From positions 9,255,122-9,319,121 of the forward strand of contig NC_087377.1 in NCBI RefSeq assembly GCF_963675165.1: a stretch of 64,000 nt of DNA. The letters are read 5' to 3'. The notes beneath the pieces were generated by a model. That model was not told where the DNA came from. It did no database searches and saw nothing but the letters and a program-made list of their open reading frames with translations. Both the position numbers and the translations under genes were made by a program. Below, piece after piece: positions 1 through 64,000 of this stretch. The DNA is from Halichondria panicea. Lineage: Eukaryota > Porifera > Demospongiae > Suberitida > Halichondriidae. Each line of letters starts with the position of its first letter. The first letter of the stretch is position 1.

Positions 1-175
1 CATGTCTGTACAGACTGGAAGCGACTTGGCCTATCCAAGTTTTCGCTGGATAATAGGCCCATGGCCATCTGTTAGTGTGTGTAATTAGTTTGAATCAGTC
101 TCCTTGTTTGTTCATGCGTTACACACCCTTTTACCTGACGCACTTTGATGTCTGACGGAGTTCGGCGACTTACTA
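1..175. repeat. interspersed repeat, inverted partner at window end
   Basis: The first 175 bases are repeated in inverted orientation at about 63784-63940: both carry the block running from 'gactggaagcgacttgg' through 'atggccatctgttagtgtg' to 'gtctgacggagtt'. Weaker copies lie at about 62466-62535 and 63290-63440. No coding potential is seen. It continues past the window edge at the far end, so true ends are unknown. Confidence 0.8.
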
Positions 176-221
176 TATATACATATAGCTATAATTATTA
201 CATGGCTAATATAAACATGCA

Positions 222-470
222 GTTTATAGACTGGAAACCACGTTCCTTTCTTTTGGGAATTCGAAAGAGGACTGGCCAGCTAGGTGACTATCAATGACTC
301 GTCCCAAAGGAATGTTTGGAATGTAACTACCGTGACACAGGAAACCACACCCTTTTCACTGGACCACTTCCGCAAAATTTAGTACAAAGAAGAGTTGTTG
401 ATAGTCACCTGGCCAGTTCGCTTTCCGAAAATAAATGGGCGTGGTTTTCAGTCTACGCTATTCAGTCTAT
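222..470. repeat. MITE-like hairpin repeat
   Basis: Imperfect terminal inverted repeats: 'agactggaaaccacg' near 228 answers 'cgtggttttcagtct' near 450-465, and 'ctggccagctaggtgactatc' pairs with the segment around 398-418. The small ORF across it is made of the hairpin and is not a gene. Confidence 0.6.
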
Positions 471-814
471 TTATTGGCCCGGTATAGTAGCAAAGGTCAT
501 TATGCCAGAGATCACTATCTACTAAAAGGGTTGATACCAGGAGCACATGATGGGAAGGAGCATTCAACTGTGTAGAATAGCTTGTTGTCTAAGTGACCAA
601 ATAATTAGTTAATGCCCAGCCAGAGTGCAATATATGGCATGTTGCACGAGGGCGCCTGCAATAACTATAGCTTGTTGCCCAATGACGTTAAACTCGTCTG
701 ACTGGTCATATAAATCGTAATAAAAGACATGTGTTTTGAAGGAATTTAGTGTATTCATTATAGTTTGCTGAATTCCATAGTAAATTTTTAGGTTTTCTTA
801 CCACTTCTAGTTTT
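471..814. other. no gene seen; left arm of an interrupted inverted repeat
   Basis: AT-rich, without coding signal. At 628-648 'gcaatatatggcatgttgca' is answered by its near reverse complement at about 1864-1885. The repeat at 815-1645 may therefore sit inside an older inverted-repeat element spanning about 622-1890. Confidence 0.4.
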
Positions 815-1645
815 ACTAGTGTTCAAGCTGGCGCTGTGCTAATGCCTCTCGCCATGTTTTTGCTTTCGCTGAAAAGTATTAGAGTGTTATATTAGTTTCT
901 ATAATGAATTTTATATTAAAGTTAGCTTATCTATATAAAGTCACTGAGAAGAAAAGACTTATTTACATGCATCTATTGTTGTATTATGTGGCTTACCAGG
1001 ACCTCAAGAAAGAAGAAAATTGATTCTTCCAGGATCTGTGTAGTTCAGTGTATATAATATCTAAGAAGAAAAGACCTGTGCACATGCATATTGTTATCTA
1101 TATTGTTATATGGTAGTGTTTTGTGGCTTACCAGGCCTTCAAGACAAAGATGATTCTGCCAGGAGGTCTTGGATATTATTTCTCACACATGGGGAATGAG
1201 CGCGCATGCGCATTACATCCACAGGAATAATTAAAGGGTGTGTCCAAAGAGATCAATTTTCACAATTAATGGCTACTGCTAGCTAGCTGTTTTAACAGAT
1301 ATTTTCTGAGTATTGTAGCTAACAAAAAGCTAGCGCTTTAGTGCAAGGCTAACTCATATGTTGAATAGAAAGTTTTTGCCGACAGATGATGCTATGAAAG
1401 ATTCTGAAGAGACTGCAACAGCCTTCAATGTGAGTCAAACTAGCCATAACTCGAGAAAGAAGCTTTAGTTTGCTAATCCACGAATCAAAATCCAAGAGAA
1501 CGTGGCTAGAAGCCTATAGAAGCTGTTAGCTTTCGTCGCATTGCAACCGTTGAGCAGTTACAGCTGGAACAGACACACACACAGACACACACACACTCAG
1601 CTTGTATCCCTCGTGCGGCTACGCCTCGAGGCATAAAAAGTAGTA
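815..1645 (+). repeat. repeat family A, copy 1
   Basis: An interspersed repeat of about 0.8-0.9 kb. It starts near 'ttcaagctggcgctgtgc', passes through 'cataactcgagaaagaagc' and 'gttgagcagttacagctgg', then a (CA)n tract at 1566-1596, and ends near 'gctacgcctcgaggcataa'. Other copies are at about 28885-31153 (split by a LINE), 43535-44060, and in reverse at 18120-18420 and 55662-56235. No ORF is conserved among copies, so it looks non-autonomous. I did not find convincing terminal repeats or TSDs. Confidence 0.75.
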
Positions 1646-2157
1646 ACCTATAAAAGGGACCAAATGAGTTATTGGGTGGGATGGTGGCAAAAACGAAAAG
1701 CAATTTGGCCTGGAATGTCATTAAAAGGTCATAATTAGGGAAAGTTCAAGTGATGTCCGACCTCCTCTGGGATGGTGGGGCATAAGTCCCAAATGGACAT
1801 CTACTGCATTTACACACAGTGCAAGTGCATATAATAGCAATATATGGTTGCCATGGTAGTGATGCAACATGCCATATACTGAGCACTGGATTGCTTTGAT
1901 CTGCCCACTCACTATAGTTACATGTAGTTGTAAACTATGAATATATTATTGCCAATATACTTACATTCAGAGAAATGCTGCTGTGTTGTCAGCTTAATTG
2001 TTGTTACTACACCGCTTAGACAACAGCTATTCTGAGTAACTGTCGATACATAGCATGCATGTTTGTGTGTTCTTTATCAATTTCCATATAAATGGCTAAA
2101 TTTTTGTAATTATATCTATTCAGTTATACCTTAATTGATTGTCTCTAATCGTGTTCA
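1646..2157. other. no gene seen
   Basis: AT-rich sequence with short minus-strand ORFs that look random. It includes the right arm (1864-1890) of the inverted pair described at 471-814. 'gtgttcag' at 2151-2158 could be a splice acceptor for the ORF that follows. Confidence 0.4.
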
Positions 2158-2790
2158 GTGACTACATGTAATTATGATTATAACGTAATAGATAAATGTA
2201 GTGCAGGCACCTATACACTGCATACCATGGTTGCATGTGTCTGTCCACGTATACTGCACATTGATCCCTCCATGCATGCAGGAATCTCATCAAGCGCACC
2301 AAATGGAAAAACGATACTTCTTGATATGGCATTGTGGGATATTTGGAAAGACTACTCCGGGAAACTTGAAGGCTACATCTACACAGGAAAAAATCACCAC
2401 AAGGGTATTTGCATCCGAAAAATGGGAGAAATGAACAACGAAAATATTCTCAACTTTGATCTTTCCGTGAATAACAAGGCTAAATGGGAAGTAAAGGTGA
2501 CTTCTAGATCTAGTGACTTGTGGAATCCAACAGATGACCATACTTTTAAAACTACCAACACTTGGGCATTGACACTACTAGTACTGGCCTTGATTAAGTT
2601 TGGGAATTCTTTTGGTGGTTGGCATCTTTGCTGTAACAATTGCCGCAAATGGTCCAGTGGCTTTGTCGAGTTTATTCAAGACCCTAAAGAGTACAAACAC
2701 TTGAATCTAGAAAACCCTCCAACTGGGAATATGATTGAATTTAAGGAGTACTATAAAGAAAAGCATAATTGCTCCATACTATTTTCTTGA
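2158..2790 (+). CDS. possible LRAT/NlpC-P60-like papain-fold protein (partial gene model)
   Basis: An open frame of about 210 codons ends in TGA at 2788-2790. Its start is uncertain: the first triplet is GTG just after a splice-acceptor-like 'ttcag', the first ATG lies 23 codons in, and a second AG acceptor is at about 2281, so the coding exon may begin at any of these. The composition looks protein-like and lacks the simple repeats of its surroundings. Two motifs suggest a permuted papain-like fold: 'HHKGICI' near residue 80, like the catalytic His of LRAT-type enzymes, and 'CCNNCRKW' near residue 160, where LRAT proteins carry an Asn-Asn-Cys nucleophile motif. The spacing of roughly 75-80 residues is broadly compatible. 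A weakly hydrophobic run precedes the Cys motif. This family call is inference from two motifs only. It could equally be an unrelated orphan protein. Confidence 0.45.
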   Translation: MTTCNYDYNVIDKCSAGTYTLHTMVACVCPRILHIDPSMHAGISSSAPNGKTILLDMALWDIWKDYSGKLEGYIYTGKNHHKGICIRKMGEMNNENILNFDLSVNNKAKWEVKVTSRSSDLWNPTDDHTFKTTNTWALTLLVLALIKFGNSFGGWHLCCNNCRKWSSGFVEFIQDPKEYKHLNLENPPTGNMIEFKEYYKEKHNCSILFS

Positions 2791-2952
2791 TCAAAAACAA
2801 CTGGAATGTGTTGATGAACTATGAACTATGAACTATATAATTACGTATGAATATAATCATGTGTTATCCGGAAGTACATCCGGTAGCTTGAGTTGTGCTA
2901 ATTACTGTCCCGTGTCTGATGATTCTTAACTGAACATTGAGCTAGCTAGTCA

Positions 2953-3267
2953 CTACAGAATTAATTGTGTTCTAATTATACAAGTACAAAAAACATTTTG
3001 AAAAAATGAAGAAAGAACAAAACAAGATTGTGGGTTGCTATATAGGTTCCAACTAGTTGGTTTGCCATTTGGGTCCAGCACTATATACTTCTCGTTATGT
3101 CTTTCTTTATGCGAGATACTCGATCCGGCCCCTATTATTTTGATTTGACCATCAACCTGCATGTGTATACTGTTCCTATAGAATGATTCATTCAAAAATG
3201 GTGTTTTACATAATTTTTTATATGTATAGTTTTTAAGGTATACACTGTTGGGTTCGTCTTGAACCAA
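2953..3267 (-). CDS. hypothetical ORF, 104 aa, low support
   Basis: A minus-strand open frame starts at ATG 3267 and ends at 2953. Residue composition is mixed and not repeat-derived: polar N-terminal half, hydrophobic and Cys-containing C-terminal tail. I recognise no domain and see no clear splice site that would extend it. It lies tail-to-tail with the ORF at 2158-2790. It may be a chance frame. Confidence 0.2.
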   Translation of the reverse strand: MVQDEPNSVYLKNYTYKKLCKTPFLNESFYRNSIHMQVDGQIKIIGAGSSISHKERHNEKYIVLDPNGKPTSWNLYSNPQSCFVLSSFFQNVFCTCIIRTQLIL

Positions 3268-4838
3268 CCATGCGAAAGAGTATAATTATAGCTAAATAGC
3301 TGGACTATTTGTTTCAAGTTCAAAGATTGATTGACAAATTAATATCATTCTTACTTCAATAAAATAATATAGCAAATTCACAGTAAGGCAAACTGTAAAC
3401 TATTATATATGGCAATAACTAAAAGAGTAATGAATGGACAACTATATATAGGAGTCAGATCCCAGGGGGCTGATCCAAAATAATCCAGAAAGAAGGCATG
3501 ATATATCGTGAGAATAATCGAACCAAAGGAAAACTGTCACAATCATAGATATAGGTACAACAAATGTAATAATAATTATCATATCGACAACACATCAGTA
3601 CACGTATACCAACATACTGCCGGCCGGCCAAGACCTTTCAAAACAGTTACTTGCATGTGAGCTCATTGTTGTTGTTCTTCACTCGAAGCTTATTAATCGG
3701 GCATTTGAGGTTAGCCCATACTTTTCCGAACATTTCGCGTAATACAATTAGAGAGAGCAAACCCTCGGCTGTTAACATGAATTAAAGATCTATAACAGCC
3801 AAAAAATTGTTATAACAATAAAATTTAATGCTGGCAATAGCAAAATGTACGCCCTAGATCTAGCAGGGTGCATGGGATTTGTACCCCTGGAGTATCCTGA
3901 GAGATATTCCTTAGTGTCAGAGCACATCATGGTACAAATACTTATGAATGTCAATACCTGCATGTAGCCAGGATCATGCACACTCTAGAACGAACTGAAG
4001 CTATAATATAGAAAAAGCAGTATATGTGGCAGCTTTCTTTCTACACCGGGTGTCTCAATTTACAAGTTGTAAATATGGTTTGTCAAGCAAGCACATGCAC
4101 ACAATGTTGCAGAGCAACTATACAATGCCGTAGCATAAGCTAGTTCAAGAACTTTAAGTTGCATCAAAAGAAAAATGCACCAGACTAAAAAACATGTGAC
4201 AGAACAGAACCATTATATAGAATAAGACACTAAACATATACCTAAACATGGTCACCTATACAGTTATGTCTATAGCACACCATAAATAGTACAGGCACAG
4301 TTCTATTAAATTTAATTAGTATAGGTACAGATACAGTTCCATTAAGATAAAGCGTAGTATATATAGTTCCAAAAACAACAACATTCCTCCTCGCTTTAAT
4401 CAAAATGTTCAGGTATGATTCTATGTCCCTGCCATGTTTCAGCTGTAAACAAGAGAACATCGATTTAAAAAACGAACAAAGAGTAACTCTGTTGCTATTG
4501 TAGGTGTGTATAGTGTAGCTAGTTAGCGTTGTAGTAATGAGCACGAGATGCTGAAAATAATAATACGTGTGAACACAGTCACCCTCTCATCACTAGAATG
4601 GTTTTTGTACTGTCATGCAGAGTAGACAATTTATTATTGTTATGATTATAGTCCTGTGGGACATTAAAATGTTATCGAATGTCAATTTCCGTGGATCATT
4701 TCTGCATGCATGCTGGTTGAGGACATGGCTTTACTAGAATAATAATTATGTCATAGGTAAAGATCATTGAGAGTCAAAGTCAAATTATTGTATTAATGGG
4801 TAAAGATCAACATTGCTAGATGCTCCTATTAAATGCAT
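3268..4838. other. no gene seen; repeat fragment at about 3742-3780
   Basis: AT-rich intergenic sequence with no ORF I trust. 'gcaaaccctcggctg' at about 3756 matches the 3' end of repeat family B (for example 49247-50040) in reverse orientation, so a short relic of that family is present. Confidence 0.4.
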
Positions 4839-4847
4839 GTTCTTTTC

Positions 4848-4890
4848 TAGCCTCGAATCCATGCCGTTAATCGGCGTGGATTCGAGGCTA
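4848..4890. mobile_element. 43-bp minimal TAG...CTA transposon with 9-bp TSD
   Basis: The element reads TAGCCTCGAATCCATGCC at its left end and the near-perfect inverse at its right end, so it is almost all terminal repeat with one mismatch pair and a tiny loop. It is flanked by the exact 9-bp direct repeat gttcttttc (4839-4847 and 4891-4899). Its terminal TAGCCTCGA is identical to that of the 8.55-kb helicase/transposase element at 8424-16973. It is therefore the smallest member of that family visible here, presumably moved in trans. Confidence 0.85.
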
Positions 4891-4899
4891 GTTCTTTTC

Positions 4900-5241
4900 A
4901 TGTAGTTTAAAGACGTTAATAGCTATAGTATTACATGGCTAATGGCTATAAGTTAGCCTATATTAACTTACAGTGATCTAGATTTAGCAGTAGTACCCAT
5001 GCCAAAAGCACAATCTAGTGATGTTAAAGAAAGTCATTAGCATTCTATTATAACTTTTAACTCACAACTTTATTTTTCAGCTTAGTAGACATAGTTTAAA
5101 ACCATAGATCAGTAGTGCTATACACGTTGCAATAAGTTTAAAGCCATACAAGTCTGGCACATGTTGTGCCACAAATCCGAAAAGAAGGTGTGGCCATACA
5201 TTCCATTGTTAACTGCATGTAAAGGCAAAGGCACCGGTGAT
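4900..5241. other. no gene seen
   Basis: AT-rich sequence between two transposons. The last bases, ending 'caccggtgatggatcgacc', are host sequence duplicated as the TSD of the next element. Confidence 0.4.
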
Positions 5242-5455
5242 GGATCGACCTAGTTGGGCGGAGCCCGACCGTCCCTGACGGGAGGTCGAGGGACACGCTT
5301 ATATAGGATTTGTACTTGTGTGTTATGTAATACTGCTTGGAGCATCATGAATATAATCATTTTAAGTGGGTGTTAAACGCAATATGCACCGCACTGCACC
5401 ACACTGGCTGGCACTGAACAACATGACTGTGCTACTAAATTAGTATTGAGCAAGA

Positions 5456-5701
5456 ATGGCCCAAGTGCTACAATGTTTTGGATGTGGGGATGAGCTATCA
5501 AGGCCTGGTGATAGGAGAGCTCTTGATGTTCCAGCTGGAAAGGAAGTGTTGGACCTGTGGACAATGCTACTGGAGAATGAGGAAGAACAGATGTGTGCTG
5601 ATGTCGACATTAACAGTATTGTAAATGGCAGTGATAAAAACAGATTGCCCAAAATGTGCAGGAAATGTTTCGGTAGATATAGCAGCTTTCTTGAAGCACA
5701 G
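5456..5701 (+). pseudogene. zinc-finger first exon of a deleted transposase gene
   Basis: ATG at 5456 opens an 82-codon exon ending at a good donor (CACAG|GTAATA at 5701/5702). It has a Cys-x2-Cys pair near residues 7-10 ('CFGCG') and a second near residues 68-71 ('CRKCF'). This is the layout of a ZAD-like or similar Cys4 zinc finger, and it matches in position the first exon of the DUF6589 transposase at 14217-14752. No transposase core follows: the helicase 3' end begins about 60 bases after the donor. It is the stump of a transposase gene left by an internal deletion shared with the copy at 16405-16640. Confidence 0.7.
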
Positions 5702-5769
5702 GTAATAATGAAAATAAAAATTGTAATTAGCTGAAAGAAGTAACAAATAACCTAAGTCTTAGGTCCACT

Positions 5770-7054
5770 GTCCACATAAACATGACTTAGAACAAATATC
5801 ACAGCACAAGCAATTGAAACCGAGATCAAAATGTTTGTAATTGTCAATATTTCGGAAAAGACTATCCCTTCTACAATCTGTAGTGTTTGAAGCATATTCA
5901 TTATCAACTTGATGGTAAATTATTGCCTTCAAAAGGGTTACATGCACGTGATGGTTTACCATCTCGACCTGCTCTACCAGTCTCTTGTACATAGCTACTG
6001 ATATCGTCTGGCAGGCCAACATGAATGATTTGCCGAATGTTGGGACAATCAACACCCATGCCAAATGCCATAGTAGCTACAACAATGCGAAGATTGCCAT
6101 CACCCTTAAATAAACGAATGATTTAAGATTTATGGGCTGGATCAGTGACACTTGTAAACATGTCCACGAGGTGAAATTCAGGAAGATCAGGAAACTTGTT
6201 TCTCTCGATTACCAATTTCTGGGCCAAGTTTTGGAATGTCTCTGGTATACTTTTGAACAATCCAACAGCATACATCAAATTTGGGATTACTGGGACTCTC
6301 GTAATGACAAATGGGTTTCTTAGGCCAACAATACGAGAAATGAATGAAATGTCACTTCGGGTAGCTGTTGCTGTTAGCGGCATCACATGAGCTGATGTTG
6401 GAATGAGGCTGCGCACTTCTCCAATTCTCAACAGCATTTGCCTGAAAGTCTCACCCCTGCAATAATATTATTGGTATAAAAAACGATGAGTCAAATACAT
6501 AGTGATACCATTTCTTCACACAATGAGCTTCATCGATTATCAAAGCCTTGAGTCTATTAGCATACACATCTCCCCCCAGAAGTCTTCTCCAATGCTTCTT
6601 GCTGATGATCATTTCAGGTGTAAAGAATACTAGCTGGTACTTTCCGTGGAAGATCGCATCCATTGTAGCTGCATCAGACATCTCGCCCGAGACATAATTA
6701 TGTGCTAGAGATGCCTTTAGAACAATAGATGGCTACCTATATATAGAATAAAAGCATCCAGTTTAGTTACGTGTAAACAGCTCATATGCACATGTACGTA
6801 TAATTATATGTATGTTCTATCTAGCCTTACATACCTGATCATGAATGATGGCCAGCAGAGGAGTGACTACTACTACAATAGAATGACCTTTCTCCTTCTC
6901 CAATATTTTGTCAAATGCTGCAGGCAAACAAGAGCAAAGGCTCTTTCCAAATCCAGTAGGCAATACAGCAAAGACATCTCTGCCTCTCAGAAAAGAAGTG
7001 ACTACTTCCAAGCTCCTTAGCAGCTTCTGTGACAGCTTGTGTAACTTTCTCCAT
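5770..7054 (-). pseudogene. RecQ-like superfamily II helicase, transposon-borne, broken
   Basis: Three exons on the minus strand: about 7054-6835 (donor CAG|GTATGT), 6714-6509 and 6456 onward to about 5770. Exon 1 carries the Walker A motif 'VLPTGFGKS'; exon 2 carries the DEAH box 'DEAHCVKKW'; exon 3 carries motif III-like 'LTATATRSD', motif V around '[10 protein letters not shown]' and motif VI '[10 protein letters not shown]', then a Cys-rich RecQ zinc-binding tail. Damage: the start ATG neighbourhood and Q-motif stretch are out of frame with Walker A, the 108 bases encoding motif IV (present in the copy at 14937-16360) are deleted in frame, and a TAA replaces a Glu codon near 6126. A helicase of this kind would unwind DNA in the nucleus, perhaps during transposition. 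This copy cannot encode an active enzyme. Confidence 0.85.
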
Positions 7055-7252
7055 TTTGCTCAAGGCAGCTCTGCCCAGCTAACGTTGCATGGCTGCACAC
7101 CCACCTAGCTAAGTGGGTGTTAACCAACCACTTGCAATACTGCAATCTGATTGGGCTGCACTCCTCAGTGCAGCAGTACAAATCCTATATAAACGTGTCA
7201 CCTGGCCACCCGTTGGGAACGGGTGCCGGGCTCCGCCCAGCTAGGATCGACC

Positions 7253-7600
7253 CACCAGGTACGTCACTGTTATCCACTCTAAATATACCTTTGACCTACC
7301 TATTTGCATTGTTTGTTGTTTTTAGAGTGTCTTTATCACAATGCTCATTCCCTGAATCCTACCTGCCGACTAAACAGAAAATGAATATCCATCAAGTTTA
7401 TCACCTTTCGTGCAACAATTACTTGTTTTGCAATGGTTTGGTGCTTACAGAGGAGGCCGCTGGTAGCACTGAAGCACAGCCAAATGAGAGGGAGGTGAGT
7501 CAGAGTTTGCAGGAAGGTGAAGTGAAGGAGGCAGAGGATAGACTTGATCGTAAACATGAGGTGAGCAGAACGATATATATCGTAAGTTTTGAATGTGTAT
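7253..7600 (+). pseudogene. host gene fragments duplicated at 17.6-18.1 kb
   Basis: Two pieces match a region about 10 kb downstream. 'cccaccaggtacgtcactg' at 7251 recurs at about 18070, including a splice-donor-like GTACGT. The acidic coding stretch beginning 'gtgcttacagaggagg' at 7441 recurs at 17705 inside a plausible exon. The local frame reads VLTEEA followed by Glu/Lys-rich sequence and runs to donor-like GAG|GTGAGT or GAG|GTGAGC sites. I read this as an exon duplicate of the same host gene as 17425-17806. Whether it is functional cannot be told. Confidence 0.5.
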
Positions 7601-7772
7601 AGTTAATCATTTCGAATGACACTATACAAGTCTGATTGCACTAAACTATTGCATATGCCCTCATCTTATCATGCATACCCTTGAAGTTGTTTTACGCTCT
7701 AAGGTACTTACTATAGTGCATATCCTCCCCCAATAGTTCTATGCATAATTGGTGCAATACACATAAAGTTGT

Positions 7773-7997
7773 ACCAAGGGCGTATAAAAGAAGAGAGGGC
7801 ATGCAACTCCTATATGAGCAGGTTCAAACGTGGGCGGATGAATGTGCAATGACTGTGCATGAAATGCTAAAAATAGAAATTTCTATTTTTAGCACTTCAT
7901 GTAAATGCACACATTCCTCCGCCCACGTTTGAACTCTGCTAGCTACGTGTACTGATAGTGGAGTTGCATGCCCTCTCTTCTTTTATACGCCCTTGGT
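7773..7997. mobile_element. 225-bp MITE with near-perfect long inverted repeat
   Basis: The ends read ACCAAGGGCGTATAAAAG and its inverse. The arms include 'gagagggcatgcaactcc' and pair through most of the element to a central palindrome around 7870-7890. A longer relative with the same ends lies at 35634-36277, where a 5-bp TSD and an empty site are visible. TSDs of this copy are not clear. The small ORF across it is hairpin sequence. Confidence 0.8.
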
Positions 7998-8414
7998 CAG
8001 GGGCATAGGCAGGAATTTGAGGAAGGGGGGGGCTGAGCTGAAAGGGTGTGAAGCACCTGGTTTCTGGCGCGGAGCGCCGGAAATTTTTGTCGACAGGAAA
8101 CCATACCTCCTAATTAATGACTCATTTCCGGGAATAGTTGTTGTACCAGGCGTGTCTGGTTGTACTTAACGATTTATGATGTTACAATTTTGTTGTACTT
8201 GTACAATTAATATGCATGAAACAATAATTATATGCTATGCTAAACTACATGTACAATGTTGTATATGATAATGTAGCTGATCAGTTACTTTGCTGGCTCT
8301 TTCATCAGTACTCAGGCTGGCAGTACTAGAGCTTGGCAAGTTGGCACTAGATCTTGGCCTTGACTCACGCTTGAGAAATAATGTTTCTGCGACATAGTTG
8401 CTGCTCTCAATCAA
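7998..8414. other. no gene seen
   Basis: Host or old repeat sequence up to the left TSD of the 8.55-kb transposon. It includes a G-run around 8021-8030 ('ggaaggggggg' type) like those at 17270-17300. Confidence 0.4.
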
Positions 8415-8603
8415 CCTCTGTGGTAGCCTCGATTTAAGGCCGCTTTAGAAGCGGCCTGGTATACCTTGTATGCGCATGCGCTTACATTACCCCAAAAAGG
8501 GGGTAATCCGTGTATTTGTGGATACTGTCAGTAAAATAAACACGTATACTATTTTGTATTCTAATTTTAGTGGTCCGTGTTACACACTTTACATATAGCA
8601 AAG

Positions 8604-9983
8604 ATGACTAGCTCGACTGACACTGAGTTCTCTTCCGCTTTGGCTTATGCCCTTTCTTGTGTGAAGAGAAGTCATTTAGTTCTGAGGGATAAACAGCTTG
8701 ACACTCTACGGATGCTGTTGGATATGGAAAGTCTATCTGCTACCAAACTTTGCCTTTTTTATTCGACAAGAAGCTGGATAGAATTAGTTCTCCTCCTAGT
8801 GAGCGTAGTATTGTGTTAGTTGTGTCTCCCCTAGTGTCTCTAATGGTAGATCAAGTGACTAGTCTACATGATCGTGGTGTTCCTGCTGGTATACTCAGTG
8901 GAAACAAAGGGGTCGATAAGAAGTTCCTTGCTAACGAGAAAGATGTGCTTGAAGGAAAATGTTGCCTCTTGTATAGTGCTCCTGAAGCAATTGTTGGTAG
9001 CCATCGTTGGAAACAACTTTTACTGGTCCCTCCGTTGTGTACATCGATGGTGGCTGTGGCAGTGGATGAGGCCCATTGTGTGCATAAGTGGTAGGTATTA
9101 ATTGTGACTGTTTGATATATATGATTGCATTAACACTGAGTATTTGTTGTAGGAGTGCAGACTTTCGACCATGTTATGGTCGTATCAACGAATTACGTGC
9201 CTTCCTTCCTGCTGGACTGCCGATGTTATAGCATCAACTGCCACCGTTACTGACGTTATGCGACAAGAAGTGATTGAGAAGCTTGAGATGGAAGGCTGTA
9301 AGATTGTAACTGTATCTCCAAACAAGCCGAATATTTTTTATTCCGTTCAAAAACGTTCCGGTGATATAGAACACGATCTTTCTTTCATAGTTGATGATAT
9401 AGCGACTCATTCCATCAAGGCCAGGCGTGTGATTGTTTACTGCCGTTCCCTAGATATGTGTGCAGATTTATACGCTCATTTTTTGTTCACCCTTGGAGAT
9501 ATGGCGTATTACCCCACTGGTGCTAAGGAAGTAAGTGACAATAGAACATTTGGTATGTATCATTCGAAAACAGACGATCACAATAAGCATGTTATTATGC
9601 AAGGTATGGCAAAGACTGATGGAACGATCCAAGTTGTGTTTGCAACTATGGCCCTTGGAATGGGAGTGAACTTTATAGGCCTTACCAGTACGATACACTA
9701 CGGTGCTCCTAGATGTATTGATGACTACTTCCAGGAAAGCGGCCGAGCTGGAAGAGGAGGTGAATTGTGTACTTCGACTATCTTCTGGCGTCCATCTGAT
9801 GCCCCTGTGCGGAAAGACCTGAATAACCCTCGTAATGCTGAAATAGTTGCAGTTAGAAGGTATATTGAGAACTGTTCAGACTGTCGCCGCTATCTTTTGC
9901 TGAAATATTTTGATTTGACTATAGCTGCTAATCTAAAAAGGTGTGACCCTTTGTTGTGTTGTGACAATTGCGTAAGTGCATAA
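8604..9983 (+). pseudogene. RecQ-like superfamily II helicase of the 8.55-kb element, broken
   Basis: Exon 1 runs from ATG 8604 to 9090 (donor AAGTG|GTAGGT). Exon 2 runs from 9153 (acceptor TTGTAG|GAG) to the stop at 9983. Visible motifs: a damaged P-loop 'VGYGKS' near 8733, 'VVSPLVSLMVDQV' (motif Ia) and 'DEAHCVHKW' at the exon 1 end; then 'VIVYCRS' (motif IV), 'VVFATMALGMGVNF' (V), 'QESGRAGRGG' (VI) and a Cys-rich RecQ zinc-binding tail with 'CSDCRRYL' and 'CCDNC'. Breaks: the segment between the N-terminus and the P-loop is shortened and out of frame, losing the Pro-Thr normally before Gly-x-Gly-Lys-Ser, and about 2 extra bases near 9225 shift frame just before 'ASTATVTD'. The C-terminal 250 residues remain open. 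It converges on the transposase gene. Confidence 0.88.
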
Positions 9984-10238
9984 GGCTGCTGAGTAAGGCA
10001 AAGTGGAAAAGTTAGTCAGAAGGTAAGTATTTTTTTATACTAAATAGCGGGTAATTTTCGTGTTGTAAAAATTATTATTATTCGTGGGCAAGCTGACCTA
10101 TAGGAAAACTTTCTCCGCGCGTGGTTTACAGGAACGCTAGCAGTACTTGCAGCGCACGTAAATAAATCAAGGAAAATAATCACTCTATGTAATACATGAA
10201 AATTAGCTATTGTCATAATCTGCTTTAGAGATTCAATT

Positions 10239-10459
10239 ACCATACGGGTAGAAAATTTCGAGGTGTTTTTAATTTCGCGTCTTTCGTGGGTGGCTGCAGA
10301 ACACGAAAATTAAAACCCGCGAAAGGCTTTGTTTATGCCATGCGAGATAGTGACACACCCTAACTCCACGAAATTTACTACCCGCGAAATTTTCCAAATA
10401 AGACAGAATATTGAATTGCACGAAAATTTACACCCTCGAAATTTTCTACCCGTACGGTA
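10239..10459. mobile_element. TA-flanked MITE of the 'CCGTA...TACGG' family
   Basis: The ends read ACCATACGGGTAGAAAATTTC and the inverse, with CGAAATTTTC-rich arms typical of the family (22237-22424, 31787-31992, 35069-35279, 46665-46889 and others). It sits between the two converging genes of the transposon. Confidence 0.75.
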
Positions 10460-10474
10460 TTTACATCAATCTCT

Positions 10475-13400
10475 TCAGTTTTCATCATCAGAAGCTTCTT
10501 GATCAGATGTGTTTCCTTCTGTTAACTGTCTATGCTTTTCATGTTGTTTAATTTTCTCCTTTATCCACAGATGAAGTTTCTCTCTATCCAAAGCCTTAAG
10601 AGGATTGCCTGACATTTCTGGGAACTTTCTGTAACATCGTCCTTCTTGAATCGTGTGTGGTTTAACTTGTTGCAGCACTTCCATAACACGGTTAACGTCA
10701 TTTTCGTCGGACTTTGCGAGTGTGCTGATAGCTCAGGATGTATACCAGTTTCATGATCAAACTTCTTCGACATTTTCTCGAGAGTGGTCACAGATCGTGC
10801 AGCTCGTGTACTTGATTCAGGTGTAAAGTTTGCTCCCATGTTACCAACCATCTCTTTGAACAGCCGATTGATGTGTTCATTGTGCAGATCGCATGGGATG
10901 TTACGGCCAGGTCCTCCATGTGTATTGACGAACCTACCCCAAGTCAGCTGATGAACTAGATCCGGTGGGAGTGATGCAAGCTGGAACTGCAACACTAATG
11001 CCTCGAGTGAGTACTTTGTTCGTCTTTCAGCGTGGAAATGAAGCATGAAAATCTTCCAACATCTCAGTATCCGTGGCCCGTCTCCCTCATATATATAATA
11101 GTTATAGACTGAGTCCAAGGTCTCTATGGGGTTTTGAGACCTGAAGGCCCGAGGCTGTAGCATCTCGAGCGTAGCGAGGGTGCTACTAAGGGCCTGAGGG
11201 TCTCAAAACTCCATAGTGACCGTTGACGAGGCCTATAACTGGTTTAGAATAGTGCTAAGCAAGCTAGGCTATATTAACACAAAGAAGACTCTGAAACCAA
11301 GAGTTTTCTACAAGCCTCAAGCAACGTTAAAGCTTTGCTCTGGCTAGTCTACATAAAAAAACTCACATTGATGAAGGCAGTTTCTGTTTCTTGAGAATCA
11401 CGCATTGCAAATAAAAAGTTGCTATTGTCATAGTAGTTAGCTCTGCACTAGAGCACTAGCTATTGTAGCTGCAAGAGAGAGATAAAAGCTGCAAAGCGGC
11501 ACTGCAGAACGCAAAACTTTAAAAAAAATTAATTTTTAATGATGCACTGTATCATCGTTACTATGACTTCAACATAAACTGTGTGATGTTGCCATGTTCC
11601 ATACAAGTTAATCTTGACATCATCTTGCCTGTAGGCATAATCAGTATAATAGACCTACTTAGAAGACCTCAGGTCCATAAGTGAAATAATGGACCTCTCA
11701 GTGACCTATCAGATTGCAGTATTACTACAAGTATTTTCTAAACCAAGCATCTGTGAACTCTGTTACCAGTGCGGCATAGTGACACAGAACTCTAGTGTAG
11801 TTGTACACACCATCCTTGCTATCCTCAAGTGGCTCTCCAAGAATTGCTTCTGACACTATAGTGTGCTGTTTCACTATCTTCCTTGCTAATTCCGACACAT
11901 CTATACTCTTGCGTTGGCCATCTTCTTGTGTTGGCATATCTACATCCAATCCAAGTTCCTTGCGTGCTATCGTGATGACATGAGCCTTAAACACCACGCG
12001 AAGAGCATCGAGACAAGCATGAAGGTCTTTCTTCGGGATTCTGGCTTGAGATAGTCTGCCAATCTGTGTGAAGAGATGTGCCAGTGAGCCAGGGTCCTTC
12101 GAGTATGGGGTGTAGAGTCGCTTCCATATGATCTGCAAAAGAATAAAAGGTTAGTTAGTACTTAACGTTTTAATGGGCTTTTCACAGAATATTGTACATA
12201 ATTATATCACATGCATGTTTGTTTAGATTTTTAGCCAAACATGTACATAAAATATTATGTCCAAGTGAGTGCTTCACCTACCCCCAGAATACTCATAAGG
12301 CAGTGCCAGTCCTCTATACAAGGCTCTAACTGCTCCAATCGTCCACTGCGAGTGTCCGCATCTCGCATATGTTTTTTGCTACATCGCTGTCTTTCACATG
12401 TCATCTGATCGCCACCTGACATAACAGTAAGTTCAATAGAATCTTTCAAGTATGAATGTTTCTCGATCATTATGTCTATCATGTCTGCGGCCTTTGCCTC
12501 ATTCTTGTGTAGAACATCAAGGACTACAACCTCAGATTTTTTGGCCATCTCTGTGCTGTGGGGGTGCTTAATGTGACTGACAACACACCGTTTGTACCGT
12601 TGGAGGGGCTTGATGTACTCGCACAGTATTCGACCGACTAGAACGACCAAATTTTCTTGGATGCCCTCAATGTCGGTCTTTGTAGGAAGGAAGTGAGTTA
12701 TTTTTAGGGAACCCAGGTTAGGGGGGGAAAAGGTTGAGACTGGAGATGGTCCTTTCACACGACCCTTCACTGCCAACAAACTGTACATTTGCACTAGCTC
12801 ACCATGATGGTCACTACGTATGTCTCTAACGCCCTTTGTTTTAGCAACGTTGTCCCCCACGAACTTGAAACATGCACCCTCATCAATCCAGGCATCGATA
12901 GGACGTTGGTGCAGCTTGCTGATTTTCGTGACCAACTTCAACACGGCACAGTAACTGATAGTGACACTAAGATGATTCAGCCTGGAGTATACCTGTGAGT
13001 AATTCAATGTAATCATAATTATATAAGAGGAGATGGATTGAAAACGGAGGTAGCATCGCGTTACATTAATTTTTAAATCTGTGTACGGTTGTGCAGCACT
13101 TGGGGAAACGATGTTTCTGGAATTAAGACCACTGCAATTAATGCATTCAAAGCCCCCCTAAAACAACATGCATTCTCATGCCCTCTATAATGGTGAGCAT
13201 CCTTTGGAAAAAATACGTTTTTCAAAATAGCTACAAAGAGTGTCATGCTCTGAGATCTTTATGAGTATGCTTCTAGCTAATGGTAATACTTAATTATCAG
13301 TGTACTGCACGTGTCAATCCATACGTTCCTCAGGTGACAGTTGGGAGTATACTGCAGGCACTATCTAGTCTAGATTTTACTAACGTTACAATCATACATA

Positions 13401-14752
13401 CATTTTGTAGCCTCGATTAAACCCTGGCCTAACGCGGCAAGGTAACTTCCGTTTCCAATCCCTCTCTGTGATATAATAATTATACCTGTATCTGAAAATA
13501 CGTAGTGGACACACATCATACATGTACATGTACATGTACAAACCTTTTTATTTACTCTACAGTTGAAGAGTACGAGAGACAGAAACGACTGAATACCACA
13601 CATTCTTGTGTTATGCTCTTTCAAGAGAATTGCTGTGGCCATACACATCCCAGGGTAGTGACTCTCTCCGCGTTTATGCAAGTTCCTATCATCTGAACGT
13701 CCTACGATCGTCTGGATAAGCCTAAATAGAATCGGAGACTTTCGCTGTAGTTCAGACACAGCCTGTTTCCACGATAACGCTTCCACATTGTCAATTGGAA
13801 CCCGGTGAAATAGAGAGACAAACTCCCCAGAGTTACGACATAGAGTGGAACATTCGTCGTCAAGAATTTTCATCACACCCTCTACCAATTGGTCCTTCAG
13901 TGAAGGGCAAGAAAATGCTGCCTTGGCAATAGACTGAATGTTGCCACTATTCAGTGCCTGGCGTAATTTCTGGAGACTTTCATCTACTTCCGCAGTCACT
14001 GTACTGGGTGAGCTCACTGTGATCTGTATATTGTTTAATTAATTAGTGTGATTTTGGTGTGTTTACAGTATCAGATCTGTTATCCTCACCATAACTGTTT
14101 CAGTCGAACCAGGCTTGGAAATATCTCTTGCAACACCTTCTGAACCTTTAAGTTAATGGCTATATATTAATTTACGTTCATTTCGTTTGTAGGTGGTTTA
14201 ACATACCGTCAACAGGAAGAAAACTGCTCGAGATTGGTCAATTCTAACAGCGGTGGCTGACGAGGACAGTCTGTGTGCGCTATGAAAAAGAGATGATTCC
14301 TGTATTCTACATATATGATTTGTTGCAATCAACCTACGTTCCTCCCTGGTTGAGAAAGCAAGCCTTCTTCCAGGTGCTCCTACTGTTAGACGTTTTGCTA
14401 GAGGTCTAGCATGGACAGTGTGAGGTGATGCTTCAAGCCCACTGGTGTCTTTAGTTCTCTTCCTACCTGATACCATAGGACTACAGATGGAAGCCTTATT
14501 TCGACCCTGCTCAAAACCACACTTAGCCATACTTCTAAAGGCTTTAAGTTTAGACTCCAGAGACTGGAATTTGTTTGTGCAAGCTCTACAAATGTATGAA
14601 GATAGCCCATCACACTCACTAATTGGCAGCTCTAGCAGTTTGCCAAGTCTGTCTGGAAGGCATCTTTGAACAGACTCTTTGCTGAACAGAGCTGAGCAGC
14701 GAGTAGAAGTAACAATGTTGCAGCACAATCTGCATATTCTGGTGGCTGCCAT
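10475..14752 (-). pseudogene. ZAD-like zinc finger + DUF6589 transposase, interrupted
   Basis: A multi-exon minus-strand gene. Exon 1, 14752-14217 (donor ACG|GTATGT), starts at an ATG and has Cys pairs 'CRLCC' and 'CRACT' about 60 residues apart. Then come about 14147-14090; 14023-13544 (donor AAG|GTTTGT); 12992-12282 (acceptor CTCACAG, donor GGG|GTAGGT); 12132 downward (acceptor TTTTGCAG); and 11088-10475. Exon junctions 3/4 and 4/5 join in phase. DUF6589-type landmarks include 'FVGDNVAKTKGVRD', 'GGDQMTCER' followed by 'EDWHCLM', 'EGDGPRILRCWK' and 'NIPCDLHNEH', which hold likely acidic catalytic residues. Breaks: repeat C (11093-11747) cuts the frame between 'TDAW' and 'EGDG', and a single-base shift near 10720 splits the C-terminus, which continues as 'VNRVMEVLQQVKPH' to the stop at 10475. 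A 2-kb relative is inserted just upstream of the start codon. Confidence 0.85.
11093..11747. mobile_element. repeat C, copy 1, inserted in the transposase gene
   Basis: About 655 bp, nearly identical to 27129-27772. It begins near TAGTTATAGACTGAGTCC, has an inner palindrome around 11100-11242 ('gttatag...ctataac', 'atggggttttgagacc...ggtctcaaaactccat') and ends near 'agtattttcta'. It interrupts the DUF6589 reading frame, which shows that it inserted later. The exact ends and TSD are not clear. It carries no ORF of its own. Confidence 0.8.
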
Positions 14753-14936
14753 TGCATTGTGGGCTTGAACTAGCTGGGCGGAGCCCGGCACCCGTTCCCA
14801 ACGGGTGGCCGGGTGACACGCTTATATAGGATTTGTACTGCTGCACTGAGGAGTGCAGCCCAATCAGATTGCAGTATTGCAAGTGGTTGGTTAACACCCA
14901 CTTAGCTAGGTGGGTGTGCAGCTGGGCGGAGCTGCC

Positions 14937-16360
14937 ATGAGCAAAATGGAGAAAGTTACACAAGCTGTCACAGAAGCTGCTAAGGAGCTTGGAAGTAGTC
15001 ACTTCTTTTCTGAGAGGCAGAGATGTCTTGCTGTATTGCCTACTGGATTTGGAAAGAGCCTTTGCTATGCTTGTTTGCCTGCAGCATTTGACAAAATATT
15101 AGAGAAGGATCTATTGTAGTAAGTAGTCACTCCTCTGCTGGCCATCATTCATGATCAGGTATGTAAGGCTAGATAGAACATACATATAATTATACGTACA
15201 TGTGAATATGAGCTGTTTACACGTAACTAGATCATTCTAAGCTGGATGCTTTATTCTATATATAGGTAGCCATCTATTGTTCTAAAGGCATCTAGCACAT
15301 ATGTCTCGGGCGAGATGTCTGATGCAGCTACAATGGATGCGATCTTCCATGGAAAGTATCAGCTAGTATTCTTTACACCTGAAATGATCATCAGCAAGAA
15401 GCATTGGAGAAGACTTCTGGGGGGAGATGTGTATGCTAATAGACTCAAGGCTTTGATAATCGATGAAGTTCATTGTGTGAAGAAATGGTATGTATTTGAC
15501 TCATTGTTTTTTATTAACATGTGTACCAATAATATTATTGCAGGGGTGAGACTTTCAGGCAAATGCTGTTGAGAATTAGAGAAGTGCGCAGCCTCATTCC
15601 AACATCAGTTCATGTGATGGCGCTAACAGCAACAGCTACCCGAAGTGACATTTCATTCATTTCTCGTATTGTTGGCCTAAGAAACCCATTTGTCATTACG
15701 AGAGTCCCAGTAATCCCAAATTTGATTTATGCTGTTGGATTGTTCAAAAGTATACCAGAGACATTCCAAAACTTGGCCCAGAAATTGGTAATCGAGAGAA
15801 ACAAGTTTCCCAAAACAATCATATATGGACGTTCTTTTGGAGTGTGTGGTGACATGTACCTCTTCTTTAAGGATTACCTTGGAGCTGCATTCACAAATCC
15901 TGATGATGCACCTGATCTTCCTGAATTTCACCTCGTGGACATGTTTACAAGTGTCACTGATCCAGCCCATAAATCTGAAATCATTCGTTTATTTAAGGGT
16001 GATGGCAATCTTCGCATTGTTGTAGCTACTATGGCATTTGGTATGGGTGTTGATTGTCCCAACATTCGGTAAATCATTCATGTTGGCCTGTCAGACGATA
16101 TCAGTAGCTATGTGCAAGAGACTGGTAGAGCAGGTCGAGATGGTAAACCATCACGTGTAACCCTTTTAAAGGCAAGAATTTACCATCAAGTTAATAATGA
16201 GATTAAAGAATATGCTTCAAACTTCAACACTACAGATTGTAGAAGGGATAGTCTTTTCCGAAATATTGACAATTACAAACATGTTGATCTCGGTTTCAAT
16301 TGCTTGTGCTGTGATATTTGTTCTAAGTCATGTTTATGTGGACAGTGTGACCTAAGACTT
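14937..16360 (+). pseudogene. RecQ-like superfamily II helicase, copy in nested element, broken
   Basis: Exons are about 14937-15158, 15288-15487 and 15544-16360, with the same splice sites as its sister at 5770-7054. It keeps motif I 'VLPTGFGKSLCY', 'FFTPEMIISKKHW', 'DEVHCVKKW' (Ala to Val within DEAH), 'LTATATRSD', motif IV 'KTIIYGRSFGVC', motif V '[12 protein letters not shown]', motif VI '[10 protein letters not shown]' and the Cys-rich tail. Defects: a frame break before Walker A as in the sister, a short deletion near 15110 removing part of motif Ia and bringing a stop, and a TAA at about 16070 where the sister has CAA. The breaks differ from those of the sister copy, so each decayed on its own after insertion. 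Confidence 0.87.
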
Positions 16361-16404
16361 AGTTACTTCTTTCAGCTAATTACAAATTTTATTTTCATTA
16401 TTAC

Positions 16405-16640
16405 CTGTGCTTCAAGAAAGCTGCTATATCTACCGAAACATTTCCTGCACATTTTGGGCAATCTGTTTTTATCACTGCCATTTACAATACTGTTAATGTC
16501 GACATCAGTTCTTCCTCATTTTCCAGTAGCATTGTCCACAGGTCCAACACTTCCTTTCCAGCTGGACCATCAAGAGCTCTCCTGTTACCAAGCCTTGATA
16601 GCTCATCCCCACATCCAAAACATTGTAGCACTTGGGCCAT
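16405..16640 (-). pseudogene. zinc-finger exon stump, nested copy
   Basis: Matches the exon at 5456-5701 on the opposite strand: ATG at 16640, 'CFGCGDELS' and donor CACAG|GTAATA at 16405. A small deletion after the 'NEEE' stretch (about 16505) breaks the frame. The same loss of the transposase core is seen as in the sister element. Confidence 0.7.
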
Positions 16641-16977
16641 TCTTGCTCTTTTAATTTAGTAGCAAAGTCATGTTGTTTTCAGTGCCAGCCAGTGTGTTGC
16701 AGTGCGGTGCATATTGCGTTTAACACCCACTTAAAATGATTATATTCATGATGCTCCAAGCAGTATTACATAATACACAAGTACAAATCCCGTCAGGGAC
16801 GGTCGGGCTCCGCCCAACTAGGCTTGAACATTCTACCATCAACCACGCGGTCTTACGTATTTTTCCTTTGTGTACTTTGTCTGATTTTATCACTTGCGTA
16901 ATACTGATAAATATACGAATTATTTCGCGCATGCGCATACAAGGTATACCAGGCCGCTGTAAAGCGGAGGCTACCTC

Positions 16978-17043
16978 TGTGGTAGATTATTGATCAGTTG
17001 CACAGTGCATTGTGGTAGATTATTGATCAGTTGCACAGTGCAT
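16978..17043 (+). repeat. 33-bp tandem duplication next to transposon end
   Basis: Two identical 33-bp units, beginning 'tgtggtagattattgatcag', start at 16978 and 17011. The first overlaps the last bases of the 9-bp TSD, so the duplication arose beside the insertion. Confidence 0.85.
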
Positions 17044-17424
17044 TGCGCATGTGCAAGAAATAGTTTATAGCCACACCTGCTTCAATTAGGTGCATGCTAA
17101 AATTAATTAAAGAAGGAAGCTAGCTTAGTTACACTGAAGAATCAAAGTTACTAGTATAGTATAGAGCTAGCTCTTGGACATGCTGTTTGTCTGCCACTAA
17201 CCTATATACCAGTAATTCCCAGGCTGAAGACAGTCATCAGAGAAGGTGGGGCTCTTAGTGTGGTTTTTGCAGAGGAAGGGGGGGCTCCAGCCCCCAAAGC
17301 CCTGCCCCTCCCTACGCCCCTGCATTGGTTGTACGGTGTAGGAAGCTGCTTTGATGTGGGGGCTAAGTTTTAACAAGAGCATTCAAGCACATACTTGCAT
17401 ATTGATAATGTGTGTTGTCTACAG
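17044..17424. other. no gene seen
   Basis: Host flank of the transposon. G- and C-runs at 17275-17310 ('ggggggctccagccccc') form a short hairpin like other relic repeats. It ends in a polypyrimidine-poor but acceptable acceptor 'tgttgtctacag' before the next exon. Confidence 0.35.
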
Positions 17425-17806
17425 GATGTGCATGTGGGTGCCTCAGTAACATCTCGAGAAAAAGTTGTACCACTCTATGATGTCGCCCGCCCTGGGAATA
17501 TGTCTCAGAAACGCAACACAGCTGACACTGACGATACACTTCTATCAGGTAGGTTATGATGTCGTGTGTATAGAGAACATGCAAGCTGAATACAAAACTG
17601 TACCATTAGTTCTGGCAGGCAAAGCTACACCCACCACTAGTGAGAACCCTCCACCCCTTTCTCCTCCCATGATACAAGGAGATGAGGGTTTGGACACCAA
17701 TGGAGTGCTTACAGAGGAGGCCACTGACAGTACTGCACAAGCAAAAGACGAGCCTACAGAGGATGGAGGTGACAGCAGTGGATATGAGGCAAAGATTGCT
17801 ACACAG
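17425..17806 (+). CDS. two exons of an unrecognised host gene
   Basis: Exon a, 17425-17548 (acceptor GTCTACAG, donor TCAG|GTAGGT), reads from 'DVHVGASVTSREKVV' to 'TADTDDTLLS'. Exon b, 17619-17806 (acceptor CTGGCAG, donor ACACAG|GTGAGA), joins in phase (Gly codon split 1+2) and reads from 'GKATPTTSENPPPLSPP' to 'VLTEEATDSTAQ' and 'GYEAKIATQ'. The sequence is Pro/Thr/Glu/Asp-rich and likely disordered, perhaps a linker or a cytoplasmic tail; no domain is recognised. Exons upstream and downstream are not identified. An exon related to exon b lies at about 7441-7560 on the other side of the 8.55-kb transposon, so that insertion probably sits in an intron of this gene or between duplicates. Confidence 0.55.
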
Positions 17807-18119
17807 GTGAGAGCTACGTTGTATATACAGTGTGTAGACCAAATAATGCTGTCTGTGATATTTTCATGTACCTTAAACTTAACCCAAGTGGAGACGGTTG
17901 ACAGTTTCGTGTGTGTACATGTAGTGTAACTCCAAAACTTTGCTGTTAGTTTTCGTAACTAGTTGGACTACTTTCATCATAATTATGAGAGGCCCAGATA
18001 TCTCAATAACTTGTACATGTGTTATGCACTGTCCTAGCACTGTCCTATAGTTACCAGTCGACCCAAACAACCCACCAGGTACGTCACTGTTATCCACTCC
18101 TTCCGACCTACCTAATTAG

Positions 18120-18420
18120 TATGCCTCGAGGTGTAGCCGCACGAAGATACAGTAAAGCTGACTGTGTGTGTGTGTGCGTGCGTGCATGCGTGCGTGTGTG
18201 TGTTCCAGCTGTACTGCTGAACGGTTGCAATGTGACGAAAACTAACAGCTTCTATAGGCTTCTAGTTACGTTCTCTTGGATTTTGATTCGTGGATTTGCA
18301 AACTAAAGCTTTGTTCTCCAGTTATGGCTAGTTTGACTCACAGTGAAGGCTGCAGGGTTCTCCAAAGAAGTTTTGTCAGGGTGGTATTGTGCAGCGTGTG
18401 GAGCCAAAAGAGATCAACAT
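18120..18420 (-). repeat. repeat family A, copy 4 (reverse), with (TG)n
   Basis: It starts 'atgcctcgaggtgtagccgc', then a (TG)n/(CG) tract at 18164-18212, then 'ctgaacggttgcaatg' and 'cttctataggcttctag'. Another stretch of the same family is at about 18815-18905. Upstream, 18050-18105 repeats the host sequence at 7250-7300. Confidence 0.7.
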
Positions 18421-20595
18421 GTCAGAGATCACTCCTGGTGCATTTCAAACAAAAATGTTTAATGATAACTGTCAACAATAATTATTCTATTTTTGAATCT
18501 TGTTTTTAGTTCAGCATGGCATCATGGTCTTCTGGGCACTGAAGTTTATCTTCTGAGGAGTTTAGGGGATGCTTCCCTAGTGAAAAGCTGTAGTTTGAAC
18601 TTGGAAGCTTTGTCTGCTTCAGCCTTCTATCTAGATTAATAATCTGCCACGTACAAATAATTATTATTGCTGGGCTTCAATTGAAGCAGCTAGTAGCTAG
18701 CATGCAGCTGAGTTTAGTTATAGTATAGCTAGTTAGTTATGAGCTAGCTGCTGATAGCTGCCTCAGTACCACTCTACCATGCTTTAGGGAAAACCCTGGG
18801 CTGTTGCAGTCTCTTTCGAATCTTTTGTAGCATCATCTGTTCGCACAAAGTTTCTATTCAACTTATGAGGTATAGCCTTGCACTAAAGCGTTCTTTGGAA
18901 GTGTTTGTTGTTTTGGGTGTCTTATCAATAAAATTTTTCCTCAGCATCAATGTTATCCCTTGTATGGGCGTGAGAATTTGCCTCCACGTTGAAATCAGTT
19001 TTCATTTGCAATAGTATTGAATCCGATATGTCCTGTAATCTTGTATTTAAGACTGTGATTCGGTCCTTTATAGATTCACTGTTGTTTAAATGTTAGATGA
19101 CCGGTAATTGTTAGAATCGTTCAAGTTATAGTTATTGACTGGTTGACTAGTAATTATGGTTTATAACCAACCTCAGCCTCGGGCTACTAGTAATTATGGC
19201 TTATAACCATAATTACTAGGCAACCATGCAGTCAACAACTGATTTATTAGCAAAACAGTCATTTGAACATCAATGGAGACAGTTAAGCTTGCTCTCACAG
19301 TCACTTGTGCCTCAGAATATGCAGTTAGAACAGTTACAGCTGTCAAGTATGACTCAGTGTAAATTGCTTCATGTATAGAATTAATATTCTATAGCATGCA
19401 AGAATAGTCCCTTACATATGATCTTCTGAAAATAAAGCATTATTCATTATTATATTATTATTAAGGCCCTGGAACATTAATCATGCTGAAATTTACCATC
19501 TATTCTTTTTGGCCCGAAATTCTAATGACAAGCAGACTGTACAATTCGTATTGTCCCGTGTCCCTAACTTCCTATTTTTTGCTGTATTTATTTTAATGAC
19601 TGACAGTTGAATGCATAATTATAGTCTTTACGGGAAGAGTCCGGCCTACTTTTACAAAATACGGATTGTGGTAAAATGACTCACAAGCTGGAAATAATTA
19701 TAAAAATTGTCTCTTTTTCTTGATTGCCTAATTTCAGTCATCCTCACTTAATGATGATTGCAACGTAGTGTGCAGTGCACACATGTACATAAACATTATA
19801 ATTATGCACTTTTGTGAGCTAAAAATTTTATTTACGCCTGCAGGTACATTATCACTGAATGATGAGCGGGCACAGTAAACGCACATTCATCAACCTTAAG
19901 TACAAGTGCACTAAAGAATCAGCGTAACACATAACTGACTTGCAATCATGTATATCATCGAACTAAAAAAACATTTGCAATGTTAACGTTGCTAGGATTG
20001 CCAGGAAAAGCGCGAAAAATGAAGAAACAAGAAATTCGTCGAGTGCATAACTCCAATCTGTTACAAAGTCATTCACATGTACAAATGGTTTTTACGCTAT
20101 TTATACATACATTTGTGAGAATATTTTTGTGACATAGATGTTAGCAGAGTTGAGTGCTAGGTGCTAGAACTAGCTAAGCGGCAGAGTCAGCTTAAGATTT
20201 TACAAGGGTTTAACACTATAACAACGATAGACAAAAGTAACAACTGACAAAACAGAGATCACATATGCACCAAAAACAAGAGAGACGCGCAGGGCCTCTT
20301 TACAACAAAGAATCTATTGTTAACACAAAAGGAGGCTCTTGCTCCACAGGAAATAATTAACCTACTTAACATTCCTAACAGAAATTATAGCTACAGTACA
20401 ATTTAACTAAGTAAACAATGTACACATTAGTCAAGTGCACACACATGCACATAATAATAGACCATGTTGATAATGTTCCCTTGTAGTTTTTTTGTACAAA
20501 GATCAAAGGAAAAACTATAATTATGCTAACAAATGCCATAGACTGGATCTACAACTGTAGTAAACACAGTCTATTATTCTGTGGTTGGCATTTTT
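18421..20595. other. no gene seen; one CGAG-loop palindrome at 19143-19221
   Basis: About 2.2 kb of AT-rich sequence without a credible ORF. At 19143-19221 'gtaattatggtttataacc' and the inverse flank a loop with 'cctcagcctcgggctac', like the hairpins at 56258, 59436 and 59929. Confidence 0.45.
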
Positions 20596-20599
20596 GGAA

Positions 20600-20675
20600 C
20601 AGTTTGGTAGTTAGAGCACGGCTGGGTAGTTAGGGCTGGGTAGTTAGAGCACGGCTGGGTAATTAGACGGTTCGG
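20600..20675 (+). repeat. short tandem repeat
   Basis: Units of 'gggtagttagagcacggct' and a shortened version are repeated about three times. Confidence 0.75.
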
Positions 20676-20699
20676 TTGGTAGTCAAAATAATATATTTA

Positions 20700-21010
20700 A
20701 ACCATAGAATTTTATAATAGCTACAACTGCTCCATGGTTGCAATGCGAGTACAGCTAAGTGATTCTATGAGCTTCTAGCAATGCTATCTTGCCAACAAAG
20801 GCTTTATTCTCGAGTAAAGGCTACTTTTGCTTACCAGTACGTTGAAGGCCATTGCAGTCTCTCCAGAATCAGGAATAGCAAAATCTTTTCGTAGAAGGTT
20901 GCTATTCTACTTAGTAGTTTGCTCTATACTAGAGCCGATAGCTATTGGTAGCTGCAAGAAGCTAAAAACTACGAACCAGTTAATGCACTGTTTTACGCTC
21001 GTGCTCTATT
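20700..21010 (-). repeat. diverged relic of repeats A and C
   Basis: 'ggttgcaatgcgagtac' and 'cattgcagtctctccagaatc' recall repeat A in reverse; 'agagccgatagctattgg' then 'tagctgcaagaagct' recalls repeat C. It is too diverged to place the ends. Confidence 0.45.
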
Positions 21011-21256
21011 CGCCTCGAGCTACATGAGCTTCTCGAACTTCCGCTTGGCCAATAATATCCATAGAACACTCGCAACCGTATTAACTAGTACTAATACAGT
21101 GTTTAGCACAGCTAGTCCATCCATGTGTGGTGACATTAAAGTGTTGTGGATGGAAGCTTGGAACCGGCACTGTCTCAATTCCTTATAAGTTAAATTGTGC
21201 TAATGTAATATCAACACTGACTGTACATGTTCATGGCGTTGTAACGGATTGGAGTT

Positions 21257-21481
21257 ATGCACTCGCCGAAATTCTTGTTTCTTCGCCTTTTCGCACTTTT
21301 CCTGGCAATCCTAGCAACGTTACACGTTGCATATTTTAGTTCGATTCCCTTTCTTTTTTCAGTACAGAAGTATATTATAAATAATGAAAGTGAAATGCCT
21401 AAGAGGAATATCAAGAAGCAAGAGAAGTTCAAGAAGAGAAGACAGGGCTGGAATACTTCATTTATCTATGTAATAAAATGA
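21257..21481 (+). CDS. hypothetical small ORF with N-terminal hydrophobic segment
   Basis: An ATG at 21257 opens 74 codons to a TGA. Residues about 6-35 are strongly hydrophobic ('FLFLRLFALFLAILATL'), like a signal anchor, and the second half is basic ('KRNIKKQEKFKKRRQ'). A polypyrimidine tract with AG ('ctttcttttttcag' at about 21348-21361) inside it could instead be a splice acceptor of another gene. No homology is recognised. A random frame is possible. Confidence 0.25.
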   Translation: MHSPKFLFLRLFALFLAILATLHVAYFSSIPFLFSVQKYIINNESEMPKRNIKKQEKFKKRRQGWNTSFIYVIK

Positions 21482-22236
21482 CATCCATGTTTATACTGTA
21501 GATGTACTTCCAAGTGCAAAAGCATGGAGGCCTATGGTAGATCTAGTCAGTGCATGCATACGTCTATAATTATAGCATAAATAGCATACCTGAGGTGAGA
21601 GAATGGAGAGCTGTATCGATGTCACAGCCACGTCAATCTCATAAGTTTCCATGTGCATTGCTGTGGCAGTCATTTAAAGATGGCGGAATTGCGTAGGTAA
21701 GAAAAGTAGAGCCTGAGAGGTCATCTGCCTCTTGGAAGTGAACGCAATTCTGAGAAAAACGTCCATGCTCCGGTTTGTAGTCGACTAGAGGCTGTATCCA
21801 GAATCTCCTGAACATGTCTGTGCAATGAGGAAATGCTTTTCAAGAAAGTTACTTATTTGTCAGACGAAACATGGTGAAATATGAAATAGTGCAATTTTTC
21901 AAATATCAATAGTATTATGCATGAGAACAATTTTTTATTCACAGACTATAATATCACACCATTATACAGATAAAAGGCTAACTAAGCTACGTATATTATA
22001 TCTGTCCAGTTAGTTTCTTGGTGTGGCCTTTCCCTGTAGAAATAGAGCAGTCTAAACACAAGTCAAAATTTGTGCAATTAATTGAAAACACATCTCTAGT
22101 ATATACATTGTCAACTACACTGTCAATCTACTGGTTGTTAACTCTCACTATAAATTATCCTTAACTTGTCACTCTTTGTTTGCAAAATAATTGTATGCAA
22201 CTCTCAAATTGTTCTCGGTCCTCCCAATTTTATATA
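21482..22236. other. no gene seen
   Basis: AT-rich, no credible ORF or repeat recognised. Confidence 0.4.
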
Positions 22237-22424
22237 CTGTAATAGCGCGAAATTTTCATGGGACTTTGTACGAAAATTGTTTTTACTGCTATAACGTGCA
22301 AAGATTAAAGTCGTGGCTTCCAGTATGCAGTCAACCCACGAACCTTATGCAACAAACTGCTTTTAGAAGCCATTCCACGAAATATAAGTGCCTCAAAAAT
22401 TACGCGCCATGCCATGCATTACGG
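22237..22424. mobile_element. TA-flanked MITE, 'CCGTA' family
   Basis: 'actgtaatagcgcgaaatttt' at the left and 'attacggtac' at the right, with CGAAAATT-rich arms, as in 46665-46889. Arms are diverged. Confidence 0.6.
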
Positions 22425-22477
22425 TACATAATACTGCCGGAAATGAATTTATGGCTGTACCACAATACTATTTACTG

Positions 22478-22617
22478 TAGCCTCGATACTATTACCGTGA
22501 AAATACGCCCACCCTTTTCTGCAAGAAGTCTAGACTTATTAGGGGACTGGGCGTTTAATCGCGAACGGCGAGTTTTCATTCGAATATACGCCCATCTGCG
22601 GCCTCAAATCGAGGTTT
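22478..22617. mobile_element. small MITE with TAGCCTCGA/CCTCGATTT ends
   Basis: Begins TAGCCTCGATACTATTACCG and ends 'cggcctcaaatcgaggttta'. An inverted relative is at 39867-40020, sharing 'aatacgcccaccct' and 'ctgcaagaagt'. No TSD was verified. Confidence 0.5.
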
Positions 22618-23493
22618 ACACTTTGCTCTAAGACAATTCTTTATTTGTATTTTCATTTTAATACATAGTATGAACATTTCATGGACAACAACAATGTTAT
22701 AAACTAATGAATGAGTATGATAAAGCATGACAAGAGAATTAACATGAAGAAGTGGACTCTGACACTATTCGTTGCTTGTTGATGTCAGATGTTAGCAGAA
22801 ATTCCCCGAAGGATGGTAGGTCATACTCCTACAGAGCAGCTATCAGGTACTTTCAGAAAACCAAGGCAAGGTAACCTGCAAAATTAGCCTGTGTGATAAC
22901 TTTCTTGGACTTTGTGTTTTCCTTTCAGCATATAGGACTACTTGCTCCCTGCATATACATCTTCAAGGGCAAACTGATCCATACAGAGAAAGTTATATGT
23001 CTGATCTTGGTCCAGCATGGAGTATAGTCTTACTATAGCTGCTACATAAAACTTCCTTTCTTCACTAAAATTTAGTGGTTAACATGTGGCATTCAGCTAC
23101 TGCGCGTGCTCAACTGGATGGGCTTATAACCGAGTGAAAATACCCTCGTGCAAGAACTTCGAAGCAAAAGAGGGGATGGGCGTTTATTCAAGATGGGCTT
23201 ATTTTCGCAAGGGTACGGTATACTGAAACACATTTTCGTGGGAAGATTATATGCAATGACGTACAGCATGGTCGCATATAGCAGCCAGGTTGTGACTATT
23301 ATGTCTGCATGTCTGTTCTTCATAATTAAGGAGTAACAATTATATGCCTCAGTTTGCGCATGCGCATGTGCAAGCGAGGTATACGGTTGTGTCTGTCTGT
23401 GTAGGCTGCATGCTACAGCTGCTCACTGATCAATGAAAGTGCAAGTAAGAGCTTCTATACACCACCGTAAGATAATTATTGGAATTATAATTA
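22618..23493. other. no gene seen; degraded MITE at about 23090-23220
   Basis: 'gggcttataaccgagtgaaaa' and 'gggcttattttcgcaagggta' around 23118-23215 form an old inverted repeat. The rest is AT-rich without a gene. Confidence 0.4.
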
Positions 23494-25914
23494 TATGGCG
23501 CTATATTAGTGCCATAATTCAAAGGGGTATACTTTTTCATTAGGGGGTATACTTTTTTATTAGGGGGTATACTTTTTCATTAGGGTATATACTCTTTTCA
23601 TTAGGGGGTATACATTTTCATTAGGGTATACTTTTTCATTAGGGGGTACACTTTTTCATTAGGGTATATATACTCTTTTCATACGTTTTCTCATTGGTAT
23701 AATTATACTTGTATCTTGTGAGACTTGTATCGCAAAGTCAAAGCCAGTTGTGCGTTGACCTCGAGAAAACAAGCCGCTCACGATATCGAGGCTAGTACAA
23801 GAGCTGACTTTTGATTGTATCTCTGCTTTTGAACAAAATTGGCGAAATAAAAATTGATCCCCCCCTGTAGAATAACATTTTAAAAGTTACAGACACTAAA
23901 AAACTAGTCTTAAAGTAGTCTGAAAGAGAAGTTTGAAGAAATCCTATTTAGTGACCTTAACTAACTAAGGTCAAGTGGTTCCAGCCTCTGAATTTCTTTT
24001 GTGTTCAGGTCAAAGGTCGATCAATAAGTCAAACATCTTCTGGAAATGGTCATCGATTTATCAGGAGCCCATAAATAAGGGCTCCATTATTTTCAGTGAA
24101 AAGTATATTGAATAATGTTCTCCTATACTGCACTGCTCTCATGAAAAAAATATATAACCTAGAAAAAAGTGTACCCCCTAATGAAAAGAGTACACCCTAA
24201 TGAAAAAGTGTACCCACTCCAAGTGACACTCTGGTTTCTGGTCCTGAAGTTTTTCTAATTGCATGCGGGCGGGCGGCTTTTCTTATTATGTCATTATCAA
24301 TTTCACCTTATGAATCTCATTATTTTGCAAATGAATATCATTATCACACTATTTTGTACCACATGGTAGCGATGTCAGACCGATTTTCATTTTTGCTATT
24401 TCTAACTCCTATGTATTACTATCTCTTTTGAACACTCTAGGCAAACCAGAAAAACTTTACTGCACTGGATTTGGTCAAGCGAATGCAGAGATACAGAGTT
24501 TTGAAGAACACTAGTCAGGGAAAAATTCGTACAAAAATTTACCGCATTTTAATGTACTTGGGCGGGACTTATGAAATTTGTTGTTAATACCGGAAATGAT
24601 CTTAAAGTTAGCATATCTGCTGAACCGCTTGGTCTATTCTCTTTTAAAAAAGTATGAAATGGACACTCAGGATTCAGGAGTTGACATTGTAACCATTTGA
24701 TATCTATTATGAAGTTTATAATGTTTCTGTAATGTATATCTTTATGATGTCCCTATAATAGTATGATGTCTCCTGCTTCAGAGAGTTCTTTTGGATTTAA
24801 AGTAACCATGCTATCTTTTCTTTCATACAGTATATTGTATCATGTTTCAGAACTCTCATCAATGTCCACCTTACGCTTGTATCTGTTTCTTGATCTTTAT
24901 AAGCAATTTTTCTGTCAATTTCATTTGGTCTAAATAATTCGTTTTTAGTGTGATGTAGATTTAAGGCCATACAACTATAAATCTATGATACAACTCTGTT
25001 GACAGCTTCTAATTAATACAGTAGATTACTCTTGTCTTTTTTGTGTGCAAATTGAATCAGTTCTTGCAATTTAATAGTTTTGGTAGATTACATTGTTGTC
25101 CCTGGAATTCTCTCCAATCTTTCTTGTTTCTTTTCAACAGAGGCTTTCAGATTGCTTCAATAATTACTTTCAGTAACTTCTAAGAACTTCTAAGAAATAA
25201 ATACAGCTATTGGTACACTTGGCTTGATTTTACTGCATTTCTATTCTCAGCTCCACCCATCTATCCATGCAATATGTGATTCCGCAAGAAATAAAAGCTT
25301 ATTGTAGCAACTTTTTGCATAATCTGGAGAGAGTTAGAGATGAAAGACATGCTCACTTGTGTTTTTGTTCATTTTCATGTTTGGTTGCCAAAATGATGAT
25401 CACCTTTGAGAAAAAATCACACACAAAACAAGCATCAAATGCTAAAATCATAAAAAACTGTTATAAAAATCAAATTCTACGCTATTTTTTACCCCTGGGA
25501 ACAGCTGTTGTTTGCTAGACTCTTCCAGGGCTTGCGGAAAGCCCTTCTTGTTCACTCACTTTCTGGTCCCGTTTTTTACCATTGAATTACTGTACGAAAA
25601 TACGCCCACGCACTACTTCCGGTCTGACATCTCTACACATGGACCATTATGCGCATGCGTAGTAGAAATAATGGGATAGAAATCCAAGAATAAAATCTGA
25701 TGCGGGCGGTGGACCAGAAACCAGAGTATCACTTGGAGTGGCCTAATGAAAAGAATAAAAAAGTACACCCCTAATGAAAAGAGTATACCCTAATAAAAGT
25801 ATACCCCCTAATAAAAAAAAGTATACCCCCTAATGAAAAGTATACCCCCTAATGCAAAAAGTATACCCCCCTTGAATTATGGCACTAATAATTATAGTGC
25901 CATAGAATTAGGAT
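23494..25914. mobile_element. 2.4-kb element with minisatellite terminal repeats
   Basis: The left end 'tatggcgctatattagtgcc' and right end 'ggcactaataattatagtgcc' are inverted. Just inside each lies an array of a roughly 20-bp unit of the type 'attagggggtatactttttc': about 8 copies at 23520-23690 on the left, and about 6 in reverse at 25740-25870 on the right. A further patch of the unit is at 24168-24212. The interior has no convincing ORF. A second element (24214-25741) lies inside. Confidence 0.7.
24214..25741. mobile_element. 1.5-kb inverted-repeat element nested in the minisatellite element
   Basis: The ends CCACTCCAAGTGACACTCTGG (left) and 'ccagagtatcacttggagtgg' (right) are inverted over about 30 bp, continuing to 'tttctggtcc'/'ggaccagaaa'. 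It interrupts the minisatellite array. The interior is AT-rich with only one short ORF (25267-25518) that I do not trust. Non-autonomous by appearance. Confidence 0.65.
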
Positions 25915-26201
25915 AATAATTTGGCTATAAATTATTATGTACACCTGGGTGTATATCACTCTAGTCACTTTTTATCTCTCATGCATGAATATTTTTTGAC
26001 TTTGCGATTTACCCCTTGAAATCCTGAAATTCGTAATGGTGTGCATGCATATACAGTGCTTGTAGCTATAGTGTTAACTATTTTCAGTAGCAATTACCAG
26101 TACCCTAAAGACCATGCAGCTGTGTATATTTCGCCCCTCCTGCTGGAGCTGAAACACTAGGTAGAATGAATATTATTATAGTTACTCTGCATGCGATAAA
26201 C

Positions 26202-27934
26202 TAGCCTCGATCCCAGGCCGAGTTTTCGCTTTTATAACGGTTAGGCGAACAACTGGGCCTGGTACTAGTTGTCTGCGCATGTGTCAAATTTTCATTGTAT
26301 ATTTGTGGTCGGCAAAAATATTTAATAAATCAATAATCGAAATTTGTACACAGAAAATGCACAGAGTGAGTACACAAAAGATGCACATAGGGAGCTGCTT
26401 CACAAAGGCCTGGGGAGTTGCCAGTTGTGCTGCAGCACAATTACAGTGACCCAGGGCAACTTCAGGATGATTGAATGCCTTCAAATTACGTTTCAAAAAG
26501 ATTTAGCAGGCTGCTGGACTTCTCTGATTCTAGGCCCCAACTCGTAACTCATTGCTTGAGAAAACGTAGATTCTCTTGATGTCTCTGAGCTACCCAGCAA
26601 CGCTCGAATGAGCAGGTCATACTCCAGTCCTGTGTCTGTGAGTATAGGACAATATTAAAAGAAACCAAAGACGGTTAAACCCTTACCTCAAACTGTCCAG
26701 TCTCGTCCGTTAGTATAGCCAAGAGGAGCACTGTTGGGATAGCTGGATATTAGCCATTGCTCCTGTACAGAGAAGTAGACATTTTAAATACGTGTAGATC
26801 TATACATATTAAATTTCTCGGTTATAGTGTCATTGTCGACGAGCTGATGATGGCAGCACCAAGTTCTCTAGCTCACACTCTTCACTTGATCCACCATATT
26901 AATAATGAAACTATAGTCTACCTACATTCTTGCCAAACATGAACAAGACTTGATAGCATAGCCGGCCATAGGGCCCACACAAAAATATCTGACCTTAACA
27001 AGCTTGACAAAGCTTTATACCTCTTCCCTTGTTGTTCAGTCTTCAGAATAAGCTTCAGAGAAGAGAGAAGCTTCAGCTAAGAGCCATTCCAATCGATTCC
27101 AATAATGATAAAACGGGAACTGACTTCTAGATAATAGTTATAGACTGAGTCCAAGGTCTCTATGGGGTTTTGAGACCTGAAGGCCCGAGGCTGTAGCATC
27201 TCGAGCGTAGCGAGGGTGCTACTAAGGGCCTGAGGGTCTCAAAACCCCATAGTGACCGTTGACGAGGCCTATAACTGGTTTAGAATAGTGCTAAGCAAGC
27301 TAGGCTATATTAACACAAAGAAGACTCTGAAACCAAGAGTTTCTACAAGCCTCAAGCAACGTTAAAGCTTTGCTCTGGCTAGTCTACATAAAAAAACTCA
27401 CATTGATGAAGGCAGTTTCTGTTTCTTGAGAATCACGCATTGCAAATAAAAAGTTGCTATTGTCATAGTAGTTAGCTCTGCACTAGAGCACTAGCTATTG
27501 TAGCTGCAAGAGAGAGATAAAAGCTGCAAAGCGGCACTGCAGAACGCAAAACTTTAAAAAAATTAATTTTTAATGATGCACTGTATCATCGTTACTATGA
27601 CTTCAACATAAACTGTGTGATGTTGCCATGTTCCATACAAGTTAATCTTGACATCATCTTGCCTGTAGGCATAATCAGTATAATAGACCTACTTAGAAGA
27701 CCTCAGGTCCATAAGTGAAATAATGGACCTCTCGGTGACCTATCAGATTGCAGTATTACTACAAGCATTTTCTAATACACGATAGTACACGAATATAAAT
27801 GTCACGAAAGTGAACGAGAATATCCATTCGTCAGAATCTGACGAACGATTGACGCATGCGCAGACAACTAGTACCAGGCCCAGTTGTTCGCCTAACCGTT
27901 ATAAAAGCGAAAACTCGGCCTGGGATCGAGGCTA
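26202..27934. mobile_element. 1.7-kb TAG...CTA transposon with 80-bp terminal repeats
   Basis: Perfect or near-perfect inverted ends of about 80 bp begin TAGCCTCGATCCCAGGCCG and include 'gttttcgcttttataacgg', 'gggcctggtactagttgtc' and 'tgcgcatg'. The exact 9-bp TSD is gcgataaac (26193-26201 and 27935-27943). Each end is itself a hairpin (CCAGGCC...GGCCTGG). The interior holds repeat C (27129-27772) and no helicase or transposase, so it is a non-autonomous member. Confidence 0.93.
27129..27772. mobile_element. repeat C, copy 2
   Basis: Nearly identical to 11093-11747, including the inner palindrome. Here it lies inside the TAG element at 26202-27934. Confidence 0.8.
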
Positions 27935-27943
27935 GCGATAAAC

Positions 27944-28884
27944 CTAACTGCTTATGCATGCATGGCTAGCATAATTGTTCCCTGTCTGTTGATAGTGAAT
28001 TTGATATGTAAAAATGTATAATTTATAGTTAATGAAAATCATCATCATAAGTAGACCGATTACTTACAATAAACATTGAGTTATAGAATTCTAGTTTATC
28101 TCACTCGACCATATAGTCCTTATAGGCCTGCGTGCATGCATGGTTGGATTGCAACTTTGTAGACTACTTCAAAGGACGGAGTACCTGTGTTAATTTGTTA
28201 GTAGGCTTTGTATAGATCGATCCTAATTTCTTGGCCCAAATATCACTAATTGGCGTTTCTTTCAAGGATATACATCTCAATGCTGTAAGCTCGTCTTGTA
28301 ATAAGTCACACGCATGGAATGCAACAAAATAATGCTATAGTATTACCCAAGGTGCGTAGGCGGGTACGGGTATAGTAGTCGTTTTGTTTGCTTGTCTGTG
28401 TAATTTCTGAGTCTGCTCACCTGGATGCCATATCACTGGGTTTACACTATAATAACCTTTGTATTATACTCGAACCAATAATATTATGCGATACCAAAGT
28501 ATATGTATGTGATAATAATTATGATAGCCGCTCGCATAAACATAGGATTATAGTAATAGCATCCGCAAATTAATATGTATAGCACTACGGTATATAGCAG
28601 ATTTTCAAACAAACCTTCTAATTTATTCCCTGCTAAACCAGGATGCGGGCAGGCGGTAAAAGAAACCAGTAAAATGATGCAAATGTGCGAAGCTAATCAG
28701 ACGTGGCTTCATAAGATCAGCATAATGAATGTGAAAGCAGTGGTATCAAGTATATAAGCGGGCGGGGACGAGAACTAACTTAATTATAATTTGACAGCCC
28801 ATTTTGCTTTAATAGCAAATTCTTATTGCTTTCAATTCCCCCTATAGTTCTGGTAAGGATTGTAATGTCATACAAGTATACTGG
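27944..28884. other. no gene seen; repeat family B fragment at 28345-28460
   Basis: 'acccaaggtgcgtaggcggg' at 28345 and 'tctgctcacctggatgcc' at about 28412 match the 5' part of repeat B (49247-50040). The two small ORFs here are not convincing. Confidence 0.45.
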
Positions 28885-31153
28885 TATAATGAGTGTTGCA
28901 AGCGCACGCTTGCTAATGCCTCTTGCCATGTTATGCTTTCGCTCAAAAAGTATTAGTGTTATACTAGTTTCTATAATGAATTTTACATTAAAGTTAGCTT
29001 ATCTATATAAACTCACTGAGAAGAAAAGACATATTTACACGCATCTATTGTTGTTATCTATTGTAATTGTATTTATGTGGCTTACCAGAACCTCAAGAAA
29101 GAAGATTCTTCCAAGATCAGTTAATATCTATTGAGAATAAAAGGCTTGTGTACATGCATATTGTGTTATATGGTATAGGGTTTTGTGGCTAACCAGGCCC
29201 TCAAGAAAAGATGACTCTGCCATGTGAATCTGAATTCTGGATGTTATTTTATCACACGTGGGGAATGAGCGCGCATGCACATTACATCGCACAGGAATAA
29301 TTAAAGGGTGTGTCCAAAGAGATCAATTCTATTCAGAGGAGGGTGGACAGGGTCAAAAGGTCACTAATGAATCATCACGTGAGCTTATGTTTTGTGCAGT
29401 AAATTTGCAAGTTTGACTGCACATCGCGCCCTGATTCTTGTGATAAAGTAGCCCCTTCATGTTACTGCTGCTGCAAATTAGTGAACTTTTAGCTACTGCG
29501 CCCCTCCAGAGAAACAGATATTTTTTGACTTTTAGTTGTAGCTAACAAAAAGCTAGCGCTTTAGTGCAAGGCTAACTCATAATAATTATGTTGAATAGAA
29601 AGTTTGTACGAACATATGATGCTATGAAAGATTCTGAAGAGACTGCAACAGCCTTCAATTAATGTGAGTCAAACTAGTAGCCATAACTCGAGAAAGAAGC
29701 TTTAGTTTGCTAATCCACGAATCAAAATCCAAGAAAACGTGGCTAGAAGCCTAAGAAGCTGTTAGTTTCGTCGCATTGCAACCGTTGAGCAGTTACAGCT
29801 GGAACAGACACACATAAGGGCAGCACACACGTCGTATACCTAGATTTCTCAAAAGCATTCGACACTGTACCGCATGGACGTCTACTACTCAAACTGGACC
29901 ACATTGGTATAAGGGGTGACCTACTTGAATGGATCAGAGGTTTCCTGCTTAATCGCAAGCAGCGGGTCCTATGTGACGGGGTCACATCTGATTGGGACAA
30001 TGTTCCTTCAGGGGTGCCACAGGGCTCTATACTTGGCCCCCTATTGTTCATCATCTACGTCAATGACATTGGAAATACCCTCTCCTCTCAAGCTAGACTA
30101 TATGCAGATAACTGTACAATTTTTAGGAATGTTTCCTCACAACAAGATCAGATATCGCTACAAAGAGACTGAACCAGCTATTTGAGTGGACTCAGAAGTG
30201 GCATTTGGCACTGAACATTACTAAATGCAAAGCAATGATTATCTCCAACAAAAGGATAAATATAACACCATTGAAAGCATATTCCATCAACAGCAACCAA
30301 CTTGATTGGGTGGAGACGTATAAATACCTGGGTGTGATCATACAAGAAACTATCCTGGAGTAACCACATCCTTCAAGGGTCCTCCAAAGCCATGAAAGTG
30401 TTAAACCTTCTACGTAGAACCATGCATGGCACCAGCAACACCTCAAAAGAATTGGCATACATTGCTTTGGTAAGACCTCACTTGGAGTACTGCTCACCAG
30501 TCTGGAATCCCCACCAAAAGAAATACATCCAAGATTTAGAAAAGGTACAGAAAAGAGCTGCAAGGTGGGTGGGTGGTGTTCGCTGGGATAGCTCGACTAA
30601 AAGCTGGACAGAATCATACAACACAACATACCTCAAACTTAGATGGCTATCACTCGTAAACAGAAGGACGTACTTGGACTGTTATCAGACATTTAAAATA
30701 ATCAATGGTTTGGACTGCATTAGTTTTAAAGACTACTTCAAACAGAACAAGGGTAACCTCAGATCCAACTCTCATAATCTTTTTATTCCTCAATCAAGTA
30801 TCAATGCCTTCAGATACTCCTACTTTGTTAATGCCACCCATGCATGGAATAAGTTACCAATTTCAGTTGTACAATCACAAGGACCTAGCTTTAAACAAAA
30901 TTTATTAAGTCATTTGTCATTAGGTTCTTTTAATTACAGTACTTAAAACTTCTCTTAATTATGTTATATGTTATGGGAAGCACCTAGATAGGACTACCTT
31001 TTGTGTAACCCTTTCCATGCATGTACGTATACATGCATGGATAAAATTATTTCAATTCAATTCAATTCAGACAGACAGACAGACAGACAGACACACACAC
31101 ACACACACACACAGTCAGCTTTAGATCCCTCGTGCGGCTACGCCTCGAGGCAT
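28885..31153 (+). repeat. repeat family A, copy 2, split by a LINE
   Basis: Left part, about 28885-29811, runs from 'cttgctaatgcctcttgcc' to 'cagttacagctggaacag'. Right part, about 31067-31153, is the (CAGA)n/(CA)n tract followed by 'ctcgtgcggctacgcctcg'. The LINE at 29812-31066 sits in the CA microsatellite, dividing the repeat. Confidence 0.8.
29812..31066 (+). pseudogene. 5'-truncated non-LTR retrotransposon (LINE), reverse transcriptase and C-terminus
   Basis: Reading frame pieces on the plus strand. About 29824-30172 has RT motifs 'YLDFSKAFDTVPH', 'SGVPQGSILGPLLF' and 'YADNCTIF', where the second Asp of the catalytic YADD is Asn. About 30170-30362, after a frameshift, has 'NITKCKAM' and 'YKYLGVII'. 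About 30392-30946 has the typical C-terminal 'ALVRPHLEYCSPVWNPH' and 'VQKRAARWV', ending at a stop. The apurinic endonuclease region is absent, so the copy is 5' truncated. The 3' end is a short tandem tail of 'attca' units (about 31045-31066). This is the Jockey/CR1/L2-like group by motif. It cannot be active: missing N-terminus, frameshifts and altered catalytic motif. Confidence 0.9.
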
Positions 31154-31343
31154 AAGAGGCATATAATTATAAGATTTGCTATTTTATTTTTGCAAAAATA
31201 CTAATGCTCAAAAATCGCAAAACCTTCTAGTAATACCAAGGGCGTACGTACGCCTGCAAATATATTTTGCACTATTTTAACTATGGTTTGTGCATTCTAT
31301 TGTGAAGCACGTGCTGCTTTTGCATCTTGCACATATATACCTC

Positions 31344-31390
31344 GTCTCCCAGGCTGATTTTGAAAATTTGGCCTGGGAACGAGGTCACTT
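31344..31390. repeat. 47-bp hairpin related to TAG-element ends
   Basis: 'acctcgtctcccaggctg' is answered by 'tggcctgggaacgaggt'. The layout CCTCG..CCAGGC..GCCTGG..CGAGG is that of a single terminal hairpin of the TAG family. The 9-bp TSD is not exact here. Confidence 0.55.
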
Positions 31391-31786
31391 GCATATTTCC
31401 TGGCGTACGTGTAGTTTATGTTACTTGTAAATTGAGTTGTACATGTATCTAACCCTTATATACATGTACATGCATGCATACCGGCCCCTAAGAAAACAAA
31501 TTGGGTAGAAAATTTGAGAGCAAAAATTAATCGGTAAAATTTGGAAAGGCCTATAATTATAGCCAGAACGCAAAGGTTCATTCTAGCAAGAACGCTTAGG
31601 TTAGATCGCAAAGTCTCGCTCATTCACACAACTTTTCACCCAAAAAATATTCATGAAGGGATTAGCTGTTGCTAAATTTCTTGTCCTAACAACATTTCAC
31701 CTTGCAAAATGTTTTTAGTCTGATATAAAATTATAATAATTATGCAGGGACTCAAACTAGTTGATGGTTTGGTATAATAATATCTA

Positions 31787-31992
31787 CCGTATAGCAGGTA
31801 ATTTTCGTGGGGTAAAAAATTCGTTTATTGGAAAACGGTGATTTTCGTGAGTATAAATTTCGTTTAGTCTCGCTGCCTGCACTGCATTCATACGTTATGG
31901 TAAGCCAAGCCTATACGTTAAAATTTCGTGGAGGTCAGCTTGACCACAAAAATAACAAATTTTTTACCCCACGAAAATTACCTGCTATACGG
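31787..31992. mobile_element. 206-bp TA-flanked MITE, 'CCGTA' family
   Basis: CCGTATAGCAGGTAATTTTC and its inverse at the right end; arms of about 35 bp, nearly perfect, with TA on both sides. Confidence 0.85.
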
Positions 31993-31994
31993 TA

Positions 31995-32640
31995 ATTTTG
32001 CAGCTCTGTTTCGAGGATAATGAATCATTGCTTTCTATATACAATTTTATCTGCCAAACCACACCCAAAAAGTCATATCCGGCCGTAAAAAACCTACTCT
32101 GGGGCAGCCATACAACCATGCAACCTGTTTATGGAATAGCGAGTGGCCGCAGAAAGTTTTGTGTAGTAAATATCTGGCTAACAATCACTAAATGGCTGTA
32201 CTTTAGAGAGCGAGAGTCTACTGTATTCGTACACCTCAGGATAGTGACGTTAAGCATTATAATTATTGTGCCAGAACAATTTGCTGTTTTAATTTTTGTA
32301 CGTTCCCTACTGATACCCGCTATAATTATTGCGTGCACAATTCAATACAGAGACAAATCAATTTATCTGAGGTGTAAAACTTCACTAAGTTGAAAAGGTT
32401 TATATAATTACGGGCGAGCATAAATAATATTCCTAAACAGTCAACACACACTCGCGCACTTTCTTAGCGATCTCGAGTCACTTCACTTTATTTTCAAACT
32501 TGGCCGACTGTATCTGTACAGGGTTAGAATGGGATGAGGGACATTCAAAGCATTTACAATTATTAACCCCACTCATTAATTTTGTTATAATAACATACAT
32601 TTAGAATAGACTACTACGCAGGATTGAAGGATGAGAATAG
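31995..32640. other. no gene seen
   Basis: A 131-codon frame at 31998-32393 has composition like random AT-rich sequence and no recognisable motif; I do not call it. Confidence 0.4.
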
Positions 32641-33088
32641 ACTAGAGTAAACAATGGAACTTCGCACAACACGTATTTTCGAACGATTTAGCACTACGGT
32701 AAGCAAAAACAAACAGCGATATGCAGAATCTGACCCTACACAAGCCGACTTACATGCCTTAGGAACAAGCTGGGTTGAATAGCAACGTCGTAGCTCTTGC
32801 AATGATGACGTAATAATCCAGAAAACAAAAGTGTGCGATAGTTGGAATTTCGAAAAAAGTAATGTATCCCCGAACCGAGGTACTTGCCGCTTTAATTAGC
32901 TAATATCGAGCTTCCCATCAGCTTTAGTACGTCCTATTTAGTACGTAGTGAACATAAGCAACACTAAAATTACTTCACTGCTACTCAAAACACAATAAAC
33001 TTTCGAACAGTAAGTGCTGAATCAGCACTTACTGTTCGAAAGTTTATTGTGTTTTTAAGTGTTATTAAGTTCCATTGTTTACTCTACT
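32641..33088. mobile_element. 448-bp MITE containing a perfect 34-bp palindrome
   Basis: Outer inverted ends 'agagtaaacaatggaactt' (32644-32662) and inverse (33067-33085), with a possible 3-bp TSD (act). Inside, 32987-33020 and 33022-33055 are a perfect 34-bp inverted pair around a single base, centred on 'gtgctgaatcagcac'. Confidence 0.75.
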
Positions 33089-33429
33089 AGGCTATAAAAT
33101 GAAAATACCGTGGGTGCTGATCTATCGATACATCATAACATGGATCCGAACAAATTACTTTCTGCTTGCACGAAGGTAACGATGCAAAAGAGTGGGAAAA
33201 GATTGACCATGAAAAGAATTTGAAAAAGTTCAAAGTACAAAATTTAGCAGCTTTATTCACTTTGCAGCCACAAGTAGTTAGTGCTAATGGTACAGAGAGC
33301 AAATTACCAATTTTTATACGTGAAAGTGAAGTTAGGAATCAAAAACGCTAATAATTATAATGAAAGCACTGTGGGCTCGGTGGAGGTGTCAAAGCTACTT
33401 ACCCTTTCCCCGCCTATAGGCTATACTGC
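33089..33429. other. no gene seen
   Basis: Short overlapping frames on both strands, none convincing. Confidence 0.35.
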
Positions 33430-33953
33430 TAATGCACTTGCCAAAGTAATGCCCCACCTCCCCCCTACCGGGGATAAGTTGGGGATTAGACTTGAATTTG
33501 CTCCCCTACCTAGGGGACTTAGACAGATCACTTAGAGATCACCTGATGCATGCATTGGGTCAAAGGTCAATTAAAGATCACATGATATCTGCCCACACTC
33601 TTCCTTCCAACACGTATACAGACAGCAAAATTTCGTCCTGAAGCAATCTCTGCCTTGACTTCACTAGCTCTATATAGGAGTAAGCTTATAGCTGTCAATG
33701 TAAGAACATAATTATTTATATAGTGATTCTGTACTTGTTATCTTCTCGCTACAGTGAAACCATGAAGAAATAGCTATAGTGTGATACAACGCAGGTCTAA
33801 TCCACACATAACCCCCATGTTGCACCAGGGGCTATCAGGGGATTAGACCAAATAAACATGCCCAACGGTAGGGGTATTAAATCATGTGATTGGTCTAATC
33901 ACCACCTATCCCCGGTAGGGGGGGAGTGGGGCATTAGATTGACAAGTGCATAA
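33430..33953. mobile_element. MITE-like inverted-repeat element
   Basis: 'taatgcacttgccaaagtaat' with 'cccctaccggggata' at the left is answered by 'tatccccggtagggg' and 'caagtgcat' at the right (33906-33953). The ends are imperfect. Confidence 0.6.
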
Positions 33954-33961
33954 TTTAAACA

Positions 33962-34060
33962 CTAGAGCACTAAAGTGCAAACCCTCGGCTGGCGACATGA
34001 TTATGAAGAAACCAGAAGATTGATATAATGCAGTGCTGATACCTCAGGGGGTGATGAAGA
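33962..34060 (-). repeat. repeat family B, 3' end fragment (reverse)
   Basis: 'gagcactaaagtgcaaaccc' then 'tcggctggcgacatgatta' matches the ends of copies at 49247-50040 and 52517-53736. Confidence 0.7.
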
Positions 34061-34599
34061 ACATGAGATACTGGAATACTTCCCTCCGTGGAAACTTCAG
34101 GACTTTGGCCTTGGACGTGGTATTAATGCCTGATCCACAAAGCTAGATGTACTATTTATTCTAGATCCATAGCCATAGGCAGGCTATAGACTATAGACAT
34201 CTAGTATGAGCACTTATTATTATAATTATATCTGAATTGAAATAATTTTATAAAGACTAGACTATACGTCTTGTTGGCTATAAAGTCATTGATTCTAACT
34301 ACTTTATCGACACTTGGTTGCAATAATTATATTACAAGCAAGTTAGCTTTTGCCTGCATGGGGTTCTGAGCTATAGACCATTAATGCCTAGCTTATTGTA
34401 CACATGCGCAATAACTCACGTAAAGTTGGTAAGGGATCATTATTTTGTGAGTACAAAAAACAAATATCGTGAAGGATGTGACGGTCCATGCATACATACA
34501 AAATTGCAACATTAAGCACTAGGTAGGGACTCGTTTTGCTCGTGAGCCACAGCAACTTTTACGGAGTAAACACCCACACATTTAGTTTTACGCAAAAAA

Positions 34600-34687
34600 G
34601 CGATTCTAACCACACCCAGGTACAGTCTTCCCGAGCCCTACTCTATAGCGTGCCAGTATAGAAAAAATCAGCCTGGTGGTGAGGCTA
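34600..34687. mobile_element. lone terminal end of a TAG...CTA element (left arm)
   Basis: 'cagcctggtggtgaggcta' ends at 34687 and is the inverse of TAGCCTCGATCACCACCAGG at 46442 in the other arm. The hairpin CCAGGC...GGCCTGG and 'tgtatctgggtgtgg' recall the end at 52910. The opposite end was not found. Confidence 0.6.
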
Positions 34688-35068
34688 GCATAATTATCAA
34701 GTAAGCGGCTAATAATCCAGTAGACTAGTAGGTCACTGTTTAGTTTCTGTCTTTTCTCTACTATTGGACGACTGAAATTGGTCGTGACCACATAATCTCT
34801 GCTTCTAGTTAACGTATGATAGCTATAAAGCGCAGCAATCAATAGTTACTTATGAGTAGTGACAGTAGACACATACATAAAAGTCTCTCAAAAACATAAT
34901 TCATGAGCAAAAACTATATCATAATACCTCGGATTTAACTGATGACTGAACCAAGTGTTACTGTTGTGAGTTTGTATATTATACTGAGGAAGTCAAATTC
35001 CCACCCCATCTCACACACCGGGCTCCCTAAAAAAAACACGACGGGTAGTGGGGACTGATGTATTCATA

Positions 35069-35279
35069 CACCGTATAGCGCGACATTTTCGAGGAGCTTA
35101 ATTTTTGCTGATTTCATGGGTTAGCAATCCTACACGAAAATTATTATTTATCTGCTATTAATAACGTGCAAAGAGTGAAGGCATGGTTTCTGGTAAGCAG
35201 TCATTCCATGAACAACGTGCAACGAAATGCTTTTAGTTCCACGAAATATAAGTGCCTCGAAAATTTCTCGCTATACCGG
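35069..35279. mobile_element. CCGTA MITE in left arm (partner 45839-46047)
   Basis: 'accgtatagcgcgacatttt' and 'tttctcgctataccgg' ends; the same element occupies the matching site of the right arm, so it predates the duplication. Confidence 0.75.
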
Positions 35280-35633
35280 AAGAGAGGGGTTGGCAACGGA
35301 TCACGTACCACATAAGCTACACATAAAATCAATACAGAGGCTTGACGAGCCATCCGTGTTTCCCTCACCCACGCAGTAAAACAACCTCTTATGGCTGTTT
35401 TACATACCTTGGCTGTAAATACAGACTTTTTTCCAAGCCCTCCCTCGAAATTTCGATTCGATGCCCCTTGCTGGTAGTCATCGTTCAGATATAACAAAAA
35501 CATAATTTCAAGTAGCTAGAGGTTGTCTAACCCATAGCTACAGTCAACAAGAGCACTAAAGTGCACACCCTTGGCTGGTGACATGAATATAAAGAAATCA
35601 GAGGAGTGATATAAGGCAGTGCATGTAGTACCG

Positions 35634-36277
35634 TCAAGGGCGTATGAAGAGAAGAGGGCATGCAACTACTATCTATCAGAAAACAAATGGGTGGGGTCTT
35701 ATATCTAAAAATAGTAAAGAATGCATTGCACGTGCACTGTTTTTGTGCGTGCACGGTGAAGATATACGGAAACTTACAGAGAAAGTAGCTATTTTAGCTA
35801 AGCTAGCTAGCTAACATACTGCAGATGATTGTAGCTCTCTATACTAGTAGTAAATGATGCTAACAATGCTCAGTGACAATAGAAAGTGAGTAGCATAGTC
35901 GTACTAGAAGCAACAAGCCAGAAACCACAAACTTTGAGTTGTTGCCTCAAATCCTTGGTTTCTTTGACTCCTGTCTTGATGTAGCAGGTATAGCAATCAT
36001 AGTGTTAAACTACTACGACTTATAAACTAACAGGATATGTTATACAAGAGAGATAAACAAGCTAATGGAAGAAAGTAGATAAAATGTGCCGACTCAGCAG
36101 CTTGGATGAGTTTTTACATAGAAAACATAAGCTCACGTGAATCTTAATTAATCGTGACCAACCTCCTCTAGTGGGTGGTTGGCTAAATATAGCATATCCT
36201 GCTGACTCATCAGTTTTTTGACGCATACGCAGTTTACATTGTGAGTTGCATGCCCTCTTCTCTTCATACGCCCTTGG
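35634..36277. mobile_element. 644-bp MITE with 5-bp TSD and empty site in the other arm
   Basis: Ends TCAAGGGCGTATGAAGAG / inverse ...CGCCCTTGG; the arms continue with 'agagggcatgcaact'. The TSD is taccg (35629-35633 and 36278-36282). The right arm (around 45515-45525) has the uninterrupted site, which confirms the boundaries. It is related to the MITE at 7773-7997. No ORF of its own. Confidence 0.9.
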
Positions 36278-36490
36278 TACCGTATAGTGGTGCATTTTCC
36301 TTATTTGGCTCCAGCTCCAGGGCTTTCAGCAGAAATTTTCGTGGTTCAATGCCAGGAAACCACACCGACCAATAGCTTTGCATGTGAAATACCAGTGCAT
36401 GGGAGTTTATCCTGGTTTTAATTTTCGCGTTGACTGCTCTGCCCTCGAAAAACACGAAAGTTTGCATCCCACGAAAATTTCCCATATGTA
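36278..36490. mobile_element. CCGTA-family MITE (partner 45308-45520)
   Basis: Begins 'taccgtatagtggtgc', ends 'aatttcccatatgta', with internal complementary stretches ('aaattttcgtggttc', 'cccacgaaaatttccc'). Present in both arms. Confidence 0.65.
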
Positions 36491-37188
36491 TCACTGAGCT
36501 GTGTAGGAATAAAACCAGACTGGCGCTGAGAACAGTGGTACATGAAGCATGCACTGTAGACTAGGATCACAGCAAGAAGCCGGCTCCAGGAGTAGGATCC
36601 AGAGTCAGCCAAGAAACCTCCAGAGACAAAAAATCAGTCACAATTATAGCTTTCTATTGTAGTGACCCTTTTCCATTGTTCCTGGTACGGGAGCACTTCG
36701 GCTGCAAATAAGTGCCAAGAATAAAGGCCACGTGTAGCTCTAGTTCAACGTGCAAGTTTATAGGCTTCTTAGCTTTTATACAACAACGAAGCTTTAACAT
36801 TGAAATCTGCCACCTAATAACTTGTCGTGTGGAGGCAGTGCTATGGCACCTAGGTGAGTAGACTCACATGTCACACACAAACAAACAAATCAACGGACTA
36901 TTATACCGCCCATGCGCACCTTAGGTACTAAATGTTGTTTACGAGTCTCAGCTCTCAACGGTGCAGCTAGCAAGCTAGATAACGCTCATTTTCTCCAGCT
37001 GTATAGAAAGTAAGCGGCACCATAATTAAAGGCGCCACATTAAAATAATTAGGTTGGTAAAGGTAGCTCTATTAGGAGGTTGGTAAATTAGTTTTGAGGC
37101 TGGATGGCGCATCTTTAGAGGGGCGCCTTCTAATTAAACAGTTTTGCAAATGGACTGTGCATGTGGCACCTGCAAACGTTTTTCTTGG

Positions 37189-40100
37189 TCTTCCAACAGG
37201 CCTGTGTGTAGGTTGCAGTTTGTTTTGGCTTGGGGCTGCCCAAATGTGGAAGGAATAATTCTGTGATCTGCTAGTTCATTTTACCTCTATTTACCACTTC
37301 ATGGCGCATCTTTAGAGGGGTGCCTAAAAAGAGCTTATATGGTAGGCGCCAGCTGGGCTAAACGCACATTTTGTGTTCTAAAAGATGCGCCACTCAAGTA
37401 AATTATTTTTTTGGGCGCTCTACTGAATTACATTATGGTATGGTAGTGCTACATAGACTGACATGCATGCATCACAATTAATGGACTCTAGTAAGGCAAT
37501 GTATTGTATAGCACAACAGACTTCAAAAACAGGCCTTGCAGCTGTTACCTTTTTTGAATTCCTAGCCAAGTGTCTACATATGTCTTTGCTTTGCTCTTAA
37601 TTGTGATGTATCATCCATAGTGAGAGATCTAGTGTCTCTATGCTGTCCTCCGTCAAACGTACGTACACACAGCCGGCCACAGCAGAGCCACGAGTAATTA
37701 ATTCTTGCACATGCCCATGAATGAAAACATGGCGTCTATGGATAGGCTTGTGAGTAAGCACCACCAGGAGATAGCTGAACTTTATAATGATAGAAGTGAT
37801 CTGAGTGGATGATTATAACTGGAAAGTGCAGTGTGAGAGTATTAAATACTAAGGTTTGGCAAATCTGGTGTTGACTAGACTATGTCTTGTTCTAGATGAT
37901 TATTAACTTTCACATTCTTTCATTCCAGAATCCTTGCTATTAAGATATGAAAACGAAGGACGGCTATAAAGTGTCAGACGTACACTGAGTGGTCAACTCA
38001 TCACAGGCATGCAGAGATCACGGAATGCATGGGAGCTGTATAGATCTACTAACTACAGTATTGTGGATATTGAGTTCAAGAAATTATTTTGGAGGATGAG
38101 GCTTAGCCTCTAGCCTCGATCATCGACACCATGGAAGACAGTCTTTTGGTGAAGGTAAAACAACTGTAGGTATATACAAAAAGGTGCATGGGCTGTAATT
38201 ATTATTTTTGTCATTCTTATCGTCCCCCAACACATGCATGCACTGAATTCTATTTGCGTTGAGAATGGCCCCAGGAGTTATGTGGTCAATTATGGCTTCA
38301 TTTAGTCTTTTTCTGGTTCACTGGTATATGCCATGGACTTTTAACGTAGCTGGTTCTATGATATGCATACAGTAAACTATGACAAAGTTGTAGCATCATT
38401 AAAAGGACCATTCTTTAGTGCGGTACATTGTCTTGTACACAACTTTGTTGTTTCATTATTCATTTTTGGGTTGTGCGTAATTATATAATTGGGTACAAGT
38501 TCTGTTCACATGTTGTTTACATTAGAGCCGTACTGCTGGTTGGGTTATACTGTGAGTGTCATGCATAATTATATTTGTCCCATAATTAAACACTTATAGA
38601 GCTGCATGGAATAGTTTAAATTCAAGTTGAGCAGTGAGTCCTAGCTATAATGTCTATATAATTATGGGCATGCATGTAAACTGGTTTGAAGGTTTTGACT
38701 GTTGCACTCTGTGTGTCTCATGTGAATAGCATTTTGTAAGACATCTACTTGCAAAACATGTCATTTACTGATTGGCGTGCATGTGAGTTATTCACATGCA
38801 TAATATAGCTGACGGTTCGAACCGTCAAGTGAATTGGTAGTGACAAATTGCAATTATTATAACTTTTTCTCCTGACAACAAATGCTGCATGCATGGTGAT
38901 CTGCCACACAGGTCTAAGTAGTACAAGGATTCCATGCAAAGGTCCTCATTTTATTAACCTGAGGCTATACATAATTATCATAAAGCATACACCAGATTGC
39001 AAAATTGCAATAATTATAGTCACACTATAACAATGTATCTCTGATTGGCTGCTTCCATAACTTGGCCCTTGGTCAAAAACATTCACTATGTATCATGCAC
39101 AGCATGCAGACACACTAAGTTTACACCCATATATAAACTATCCATATCAAGACTTTCATGCTGAGTGTTTGTTCATTTTAAGAGGATGTACAAAAGGTAT
39201 CACTATAAATTATGGGGGGGGGGGAGTTTGGCTTTTCACCTCTCATTCTATCACACTCAATGAAAGCACCACGGGTGGTGATGCCTCGGTGGAAGCTTTT
39301 TCGACATATAAAGCTATAAAACAATGATTGTTGCTTAAAAGGACGTTATACAGTTACTGTACAGCTATAGTTTAATTTTCAAACTTATAATAATAATTAT
39401 AATAGGGGCCAAAAAGTAAAGCCGACAGCCTTCAATTTTGCCAATATTCATGCAGATCAGATGCGATACTTACATTATGTAAGATGACTCCTACTGGACT
39501 ACATGCATGTACACAAGTTGCATGAATGATACCTTATTTCATCGTGCCATAGTGATACAATTCAATTAAACTTGTTTTGAATGAACTGTATAGACAGAAC
39601 AGGAACCAACTATACCATTTTGGAGTCCTAAACATAATATTATTATTGTGGTGGCACTGCATGTAAACACATACAACTTCAACTACTGTAAACACAACAT
39701 AATGCGTACTAATTACAACGCCACTAACAATTTATTATGATTTTCCAGTGGCACACAAAACCTATCAAATTCCAGTTTGGCGTTTATAATTATTACAGTG
39801 ATGCTTAGCAATAGAACGTATAGAATACTAGTTGCTGGTTATTATAGATCAGTTGTACATGCATGTGACCTCGATTTAAGGCTGGGTTACAATTTCACCT
39901 ACATCAGCAAATAATAATTTATACTTTTCTTTGCGCTCAATTAGTGTTTGCGATTATACGCCCAGTTCCCTAATAATCTTAAACTTCTTGCAGAAAAGCT
40001 AGGGTGGGCGTATTTATTAGTTTTAACACTTAGACTTAATTACTGGTCATTGTTTAGTTACAATAGTTTGTGTTAGGAATGTTTATTAGTAATTATCTCT

Positions 40101-40748
40101 GTTGAGTTTCCTGGAGCAGAGCCTCCCTTAGTAGTCTTTTGTTTTGTACTATAGTTCTTTGTTGTAAAGAAGCCCTACGCGTCTCTGTGCACTATACCCT
40201 GCATGCATGTTCTGTTTTGTCAGTGTGTCTTTCTGTGATCTCTATTGTTACCTGAAACTCTGTCTAGTTCAACTTGCTCGTCGCTTACTAGCTATAGCTC
40301 AAACTGCTGTGCATCAGATCTCTTGCCAATAGTATTTTCTCGAGGGTACGGTGTGTGCTATGTGTGCTTGTCATGTTTGTGGTTTTATTGCATCTGGTGT
40401 GGTTGGTTTTATAAAAGGAAATGAGATTTACAGGAAGTGGTGTCACTTTAAAATTTCCCTCAGTGACAAACCAGAAACATGAATTTCATTAATAGTGGGC
40501 CTCAATACTAGGAAACTTGAAAAGCAATAAGTTTGGCCAGTTGCTGGTGTTTTTTTGCTGCACAGGTGAGCCTTGATTCCAGGCCTATATACTCTATAAG
40601 TAGATCCAATTATAGCCGGAACAATTATATTTTAGCTGCATGTGTTAAGTTGTATTTATATTATAGCTATAGCATCTGTAGTTGAGTTTGTGCCATTCAG
40701 TGCCTCCCCTCATTCTTATCTCTTTAATGTCCACAGGTTGTTAATGAC
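37189..40748. other. 3.5 kb without a confident gene
   Basis: At 37105-37125 and again at 37300-37325 'ggcgcatctttagaggggg'-like boxes mark relic repeats. An ATG at about 37730 opens a 27-codon frame ('MASMDRLVSKHHQEIAEL') in a good context that may be a tiny first exon, but nothing supports splicing. 38811-38828 is an 18-bp perfect palindrome. 39867-40020 is the inverted partner of the MITE at 22478-22617. Confidence 0.4.
39867..40020. mobile_element. small MITE, inverted relative of 22478-22617
   Basis: 'cctcgatttaaggctgggtt' at the left and 'gctagggtgggcgtattta' at the right, sharing 'cttgcagaaaagct' and 'gcccagttccctaataa' with the other copy in reverse. Confidence 0.5.
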
Positions 40749-40814
40749 ATGAGGCTATTAATAGGTGCCATAATATGTCTACTTGCAACGCTCCAGGAAG
40801 CCGTCTCCCAAGAC
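40749..40814 (+). CDS. signal-peptide first exon of an unidentified secreted or membrane protein
   Basis: ATG at 40749 opens 22 codons: Met-Arg, then a hydrophobic core 'LLIGAIICLLATL', then 'QEAVSQD', with likely cleavage after Val-Ser. It runs to a consensus donor (AAGAC|GTACGT at 40814/40815) in phase 0. This is the ordinary shape of a secretory first exon. Reading through the donor enters a pogo/Tigger-type MITE at 40836, so the next exon should lie beyond 41115; I could not identify it. An N-terminal signal plus donor could occur by chance, and RNA support would settle it. Confidence 0.45.
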
Positions 40815-40835
40815 GTACGTTGCAGCCACTGTATA

Positions 40836-41115
40836 CTACAACCTCGATTATCCGGCCCTCCATTATCTGGAACCTCGATTATCCGGCTTGAAAATATTCT
40901 TTTTTTTAATGGGCGTGTCCCTTAAATGCGCGCATGCGCATTGCAGCTGTTACCATGGAGATAGGCCTGCTTATCTTCTGCGCGTGCGTAGACAACCATG
41001 CGGCACTGCTGTTTATCAATTAAGGGGGTGGATCAAGGTATGGTTTATCTATTCGATTATCCGTTATCCAGCCTGCCTCTGGAACGAAGGTGTCTGGATA
41101 ATCGAGGTTTTACTG
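40836..41115. mobile_element. pogo/Tigger-type MITE with TA TSD
   Basis: Left 'ctacaacctcgattatccgg' and right 'ggataatcgaggttttactg' are inverted, flanked by TA. AACCTCGATTATCCG ends are characteristic of pogo/Tigger elements of the Tc1/mariner group. A partial second copy of the end ('aacctcgattatccggc') is at about 40871. No transposase. Confidence 0.8.
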
Positions 41116-42049
41116 TATTGAGCTATAAGGCCACACCAAATTAATCTTATGTTGTAGTAGTCATGATCAGAGTTCAAATTGGCCACGTGATCTATCAAAA
41201 CGTAGTGAGGCAGTGACTTGTTATGGTGTTGTGTGACTCTGTTAGTGGGTTTTTATAATGAATTTAATTTCTACCGGGTCTATTATTGGTGATAGTTTGT
41301 GGCTTCACTAATCTAAGGCCTTAGGCTAAATTCCCAATTATTATACTAAGGCGTAGCTGCACGAGGAATACGGTAAAGCTGTTCATGTGTGTGCATAATT
41401 ATAGCCTCGTTTGATGACTACTATGAATCTATGTGCTAATTATTGTTGTTGGCAGTAGGTGAGGCAGCTTGGCAGCCAACACAGGAAGATGCATCACACA
41501 CACTGCACCTAATCCAGGTCACGTGCACTGAGTAGTAAGCATAATAAAACGACCACTAATTCCATTTGCGCAAACATTGGCGGATAGGAAGCAATCTAGG
41601 AACACGAACAAACATGCACAACACCTCAGAATTAGCCCTTTGTTTACTCACAGCTAAATCGCTTCTGACCTAATCTGAACCACCTGGGTTAATTGGCTAA
41701 TCCGGATTACAACCCAGTTTACTCGAACGCGGATAGATTTAATCTGAATTTCAACTCAGATTAAAGGCCTCGTGTAAACCGGGTGTGCATTTGTGTCTGT
41801 TCCCGACCTAAATTGCCGACACCCTTAACCTCCGCAAGCATCCTGTTTGTTGAAGAATGTCTATGGCCCAGTCCACACTCTTAGCTGAAACCTGTGTTGT
41901 CAACCCAGGGTTTAATAGTAATATATATTATCCTGGTCTTCGTCTGTTTATCCTTGCGGATCTCTGATTCCGTCTCAATTTCTAAAACTACCTCTTGAGG
42001 TCTGTGGTCTCACCACATTGAAGGTAGAACCTCCTGACCTTTTTGCCAA
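41116..42049. other. no gene seen; repeat A fragment at about 41345-41390
   Basis: 'ggcgtagctgcacgaggaata' at 41350 is the end of repeat A in reverse. Sequence around 41660-41780 holds several 'aatctgaa/ttcagatt' style inverted boxes. From about 41800 a decayed retrotransposon may begin. Confidence 0.4.
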
Positions 42050-42610
42050 TCTAACGGCTGATGTCCACCTAATCGCCACCAAGTCACGAAAGTAAAGTTA
42101 AAAGTGCAACGTCTACTTGGTGAAAGAATTATCAAATCCAGCAAACCTCCCTGGAGGGCTCAAGTTGTGGTTACCCACAATGAAAACCACAAGAATTAAG
42201 AGAATAGTTATTGACTACTCGCAAACTATTTCACTCTTCTGTATGCTTTTCCCTTACCCCAAATTGACGACACTGTCTATTCTATAGCCCAATATCGTGG
42301 TTTTTAGCACCATCGATCTACGCAGTGCATAGCATTAGGTAAGGAAAATGAAAAACCTTGCACGGCCTTCCAAGCTGGTGATGCATTGTATTAGCTCACA
42401 TGTATCATTAAGTACCCTTTGGGGTAATGAACGGAGTGAAGTGTTTTCAAAGAATCGTGGCTGATGAAAGTGAAACGCCTACCTTTACAACCGTAACCAT
42501 AATTATGTGGAAAGACTCAAGAAGAGCACTACGAAAATATAAAATGTACCCACCTAGCCAAAAATGCCAAAAGTGTTTTAAAACTGGCTATATTTAGTTA
42601 CATAGTCAAG
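42050..42610 (+). pseudogene. Ty3/gypsy-like reverse transcriptase remnant
   Basis: Frame pieces read, in order, 'ERIIKSSKPPWRAQVVV', 'RIVIDYSQTISLF', 'LPQIDDTVYSIAQY', 'FSTIDLRSA', 'TAFQAGDALY', 'GVMNGVKCFQR' and 'QEEHYENIKCTHLAKN'. This is the usual order of Ty3/gypsy RT between its domains 2 and 6. At least five frameshifts or stops separate the pieces, and the YLDD-type catalytic motif near 42490 is altered. No LTR, integrase or gag is seen nearby. The segment runs to the assembly gap at 42676. A dead fragment. Confidence 0.8.
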
Positions 42611-42675
42611 GAAGGAGAAGCCAGATCAGACCCTGAACCCCTATAGTTACAACCCCTTTTGTAGCTCTCTCGGCT

Positions 42676-42875
42676 NNNNNNNNNNNNNNNNNNNNNNNNN
42701 NNNNNNNNNNNNNNNNNNNNNNNNNNNNNNNNNNNNNNNNNNNNNNNNNNNNNNNNNNNNNNNNNNNNNNNNNNNNNNNNNNNNNNNNNNNNNNNNNNNN
42801 NNNNNNNNNNNNNNNNNNNNNNNNNNNNNNNNNNNNNNNNNNNNNNNNNNNNNNNNNNNNNNNNNNNNNNNNNNN
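42676..42875. other. 200-N assembly gap
   Basis: Exactly 200 N. The sequence to the left (gypsy remnant) and to the right (arm of the inverted duplication) are unrelated, so the true length and the inner end of the arm are unknown. Confidence 1.
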
Positions 42876-42972
42876 GACCAAGAAAAACTTTTGCAGGTGC
42901 CACATGCACAGTCCATTTGCAAAACTGTTTTTTTTACCTCCAATTAGAATGCGCCCCTAAAGATGCGCTATC

Positions 42973-44712
42973 CATACAGAAATGTCAAGCTTGCTACAAG
43001 GTGGTTTGGTTGCAGAAAGGTTGTTACAACCTGGAAAACAGGTTGTTACAACCTGGAAAACAGGTTGTAACAACCTTGCATTGTGGTTGTCATTCTGATT
43101 TACAACCTTGTAAAATAGTTGCAGCAACATTGCGTTCTGGTTGCTCATTTTGTAACAACCTGTTTACAACCTTGTAAAAGACATGGCAAGTGCACCCCAA
43201 TTGGAATTATTTTCATATCTTGAATGTCAGCTGTCTATATAGCTAGCTAGCTAAGAGCAGGACAGACCTACTGCATACTAGTTTAGCTAACTCAGACTAC
43301 TCTATAATAGAACAACTAGATGTTTAGGTTTACAAGCCAAAATGAAGGACACATCTATTGGTATCTCTTGAGGTGGATCGAAGAGGAGTCAGTAGGAATC
43401 ATGCCCTCCTCCAATGTGCACCAAGTTGCTGTAGCTGTCGTGAGACTGCAATGGTTGGCCAAGAAGTACTGTGATACCAACATTTTAAAGATGTCCAGTA
43501 AGTAGCATTCATGATATTAAAAGCCAGACAAACGAGTGCTGCAAGCTGCGCTGTGCTAATGCCTAGCCTCGCTATGTCATGCTTTCTATCAAAGTATTAG
43601 AGTGTTATAGTACTAGAGACTTAGTATAGGGGGAATTAAGCTTTTTTTCTATAATGAATTTGAATTTGAAAGTGAATAATCTCTATCTATATATATATAT
43701 ATATATAGGGGTAGTCTGCAAGAGCTCACACAATTAATGGCTACTAAATAGCTAGCTGCTCTTTTCTGACTCTTGTAGCTAATAAAAAGCTAGCGCTTTA
43801 GTGCAGGACTATAACATTACTCATAAGTTGAATAGAAACTTTTGTGCAAACAAATGATGCTACGAAAGCTGCAATAGCTTTCAATGTGAGTCAAACTAGC
43901 CATAACTCAAGAAAGAAGCTTTAGTTTGTAATCTACGATTCAAAATCCAAGAGAACGTGGCTAGAAGCCTATATATAGTTTTCGTCGCATTGCAGCATTT
44001 ACAGCCACAGTCACTGTCAGCTTTACCGTGTCCCTCTTGCGGCTACGCCTGAGGCATAACAATGTTGAATGTATGTCTCTAAGATTTTGTACAAATCATC
44101 ATCCCCTATACCTCTATACGTCCACCCCTCTTACTCATCACGAAGCATAAATAATTAGTGATAGATACATGTATGGTCCTATAATTATGACACTTATAAT
44201 TATGTATAGGCCGCCAGCATGCAGAGAAAGCTGTGTAGTAAACCATGCACTGGTTAATCGATGCAGTAAACGACAAATGTGCATCATGTCGCCGTGCCAT
44301 GAGAAGGCAGCGTAGTGGTGTATACTGTTTGGAACTCAATCAATCTCTCATCATTAATCGATACTTGAAGAGACTATAATATAGTTTGCTTAATATTATA
44401 CTTTGTAATACTATACTTTGTTCTGTTATTTATTTTTTATCTCACTCTTAATGGATTTCACTGTTGAACTAGGTTGAAACTACCTTGAAACTACCTTGTT
44501 GCAACCCTGTTAGTAACCAGGTTGAAACCACCTTGTTGCAACCTTAATAACCAGGTTAAAACCACCTGGCTACAACCTTGAAACAAGCTTGAAACAATTT
44601 CAAATCCATGGTTCTGGCAAGGTTGCAGCAAGGTTGCTGCAACCTTGCCACAACCTTGTAAGACTTGCTTGTTTCAACCTTGCCACAAGGTAGTTATTTC
44701 TGTATGGGTATC
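42973..44712. mobile_element. 1.7-kb element with CATACAGAAAT ends and minisatellite sub-ends
   Basis: The ends CCATACAGAAATGTCAAGC / ...TAGTTATTTCTGTATGGG are inverted. The left arm of the duplication has the empty site (around 37100), which proves insertion; the duplicated target is short ('tat' or 'tatc', exact limits ambiguous). Just inside are arrays: 'aggttgttacaacctggaaaac' units at 43015-43175 and 'aaccaccttgttgcaacc' units at 44465-44700. The core contains repeat A copy 3. Confidence 0.8.
43535..44060 (+). repeat. repeat family A, copy 3 (shortened)
   Basis: From 'gctgcgctgtgctaatgcc' to 'tgcggctacgcctgaggcata', with a (TA)n at 43687-43707. It lacks part of the middle and the CA tract. 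Confidence 0.7.
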
Positions 44713-44896
44713 CAGCCTCGAAACTAATTTAGCAAACTCCTAATAGAGCCATCTTTACCAACCTAATTATTTTAATGTGGCGCCTTAAAAATGGCTAATT
44801 ATGGTGCCGCTTACGTTCTACAGCTGGAGAAAATGGGCGTTATCTAGCTTGCTAGCTGCACCGTTGAGAGCTGAGACTCGTGAACAACATTTATTA

Positions 44897-45592
44897 CCTA
44901 AGGTGCGCATGGGCGGTATAATAGTCCGTTGGTTTGTTTGTTTGTGTGGGACATGTGAGTCTATGACAAGTTATTAGTTTTGATTGTGGAAGATTCAATG
45001 TTAAAGCTTCGTTGTTGTATAAAAGCTAAGAAGCCTAAACTTGCACGTTGAACTTGTACAGCTACATGTGGCTTTTATTCCTGGCACTTATTTGCTGCCG
45101 AAGTGATCCCGTACCCGGAACAATGGAAAAGGGTCACTACAATAGAAAGCTATAATTGTGACTGATTTGTTGTCTCTGGAGGCTTCTTGGCTGACTCTGG
45201 ATCCTACTCCTGGAGCCGGCTTCTTTGCTGTGATCCTAGTCTACAGTGCATGCTTATGTACCACTGTTCTCAGCACCAGTCTGGTTTATTGTTAGACAGC
45301 TCAGTCATACATACGGGAAATTTTCGCGGGGTGCAAACTTTCGCGTTTTTCGAGGGCAGAGCAGTCAACGCGAAAATTAAAACCAGGATAAGCTCCCATG
45401 CACTGGTATTTCACATGCAAAGCTATTGGTGGGTGTGGTTTCCTGGCATTGAACCACGAACATTTCTGCTGAAAGCCCTGGAGCTGGAGCCAAATAAGGA
45501 AAATTTGCCACTATACGGTACTACATGCACTGCCTTATATCACTCCTGATTTCATGTCACCAGCCGAAGGTGTGCACTTTAGTGCTCTTGTT
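44897..45592 (+). repeat. repeat family B copy in right arm
   Basis: 'acctaaggtgcgcatgggc' at 44897 to 'gtgcactttagtgctc' near 45590. Same copy as 36926-35545 in the left arm, without the 644-bp insertion. Confidence 0.75.
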
Positions 45593-45838
45593 GACTGTAG
45601 CTATGGGTTAGACAACCTCTAGCTACTTGAAATTATGTTTTTGTTATATCTGAACGATGACTACCAGCAAGGGGCATCGAATTGAAATTTCGAGGGAGGG
45701 CTTGGAAAAAGGTTTGTAAAACAGCCATAACAGGTTGTTTTACTGCGTGGGTGAGGGAAACACGGATGGCTTGTCAAGCCTCTGTATTGATTTTATGTGT
45801 GCTTATGTGGCACGTGATCCGTTGCCAACCCCTCTCTT

Positions 45839-46047
45839 CCGGTATATAGCGTGACATTTTCGAGGCACTTATATTTCGTGGAATGGCCTCTAAAAGCACG
45901 TTGTTCATGGAATGACTGCATGCTTACCAGAAGCCACGCCTTCACTCTTTGCACGTTATAGCAAATAAATAATAATTTTCGTGTAGGATTGCTAACCCAT
46001 GAAATCAGCAAAAGTTAAGCTCCTCGAAAATGTCGCGCTATACGGTG
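45839..46047. mobile_element. CCGTA MITE in right arm (partner 35069-35279)
   Basis: 'ccggtatatagcgtgacattt' and 'tgtcgcgctatacggt' ends; inverse of the left-arm copy. Confidence 0.75.
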
Positions 46048-46441
46048 TATGAAGACATCAGTCCCCACTACCCGTTGTGTTTTTTTTAGGGAGCCCGGTG
46101 TGTGAGATGGGGTGGGAATTTGACTTCCTCAGTATATACAAACTCACAACAGTAACACTTAGTTCAGTCATTGGTTAAATCCGTAGTATTATGATATAGT
46201 TTTTGCTCATGAATTATGTTTTTGAGAGACTTTTATGTATGTGTCTACTGTTGCACTACTCATAAGTAACTATTGATTGCTGCGCTTTATAGCTATCATA
46301 CGTTAACTAGACGCATGCAGAGATTGTGTGTCACGACCAATTTCAGTCGTCAAAATATATTAGAGAAAAGAATACTCAAAACAGAAACTAAATAGTGACC
46401 TACTAGTCTACTGGATTATTAGCGCTTACTCGATAATTATG

Positions 46442-46530
46442 CTAGCCTCGATCACCACCAGGCTGATTTTTCTATACTGGCACGCTATAGAGTAGGCCTG
46501 GGGAAGACTGTATCTGGGTGTGGTTAGAAT
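46442..46530. mobile_element. lone TAG...CTA element end (right arm)
   Basis: TAGCCTCGATCACCACCAGG followed by 'gagtaggcctgggg' and 'ctgtatctgggtgtgg', the same order as the end at 52910-52995. Counterpart of 34600-34687. Confidence 0.6.
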
Positions 46531-46664
46531 TCGTTTTTTTGCGTAAAACTAAACGTGTGGGTGTTTACTCCGTAAAAGTTGCTGTGGCTCACGAGCAAAA
46601 CGAGTCCCTACCTAGTGTTGCAATTTTGTATGTATGCATGGACCGTCACATCCTTCACGATATA

Positions 46665-46889
46665 CCGTATAGCGCGAAATTTTCGAGGCACTTATATTTC
46701 GTGGATTGGCCTCTAAAAGCCATTTCGTTGCACAATGTTTGCGGAATGACTGCTAACCGGAAGCCACGCCTTAAATCTTTGCACGTTATAGCAGGTAATT
46801 TAACAATTTTCGTGGACTTATTTTCGTGTAGAATTCTAACCCACGAAATCCGCGAAAATTAAGTCCCTCGAAAATTTTGCGCTATACGG
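46665..46889. mobile_element. 225-bp CCGTA MITE, TA TSD, empty site in left arm
   Basis: CCGTATAGCGCGAAATTTTC and inverse CGAAAATTTTGCGCTATACGG; TA at 46663-46664 and 46890-46891. The left arm around 34455-34470 ('acaaatatcgtgaagg') lacks it, so the insertion happened after the duplication and used a TA target. Confidence 0.9.
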
Positions 46890-47026
46890 TATGCTTTTCG
46901 TACTCACAAATGATCCCTTACCAACTTTTACGTGAGTTATTGCGCATGTGTACAATAAGCTAGGCATTGATGGTCTATATAGCTCAGAAACTCCTGTAGC
47001 CCAGGCAAAAGCTGACTTGCTTGTAT

Positions 47027-48139
47027 AAAAAGTTATTTTTCATCAACAATAATATTGTTCACTGCTTGTATTTGGTCCAGCAGGAGCCATAATTATTGTC
47101 TTGTGAGAACCTAGCTTGCTCCTCCTGTTAGGCTGTGCACCCTGCCTCACTCTCAACGAGTATCATGTTCACAAGCTGTCAAACTCCTGTGTGAACTTCA
47201 GAAGAAAGGGATGTTTTTGTATGGTTCCCTACAGCTGCCCTTTGTGATCAGCTTTATGTTTAGCGTAATAATTATGTACATCTATAGCACCATAATTATA
47301 TAGATGCAAATTGGAAAAAAAAATTTGTTTCATGTGCTTTCTCAAATTTTTGTTGGGGCATGTTTTTAGAGGAGGAATGCCAGCTAGGGTCAATGGGTCA
47401 CGTTTAATGAAAGATTTGTTCTGGGTTCTTGACCTTGCTGCATATAGCAGTTTATTTGCCTGCTTGGAAAGCTTACTATACTTATAGATCTATCCAGTGC
47501 AGCAAGCCAGTACATCAACATTTATACCCTAGCCACAGAAGGCTAATTCAAAGAATGCAGCAATTAATTCTTGGATATCTTCTCTCAAGCTTGTTCGTCT
47601 GGGACGCAATAACAGCTCAACCGCGATTGCTGTTGTGAGTATAAAGAGTGTATAAACCCAGGGGCGCGAGAGTGAACTCAGTGTTACATGTAAAACAAAA
47701 GTACATGTGTTGTTTTAATTAATGACCTTTTGACCCTGGCATGTTTTACAACACAATTTACGATCGCTATAGAAACATCCAGATACAATACTATTTTCTT
47801 CCTTCTGTTTTAGGCACATTTCCCCTGATTCATTGAAATAATGACCTATTTCATAGTTTAGATCTTTACACGGAGCTTATGCTTCATTTTCTCATTACCA
47901 CCCCCCCCCGCCCCCCCAGAATGGCAAGATTTCCAACTATACCTGACAACCTCAATTTTCTGGCTGGTTGGTCTTACAACGACCTCATGCAGTACCGATT
48001 TTCCCGTTGGTTGACTTCTTGAGTGAGGTATGTGTAAGCTAAATAACTGGCAGTTGAAAATTTATGCATAAACACTGAAGTATACAGTATAGAAAAAACA
48101 TTATAATAAGCAAACTAACTGTCTGTGTGTATCTACGGG
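47027..48139. other. no gene seen
   Basis: AT-rich, with a C-run at 47900-47918. A 69-codon frame at 47429-47638 is not convincing. Confidence 0.4.
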
Positions 48140-49160
48140 TGAGGGTTAGTGCTTGTGTTTTTTGTTTCTTACTCTGTTGCAGTTCCTGTGCCCACAAAAC
48201 TGTCTCAATCGCTTCTGAGGTCTAGACACAAACCGAGATGTACCGGGGTGTTGGTATTCTTTTTTGCCTTTGTTTCCTTAGTTGATCCCAGTGTCCGCAT
48301 CGGGTTTAAATTTCACCAACTTTCAGTATTTCAACATAGATATTTGCTTGGTTAGGATGGTGGTTTGATATTGACCAAAATTGTCCTTCACTCCAGCAGA
48401 CAAAAGGATTTTGCTTAATGTCGACTTCTTGTAGATTATCTTTGCGCCATATTTAGCCAACAGTTTGCCAGTTCTTTCTATCATTCCTCTACGTTTCTTA
48501 TTGGTGCAGTGAGTTAGGTACTGAACATCATTCATTGTTCTGCCTTTCACATGTCTTGACAGTAGAGAATATTGTTTCTTCACCCTTTTGCGTAATTCAA
48601 CAGCTTTCTTCTCTCTTTTAGCTGAGAGGTCCTCATAGGTGTATCTTTGTTTAAAAAACTCGTCTCCTATAGATATTTGTTCTGATGTAACACGGGCCTT
48701 TTTCGCAATTTTTGTGTTGGCTGCTTTACTTTGTTGCTTACATCATCCTAGTCTCATGAATCAGCCGCACCTTTGGTGTCCGTCTGAGCACTCTTTACGT
48801 GAACTCATGGGCCACAGTGGATTTCCAACGTGACCAATGAGATTGCTCACAAGTATCAGGTGACTTGAATAGGAGGCAGCAAATAGTGAAACTTTACATG
48901 CGGTTGAGCAGCAAGCAGTGATGTGGCTGAGCAGAGATAGCGGATATGGTTGCATTTTTATGATTTTATTAGCTTGTACAGTGACGTAATACATTCCATT
49001 GTGAAATGATTTCAAGTAAAGAGTGCTCAGACGGACACCAAAGGTTCATGAGACTAACATCATCCATAGCTCTGGGTTTGTGCTGCATTGTGTTGTTTTC
49101 TCTGAATTTGACTTCACTTTTGATTTCCTTGAAACACTTTCTTCTTTCCTGGTTAAAAGC
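48140..49160 (-). pseudogene. broken duplicate of the basic coiled-coil gene at 50295-51457
   Basis: The same order of sequence as 50295-51200. An open piece (48583-48450) reads 'QYSLLSRHVKGRTMNDVQYL' and 'KRRGMIERTGKLLAK'. An internal deletion then removes the stretch from after 'LLAK' to the 'KDYLLKVDIEQNPF' equivalent and shifts frame. Part of the 5' half is replaced by a 308-bp TAG element (48749-49056). The duplicate lies in the same orientation 2.1 kb from the better copy. Confidence 0.8.
48749..49056. mobile_element. 308-bp TAG...CTA MITE with 9-bp TSD inside a pseudogene
   Basis: Left end TAGTCTCATGAA, then after a small insert CCTTTGGTGTCCGTCTGAGC; right end the inverse ...TTCATGAGACTA. 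The exact 9-bp TSD is acatcatcc (48740-48748 and 49057-49065). The parental gene (about 51095) has the uninterrupted equivalent. The ends share only TAG/CTA and TSD length with the TAGCCTCGA group, so this is a different subfamily. Confidence 0.9.
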
Positions 49161-49246
49161 TTGATCGAGATAGCCTACTATTTACAGGTGAAGTGATAGT
49201 ACGCACGCATACAGAGGTTTGATTTCTGTAGCATGCAATGGTTATT

Positions 49247-50040
49247 ACCCGAGGCGCGCGTGGGCGGCCACGGGTATAGTAGTCTGTTGGTTTGTCTGTT
49301 TGTTTGTTTGTCACAGGTATATCTACTCACCTGGATGCCACAGCACTGTGTTTACAGCATGGATAGCCTTCACACAACAATATCTTGATTTAAATAGTGG
49401 CAGATTTTGATGTTAAAGCTTCTTTGTCGAGCAAAAGCTAAGAAGCTTGAATAAGCTTGTGACTAGGTCTGCTTACCTGGATGCTCTAGCACTGCGTTTA
49501 CAGCATGAGTAGCCTCCACACAACAAGTTAGTACTTTGGATAGTGGCAGCTTTCGGTGTTAAAGCTCCTTTGTCTAATAAAAGCGAGCAAAATGTAGCTT
49601 GAACAGAACTTGCACATGCGTTACTTATAACTGAAGTGATCCTGTACCAAGAACGATGGAACAGGGTCACTAAAGTAGAAAGCTATATATACCAGGAACA
49701 ATGGAACAGGGTCACTAAAGTAGAAGCTTGAATTATAGCTCCTGTGCTGCTGACTGGGATCCTACTCCATGCAGAACCTGGAGCCATACTTTTCTGAGAC
49801 TCCAGGCTTCTTTACTGTGATCCTAATCCACAGTGCATAATTATATCTATAGTACCACTACCTGTTCTCAAATGTTTCAGCATGCCTCCAGTCTGGTTTA
49901 GTCCTGAGTTGCTGTGCAAGTCATGCCAGTGCATGATGATGATAACAACATCACTATAATATATGCACTGCATTATATCAGTCTTCTGGTTTCTTTATAA
50001 TCATGTCACCAGCCGAGGGTTTGCACTTCAGTGCTCTAGT
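49247..50040 (+). repeat. repeat family B, fullest copy
   Basis: Begins 'acccgaggcgcgcgtgggc', passes 'tctactcacctggatgcc', 'gttaaagcttctttgtc', 'ggaacagggtcactaaag' and 'gcagaacctggagccat', and ends 'agccgagggtttgcacttca' plus 'gtgctctagtt'. A piece of the family is doubled internally (about 49430-49700). No ORF is conserved. Other copies: 35545-36926, 44897-45592, 52517-53736, 54060-55146. Confidence 0.75.
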
Positions 50041-50294
50041 TGAATGCATGAGTGGGTGTTTAACATGCAGAGACTATCGTAATACACATACCTGTATACG
50101 TACATATTTGCTGGCTTAACTATTAGACCACCGTCATGAGAGGTGCTTTGTGGATTTTACAGGTTTTATAATGATATACATAGCGAAATTTGTATGCGTG
50201 GGTGCAACTGTTGCCCATAACCGAAGTGAGTTAACTAGCTTTCAGTGTCATTATATACTATGCAAGTACGTGGGTTAAGGTTAGTGTTAATTTT

Positions 50295-51457
50295 TTACTC
50301 CGCTGTACCCACAGAACGGTCTCCTTCGCTTCTGAGGAGTGGACACAAACTGAGATAAACCAACGCGTGAGTATTTTTCCTTCTTCTTGTTTCCTTAACT
50401 TGATCCCAGTTTTCTCCGCATGGGGTTTCAATTTCACCAACTTTCAGTATTTCAACATAGATATCTGCATGTTTTCGGTTGTGATTTGATATTGACGAAA
50501 ATTGTTCACCATTCCAGTAGACGAAAGGATTTTGCTCAATGTCGACTTTTAGTAGGTAATCTTTGCACCATGTTTCTTGTTCCTCTTCAGCTGTTTGTGT
50601 GTCTAGAAGTACGAACCTCACATATTGAATGTGATTCTGAGAATAGTATGTGGACTCAAAGAATAAAGACCACCTGCTGATCGTTTCACTACTAAGAAGT
50701 GCTGATACTGGTATGTTGATGCGTTCGGTGCCATATGGAGAAGCCTGAAAAGGCTTTCCTGATCTGGATGTTGTTGCTGTGAGCCAGACACCCTTGATTT
50801 TCTGTCCTACGGCTAGTGGGCATTTGTGTGGGTATTGGGATGATTTAGCCAACAGTTTGCCAGTGCTTTCTATCATTCCTCTACGTTTCTCATTGGTGCA
50901 GTGAGTCAGGTACTGAACATCATTCATTGTTCTGCCACTCACATGTCTTGACAGTAGAGAGTATTGTTCCTTCACTTTTGAGCTTAGTTGAGCCTTCTTC
51001 TCTTTGGCTGAGAGCTCCTTAAGACTGTATCTTTGTTTTAGCAACTCTTTTCCCTTTTTTAGAACTTTTTTTTGGGTTGCTTTTTGTTGCTTGCATCCTT
51101 CATTGCTCTGGGTTTGTGCTTGCGTTGTGTTGCTTTCTTTGACACTTTTGAACTCTTTAAAATCGTTTCTTCTTTCCTGGTTAAAATATCTTCACTTTCA
51201 CTACTCTGTTGACTGTGACTTATCTCTTGATCTACTAGAGAAGAAGATTGGTTCTCTACCTCTAGTCTAGTCTTCTTGGTGGAGGGTCCTTTTGAAATGT
51301 CACCTTTAGCTTGTCTTTTTCTTTTTCTAGCTTGCTTCTTTTGCTCCTGTTCTTCTAATTTCTCAACAGAACTCTCTTCTAAATTAACCTCTTGCATGAT
51401 TTTTTTGTTGTCTTTTGCTTTGTAATTTTTAGCTCTCTGTTTCTGTTGAAAAGCCAT
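50295..51457 (-). CDS. unrecognised basic coiled-coil protein, one apparent 1-base frameshift
   Basis: The likely start is ATG 51457 ('MAFQQKQRAKNYKAK'). The first 130 codons are rich in Lys/Glu/Gln/Ser ('KKQARKRKRQAKGD', 'SSESEDILTRKEE'), predicted disordered or coiled-coil with nuclear-localisation-like basic clusters. Near 51055-51068 an A8 run breaks the frame; one more A would join it to the second frame, which continues 'LLKQRYSLKELSAKEKK' through 'NDVQYLTHCTNEKRRGM', 'SGKPFQASPYGTERI' and 'KDYLLKVDIEQNPFVYW' to the stop at 50295. The whole would be about 388 residues. The shift is in a homopolymer, so a sequencing error is possible. Function unknown; a retrogene or transposon-derived nuclear protein are options. 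No intron is seen. A damaged tandem copy is at 48140-49160. Confidence 0.6.
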
Positions 51458-51490
51458 TAGTTTAGCTGATGTTTGTTTAAAAGTGTACAC

Positions 51491-52516
51491 TCCGTGTATT
51501 TAATAGAGAGGCTATATAATTCCCTGGGGAAGTACCAGGGAAATATTAAAAGTACAAAATTAATGATGTAATGTTTCTAGCTCTACTTAGCCAAAGAAAG
51601 TGGGAGTTACCAAATGGACACGATGTCAATGTAACGATTTATAGATCTCACGTTTCCATTAGCTAACTAAACTAAGAACATTACATCATTTGTATCCTAT
51701 TCTCTGGGAATTATGGTTTATAATTCCTTGCTAAACACACTCAAGTGGGATATAAAATTATTATGCCCCGAGAGCTGCATGAGGGACGCTATAACCATAG
51801 TATATATGTACAGTCATGTACGTGTATGGCTTATTGTGGTCATGTAGCTTAAATAAGTGCATGGTGACCTTAATTGAGTGGCTGGTAAAGTAGGCTAAGT
51901 GTCTACAGTTTAATTTTGTTTACAGAAGCCTTACAGTAGAGTAGCATGTATGTATGTTGTTTGTTGTCAGTATAAACTAGCGTATATATATACACAAGGT
52001 CTCATGGAGCGAGTGCAAGCATTTGAGTCCATATACTTAATAATGTATATCGTACGTTATGCGAGTAATTTTTGTGAGTAAAACATTTCATTCTTGCACT
52101 GCATTGCATGTGTTCTGGTAAACCCGCCTAGGTTTTCGTGGAGGTCAGCTTGGCCACGAAAATTACCTGCTATACGTAATAGGTTTTCTATAGGTTAAAG
52201 TTTATCTTGTTAACCATCTGCCAAAATTAAATGTATAAATGGCATCATGCACAACCTAACCACAAGACAACATGGCTCCTGTGTTGGACCCTATAGTATT
52301 ATTGGCTCTTGTAAACTGTGAGAACAATTCGTTAATGGCATGTAATTATGTCTGTCCGATATTGTATTCTAGTTGCGTTGGAATGTGTATAGCCATTGCA
52401 AGATTGGGAAACCACTGATTGCGAACATGATAGCTTTAAGACAGTTTAGAATCTTAACTGCACACACCACAAACATTACATGTAACTATGTTTATTGATG
52501 ACAAAAGCTGTTGTTA
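51491..52516. other. no gene seen; small MITE at 52051-52178
   Basis: 'cgtacgttatgcgagtaattt' and 'aattacctgctatacgtaat' bound a short CCGTA-family relic. At 51740-51810 'cactcaagtgggatataa' recurs at 57266, and 'atgagggacgctataacc' recalls the hairpin at 56258. Confidence 0.5.
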
Positions 52517-52909
52517 ACCTGAGGCGCGTAGGCGGCCTCAGTTACAGTAGTCTGCTAGTCTGCCTGTGTGTCTGTCACTGCTCAGTTTGGCTTACTTGGG
52601 GATTTAGGCATCACAATTTGTACGTAGGGAAACTTGTAGCATTAAAACTAAGGCTTAAAATTTGGCAGATTTTGCAAAGAAGCCTTTGTTTCCCAGAAAA
52701 GGCGAGCTAAACCCAAGAAGCTTTTTAAACGCGGCTATTATTTGAAACATAGGCAATAATTGCTTTGCGTGTTTGTGGAAAAGGGTCAATACAATAGAAA
52801 GCTAGAATTGTGTCTGGTTTGTCTCTGTTAGCTGACACGAACTCTGGGATCCTACTCGACTCCAGTGTAAAATAATTATCTTTATCATTCTATACATCAT
52901 GTTCAGCAC

Positions 52910-53650
52910 TAGCCTCGACCCCAGGCCGATTCGTCTCCGATTGAACGCTAGGTCGCCTACTAGGCCTGGTATTGATTGTATTTGGGCGTGATCTGGGCGT
53001 GGTTTTTTAATACATAAACTCTGTGGTACAACAAAAAATGAATCCTCCAACAGTGGTCTTCAACAACAGCCTCTGGGGCAGTATACAGCAGGAAATACTT
53101 CCCAGAAGACACTTCTTTGGCAATGGCAACCAAATCTTTGTCGATTCCTTTATTGCTACTGAGGATGACAGTGGAAACACCTCTAATGTTTAGACTCCTG
53201 ACCTGGTCAATCATGAGTCTCATGATGAGAGATACAAGGGGAGAGACAATTAACAAGAACAACACTTTTGTCAACAGGAGGAGCCTTGGTCCTACCTAGC
53301 TTGTAGTCCATTAAAAAGGGTAGCAACTGATATAGCAGAGAGACTTGCCATACCCCGTTGGGAACCAGATAAACACGTCCCTTCCCTCAAACAGGAGCTT
53401 GAGAGCCTGGGCCTGTTCTGCCATGAGAGTGAGGCCATCTTGCTTCAAACAAGACAACGCGTTGCATGCCATAGCTAGCTAGCTATAAATTGAGAACACG
53501 ACACGGAGCTACATTACTGTAACTTTTACAGGAGTAAAATGCCTCTACGTACACCTTAGTATTACAGAAAAAAAGCAGGAAACAAAATGTGAAGAATCTC
53601 TGCTTTAGTTTCCGGTTCCTGCCACGCCCAGATACAATCAATACCAGGCC
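52910..53650. mobile_element. truncated TAG...CTA element carrying a helicase exon
   Basis: Left end TAGCCTCGACCCCAGGCCG with its hairpin (CCAGGCC...GGCCTGG), then 'tattgattgtatttgggcgtg'. On the right, 'cacgcccagatacaatcaat' then 'accaggcc' is the inverse of that inner stretch, but the outer 50 bp with CTA are missing, so no TSD can be read. Confidence 0.8.
52960..53472 (-). pseudogene. RecQ-like helicase, N-terminal exon only
   Basis: The ATG at 53472 opens a frame with a Q-motif-like stretch ending 'QAQALKLLFEGRDVF' and a complete Walker A 'WFPTGYGKSLCY'. Then about 2 extra bases and another shift break it, and it resumes as 'VSPLVSLIMRLMIDQVRSL' and 'SNKGIDKDLVAIAKEV', ending near 'YTAPEAVVEDHCW'. 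Nothing from the DEAH box on is present. It is closest by eye to the helicase at 8604-9983 and shows what the region before the P-loop should look like, which that copy has lost. Confidence 0.8.
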
Positions 53651-54059
53651 GTATTTTTCAACTTCAATTATATCATTCTTATGGTTTCTTTATAATCATG
53701 TCACCAGCCGAGGGTTTGCACTTTAGTGCTCTAGTTCTTATCAGGAGTCCCTGTTCATATTATGCGCTATTTTACAATTAATATAAACCAGTATCTGCGT
53801 CCCTGAAGTCACGTAATATCATGTCACTTTTTTTAAAACAATTACACCAGCTGGCTTTTTTTAATCAGCAAGATAATTATAACATGGGGCATGCATGCAC
53901 GCATGCATATATACGGAGGTTTTTTGTCTGTAGCATGCCATGGATATTGTGCAAAGTGGAAAAAACTGTATAATTTTGTACTTGGAACTTTTCGAATCCT
54001 TTTCATGGTCAATCTTTTCCACCGTTCCCTGTATGCAAGCAGAAAGTGTTGTATTAATT

Positions 54060-55146
54060 ACCTGAGGCGTACGTGGGCGGCCACAGGTATAGTTGTCGGT
54101 TGGTTTGTTTGTTCGTAACAGGATAATCTACTCACCTGGGTGCCATAGCATTGCCTTTACAGTATGAATAGCCTCCACACAATGTTTAAATAGTAGCAGA
54201 TTTTGATGTTAAAGCTTCTTTGTCAAATAAAAGCAAGCTTGTACGTTGGCACCTAGCTAACTTACACCATAGATTGAAGAGTTAGAGGGATAGGAAACGG
54301 TTTGTATCTCGAGTAACATCCGCGCTACGGTGCGGTTTAATGGAGGCCATCACAACAATATCTATTTCTACACTCAGTGCATAATAAACTACAAGTAACT
54401 GTGCTTAGTCCGTGCAACTCACTTATATTTCAAGGTCTATACCTATTGTAGTAGTCATAACCAGCACGCTTACACGTTACATGTTCCAATAGCTCTAAAA
54501 CAGCCTTGGGAACATATAACTTTATTGGAAAGTCTCTTTTTACTGGGTGTGGTCAGTCATTAGCAAGTACTACACGTGGCTCATGGACTAGGCGTGTTTT
54601 AAGTTGCTGAAAGAGATTATGTCTCGAGGAAACACAGCTTTGGGAGTTACCCGGCAAAAGTGTGCTTAATAGCCTCGTTCATAGGGCGTAGCGCGGATAA
54701 TTTTCGAGGCTCCACTGCAGATTCAATGTAAAATCATCACGTGCACCACTCCGTTTCCTATCCCTCTCTCTTCAATCTATGCTTACACCTGGCCTTTATT
54801 CGAGATAGCCTACGTATTTACAGGTGAAGTGATCCTATACCAGGAACAGGGTCACTAAAGTATAAAGCTAGAATTGTGACTGGGTTGTTGGTTGACTCTG
54901 GAACTCCAACCTGGCAGGAGCCATACTTCTCTAAGACTCTAGGCTTCTTTGCTGTGATCCCAGTTGACAGTGCATGTCTCATGTACCACTAAATCTGTTC
55001 TCAAATGTTTCAGCATGCCTCTCCAGTCTGGTTTAGTTTCATTGCTCTTGAGTTGCTGTGCTAGTCATGCATACGTGCTATATAAGCACTGCATTATATC
55101 ATCAGTCATGTCACCAGCCGAGGGTTAGCACTTTTTAGTGTCTAGT
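54060..55146 (+). repeat. repeat family B copy with a nested MITE
   Basis: 'acctgaggcgtacgtgggcgg' to 'agccgagggttagcac'. The interior is interrupted at 54268-54781. Confidence 0.7.
54268..54781. mobile_element. 514-bp inverted-repeat element, TSD about 7 bp
   Basis: Ends CATAGATTGAAGAG / CTCTTCAATCTATG, continuing to 'agggataggaaacgg' and inverse. The direct repeat cttacac (54261-54267 and 54782-54788), extendable to 8 with a trailing c, flanks it. No ORF. Confidence 0.75.
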
Positions 55147-55212
55147 TAGGTAAAGCTTCCATGTTTGATACGTCAGAACCCACGGTACTTTCATTTTATA
55201 GCACCTACGTAG

Positions 55213-55388
55213 TACCGTATAGCTAGAAATTTCTGTGGCCCAAAGATTCTGCGTAAACGCAGAAATATTAATTAACCACGCCTAATTTAACAGTTGAAAG
55301 TTAATTCGCAGTAATGTTATCCGCAGAAGGTCTTTTTACAGCTATTCACATAATTTTTGGGCCGCAGAAATGTCTAGCTTACTATACC
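55213..55388. mobile_element. CCGTA-family MITE, diverged
   Basis: 'taccgtatagctagaaattt' with 'ctgtggcccaaag' at the left, 'gggccgcagaaatgtctagc' with 'ttactata' at the right. Confidence 0.65.
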
Positions 55389-55661
55389 CTCTAAATTAGC
55401 GAGTGGGATTAATAATGCTTTAAATGTCCATCATCCCATTATTCTAACCCTGTACAGATTCAGTCAGCCAAGTTTGAGAAAAAAGTGAAGTGAAGTGACT
55501 CTCAAGATTGCTAAGAAAGTGTGAATGTGTGTTGACTGTTTTAAGAGTTTATTCTCATCCATAATTATATAATCACTTCATGAAGTTTTACATATCGGAA
55601 ATTTAGTATGGCATGAAGTTTTACACCTCGATCAAATAAATTATTTGTCTCTATAATAATT

Positions 55662-56235
55662 ATGCCTCGAGGCGTAGCCGCAGGAGGGATACGGTAAAGC
55701 TGACTGTGTGTGTCTGTCTGTCTGTCTGTGTGTCTGTTCCAGCTGTAACTGCTCAACGGTTGCAATGCGACGAAAAGTAACAGCTTCTATAGGCTTCTAG
55801 CCACGTTCTCTTGGATTTTGATTCGTGGATTAGCAAACTAAAGCTTCTTTCTCGAGTTATGGCTAGTTTGACTCACATTGAAGGCTGTTGCAGTCTCTTC
55901 AGAATCTTTGTCTTGAAGGCCTGGTAAGCCACAAAACACTACCATATAACAATATAGATAACAATATGCATGTACACAGGTTTTTTCTTCTTAGATATTA
56001 TATGACACTGAACTACAGATCCTGGAAGAATCAATTTTCTTCTTTCTTGAGGTCCTAGTAAGCCACATAATACAACAATAGATGCATGTAAATAAGTCTT
56101 TTCTTCTCAGTGACTTTATATAGATAAGCTAACTTTAATATAAAATTCATTATAGAAACTAATAATTATAATACTCTAATACTTTTCAGCAAAAGCAAAA
56201 ACATGGCGAGAGGCATTAGCACAGCACCAGCTTGA
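55662..56235 (-). repeat. repeat family A, copy 5 (reverse)
   Basis: 'atgcctcgaggcgtagccgc', a (TGTC)n/(TG)n tract at 55704-55735, 'caacggttgcaatgcgacg', then 'cttgaggtcctagtaagcc' and 'atggcgagaggcattagcac', ending near 'ttgaacactag'. Confidence 0.75.
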
Positions 56236-56257
56236 ACACTAGTTATTATACGTAATG

Positions 56258-56445
56258 GTTAGATAATGGGCATGAGGTATCTATGTGTTATAGTGTCCCA
56301 AAGCTCGAGGGATGAGGGACACTATAACCATAGATACCGAATGCACATTATCCAAAACCTATTGGCTACTAGAAATGCACTATCTTAGCAACGGTTGACC
56401 TATATAAACAGTCAACCTAGCAACTGCATCATTTCTTTTGAAAAT
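56258..56445 (+). promoter_or_regulatory. hairpin + CCAAT + TATA-like promoter module
   Basis: A palindrome at 56258-56360 ('ttatagtgtccc...gggacactataa' around a loop with 'gctcgagggatgag') is followed by 'cctattggct' (inverted CCAAT) at about 56368, two 'agcaac' boxes and 'tatataaac' at about 56402. The same order occurs at 59929-60140, before another short repeat-like ORF. Inferred promoter; no transcript evidence. Confidence 0.4.
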
Positions 56446-56581
56446 TAATATCGGCATCTCTGTGGCTCTACTAAATCTGTGTCTATTCAAGTCAACTCAC
56501 AGGACAAAGTTATAGTCCTAGTTCCACCCACAAAATGGAAACGTCCAGCTCCTCCTTGCTTTTGCAGCAAACAAGCCTAGC

Positions 56582-57163
56582 ATGCTCTTGGTATGCCATA
56601 GACTCTCATACTATATTCTCAAACAAAGCGAAAGGAAGAAACTCCAGCTAACAAGCCCAGCAAATGAGCATCTCTTATACTATTCTCGAACAAAGCGAAA
56701 GGAAGAAGCCAAAGCTAAAATCCCATGCAGCACTTCCCTACATCCAGCTCCTCCCCATGCATGCAGCCTTGCAGTAAATACAATACACTGCTCAAGAAAA
56801 GAGCGGCTCCTACTATACTCTCGAACAAAGCAAAAGAAGAAACTCAAGCTAGAATTTGCAGCAAACGAGCGGCTCCTATATTACTCTCGAACAAAGCAAA
56901 AGAAGAAACTCAAGCTAGAATTTGCAGCAAACGAGCGGCTCCTATATTACTCTCGAACAAAGCGAAAGGAAGAAGCCAAAGCTAGAATCCTCCCCAGCCT
57001 TGCAGTAAACAAGCACAGCACACTGCCCAAGAAACAAGCGGCTCTATTCAAAAGAAAAAACTATAGAGCTTCCCTCTTCCATTCTACAAACTGTATAATT
57101 ATATACTATGTTATTGTGCATCTAGCTACAGTCATGTTATATTACATGTGTATCTCCTTGTAA
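56582..57163 (+). CDS. ORF with in-frame 66-bp (22-residue) tandem repeat, uncertain coding status
   Basis: From about 56625 to 57000 a unit 'ctcgaacaaagcaaaagaag...' is repeated. The three best copies start at 56821, 56887 and 56953 with a constant 66-bp period, so the frame is kept. The longest frame (56582-57163) gives Lys-rich units 'TKQKKKLKLEFAANE'; a second open frame (56725-56985) gives 'KAKEETQARICSKRAAP'. I cannot tell which, if either, is translated. The stretch 'KPEETTQLAL' encoded at about 60297 resembles 'KAKEETQARI', hinting that the second frame is the relevant one. No known domain. Confidence 0.3.
   Translation: MLLVCHRLSYYILKQSERKKLQLTSPANEHLLYYSRTKRKEEAKAKIPCSTSLHPAPPHACSLAVNTIHCSRKERLLLYSRTKQKKKLKLEFAANERLLYYSRTKQKKKLKLEFAANERLLYYSRTKRKEEAKARILPSLAVNKHSTLPKKQAALFKRKNYRASLFHSTNCIIIYYVIVHLATVMLYYMCISL
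56821..57000 (+). repeat. 66-bp tandem repeat
   Basis: Units start at 56821, 56887 and 56953. The first two are nearly identical over the full 66 bp; the third diverges after 'ctcgaacaaagcgaaagg'. A looser unit is at about 56684. Confidence 0.85.
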
Positions 57164-57501
57164 ATGACAATACAATGTACATAGCCTGAAGCATTTAATA
57201 TATATAGAGCACGTTGCCAAGTGCTCTATTAGAAATAGAGCGCATAGCAACAATAAGCAAATTCACTCAAGTGGGATATAAGTATCTGTATATGTGCATG
57301 ACCAAAAAGTCATCATTACATGTACATTTACTTAAGCTATTAATTTTGGGTATGATTAATATGACGCTGAGTTCCGTTAACCCAATCAAAGAAAGTGCTT
57401 GTGCATGTGTCTATAATTCTTCGCAATTTCTCCACTTCAATCGCCTATAAATTATACAGTGAAGTTGTACATGTATAATATATACACATTGCAAAAAGCA
57501 A
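57164..57501. other. no gene seen; hairpin at 57205-57226
   Basis: 'gagcacgttgccaagtgctc' is a palindrome; 'atagcaac' and 'cactcaagtgggatataa' follow. The latter matches 51748-51766. Confidence 0.45.
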
Positions 57502-57698
57502 TACCGTATATGAGATTTATTTTCGTATAATTATTGCGTTGAAGAGCATCAAACGAAAATTAAAACTACGAAATTATTCTTCAGCAACAGATTCAACGTC
57601 ACTATCCTGAGCTGTACGAATAATAGGCTGTGTGTATATGTTAATGGTAGTTCATCTGAAAATTTGCAACAAAAATTACTTGCTATATATAACGGTAT
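57502..57698. mobile_element. CCGTA-family MITE
   Basis: 'taccgtatatgagatttattt' at the left and 'gctatatataacggta' at the right; internal 'ttttcgt'/'acgaaaatt' boxes. Confidence 0.6.
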
Positions 57699-58299
57699 AC
57701 AACCTTTCTACGAATATACGTACATTATGAACCCCGAGTTTCTAACAACGATTGTTAAGTTGGTACAATTAATACGGCCGAATATGACGTTTAGGGTGTG
57801 GTTTGACTGGCGACACTTGAATAGAGAGCATTATCTAGTCATTAGATTTAAGGCAGTACTGACTGCTATTTAGCCACGGCTGTGCCATGCAGCCACCTCG
57901 CTGTTGCAGCCAAACTGCACTGTCTCAACGACCGGATTAACGAGAATCATAATTTAAATATTGTATTGACAACGTTATGTAGTCATTAATAATAATGTGA
58001 AATGTACACCAAAAACTGAGCACACCATAATATGATTATTATTATACCTGACACAGTACATGGTTGCGTGAGATCCCAGCAATTAAGGCTCTATAGCTCT
58101 ACTGACAATTGTGATGCAGCAGCCATTAATTTTAGACCCTGTATATACTTTTGGCATTCTTTTTAGCAACAATCATGGTCGATCATTTCCCACTCTTAAC
58201 GAGACAGTGATTGAAAAATAATAGGCTACTGTCATTTTTAAAATAAAAATGTATGCCGACGTACGTACGTACATGCATGCATACACAGCCATTTATAAA
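57699..58299. other. no gene seen
   Basis: At 57988-58028 'gtacaccaaaaactgagcac' is directly repeated at 58674-58702 beyond the next hairpin. Confidence 0.4.
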
Positions 58300-58661
58300 G
58301 CCACTGTTAGTTGCATACTTGTTTCAGATCAACCTCCCTCCTCGGTTTTGCTCACCTCCTCAATTAAGTCATTATTGCTGATGTCAGCCATTATTTGAGG
58401 TCAAAGTCCTTTTTTTTGCTGACATTGTTTTATTTTACCATGTGCCATGTGCAAGTTGCATTGTGCACCAAAAAGCCAGAGCGTAAAAAAAATTAAACTA
58501 TTTTATGTTCAGACTCCGTCCTTTTGTGTATTTTCGTCAGTTAAAAAACAGGATATGATGTCATCAAAATAATTGGGATAATGGGTAATGAAAACCTCCC
58601 TCCCTCATCGGGGTCGAGCTAGTATTCTCATCTGAAACAAGTATATGTAACTAACAGTGGC
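58300..58661. mobile_element. 362-bp MITE with inverted ends
   Basis: GCCACTGTTAGTTGCATACTT... and inverse ...AAGTATATGTAACTAACAGTGGC; a second inner pair 'aacctccctcctcgg'/'cctccctccctcatcggg' is in direct, not inverted, sense. TSD not clear. Confidence 0.7.
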
Positions 58662-58702
58662 CTAATGTGAAGTTTGTACCAAAAACTGAGCACCCTATTT
58701 AG

Positions 58703-59188
58703 GATAATTGCCCATGTCCATGCCAATTAAGACTTAGATGTCCTATATATAAAATTATAAGTGTCAATGCATGTAAAACGAATGTCCAAGCACACATGCA
58801 CTTTTTATGCCTATAATTATAGAATACAACATGCATTTTGTTAACTGCAACCACGATCAATGTGATTCTACAATGAGTTCAGTTACTATAGTATGAATCA
58901 ACTGTTAGTATCTCGAGCTACTAAAAGTATACAACGCATGCAGTTCTATGACTTTCTACGCCTGGTTAAAATCCCATATCCCTTGATGAGCTTGTAATTG
59001 AGTGCGGGGCTGCCTGAGTAACAATAATTATCAGATCTACACAAGTATATACAGTAATATAACTCACTAGTTCATAAGCCTGGTTAGATTGTAGTTGAAT
59101 ACCCTTGGAGCATCTAACAGCCTGCATGCATGCAGTGTTTTGAAAACATGCATGTTAACATCGTAATGAGTGCACGTGTATAGGTTAC
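58703..59188. other. no gene seen; probable intron of the gene at 59189-61905
   Basis: Downstream exons of the minus-strand membrane protein should lie here or further left; I could not identify one. Confidence 0.35.
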
Positions 59189-61905
59189 CTTTCCATATGC
59201 ATCATTGTACTCGAGTTGAATGTCATTTCCTGAAAGACCTACTTCCTCGTAAATTGGAGCAGCTATTTGTTCTTCACTAGATAGCTTTTTCTTCAGTAAG
59301 AGTAGGGCAATCAAGCAGATACCAATAAGACACACTAACACCAGTATCCCACCAACAGCACCACCATAAATAGCCGCAATAGTAGAATCTGGTACGTATA
59401 TATTCAATAAAAAGAAGTACGTAGTAATGCATACAAGTTATACTTATTGTCCACTACATCAGTTATGGCAGTAAACCTCCAAGCACGAGGGCGAAGGATG
59501 GTTTACGTTTGCCATAAATTCGAATGTAGTGGACAAAACTGTTATAATATACCCACTTGAATGAAAAGTACTTGCTACCTAAGCTACCTCACCTTGGATA
59601 CAACTAGCTAACAGTCTCAAAAACTATTAAAAATGAACAAAAGCTTGTGCGCATAGCTTGAAGCCAGTGCTAAGCTTCTAGCTCGATGCACTAACTTTTC
59701 AATGTCCAAGCATGCAGTGAGCCCCACCCATCCTCCAGCCTTCCTGTGTTTAGCGACACCTATCTGTCCTGCCCTTGTAACAAGTATCTAGCTTCTTTTT
59801 GGCTGTGTAGATCTAGTATAAAATGAGTGCGCCCTCAAGGCAAGGGAGTTTATGAGGAATGTGCTCCAGGGCTGGGGTTTATGGTAATTAAACCCCACCC
59901 AGTTGCTATGATACAGACCCCAGGTGGGGTATATGTATTAGTTAATGTACAGTGTAGAGGGGTTTATGACAGTAAACCTCCCGACTACGAGGGCGTAAGC
60001 CCGAGGGGGAGGTGTGGTTTACTGTCATAAACCCCGAGGCACTGTGCATTAATTGATATATGTCCCATCTGATTGGCTGACTGGTTGCTATGCATCAAGC
60101 TGCATGACTACCACATAGCAACACTATTTAAACAAGAAGACAACTAGGAAAAGAGAGCTCGTCCACACTCAAATCCTTGTGCAGCCTGGACAGAATATGA
60201 GCAGCCAGCCCCTCCCTCAAAGCGAACGGTACAGAGCCACTCCCCCTCTCTGTTCAATTAGTCAGTCCCTCCCTCCACTTACTGCAGCAACCAAGCCAGA
60301 AGAAACAACACAGCTAGCTCTAGACGTACGGTGTCTAGACCAGCTCTCTTCAGCTGTGCCAGGCTAGTAGGCAAGCAAAAGTAAGCTTAAAATAGCCACT
60401 CCTATATTATTACTAAACTGGCTTCTTTTTATTTAAATACAGAAGCTGAAAAGGCCTAGTGCAGTGCGTGCAGTACTAGTGCTAGTGAGCAAGGCTCAGC
60501 CTGAGCCCTAGCCCTCTCCCAGAGTGTCTCTAAAGCAGCTCCTTCTGCAAGCACACAGCAGAATTTTTGATGAAATAGTCTACAGACTACACCTTCTGTC
60601 TCTATGTTTTCATTTATGACATTTTGTTTCTCATGCAAGACATTTTCATTCATGATCGAAAACACCATTAATTAATTTTTACTGCATATGCTTGAGGTGC
60701 CAATTTATGAGCCATATTTTCCCTTGTAGCCCTGAGGTGCCAATTTATGACAGTTAAACCCCACTAGACTACATGGCAAAAGTGCAGTAGGTGGGAAATA
60801 TATAATAGTTAGACACTGTTTAGGAAGTTTCTACATGATTTAGAAGCCCAAAGGGCTGGTTGTAGCATCCTGAACACAGTGAGGGTTCTACTAGCCTAAA
60901 CAGTGTCTAAGCATTTTAGATCGTAGCAACCATGAGTATTTAGCCAATCAGATTTGAATGTTCTTATCTAATCTTTGCTACATGATTTTCTAAGTAAGTA
61001 GTTTGCTACATGATTTTCTAAAAAGTACACATGTACATGATTTTCTAAATAAGTACATGATTTTCTAAGTTGGATAGAACACTTCCTTTAGCCAATCAAC
61101 TTGCAGTATTTATGGCAAACATGATCTAAATGGAATGCAGAACCATTGCTGCTGGATTGCAAGGCACTATAATTATACAAGTGACCTGTGACAGTTATAC
61201 ACAGAACATACGGCACAAAAAGCTCACTTAACTTTCGTGGAAGTGACATTTTGTGGAATAAATTTCGCGCTATCTACGGTCGCTGTCAATGACGTTGCAT
61301 CCAACTATTTAGCTATGTTTGATGCATAGTATACCAAAGGTGCTTAATTTTCGCTGTTTTCGAGGGTTAGCAATCCTCCACAAAAATTGTTCAACAAACA
61401 TAATTATCGGTCAGATACAACCTTCTCAGGTCGACTTTTCTTTATACTACGGAAGTTGAAGCGTTACAATAATTTTCAAGGGGGATGGTTTTCGTGGTTG
61501 AATCTCTGAATACAAATGAAGCTATCATTGACTACTGTTTTGTACAGTGCATTGCAGCAACGAAAATATATTCCACGAACTGATCACTCATGCAAAAATT
61601 GTCAATTTTTTTCGTTGAGAGTATATTTCCTAATCTCAATGACAATTAAGTGACTTAGTCTAAGGAAGACATTAATTTTTGTTGATGGCAAGTGCATGTG
61701 CGCATTATTATAAAGAATTCATTAACGACGTGCAATTACTGCCTTGATGACCGCTCAATTTAGCAGTGAAACATCCACAACCACGTGACACTAATTATCA
61801 CAGAATCAGACACACCTTCTTCACTGGTTGTAACCATAGGAGTTGTAACCATAGGAGTTGTAACCATAGGAGTTGTAACCATAGGAGTTGTGGACACTGC
61901 TGAGT
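59189..61905 (-). CDS. membrane protein: mucin-like stalk, TM segment, tyrosine-motif tail (two exons, partial)
   Basis: Two minus-strand exons join in phase. Exon 61905-61816 (acceptor CATGTAG, donor GAAG|GTGTGT) encodes a Ser/Thr/Pro stalk with four 'TTPMV' units and ends in Glu-Glu. Exon 59388-59189 (acceptor CGTACCAG, donor GGAAAG|GTAACC) completes the split codon to Asp and gives 'STIAAIYGG', a hydrophobic transmembrane run 'ILVLVCLIGICLIALLLL', a basic stop-transfer 'KKK', then a tail with 'PIYEEVGL' and 'YNDAYGKV', which look like Tyr phosphorylation/SH2-binding motifs. Both introns have phase 1, as is usual for shuffled receptor exons. This is a type I surface receptor or adhesion molecule by architecture. 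Ectodomain exons (above 61905) and the end of the tail (below 59189) were not found. The intron contains several hairpins, which is odd for a short gene and may mean nested genes. Confidence 0.6.
59436..59548. repeat. CGAG-loop palindrome
   Basis: 'ttgtccactacat' and inverse, inner 'atggcagtaaacc'/'ggtttacgtttgccat', loop with 'gcacgagggcgaagg'. It shares 'ggcagtaaacctcc' with the hairpin at 59929. Confidence 0.75.
59929..60140 (+). promoter_or_regulatory. long palindrome + CCAAT + X-box-like + TATA-like module
   Basis: 59929-60062 folds as 'acagtgtagaggggtttatg' and 'acagtaaacctcc' with inverses, around a loop 'gactacgagggcgtaagcc'. Then come 'ctgattggctga' (inverted CCAAT), 'ggttgctatg...catagcaac' (X-box-like halves) and 'ctatttaaac' at about 60125. 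Same order as at 56258-56445. A probable promoter or a transposon carrying one. Confidence 0.45.
60179..60367 (+). CDS. hypothetical 57-62 aa ORF
   Basis: An ATG at 60197 ('MSSQPLPQSERYRATPP') lies about 65 bp downstream of a TATA-like box. The frame is Ser/Pro/Gln-rich and ends at the TAG at 60365. It contains 'KPEETTQLAL', similar to the repeated unit at 56.8 kb. Low-complexity and no domain. Confidence 0.25.
   Translation: MQPGQNMSSQPLPQSERYRATPPLCSISQSLPPLTAATKPEETTQLALDVRCLDQLSSAVPG
60368..61815. other. no further gene seen; hairpin at 60806-60911 and decayed MITE near 61210-61640
   Basis: 60806-60911: 'agttagacactgtttagg' with inverse, loop with 'ggttgtagcatcctgaacac', followed by 'cgtagcaacc' and 'agccaatcaga' (CCAAT). 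'gtgccaatttatga' is repeated at 60697 and 60735. Around 61210-61640 CGAAATT-type boxes suggest CCGTA-family relics. 'catgattttctaa' is repeated four times at 61008-61060. Confidence 0.45.
61831..61890 (-). repeat. 15-bp tandem repeat, coding TTPMV
   Basis: Four copies of 'gttgtaaccatagga' in the stalk exon of the membrane protein. Confidence 0.9.
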
Positions 61906-61982
61906 CTACATGTGGGGAAGTGATAAAATTTAATAGCAATTTTATGTATAAAATTGGACAATAATAATTTGTAGCCGCAGTC

Positions 61983-62132
61983 CGAAAATTTTGCAAAAAA
62001 AATAATGCTGATTCAGCAATAATTGTGCACATAATCTTCAGTGCGGCCTGGAATTGAGGCTAATCCCAGTTTAATTATTGCTGACTGTGCACAATTGTTG
62101 CTGAATCAGCATTATTTTTTGCAAAATTTTCG
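61983..62132. repeat. hairpin with about 50-bp arms
   Basis: 'cgaaaattttgcaaaaaaaat' then 'aatgctgattcagcaataatt' at the left is answered by the inverse at 62082-62132. It lies just upstream of the stalk exon on the minus strand. Confidence 0.8.
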
Positions 62133-63000
62133 TCAGCTGTACTGGGTGGGCTCGATCTGCAGCTAACGCTGCTTTGCCTGCAAAAGTAGTGCTCACTAGT
62201 TAGAGCTGTGCCAAGAAGTAATTGTTTAGTGCTGGTAGTTGCTTAGTAAGCGTGCAAAGACGGAGATAAATGTCTCACTGACGACGATTGATCAATTCGG
62301 CAGCTCACTTCTCATGACCACCACTCCGTCCACAAGCGAGTTATTCTTTCCAAATTTTTGGGAGCTGTTACTTTCTTACCCATCTGTATAGGTCACTGTA
62401 GTTAGTTTTGTGCAAAATTGTCTTGTGCTTCGTGCAATAGCCGCCGATTATAGGTATCTGGCGAAGATCGGTTACTTACTCTAATGCACGAAAAAAACGA
62501 GATTGATTCTAACTAACTACACGTACACACTAATAGATGGCTATGCAGTGGCGTTTGTTCTAGGAATATCAGTAGGAGGGTGCTCAGGTCGCCCGATAGC
62601 GCGAAAAATGTTGGATCTCGCCCACGCACCGAAAGCCACACCCACGTTTTACTGTGCATGACAGAGGACACACCCTAATTACAAAGAACAATCCCAGAAC
62701 AGAGAAGATATCAACTCTACCATTGCCTAACTCACTCATCTATATAGCTATATCAATATCTACTATACATGCAGGTATGTCACAGTGTATGGTGTATATA
62801 TATAGAAGAAAATTAATAGTTCAGTTAGTCAATCATTCTGTGTGATCGTAATGCTGTCCTCATTCTCTTCAGACTACTGCTGAGCAGCTAGTGACAGGCA
62901 GAGTGCACAATAATTATACTATCACGAAGAAAATCTGTATTGAAACAATTGTTTAATTATTTTATTTTGTTTTGTTTTTTGTCTTCTACCTGGTATTTAG
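62133..63000. other. no gene seen
   Basis: A fragment of the window-end repeat is at 62466-62535. 62944-63000 is a T-rich tract ending 'ctggtatttag', a strong acceptor for the following exon. Confidence 0.35.
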
Positions 63001-63155
63001 AGTGTGATCAGGTTTCTGCTGGTGATGTTGGGTTACTTTCTGAATATATAGACACTGACAGTGAGAAAGAACAACCTTCTCTGATGCAGGCTCTTAACTT
63101 GAATAAGTCACAGTACGCATGCCCAGGAAACTTATTATCTGAAGGTGTGGTCTGA
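63001..63155 (+). CDS. possible internal or last exon of an unidentified gene
   Basis: A long polypyrimidine tract ending TTTAG is followed by a frame reading 'ECDQVSAGDVGLLSEYIDT' and 'DSEKEQPSLMQALNLNKS' to a TGA at 63153. A donor-like GAAG|GTGTGG at 63144 could end the exon earlier. Acidic, likely disordered. No partner exon or domain recognised. Confidence 0.35.
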
Positions 63156-63465
63156 CTCTCCAACGAGTATAAAAGCTAGCTCTAGCTCAGCTAGCTTCAT
63201 AGTGCAGTGCAGTGCAGGCTCATGCAGCTTCCAGCAGGTTACAGTAATTAATGTAAAGCTTAGGGGGGTGCTTGAGCACCCTGAGCCCCTAGCTGGATAC
63301 GCCACTGGCTATGGGACTACTAACCAGCAAAAATTTGGATCGGCCAAGTTACTTCCAGTCGGAGCTGTGAGAAAAAAACTGCCGAATATATCGATTTTCA
63401 GCAGAGCGAAACCTATCTCGGTTTTTTCAAAACTACACAGCTAGAGCTACACATACACATACACA

Positions 63466-63778
63466 TACTGGGCTCAATCTAGATAGAGCACAGTACATGG
63501 TGGAGTAATTCTAGAATCAGTGAACCTTGTATGGAGAAACAACCTGTAAAGCTGAGCTAGAGTGGTTTGTGTCTGACAAATGTAAAGTGCTGAGTCAGCA
63601 ATGAGCCCACCCACCATGGACTCCCCCCTTAGCAATGAGCTCCACCCACCCCAGAAAGCTAGGGTGGGTGGGGCTCATTGCTGACTCAGCACTTTACATA
63701 CAATAGCTTATATAGCTTTGCAAGGCTAGGATTACTCCACCATGTGACTACTGTACTCTATCTAGATTGAGCCCAGTA
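63466..63778. repeat. nested hairpins
   Basis: Outer pair: 'tgggctcaatctagatagag' (63469) and 'agtacatggtggagtaat' with inverses at 63727-63776. Inner pair: 'tgtaaagtgctgagtcagca' (63591) with 'atgagcccaccc' and inverse at 63664-63699. 'aatgagc(t)ccacccacc' boxes are repeated inside. Confidence 0.85.
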
Positions 63779-63783
63779 GACTG

Positions 63784-64000
63784 AGTAAGTCGCCAAACTC
63801 CGTCAGACATCAAAGGGCGTGTAACGCACAAACAAAACAAGACTGATTCAAACTAATTATACACACACTAACAGATGGCCATGGGCCTATTATCCAGCGA
63901 AAACTTAGATAGGCCAAGTCGCTTCCAGTCCGAGCAGTGATAACCTACCGAATTTTTCGATTTTCATCAGAACGTACCGATCCCCGTTTTTGCCAAACTA
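63784..64000. repeat. interspersed repeat, inverted copy of 1-175, runs off window
   Basis: From 'gtaagtcgccaaactccgtc' to 'ggcctattatccagcgaaaac' and beyond; inverse of the first 175 bases. Confidence 0.8.

Follow-up and report, generated by a model that had tools for sequence, protein, structure and literature searches.

The AcademH lineage of the Academ superfamily reportedly goes back to Kojima in 2020, and DUF6589 is presumably a domain of Academ transposases. Bloom, to which we return below, is a RecQ-type helicase. According to the passages on these lineages in PMC10045372, AcademH elements make target site duplications (TSDs) of 9 or 10 bp, whereas AcademX, also of the Academ superfamily, makes TSDs of 3 or 4 bp and has a nuclease in place of the helicase. 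A different system, the Drosophila P element, leaves breaks with 17-nt tails, and end joining there is described, in the part of PMC2895639 that treats it, as yielding the TSD, no more than 17 nt from each element end, and microhomology or a templated insert. The Drosophila homologue of the Bloom helicase takes part in the repair of P breaks, as stated in the relevant part of PMC7776569.

The window, a 64,000-nucleotide stretch of the Halichondria panicea genome, contains such an element at 8424-16973. It starts with TAGCCTCGATTTAAGG at 8424, finishes with GCGGAGGCTA at 16973, and is flanked by the 9-bp direct repeat CCTCTGTGG at 8415-8423 and 16974-16982, which has no further occurrence in the window; the exact ends and 9-bp TSD read in the initial annotation are thus confirmed. 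Besides TAGCCTC tips, the ends share a 32-nt inverted repeat that is 100% complementary (8450-8481 versus 16927-16958). The left tip with its subterminal inverted repeat spans 8424-8459 on the forward strand, with a GGCCTGG inner arm at 8453-8459 (tip position 30), and the right tip spans 16949-16973 on the reverse strand, with the GGCCTGG inner arm at tip position 19 (29 in a second copy of the element, L165).

Within these ends lie two convergent genes, as had been proposed. A RecQ-like helicase gene occupies 8604-9983 on the forward strand and matches DEAD (E 6.8e-8), Helicase_C (E 1.1e-11) and, in agreement with the zinc tail originally noted, RecQ_Zn_bind (E 5.3e-6, 27.5 bits versus a cut-off of 25). 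On the reverse strand, a transposase gene of several exons (approximate limits 10475-14752) covers positions 9-406 of the 410 in PF20231, DUF6589, in three pieces (9-152, 156-284 and 285-406). Its supposedly ZAD-like N-terminus does match zf-AD, but weakly (E 3.8e-4, 21.1 bits, under the cut-off of 28). Both genes are broken in the window copy: the helicase frame is disrupted near its start, where the first exon is split over two frames (8571-8819 and 8702-9094) that form a single 185-aa frame in L165, and the transposase is cut at 11092-11741.

Treating 8424-16973 as one element proved right for the outer unit but overlooked three later insertions, one of which carries a second, decayed helicase. 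A 218-bp insertion with inverted arms (10240-10457) and a 650-bp insertion (11092-11741) are both missing from L165, in which the DUF6589 coding stretch divided by the latter is a single open frame. The third is a nested 2.05-kb AcademH element on the forward strand (14771-16820) with terminal inverted repeats (TIRs) TAGYTGGGCGGAGCCCG and its own 9-bp TSD, GGCTTGAAC, at 14762-14770, immediately upstream of the putative transposase ATG, and at 16821-16829. It holds only a RecQ-like helicase gene (14940-16360, forward strand). Assignment of both helicases to the outer element is ruled out by the nested TIRs, the separate TSD and the empty site in L165. All 22 helicase-only copies examined have 9-bp TSDs; a working helicase was sought in them and rejected, as none of the 22 has a frame longer than 221 aa, compared with last-exon helicase frames of 282 aa in L067 and 293 aa in L021.

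The presence of a further helicase that truly is part of a nested element might suggest that the helicase and DUF6589 genes are likewise two separate elements brought together by chance nesting, and the initial annotation had named separate TIRs and TSDs in intact relatives as the finding that would overturn it. Relatives show the opposite. L165 is 97-99% identical to the outer element, has the TSD GGTAAACAC at both ends and carries helicase and transposase in the same order as the window copy. L066 (5413 bp) and L067 (5417 bp), which differ by 5 mismatches and 6 gap columns, each have perfect 9-bp TSDs and a single TIR pair enclosing both genes (by Pfam run in L067); a helicase also lies within L105, and Pfam was run on L067 and L105 for this gene. 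With both genes between one TIR pair and perfect TSDs in L165, L066 and L067, the two-element reading is refuted for the outer helicase, and chance nesting as a general account is extremely improbable.

The guess that the closest group is AcademH finds support. An Academ-type transposase (PF20231, 9-406 of 410), a helicase with three domains in the same element (8604-9983) and a 9-bp TSD, within the 9 or 10 bp given in the AcademH passages of PMC10045372, support assignment of the outer element to the AcademH DNA transposons by gene content and TSD length, and its relatives have the same gene pair. The TSD is also 9 bp in all 17 fetched elements of 196-724 bp; L065 lacks such a duplication and that of L021 is imperfect. 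A P/THAP9-type transposase with a THAP domain, as expected of the P superfamily, is not what the outer element encodes: at E 0.01 or better, the transposase matched only DUF6589 and, weakly, zf-AD in Pfam.

We then compared element ends across the genome. Each of the 12 long ends checked combines a TA-starting tip with an arm, GGCCTGG, GGCCGGG or GGTCGGG, at a family-specific distance, and this arm is mostly the inner arm of the subterminal inverted repeat. The inner arm starts at position 30 in family 2, 34 in family 1 R ends, 37 in family 1 L ends and 55 in family 3. Genome-wide, 225 places hold micro-elements, 36-141 bp long and composed of the two tips, in three families with AcademH-type ends. 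One of family 2 lies in the window (4848-4890, 43 bp, 9-bp TSD GTTCTTTTC), and we read it as a probable excision scar. Among 108 fetched micro-elements, 67 have a perfect 9- or 10-bp TSD: 18/20 in family 1, 23/48 in family 2 (48 of 67 places fetched), and in family 3 14/20 at 81-111 bp (the first 20 fetched among 50 listed of 119 places) and 12/20 at 112-142 bp. Only 18 of 20,000 mismatched flank pairs gave such a match. Loci without a clear TSD number 1/20 in family 1, 14/48 in family 2, and 4/20 and 7/20 in family 3, and 6 of the 40 fetched family 3 micro-elements have 10-bp TSDs.

With few exceptions the retained tip does not extend beyond bases 1-3 of the inner arm. In family 2, 131 of 132 scored ends keep no more than 31 nt (exactly 30 in 34, with one scored 36), and in family 1 the maximum is 35 nt in R ends (31 ends) and 37 nt in L ends (9 ends). 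The value of 55 for family 3 was predicted ahead of the search in that family, when one example of about 52 nt (in L022) was already known; in the fetched set of 81-111 bp, all 40 ends retain at most 55 nt and six retain exactly 55, four of these six being scored against the window's own family 3 end. Sizes in family 2 show a gap at 63-87 bp, one overlap excepted; one of 23 forward places, C1:7096409-7096495, was dropped as a listed element overlapping a neighbouring tip. A further prediction, that family 3 would have no elements at 112-142 bp, failed: 20 were found. Measured against the family 3 references, eighteen of these have no more than 57 nt of contiguous tip, plus filler, while L157 and L163 extend through the inner arm, the 80 nt scored for L163 arising by construction, as its own sequence served as reference. 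L161, from the same set, has a different tip type and retains an arm at position 46. One genome search gave 282 places, of which the first 100 are listed. A search with the TAGCCTCGATTT tip for scars of the outer family returned 25 rows at 24 distinct places, mostly of other families; judged by its tips alone, C5:3304299 (46 bp) might join the outer left tip to the L165 right tip.

Microhomology of 1-6 nt is common at the junctions of the micro-elements, and some long junctions contain inverted tip copies; with such microhomology and filler they resemble the scars that the P element leaves with its 17-nt stagger. From these observations we infer that the micro-elements are excision scars and that the cut producing them would be staggered. 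Excision of AcademH by a staggered cut of 30-55 nt, with a helicase parting the strands, is in our view the best explanation and a fairly probable one. On one strand the transposase would cut at the tip; on the other, its cut would fall 30-55 nt further in, where the inner arm lies. One tip strand would thus depart with the element and the other remain on the flank. If polarity follows the P element, from which we borrow it, the two long tails would be 3' and could be joined by microhomology-mediated (polymerase-theta-like) end joining, giving TSD, two partial tips and TSD. On physical reasoning alone, we hypothesize that the element's own RecQ-like helicase unwinds the hairpin-forming duplex between both cuts, because 30-55 bp would hardly separate unaided. 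The 2-kb helicase-only elements and short MITEs would be mobilised in trans; as these have moved with their own helicase absent or broken, the helicase, if needed, acts in trans. More tentative, and to us possible rather than probable, is the stricter proposal that the stagger is programmed by an inner arm of the GGCCTGG type instead of by distance, that the helicase exists for strand parting, and that the scars record the cut of each family.

Could the micro-elements instead be mobile micro-MITEs, hairpins of 36-106 bp that transpose as such? Identical or near-identical 58-bp copies do sit at sites with different TSDs: six family 1 loci share one 58-bp junction, 20 family 2 loci are 58 bp long, and five of eight fetched 58-bp copies of family 2 have five different perfect TSDs. 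Yet junctions often differ, with 15 distinct sequences and, by our reading, about 13 junction types among the 20 family 1 loci, and one family 3 junction occurs on two arm sequences (L127, L131) as if formed twice, a pattern that CpG decay could mimic. Moreover, the inner arm found in every long end checked is with few exceptions missing, and 40-60 bp would leave very little room for a pair of duplex ends to synapse. We therefore consider mobile micro-MITEs unlikely. Less likely still is that palindrome replication or repair, or aborted gap repair, deleted the middle of ordinary copies with no special internal cut. The hairpins predicted at element ends would favour such deletion, as would the microhomology at junctions. 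But random deletions should be broad in size, and family 1 has no element at 71-101 bp versus 20 at 40-68 bp; the cut-off (30, 34, 37 and 55 nt) also tracks the inner arm, and it does not track the TIR end in family 2, where the two ends of L105 resemble each other over about 47 nt, or in family 1 R/R.

The element itself is a member of a lineage already known; what is new here is the set of micro-elements of three families that we interpret as scars, and the AcademH passages of PMC10045372 make no mention of excision scars. Such scars would indicate, in a natural genome and in several families, where the inner cut may fall, and a long stagger could explain why a cut-and-paste element carries its own helicase, a reason that can be tested. 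If the staggered cut is true, the stagger would reach up to three times that of the P element, beside which it would stand as a second case, with its length set by a sequence arm. It would also guide what to seek in other helicase-bearing transposons, and very short hairpin repeats could be scars and not necessarily mobile MITEs.

Among known systems, AcademH shares with this locus a transposase and helicase within one element and TSDs of 9 bp, some of 10 bp, and differs in none of the features tested. AcademX belongs to the same superfamily but is set apart by its 3- or 4-bp TSDs and a nuclease that replaces the helicase (as given in the AcademX passages of PMC10045372). The P element resembles the AcademH-type elements in the form of the scar, with two intact TSDs, end parts up to a fixed length, and microhomology or templated filler (in the end-joining part of PMC2895639), and the likeness is limited to that form. 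Its transposase is of another Pfam family, DUF6589 being the one found here; its tails are of 17 nt and its TSDs of 8 bp, compared with the 30-55 nt that the inner arm would set and the 9-10-bp TSDs of the AcademH-type elements; and its breaks are repaired with the host Bloom homologue (according to the part of PMC7776569 on repair), whereas here the helicase is borne by the element.

The element under study (window positions 8424-16973, 8550 bp) is bounded by two copies of CCTCTGTGG, a sequence that a search of the window found nowhere else. It encodes a RecQ-like helicase on the forward strand and a DUF6589 transposase on the reverse strand. The initial annotation assigned both genes to a single element, an assignment upheld by a 5.4-kb class of elements in the genome that also carries both, two copies of which have perfect target-site duplications (TSDs). 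Aligned with each other, these two copies show 5 mismatches and 6 gap columns; from this near-identity and the perfect TSDs we conclude that the 5.4-kb family has been mobile recently. A third copy, L065, has no matching TSD.

The initial annotation had also proposed a genome-wide search for full copies; a second copy of the outer element, L165, lies on contig C14. This locus aligns with the outer element in five pieces at 97.3-99.0% identity, and the ends give two short cross-matches in addition. Its 9-bp TSD (GGTAAACAC) is perfect, and it matches the window helicase and transposase protein pieces at 91-100%. Three stretches of the window copy are absent from L165: 10240-10457, 11092-11741 and 14755-16820. 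At the third, L165 has GGCTTGAAC only once: here the target site of a nested element (14771-16820) is unoccupied. The nested element has paired TA ends and an identical 9-bp flank, and its position is immediately upstream of the transposase's putative start codon. The stretch divided by 11092-11741 is one open frame of 342 aa in L165. The 218-bp insertion at 10240-10457 has 34-nt inverted arms and an apparent TA duplication, and we read it as a different kind of MITE. At the outer element's right end, a 33-bp unit occurs twice in tandem, its two copies identical (16978-17043). Besides the outer element itself and L165, at least 13 places carry the first 501 bp, with two more partial, and at least 23 carry about the first 146 bp (40 of 276 candidates scored).

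A ZAD-like N-terminus had been proposed for the transposase; a zf-AD match is present, but it falls under the curated cut-off. Alignment, suggested as a check for the acidic triad, revealed GDQ and DWH motifs in both the outer element's transposase and that of L067, one of the 5.4-kb copies, and an EA pair and NIP-DLH-EH stretch common to all three aligned proteins. Acidic residues in these motifs may form the catalytic triad. L067 matches Pfam DEAD, Helicase_C and DUF6589 (E 1.7e-39), with no Pfam match to RecQ_Zn_bind.

The 131-Mb genome contains 92 DUF6589 matches, weak ones counted, and 282 occurrences of the terminal inverted repeat TAGYTGGGCGGAGCCCG (backward control, 0). Among the ends listed for this repeat, pairs define size classes of 5.4 kb, 9.2 kb (L021, with an imperfect TSD), 2.1 kb (helicase only), about 0.2-0.7 kb and 40-68 bp. 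The nested element, itself counted, has at least 22 near-full places (40 of 256 candidates scored). All 22 helicase-only copies examined (20 fetched, two in the window) are flanked by a perfect 9-bp TSD. Frames in these copies reach at most 221 aa; for comparison, L067 has one of 282 aa and L021 one of 293 aa.

Scanning the window for TA-ended pairs with identical 9-bp flanks listed ten, four of which we read as real elements besides the outer one: the nested element and the three that follow. A further 2-kb helicase-only AcademH copy lies upstream of the outer element on the reverse strand (5251-7243, TSD GGATCGACC). A 1733-bp element at 26202-27934 (9-bp TSD GCGATAAAC), typical of the family we call F3, has its outer arm starting at 12 and its inner arm at 55, and no stop-to-stop frame above 81 aa. 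The 308-bp element at 48749-49056, with TAGTCTCATGAA ends and a 9-bp TSD (ACATCATCC), may represent one more family of this type.

Three families include micro-elements, short elements composed of both tips that we read as excision scars. F1 (tips TAGYTGGGCGG) occurs at 20 places of 40-68 bp, and a search at 71-101 bp found none; F2 (tips TAGCCTCGAATCC) was scored at 66 places of 36-62 bp; F3, assigned here by tips, TSD length and arms, is represented by 119 places in the 81-111 bp range and a further 20 in the 112-142 bp range. In L105, the long F2 copy, both outer genes have decayed relatives, with identities of 46-80% for helicase pieces and 30-74% for transposase pieces; in the three frames searched, Pfam matched DEAD and found no DUF6589. 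Perfect 9- or 10-bp TSDs flank 18 of 20 F1 elements, 23 of 48 fetched F2 elements (11 more have 1-2 mismatches), and 14 of 20 shorter and 12 of 20 longer fetched F3 elements, or 67 of 108 overall, against 18 of 20,000 mismatched flank pairs. Since 40 F2 loci have only 31 distinct left flanks, some are copies within larger repeats rather than independent events. Four F2 elements of unequal length at C13:5.57-6.04 Mb (L106, L108, L109, L110) look like segmental copies of a single insertion, given their common TSD GAAAAAATC. Two F2 micro-elements, L075 (C11:4710788) and L083 (C16:5204973), have a common TSD (GTGTAGCAT) but not a common junction, which looks like two separate resolutions of a single duplicated insertion.

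The retained tips end near an inner arm, GGCCTGG, GGCCGGG or GGTCGGG, present in all 12 long ends checked and starting 30 (F2), 34 (F1 right), 37 (F1 left) or 55 (F3) nt from the tip. Mismatches were permitted throughout this scoring. The longest retained F2 tip is 31 (exactly 30 in 34 of 132 ends, 31 in four), except for one end scored at 36, which we attribute to a resemblance between the other tip and the parent. The longest F1 tips are 35 and 37. A forecast recorded after F1 and F2, that F3 tips would end near 55, was borne out at 81-111 bp, where the longest among the elements fetched is 55. The forecast of no F3 elements at 112-142 bp failed; many of those found have inverted or repeated tip pieces between the two ends, and contiguous tip is at most 57 nt in 18 of 20 against the references used. 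In L157 and L163 the inner arm is retained next to its tip (L163 was scored against itself, which makes its length score meaningless), and L161, of another tip type, has its arm at 46 and hence also runs through. L035 and L079 also gave hits in the arm check, which we ascribe to the outer arm of the opposite tip in reverse reading.

Because new insertions have complete tips and scars retain tip sequence as well, the departing element may take one strand of every tip and leave the other behind, as a staggered cut does. Folding with DNA parameters, without a shuffled control, predicts tip hairpins of -17.8 (F1 left), -12.7 (F1 right), -5.1 (F2), -11.6 (outer left) and -7.7 (outer right) kcal/mol. 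As the tips are predicted to fold, separating their strands may need a helicase, and we hypothesize that the helicase parts these hairpin-forming strands.

By its TSD length and genes, the outer element is an AcademH: PMC10045372 gives AcademH TSDs as 9 or 10 bp and those of AcademX as 3 or 4 bp. The element itself is thus of a known kind, and the scar rule is the part that merits testing; a literature search covering titles and abstract beginnings, with the AcademH-defining paper outside its scope, found no AcademH excision scars. In the P element, the cut on the second strand falls 17 bp inward (PMC7776569; PMC10983969), and the products of end joining show the 8-bp TSD, at most 17 nt per end, and microhomology or templated inserts (PMC2895639). 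Our micro-elements resemble these products in scar form and differ in the length retained, 30-55 nt here versus 17 nt in P.
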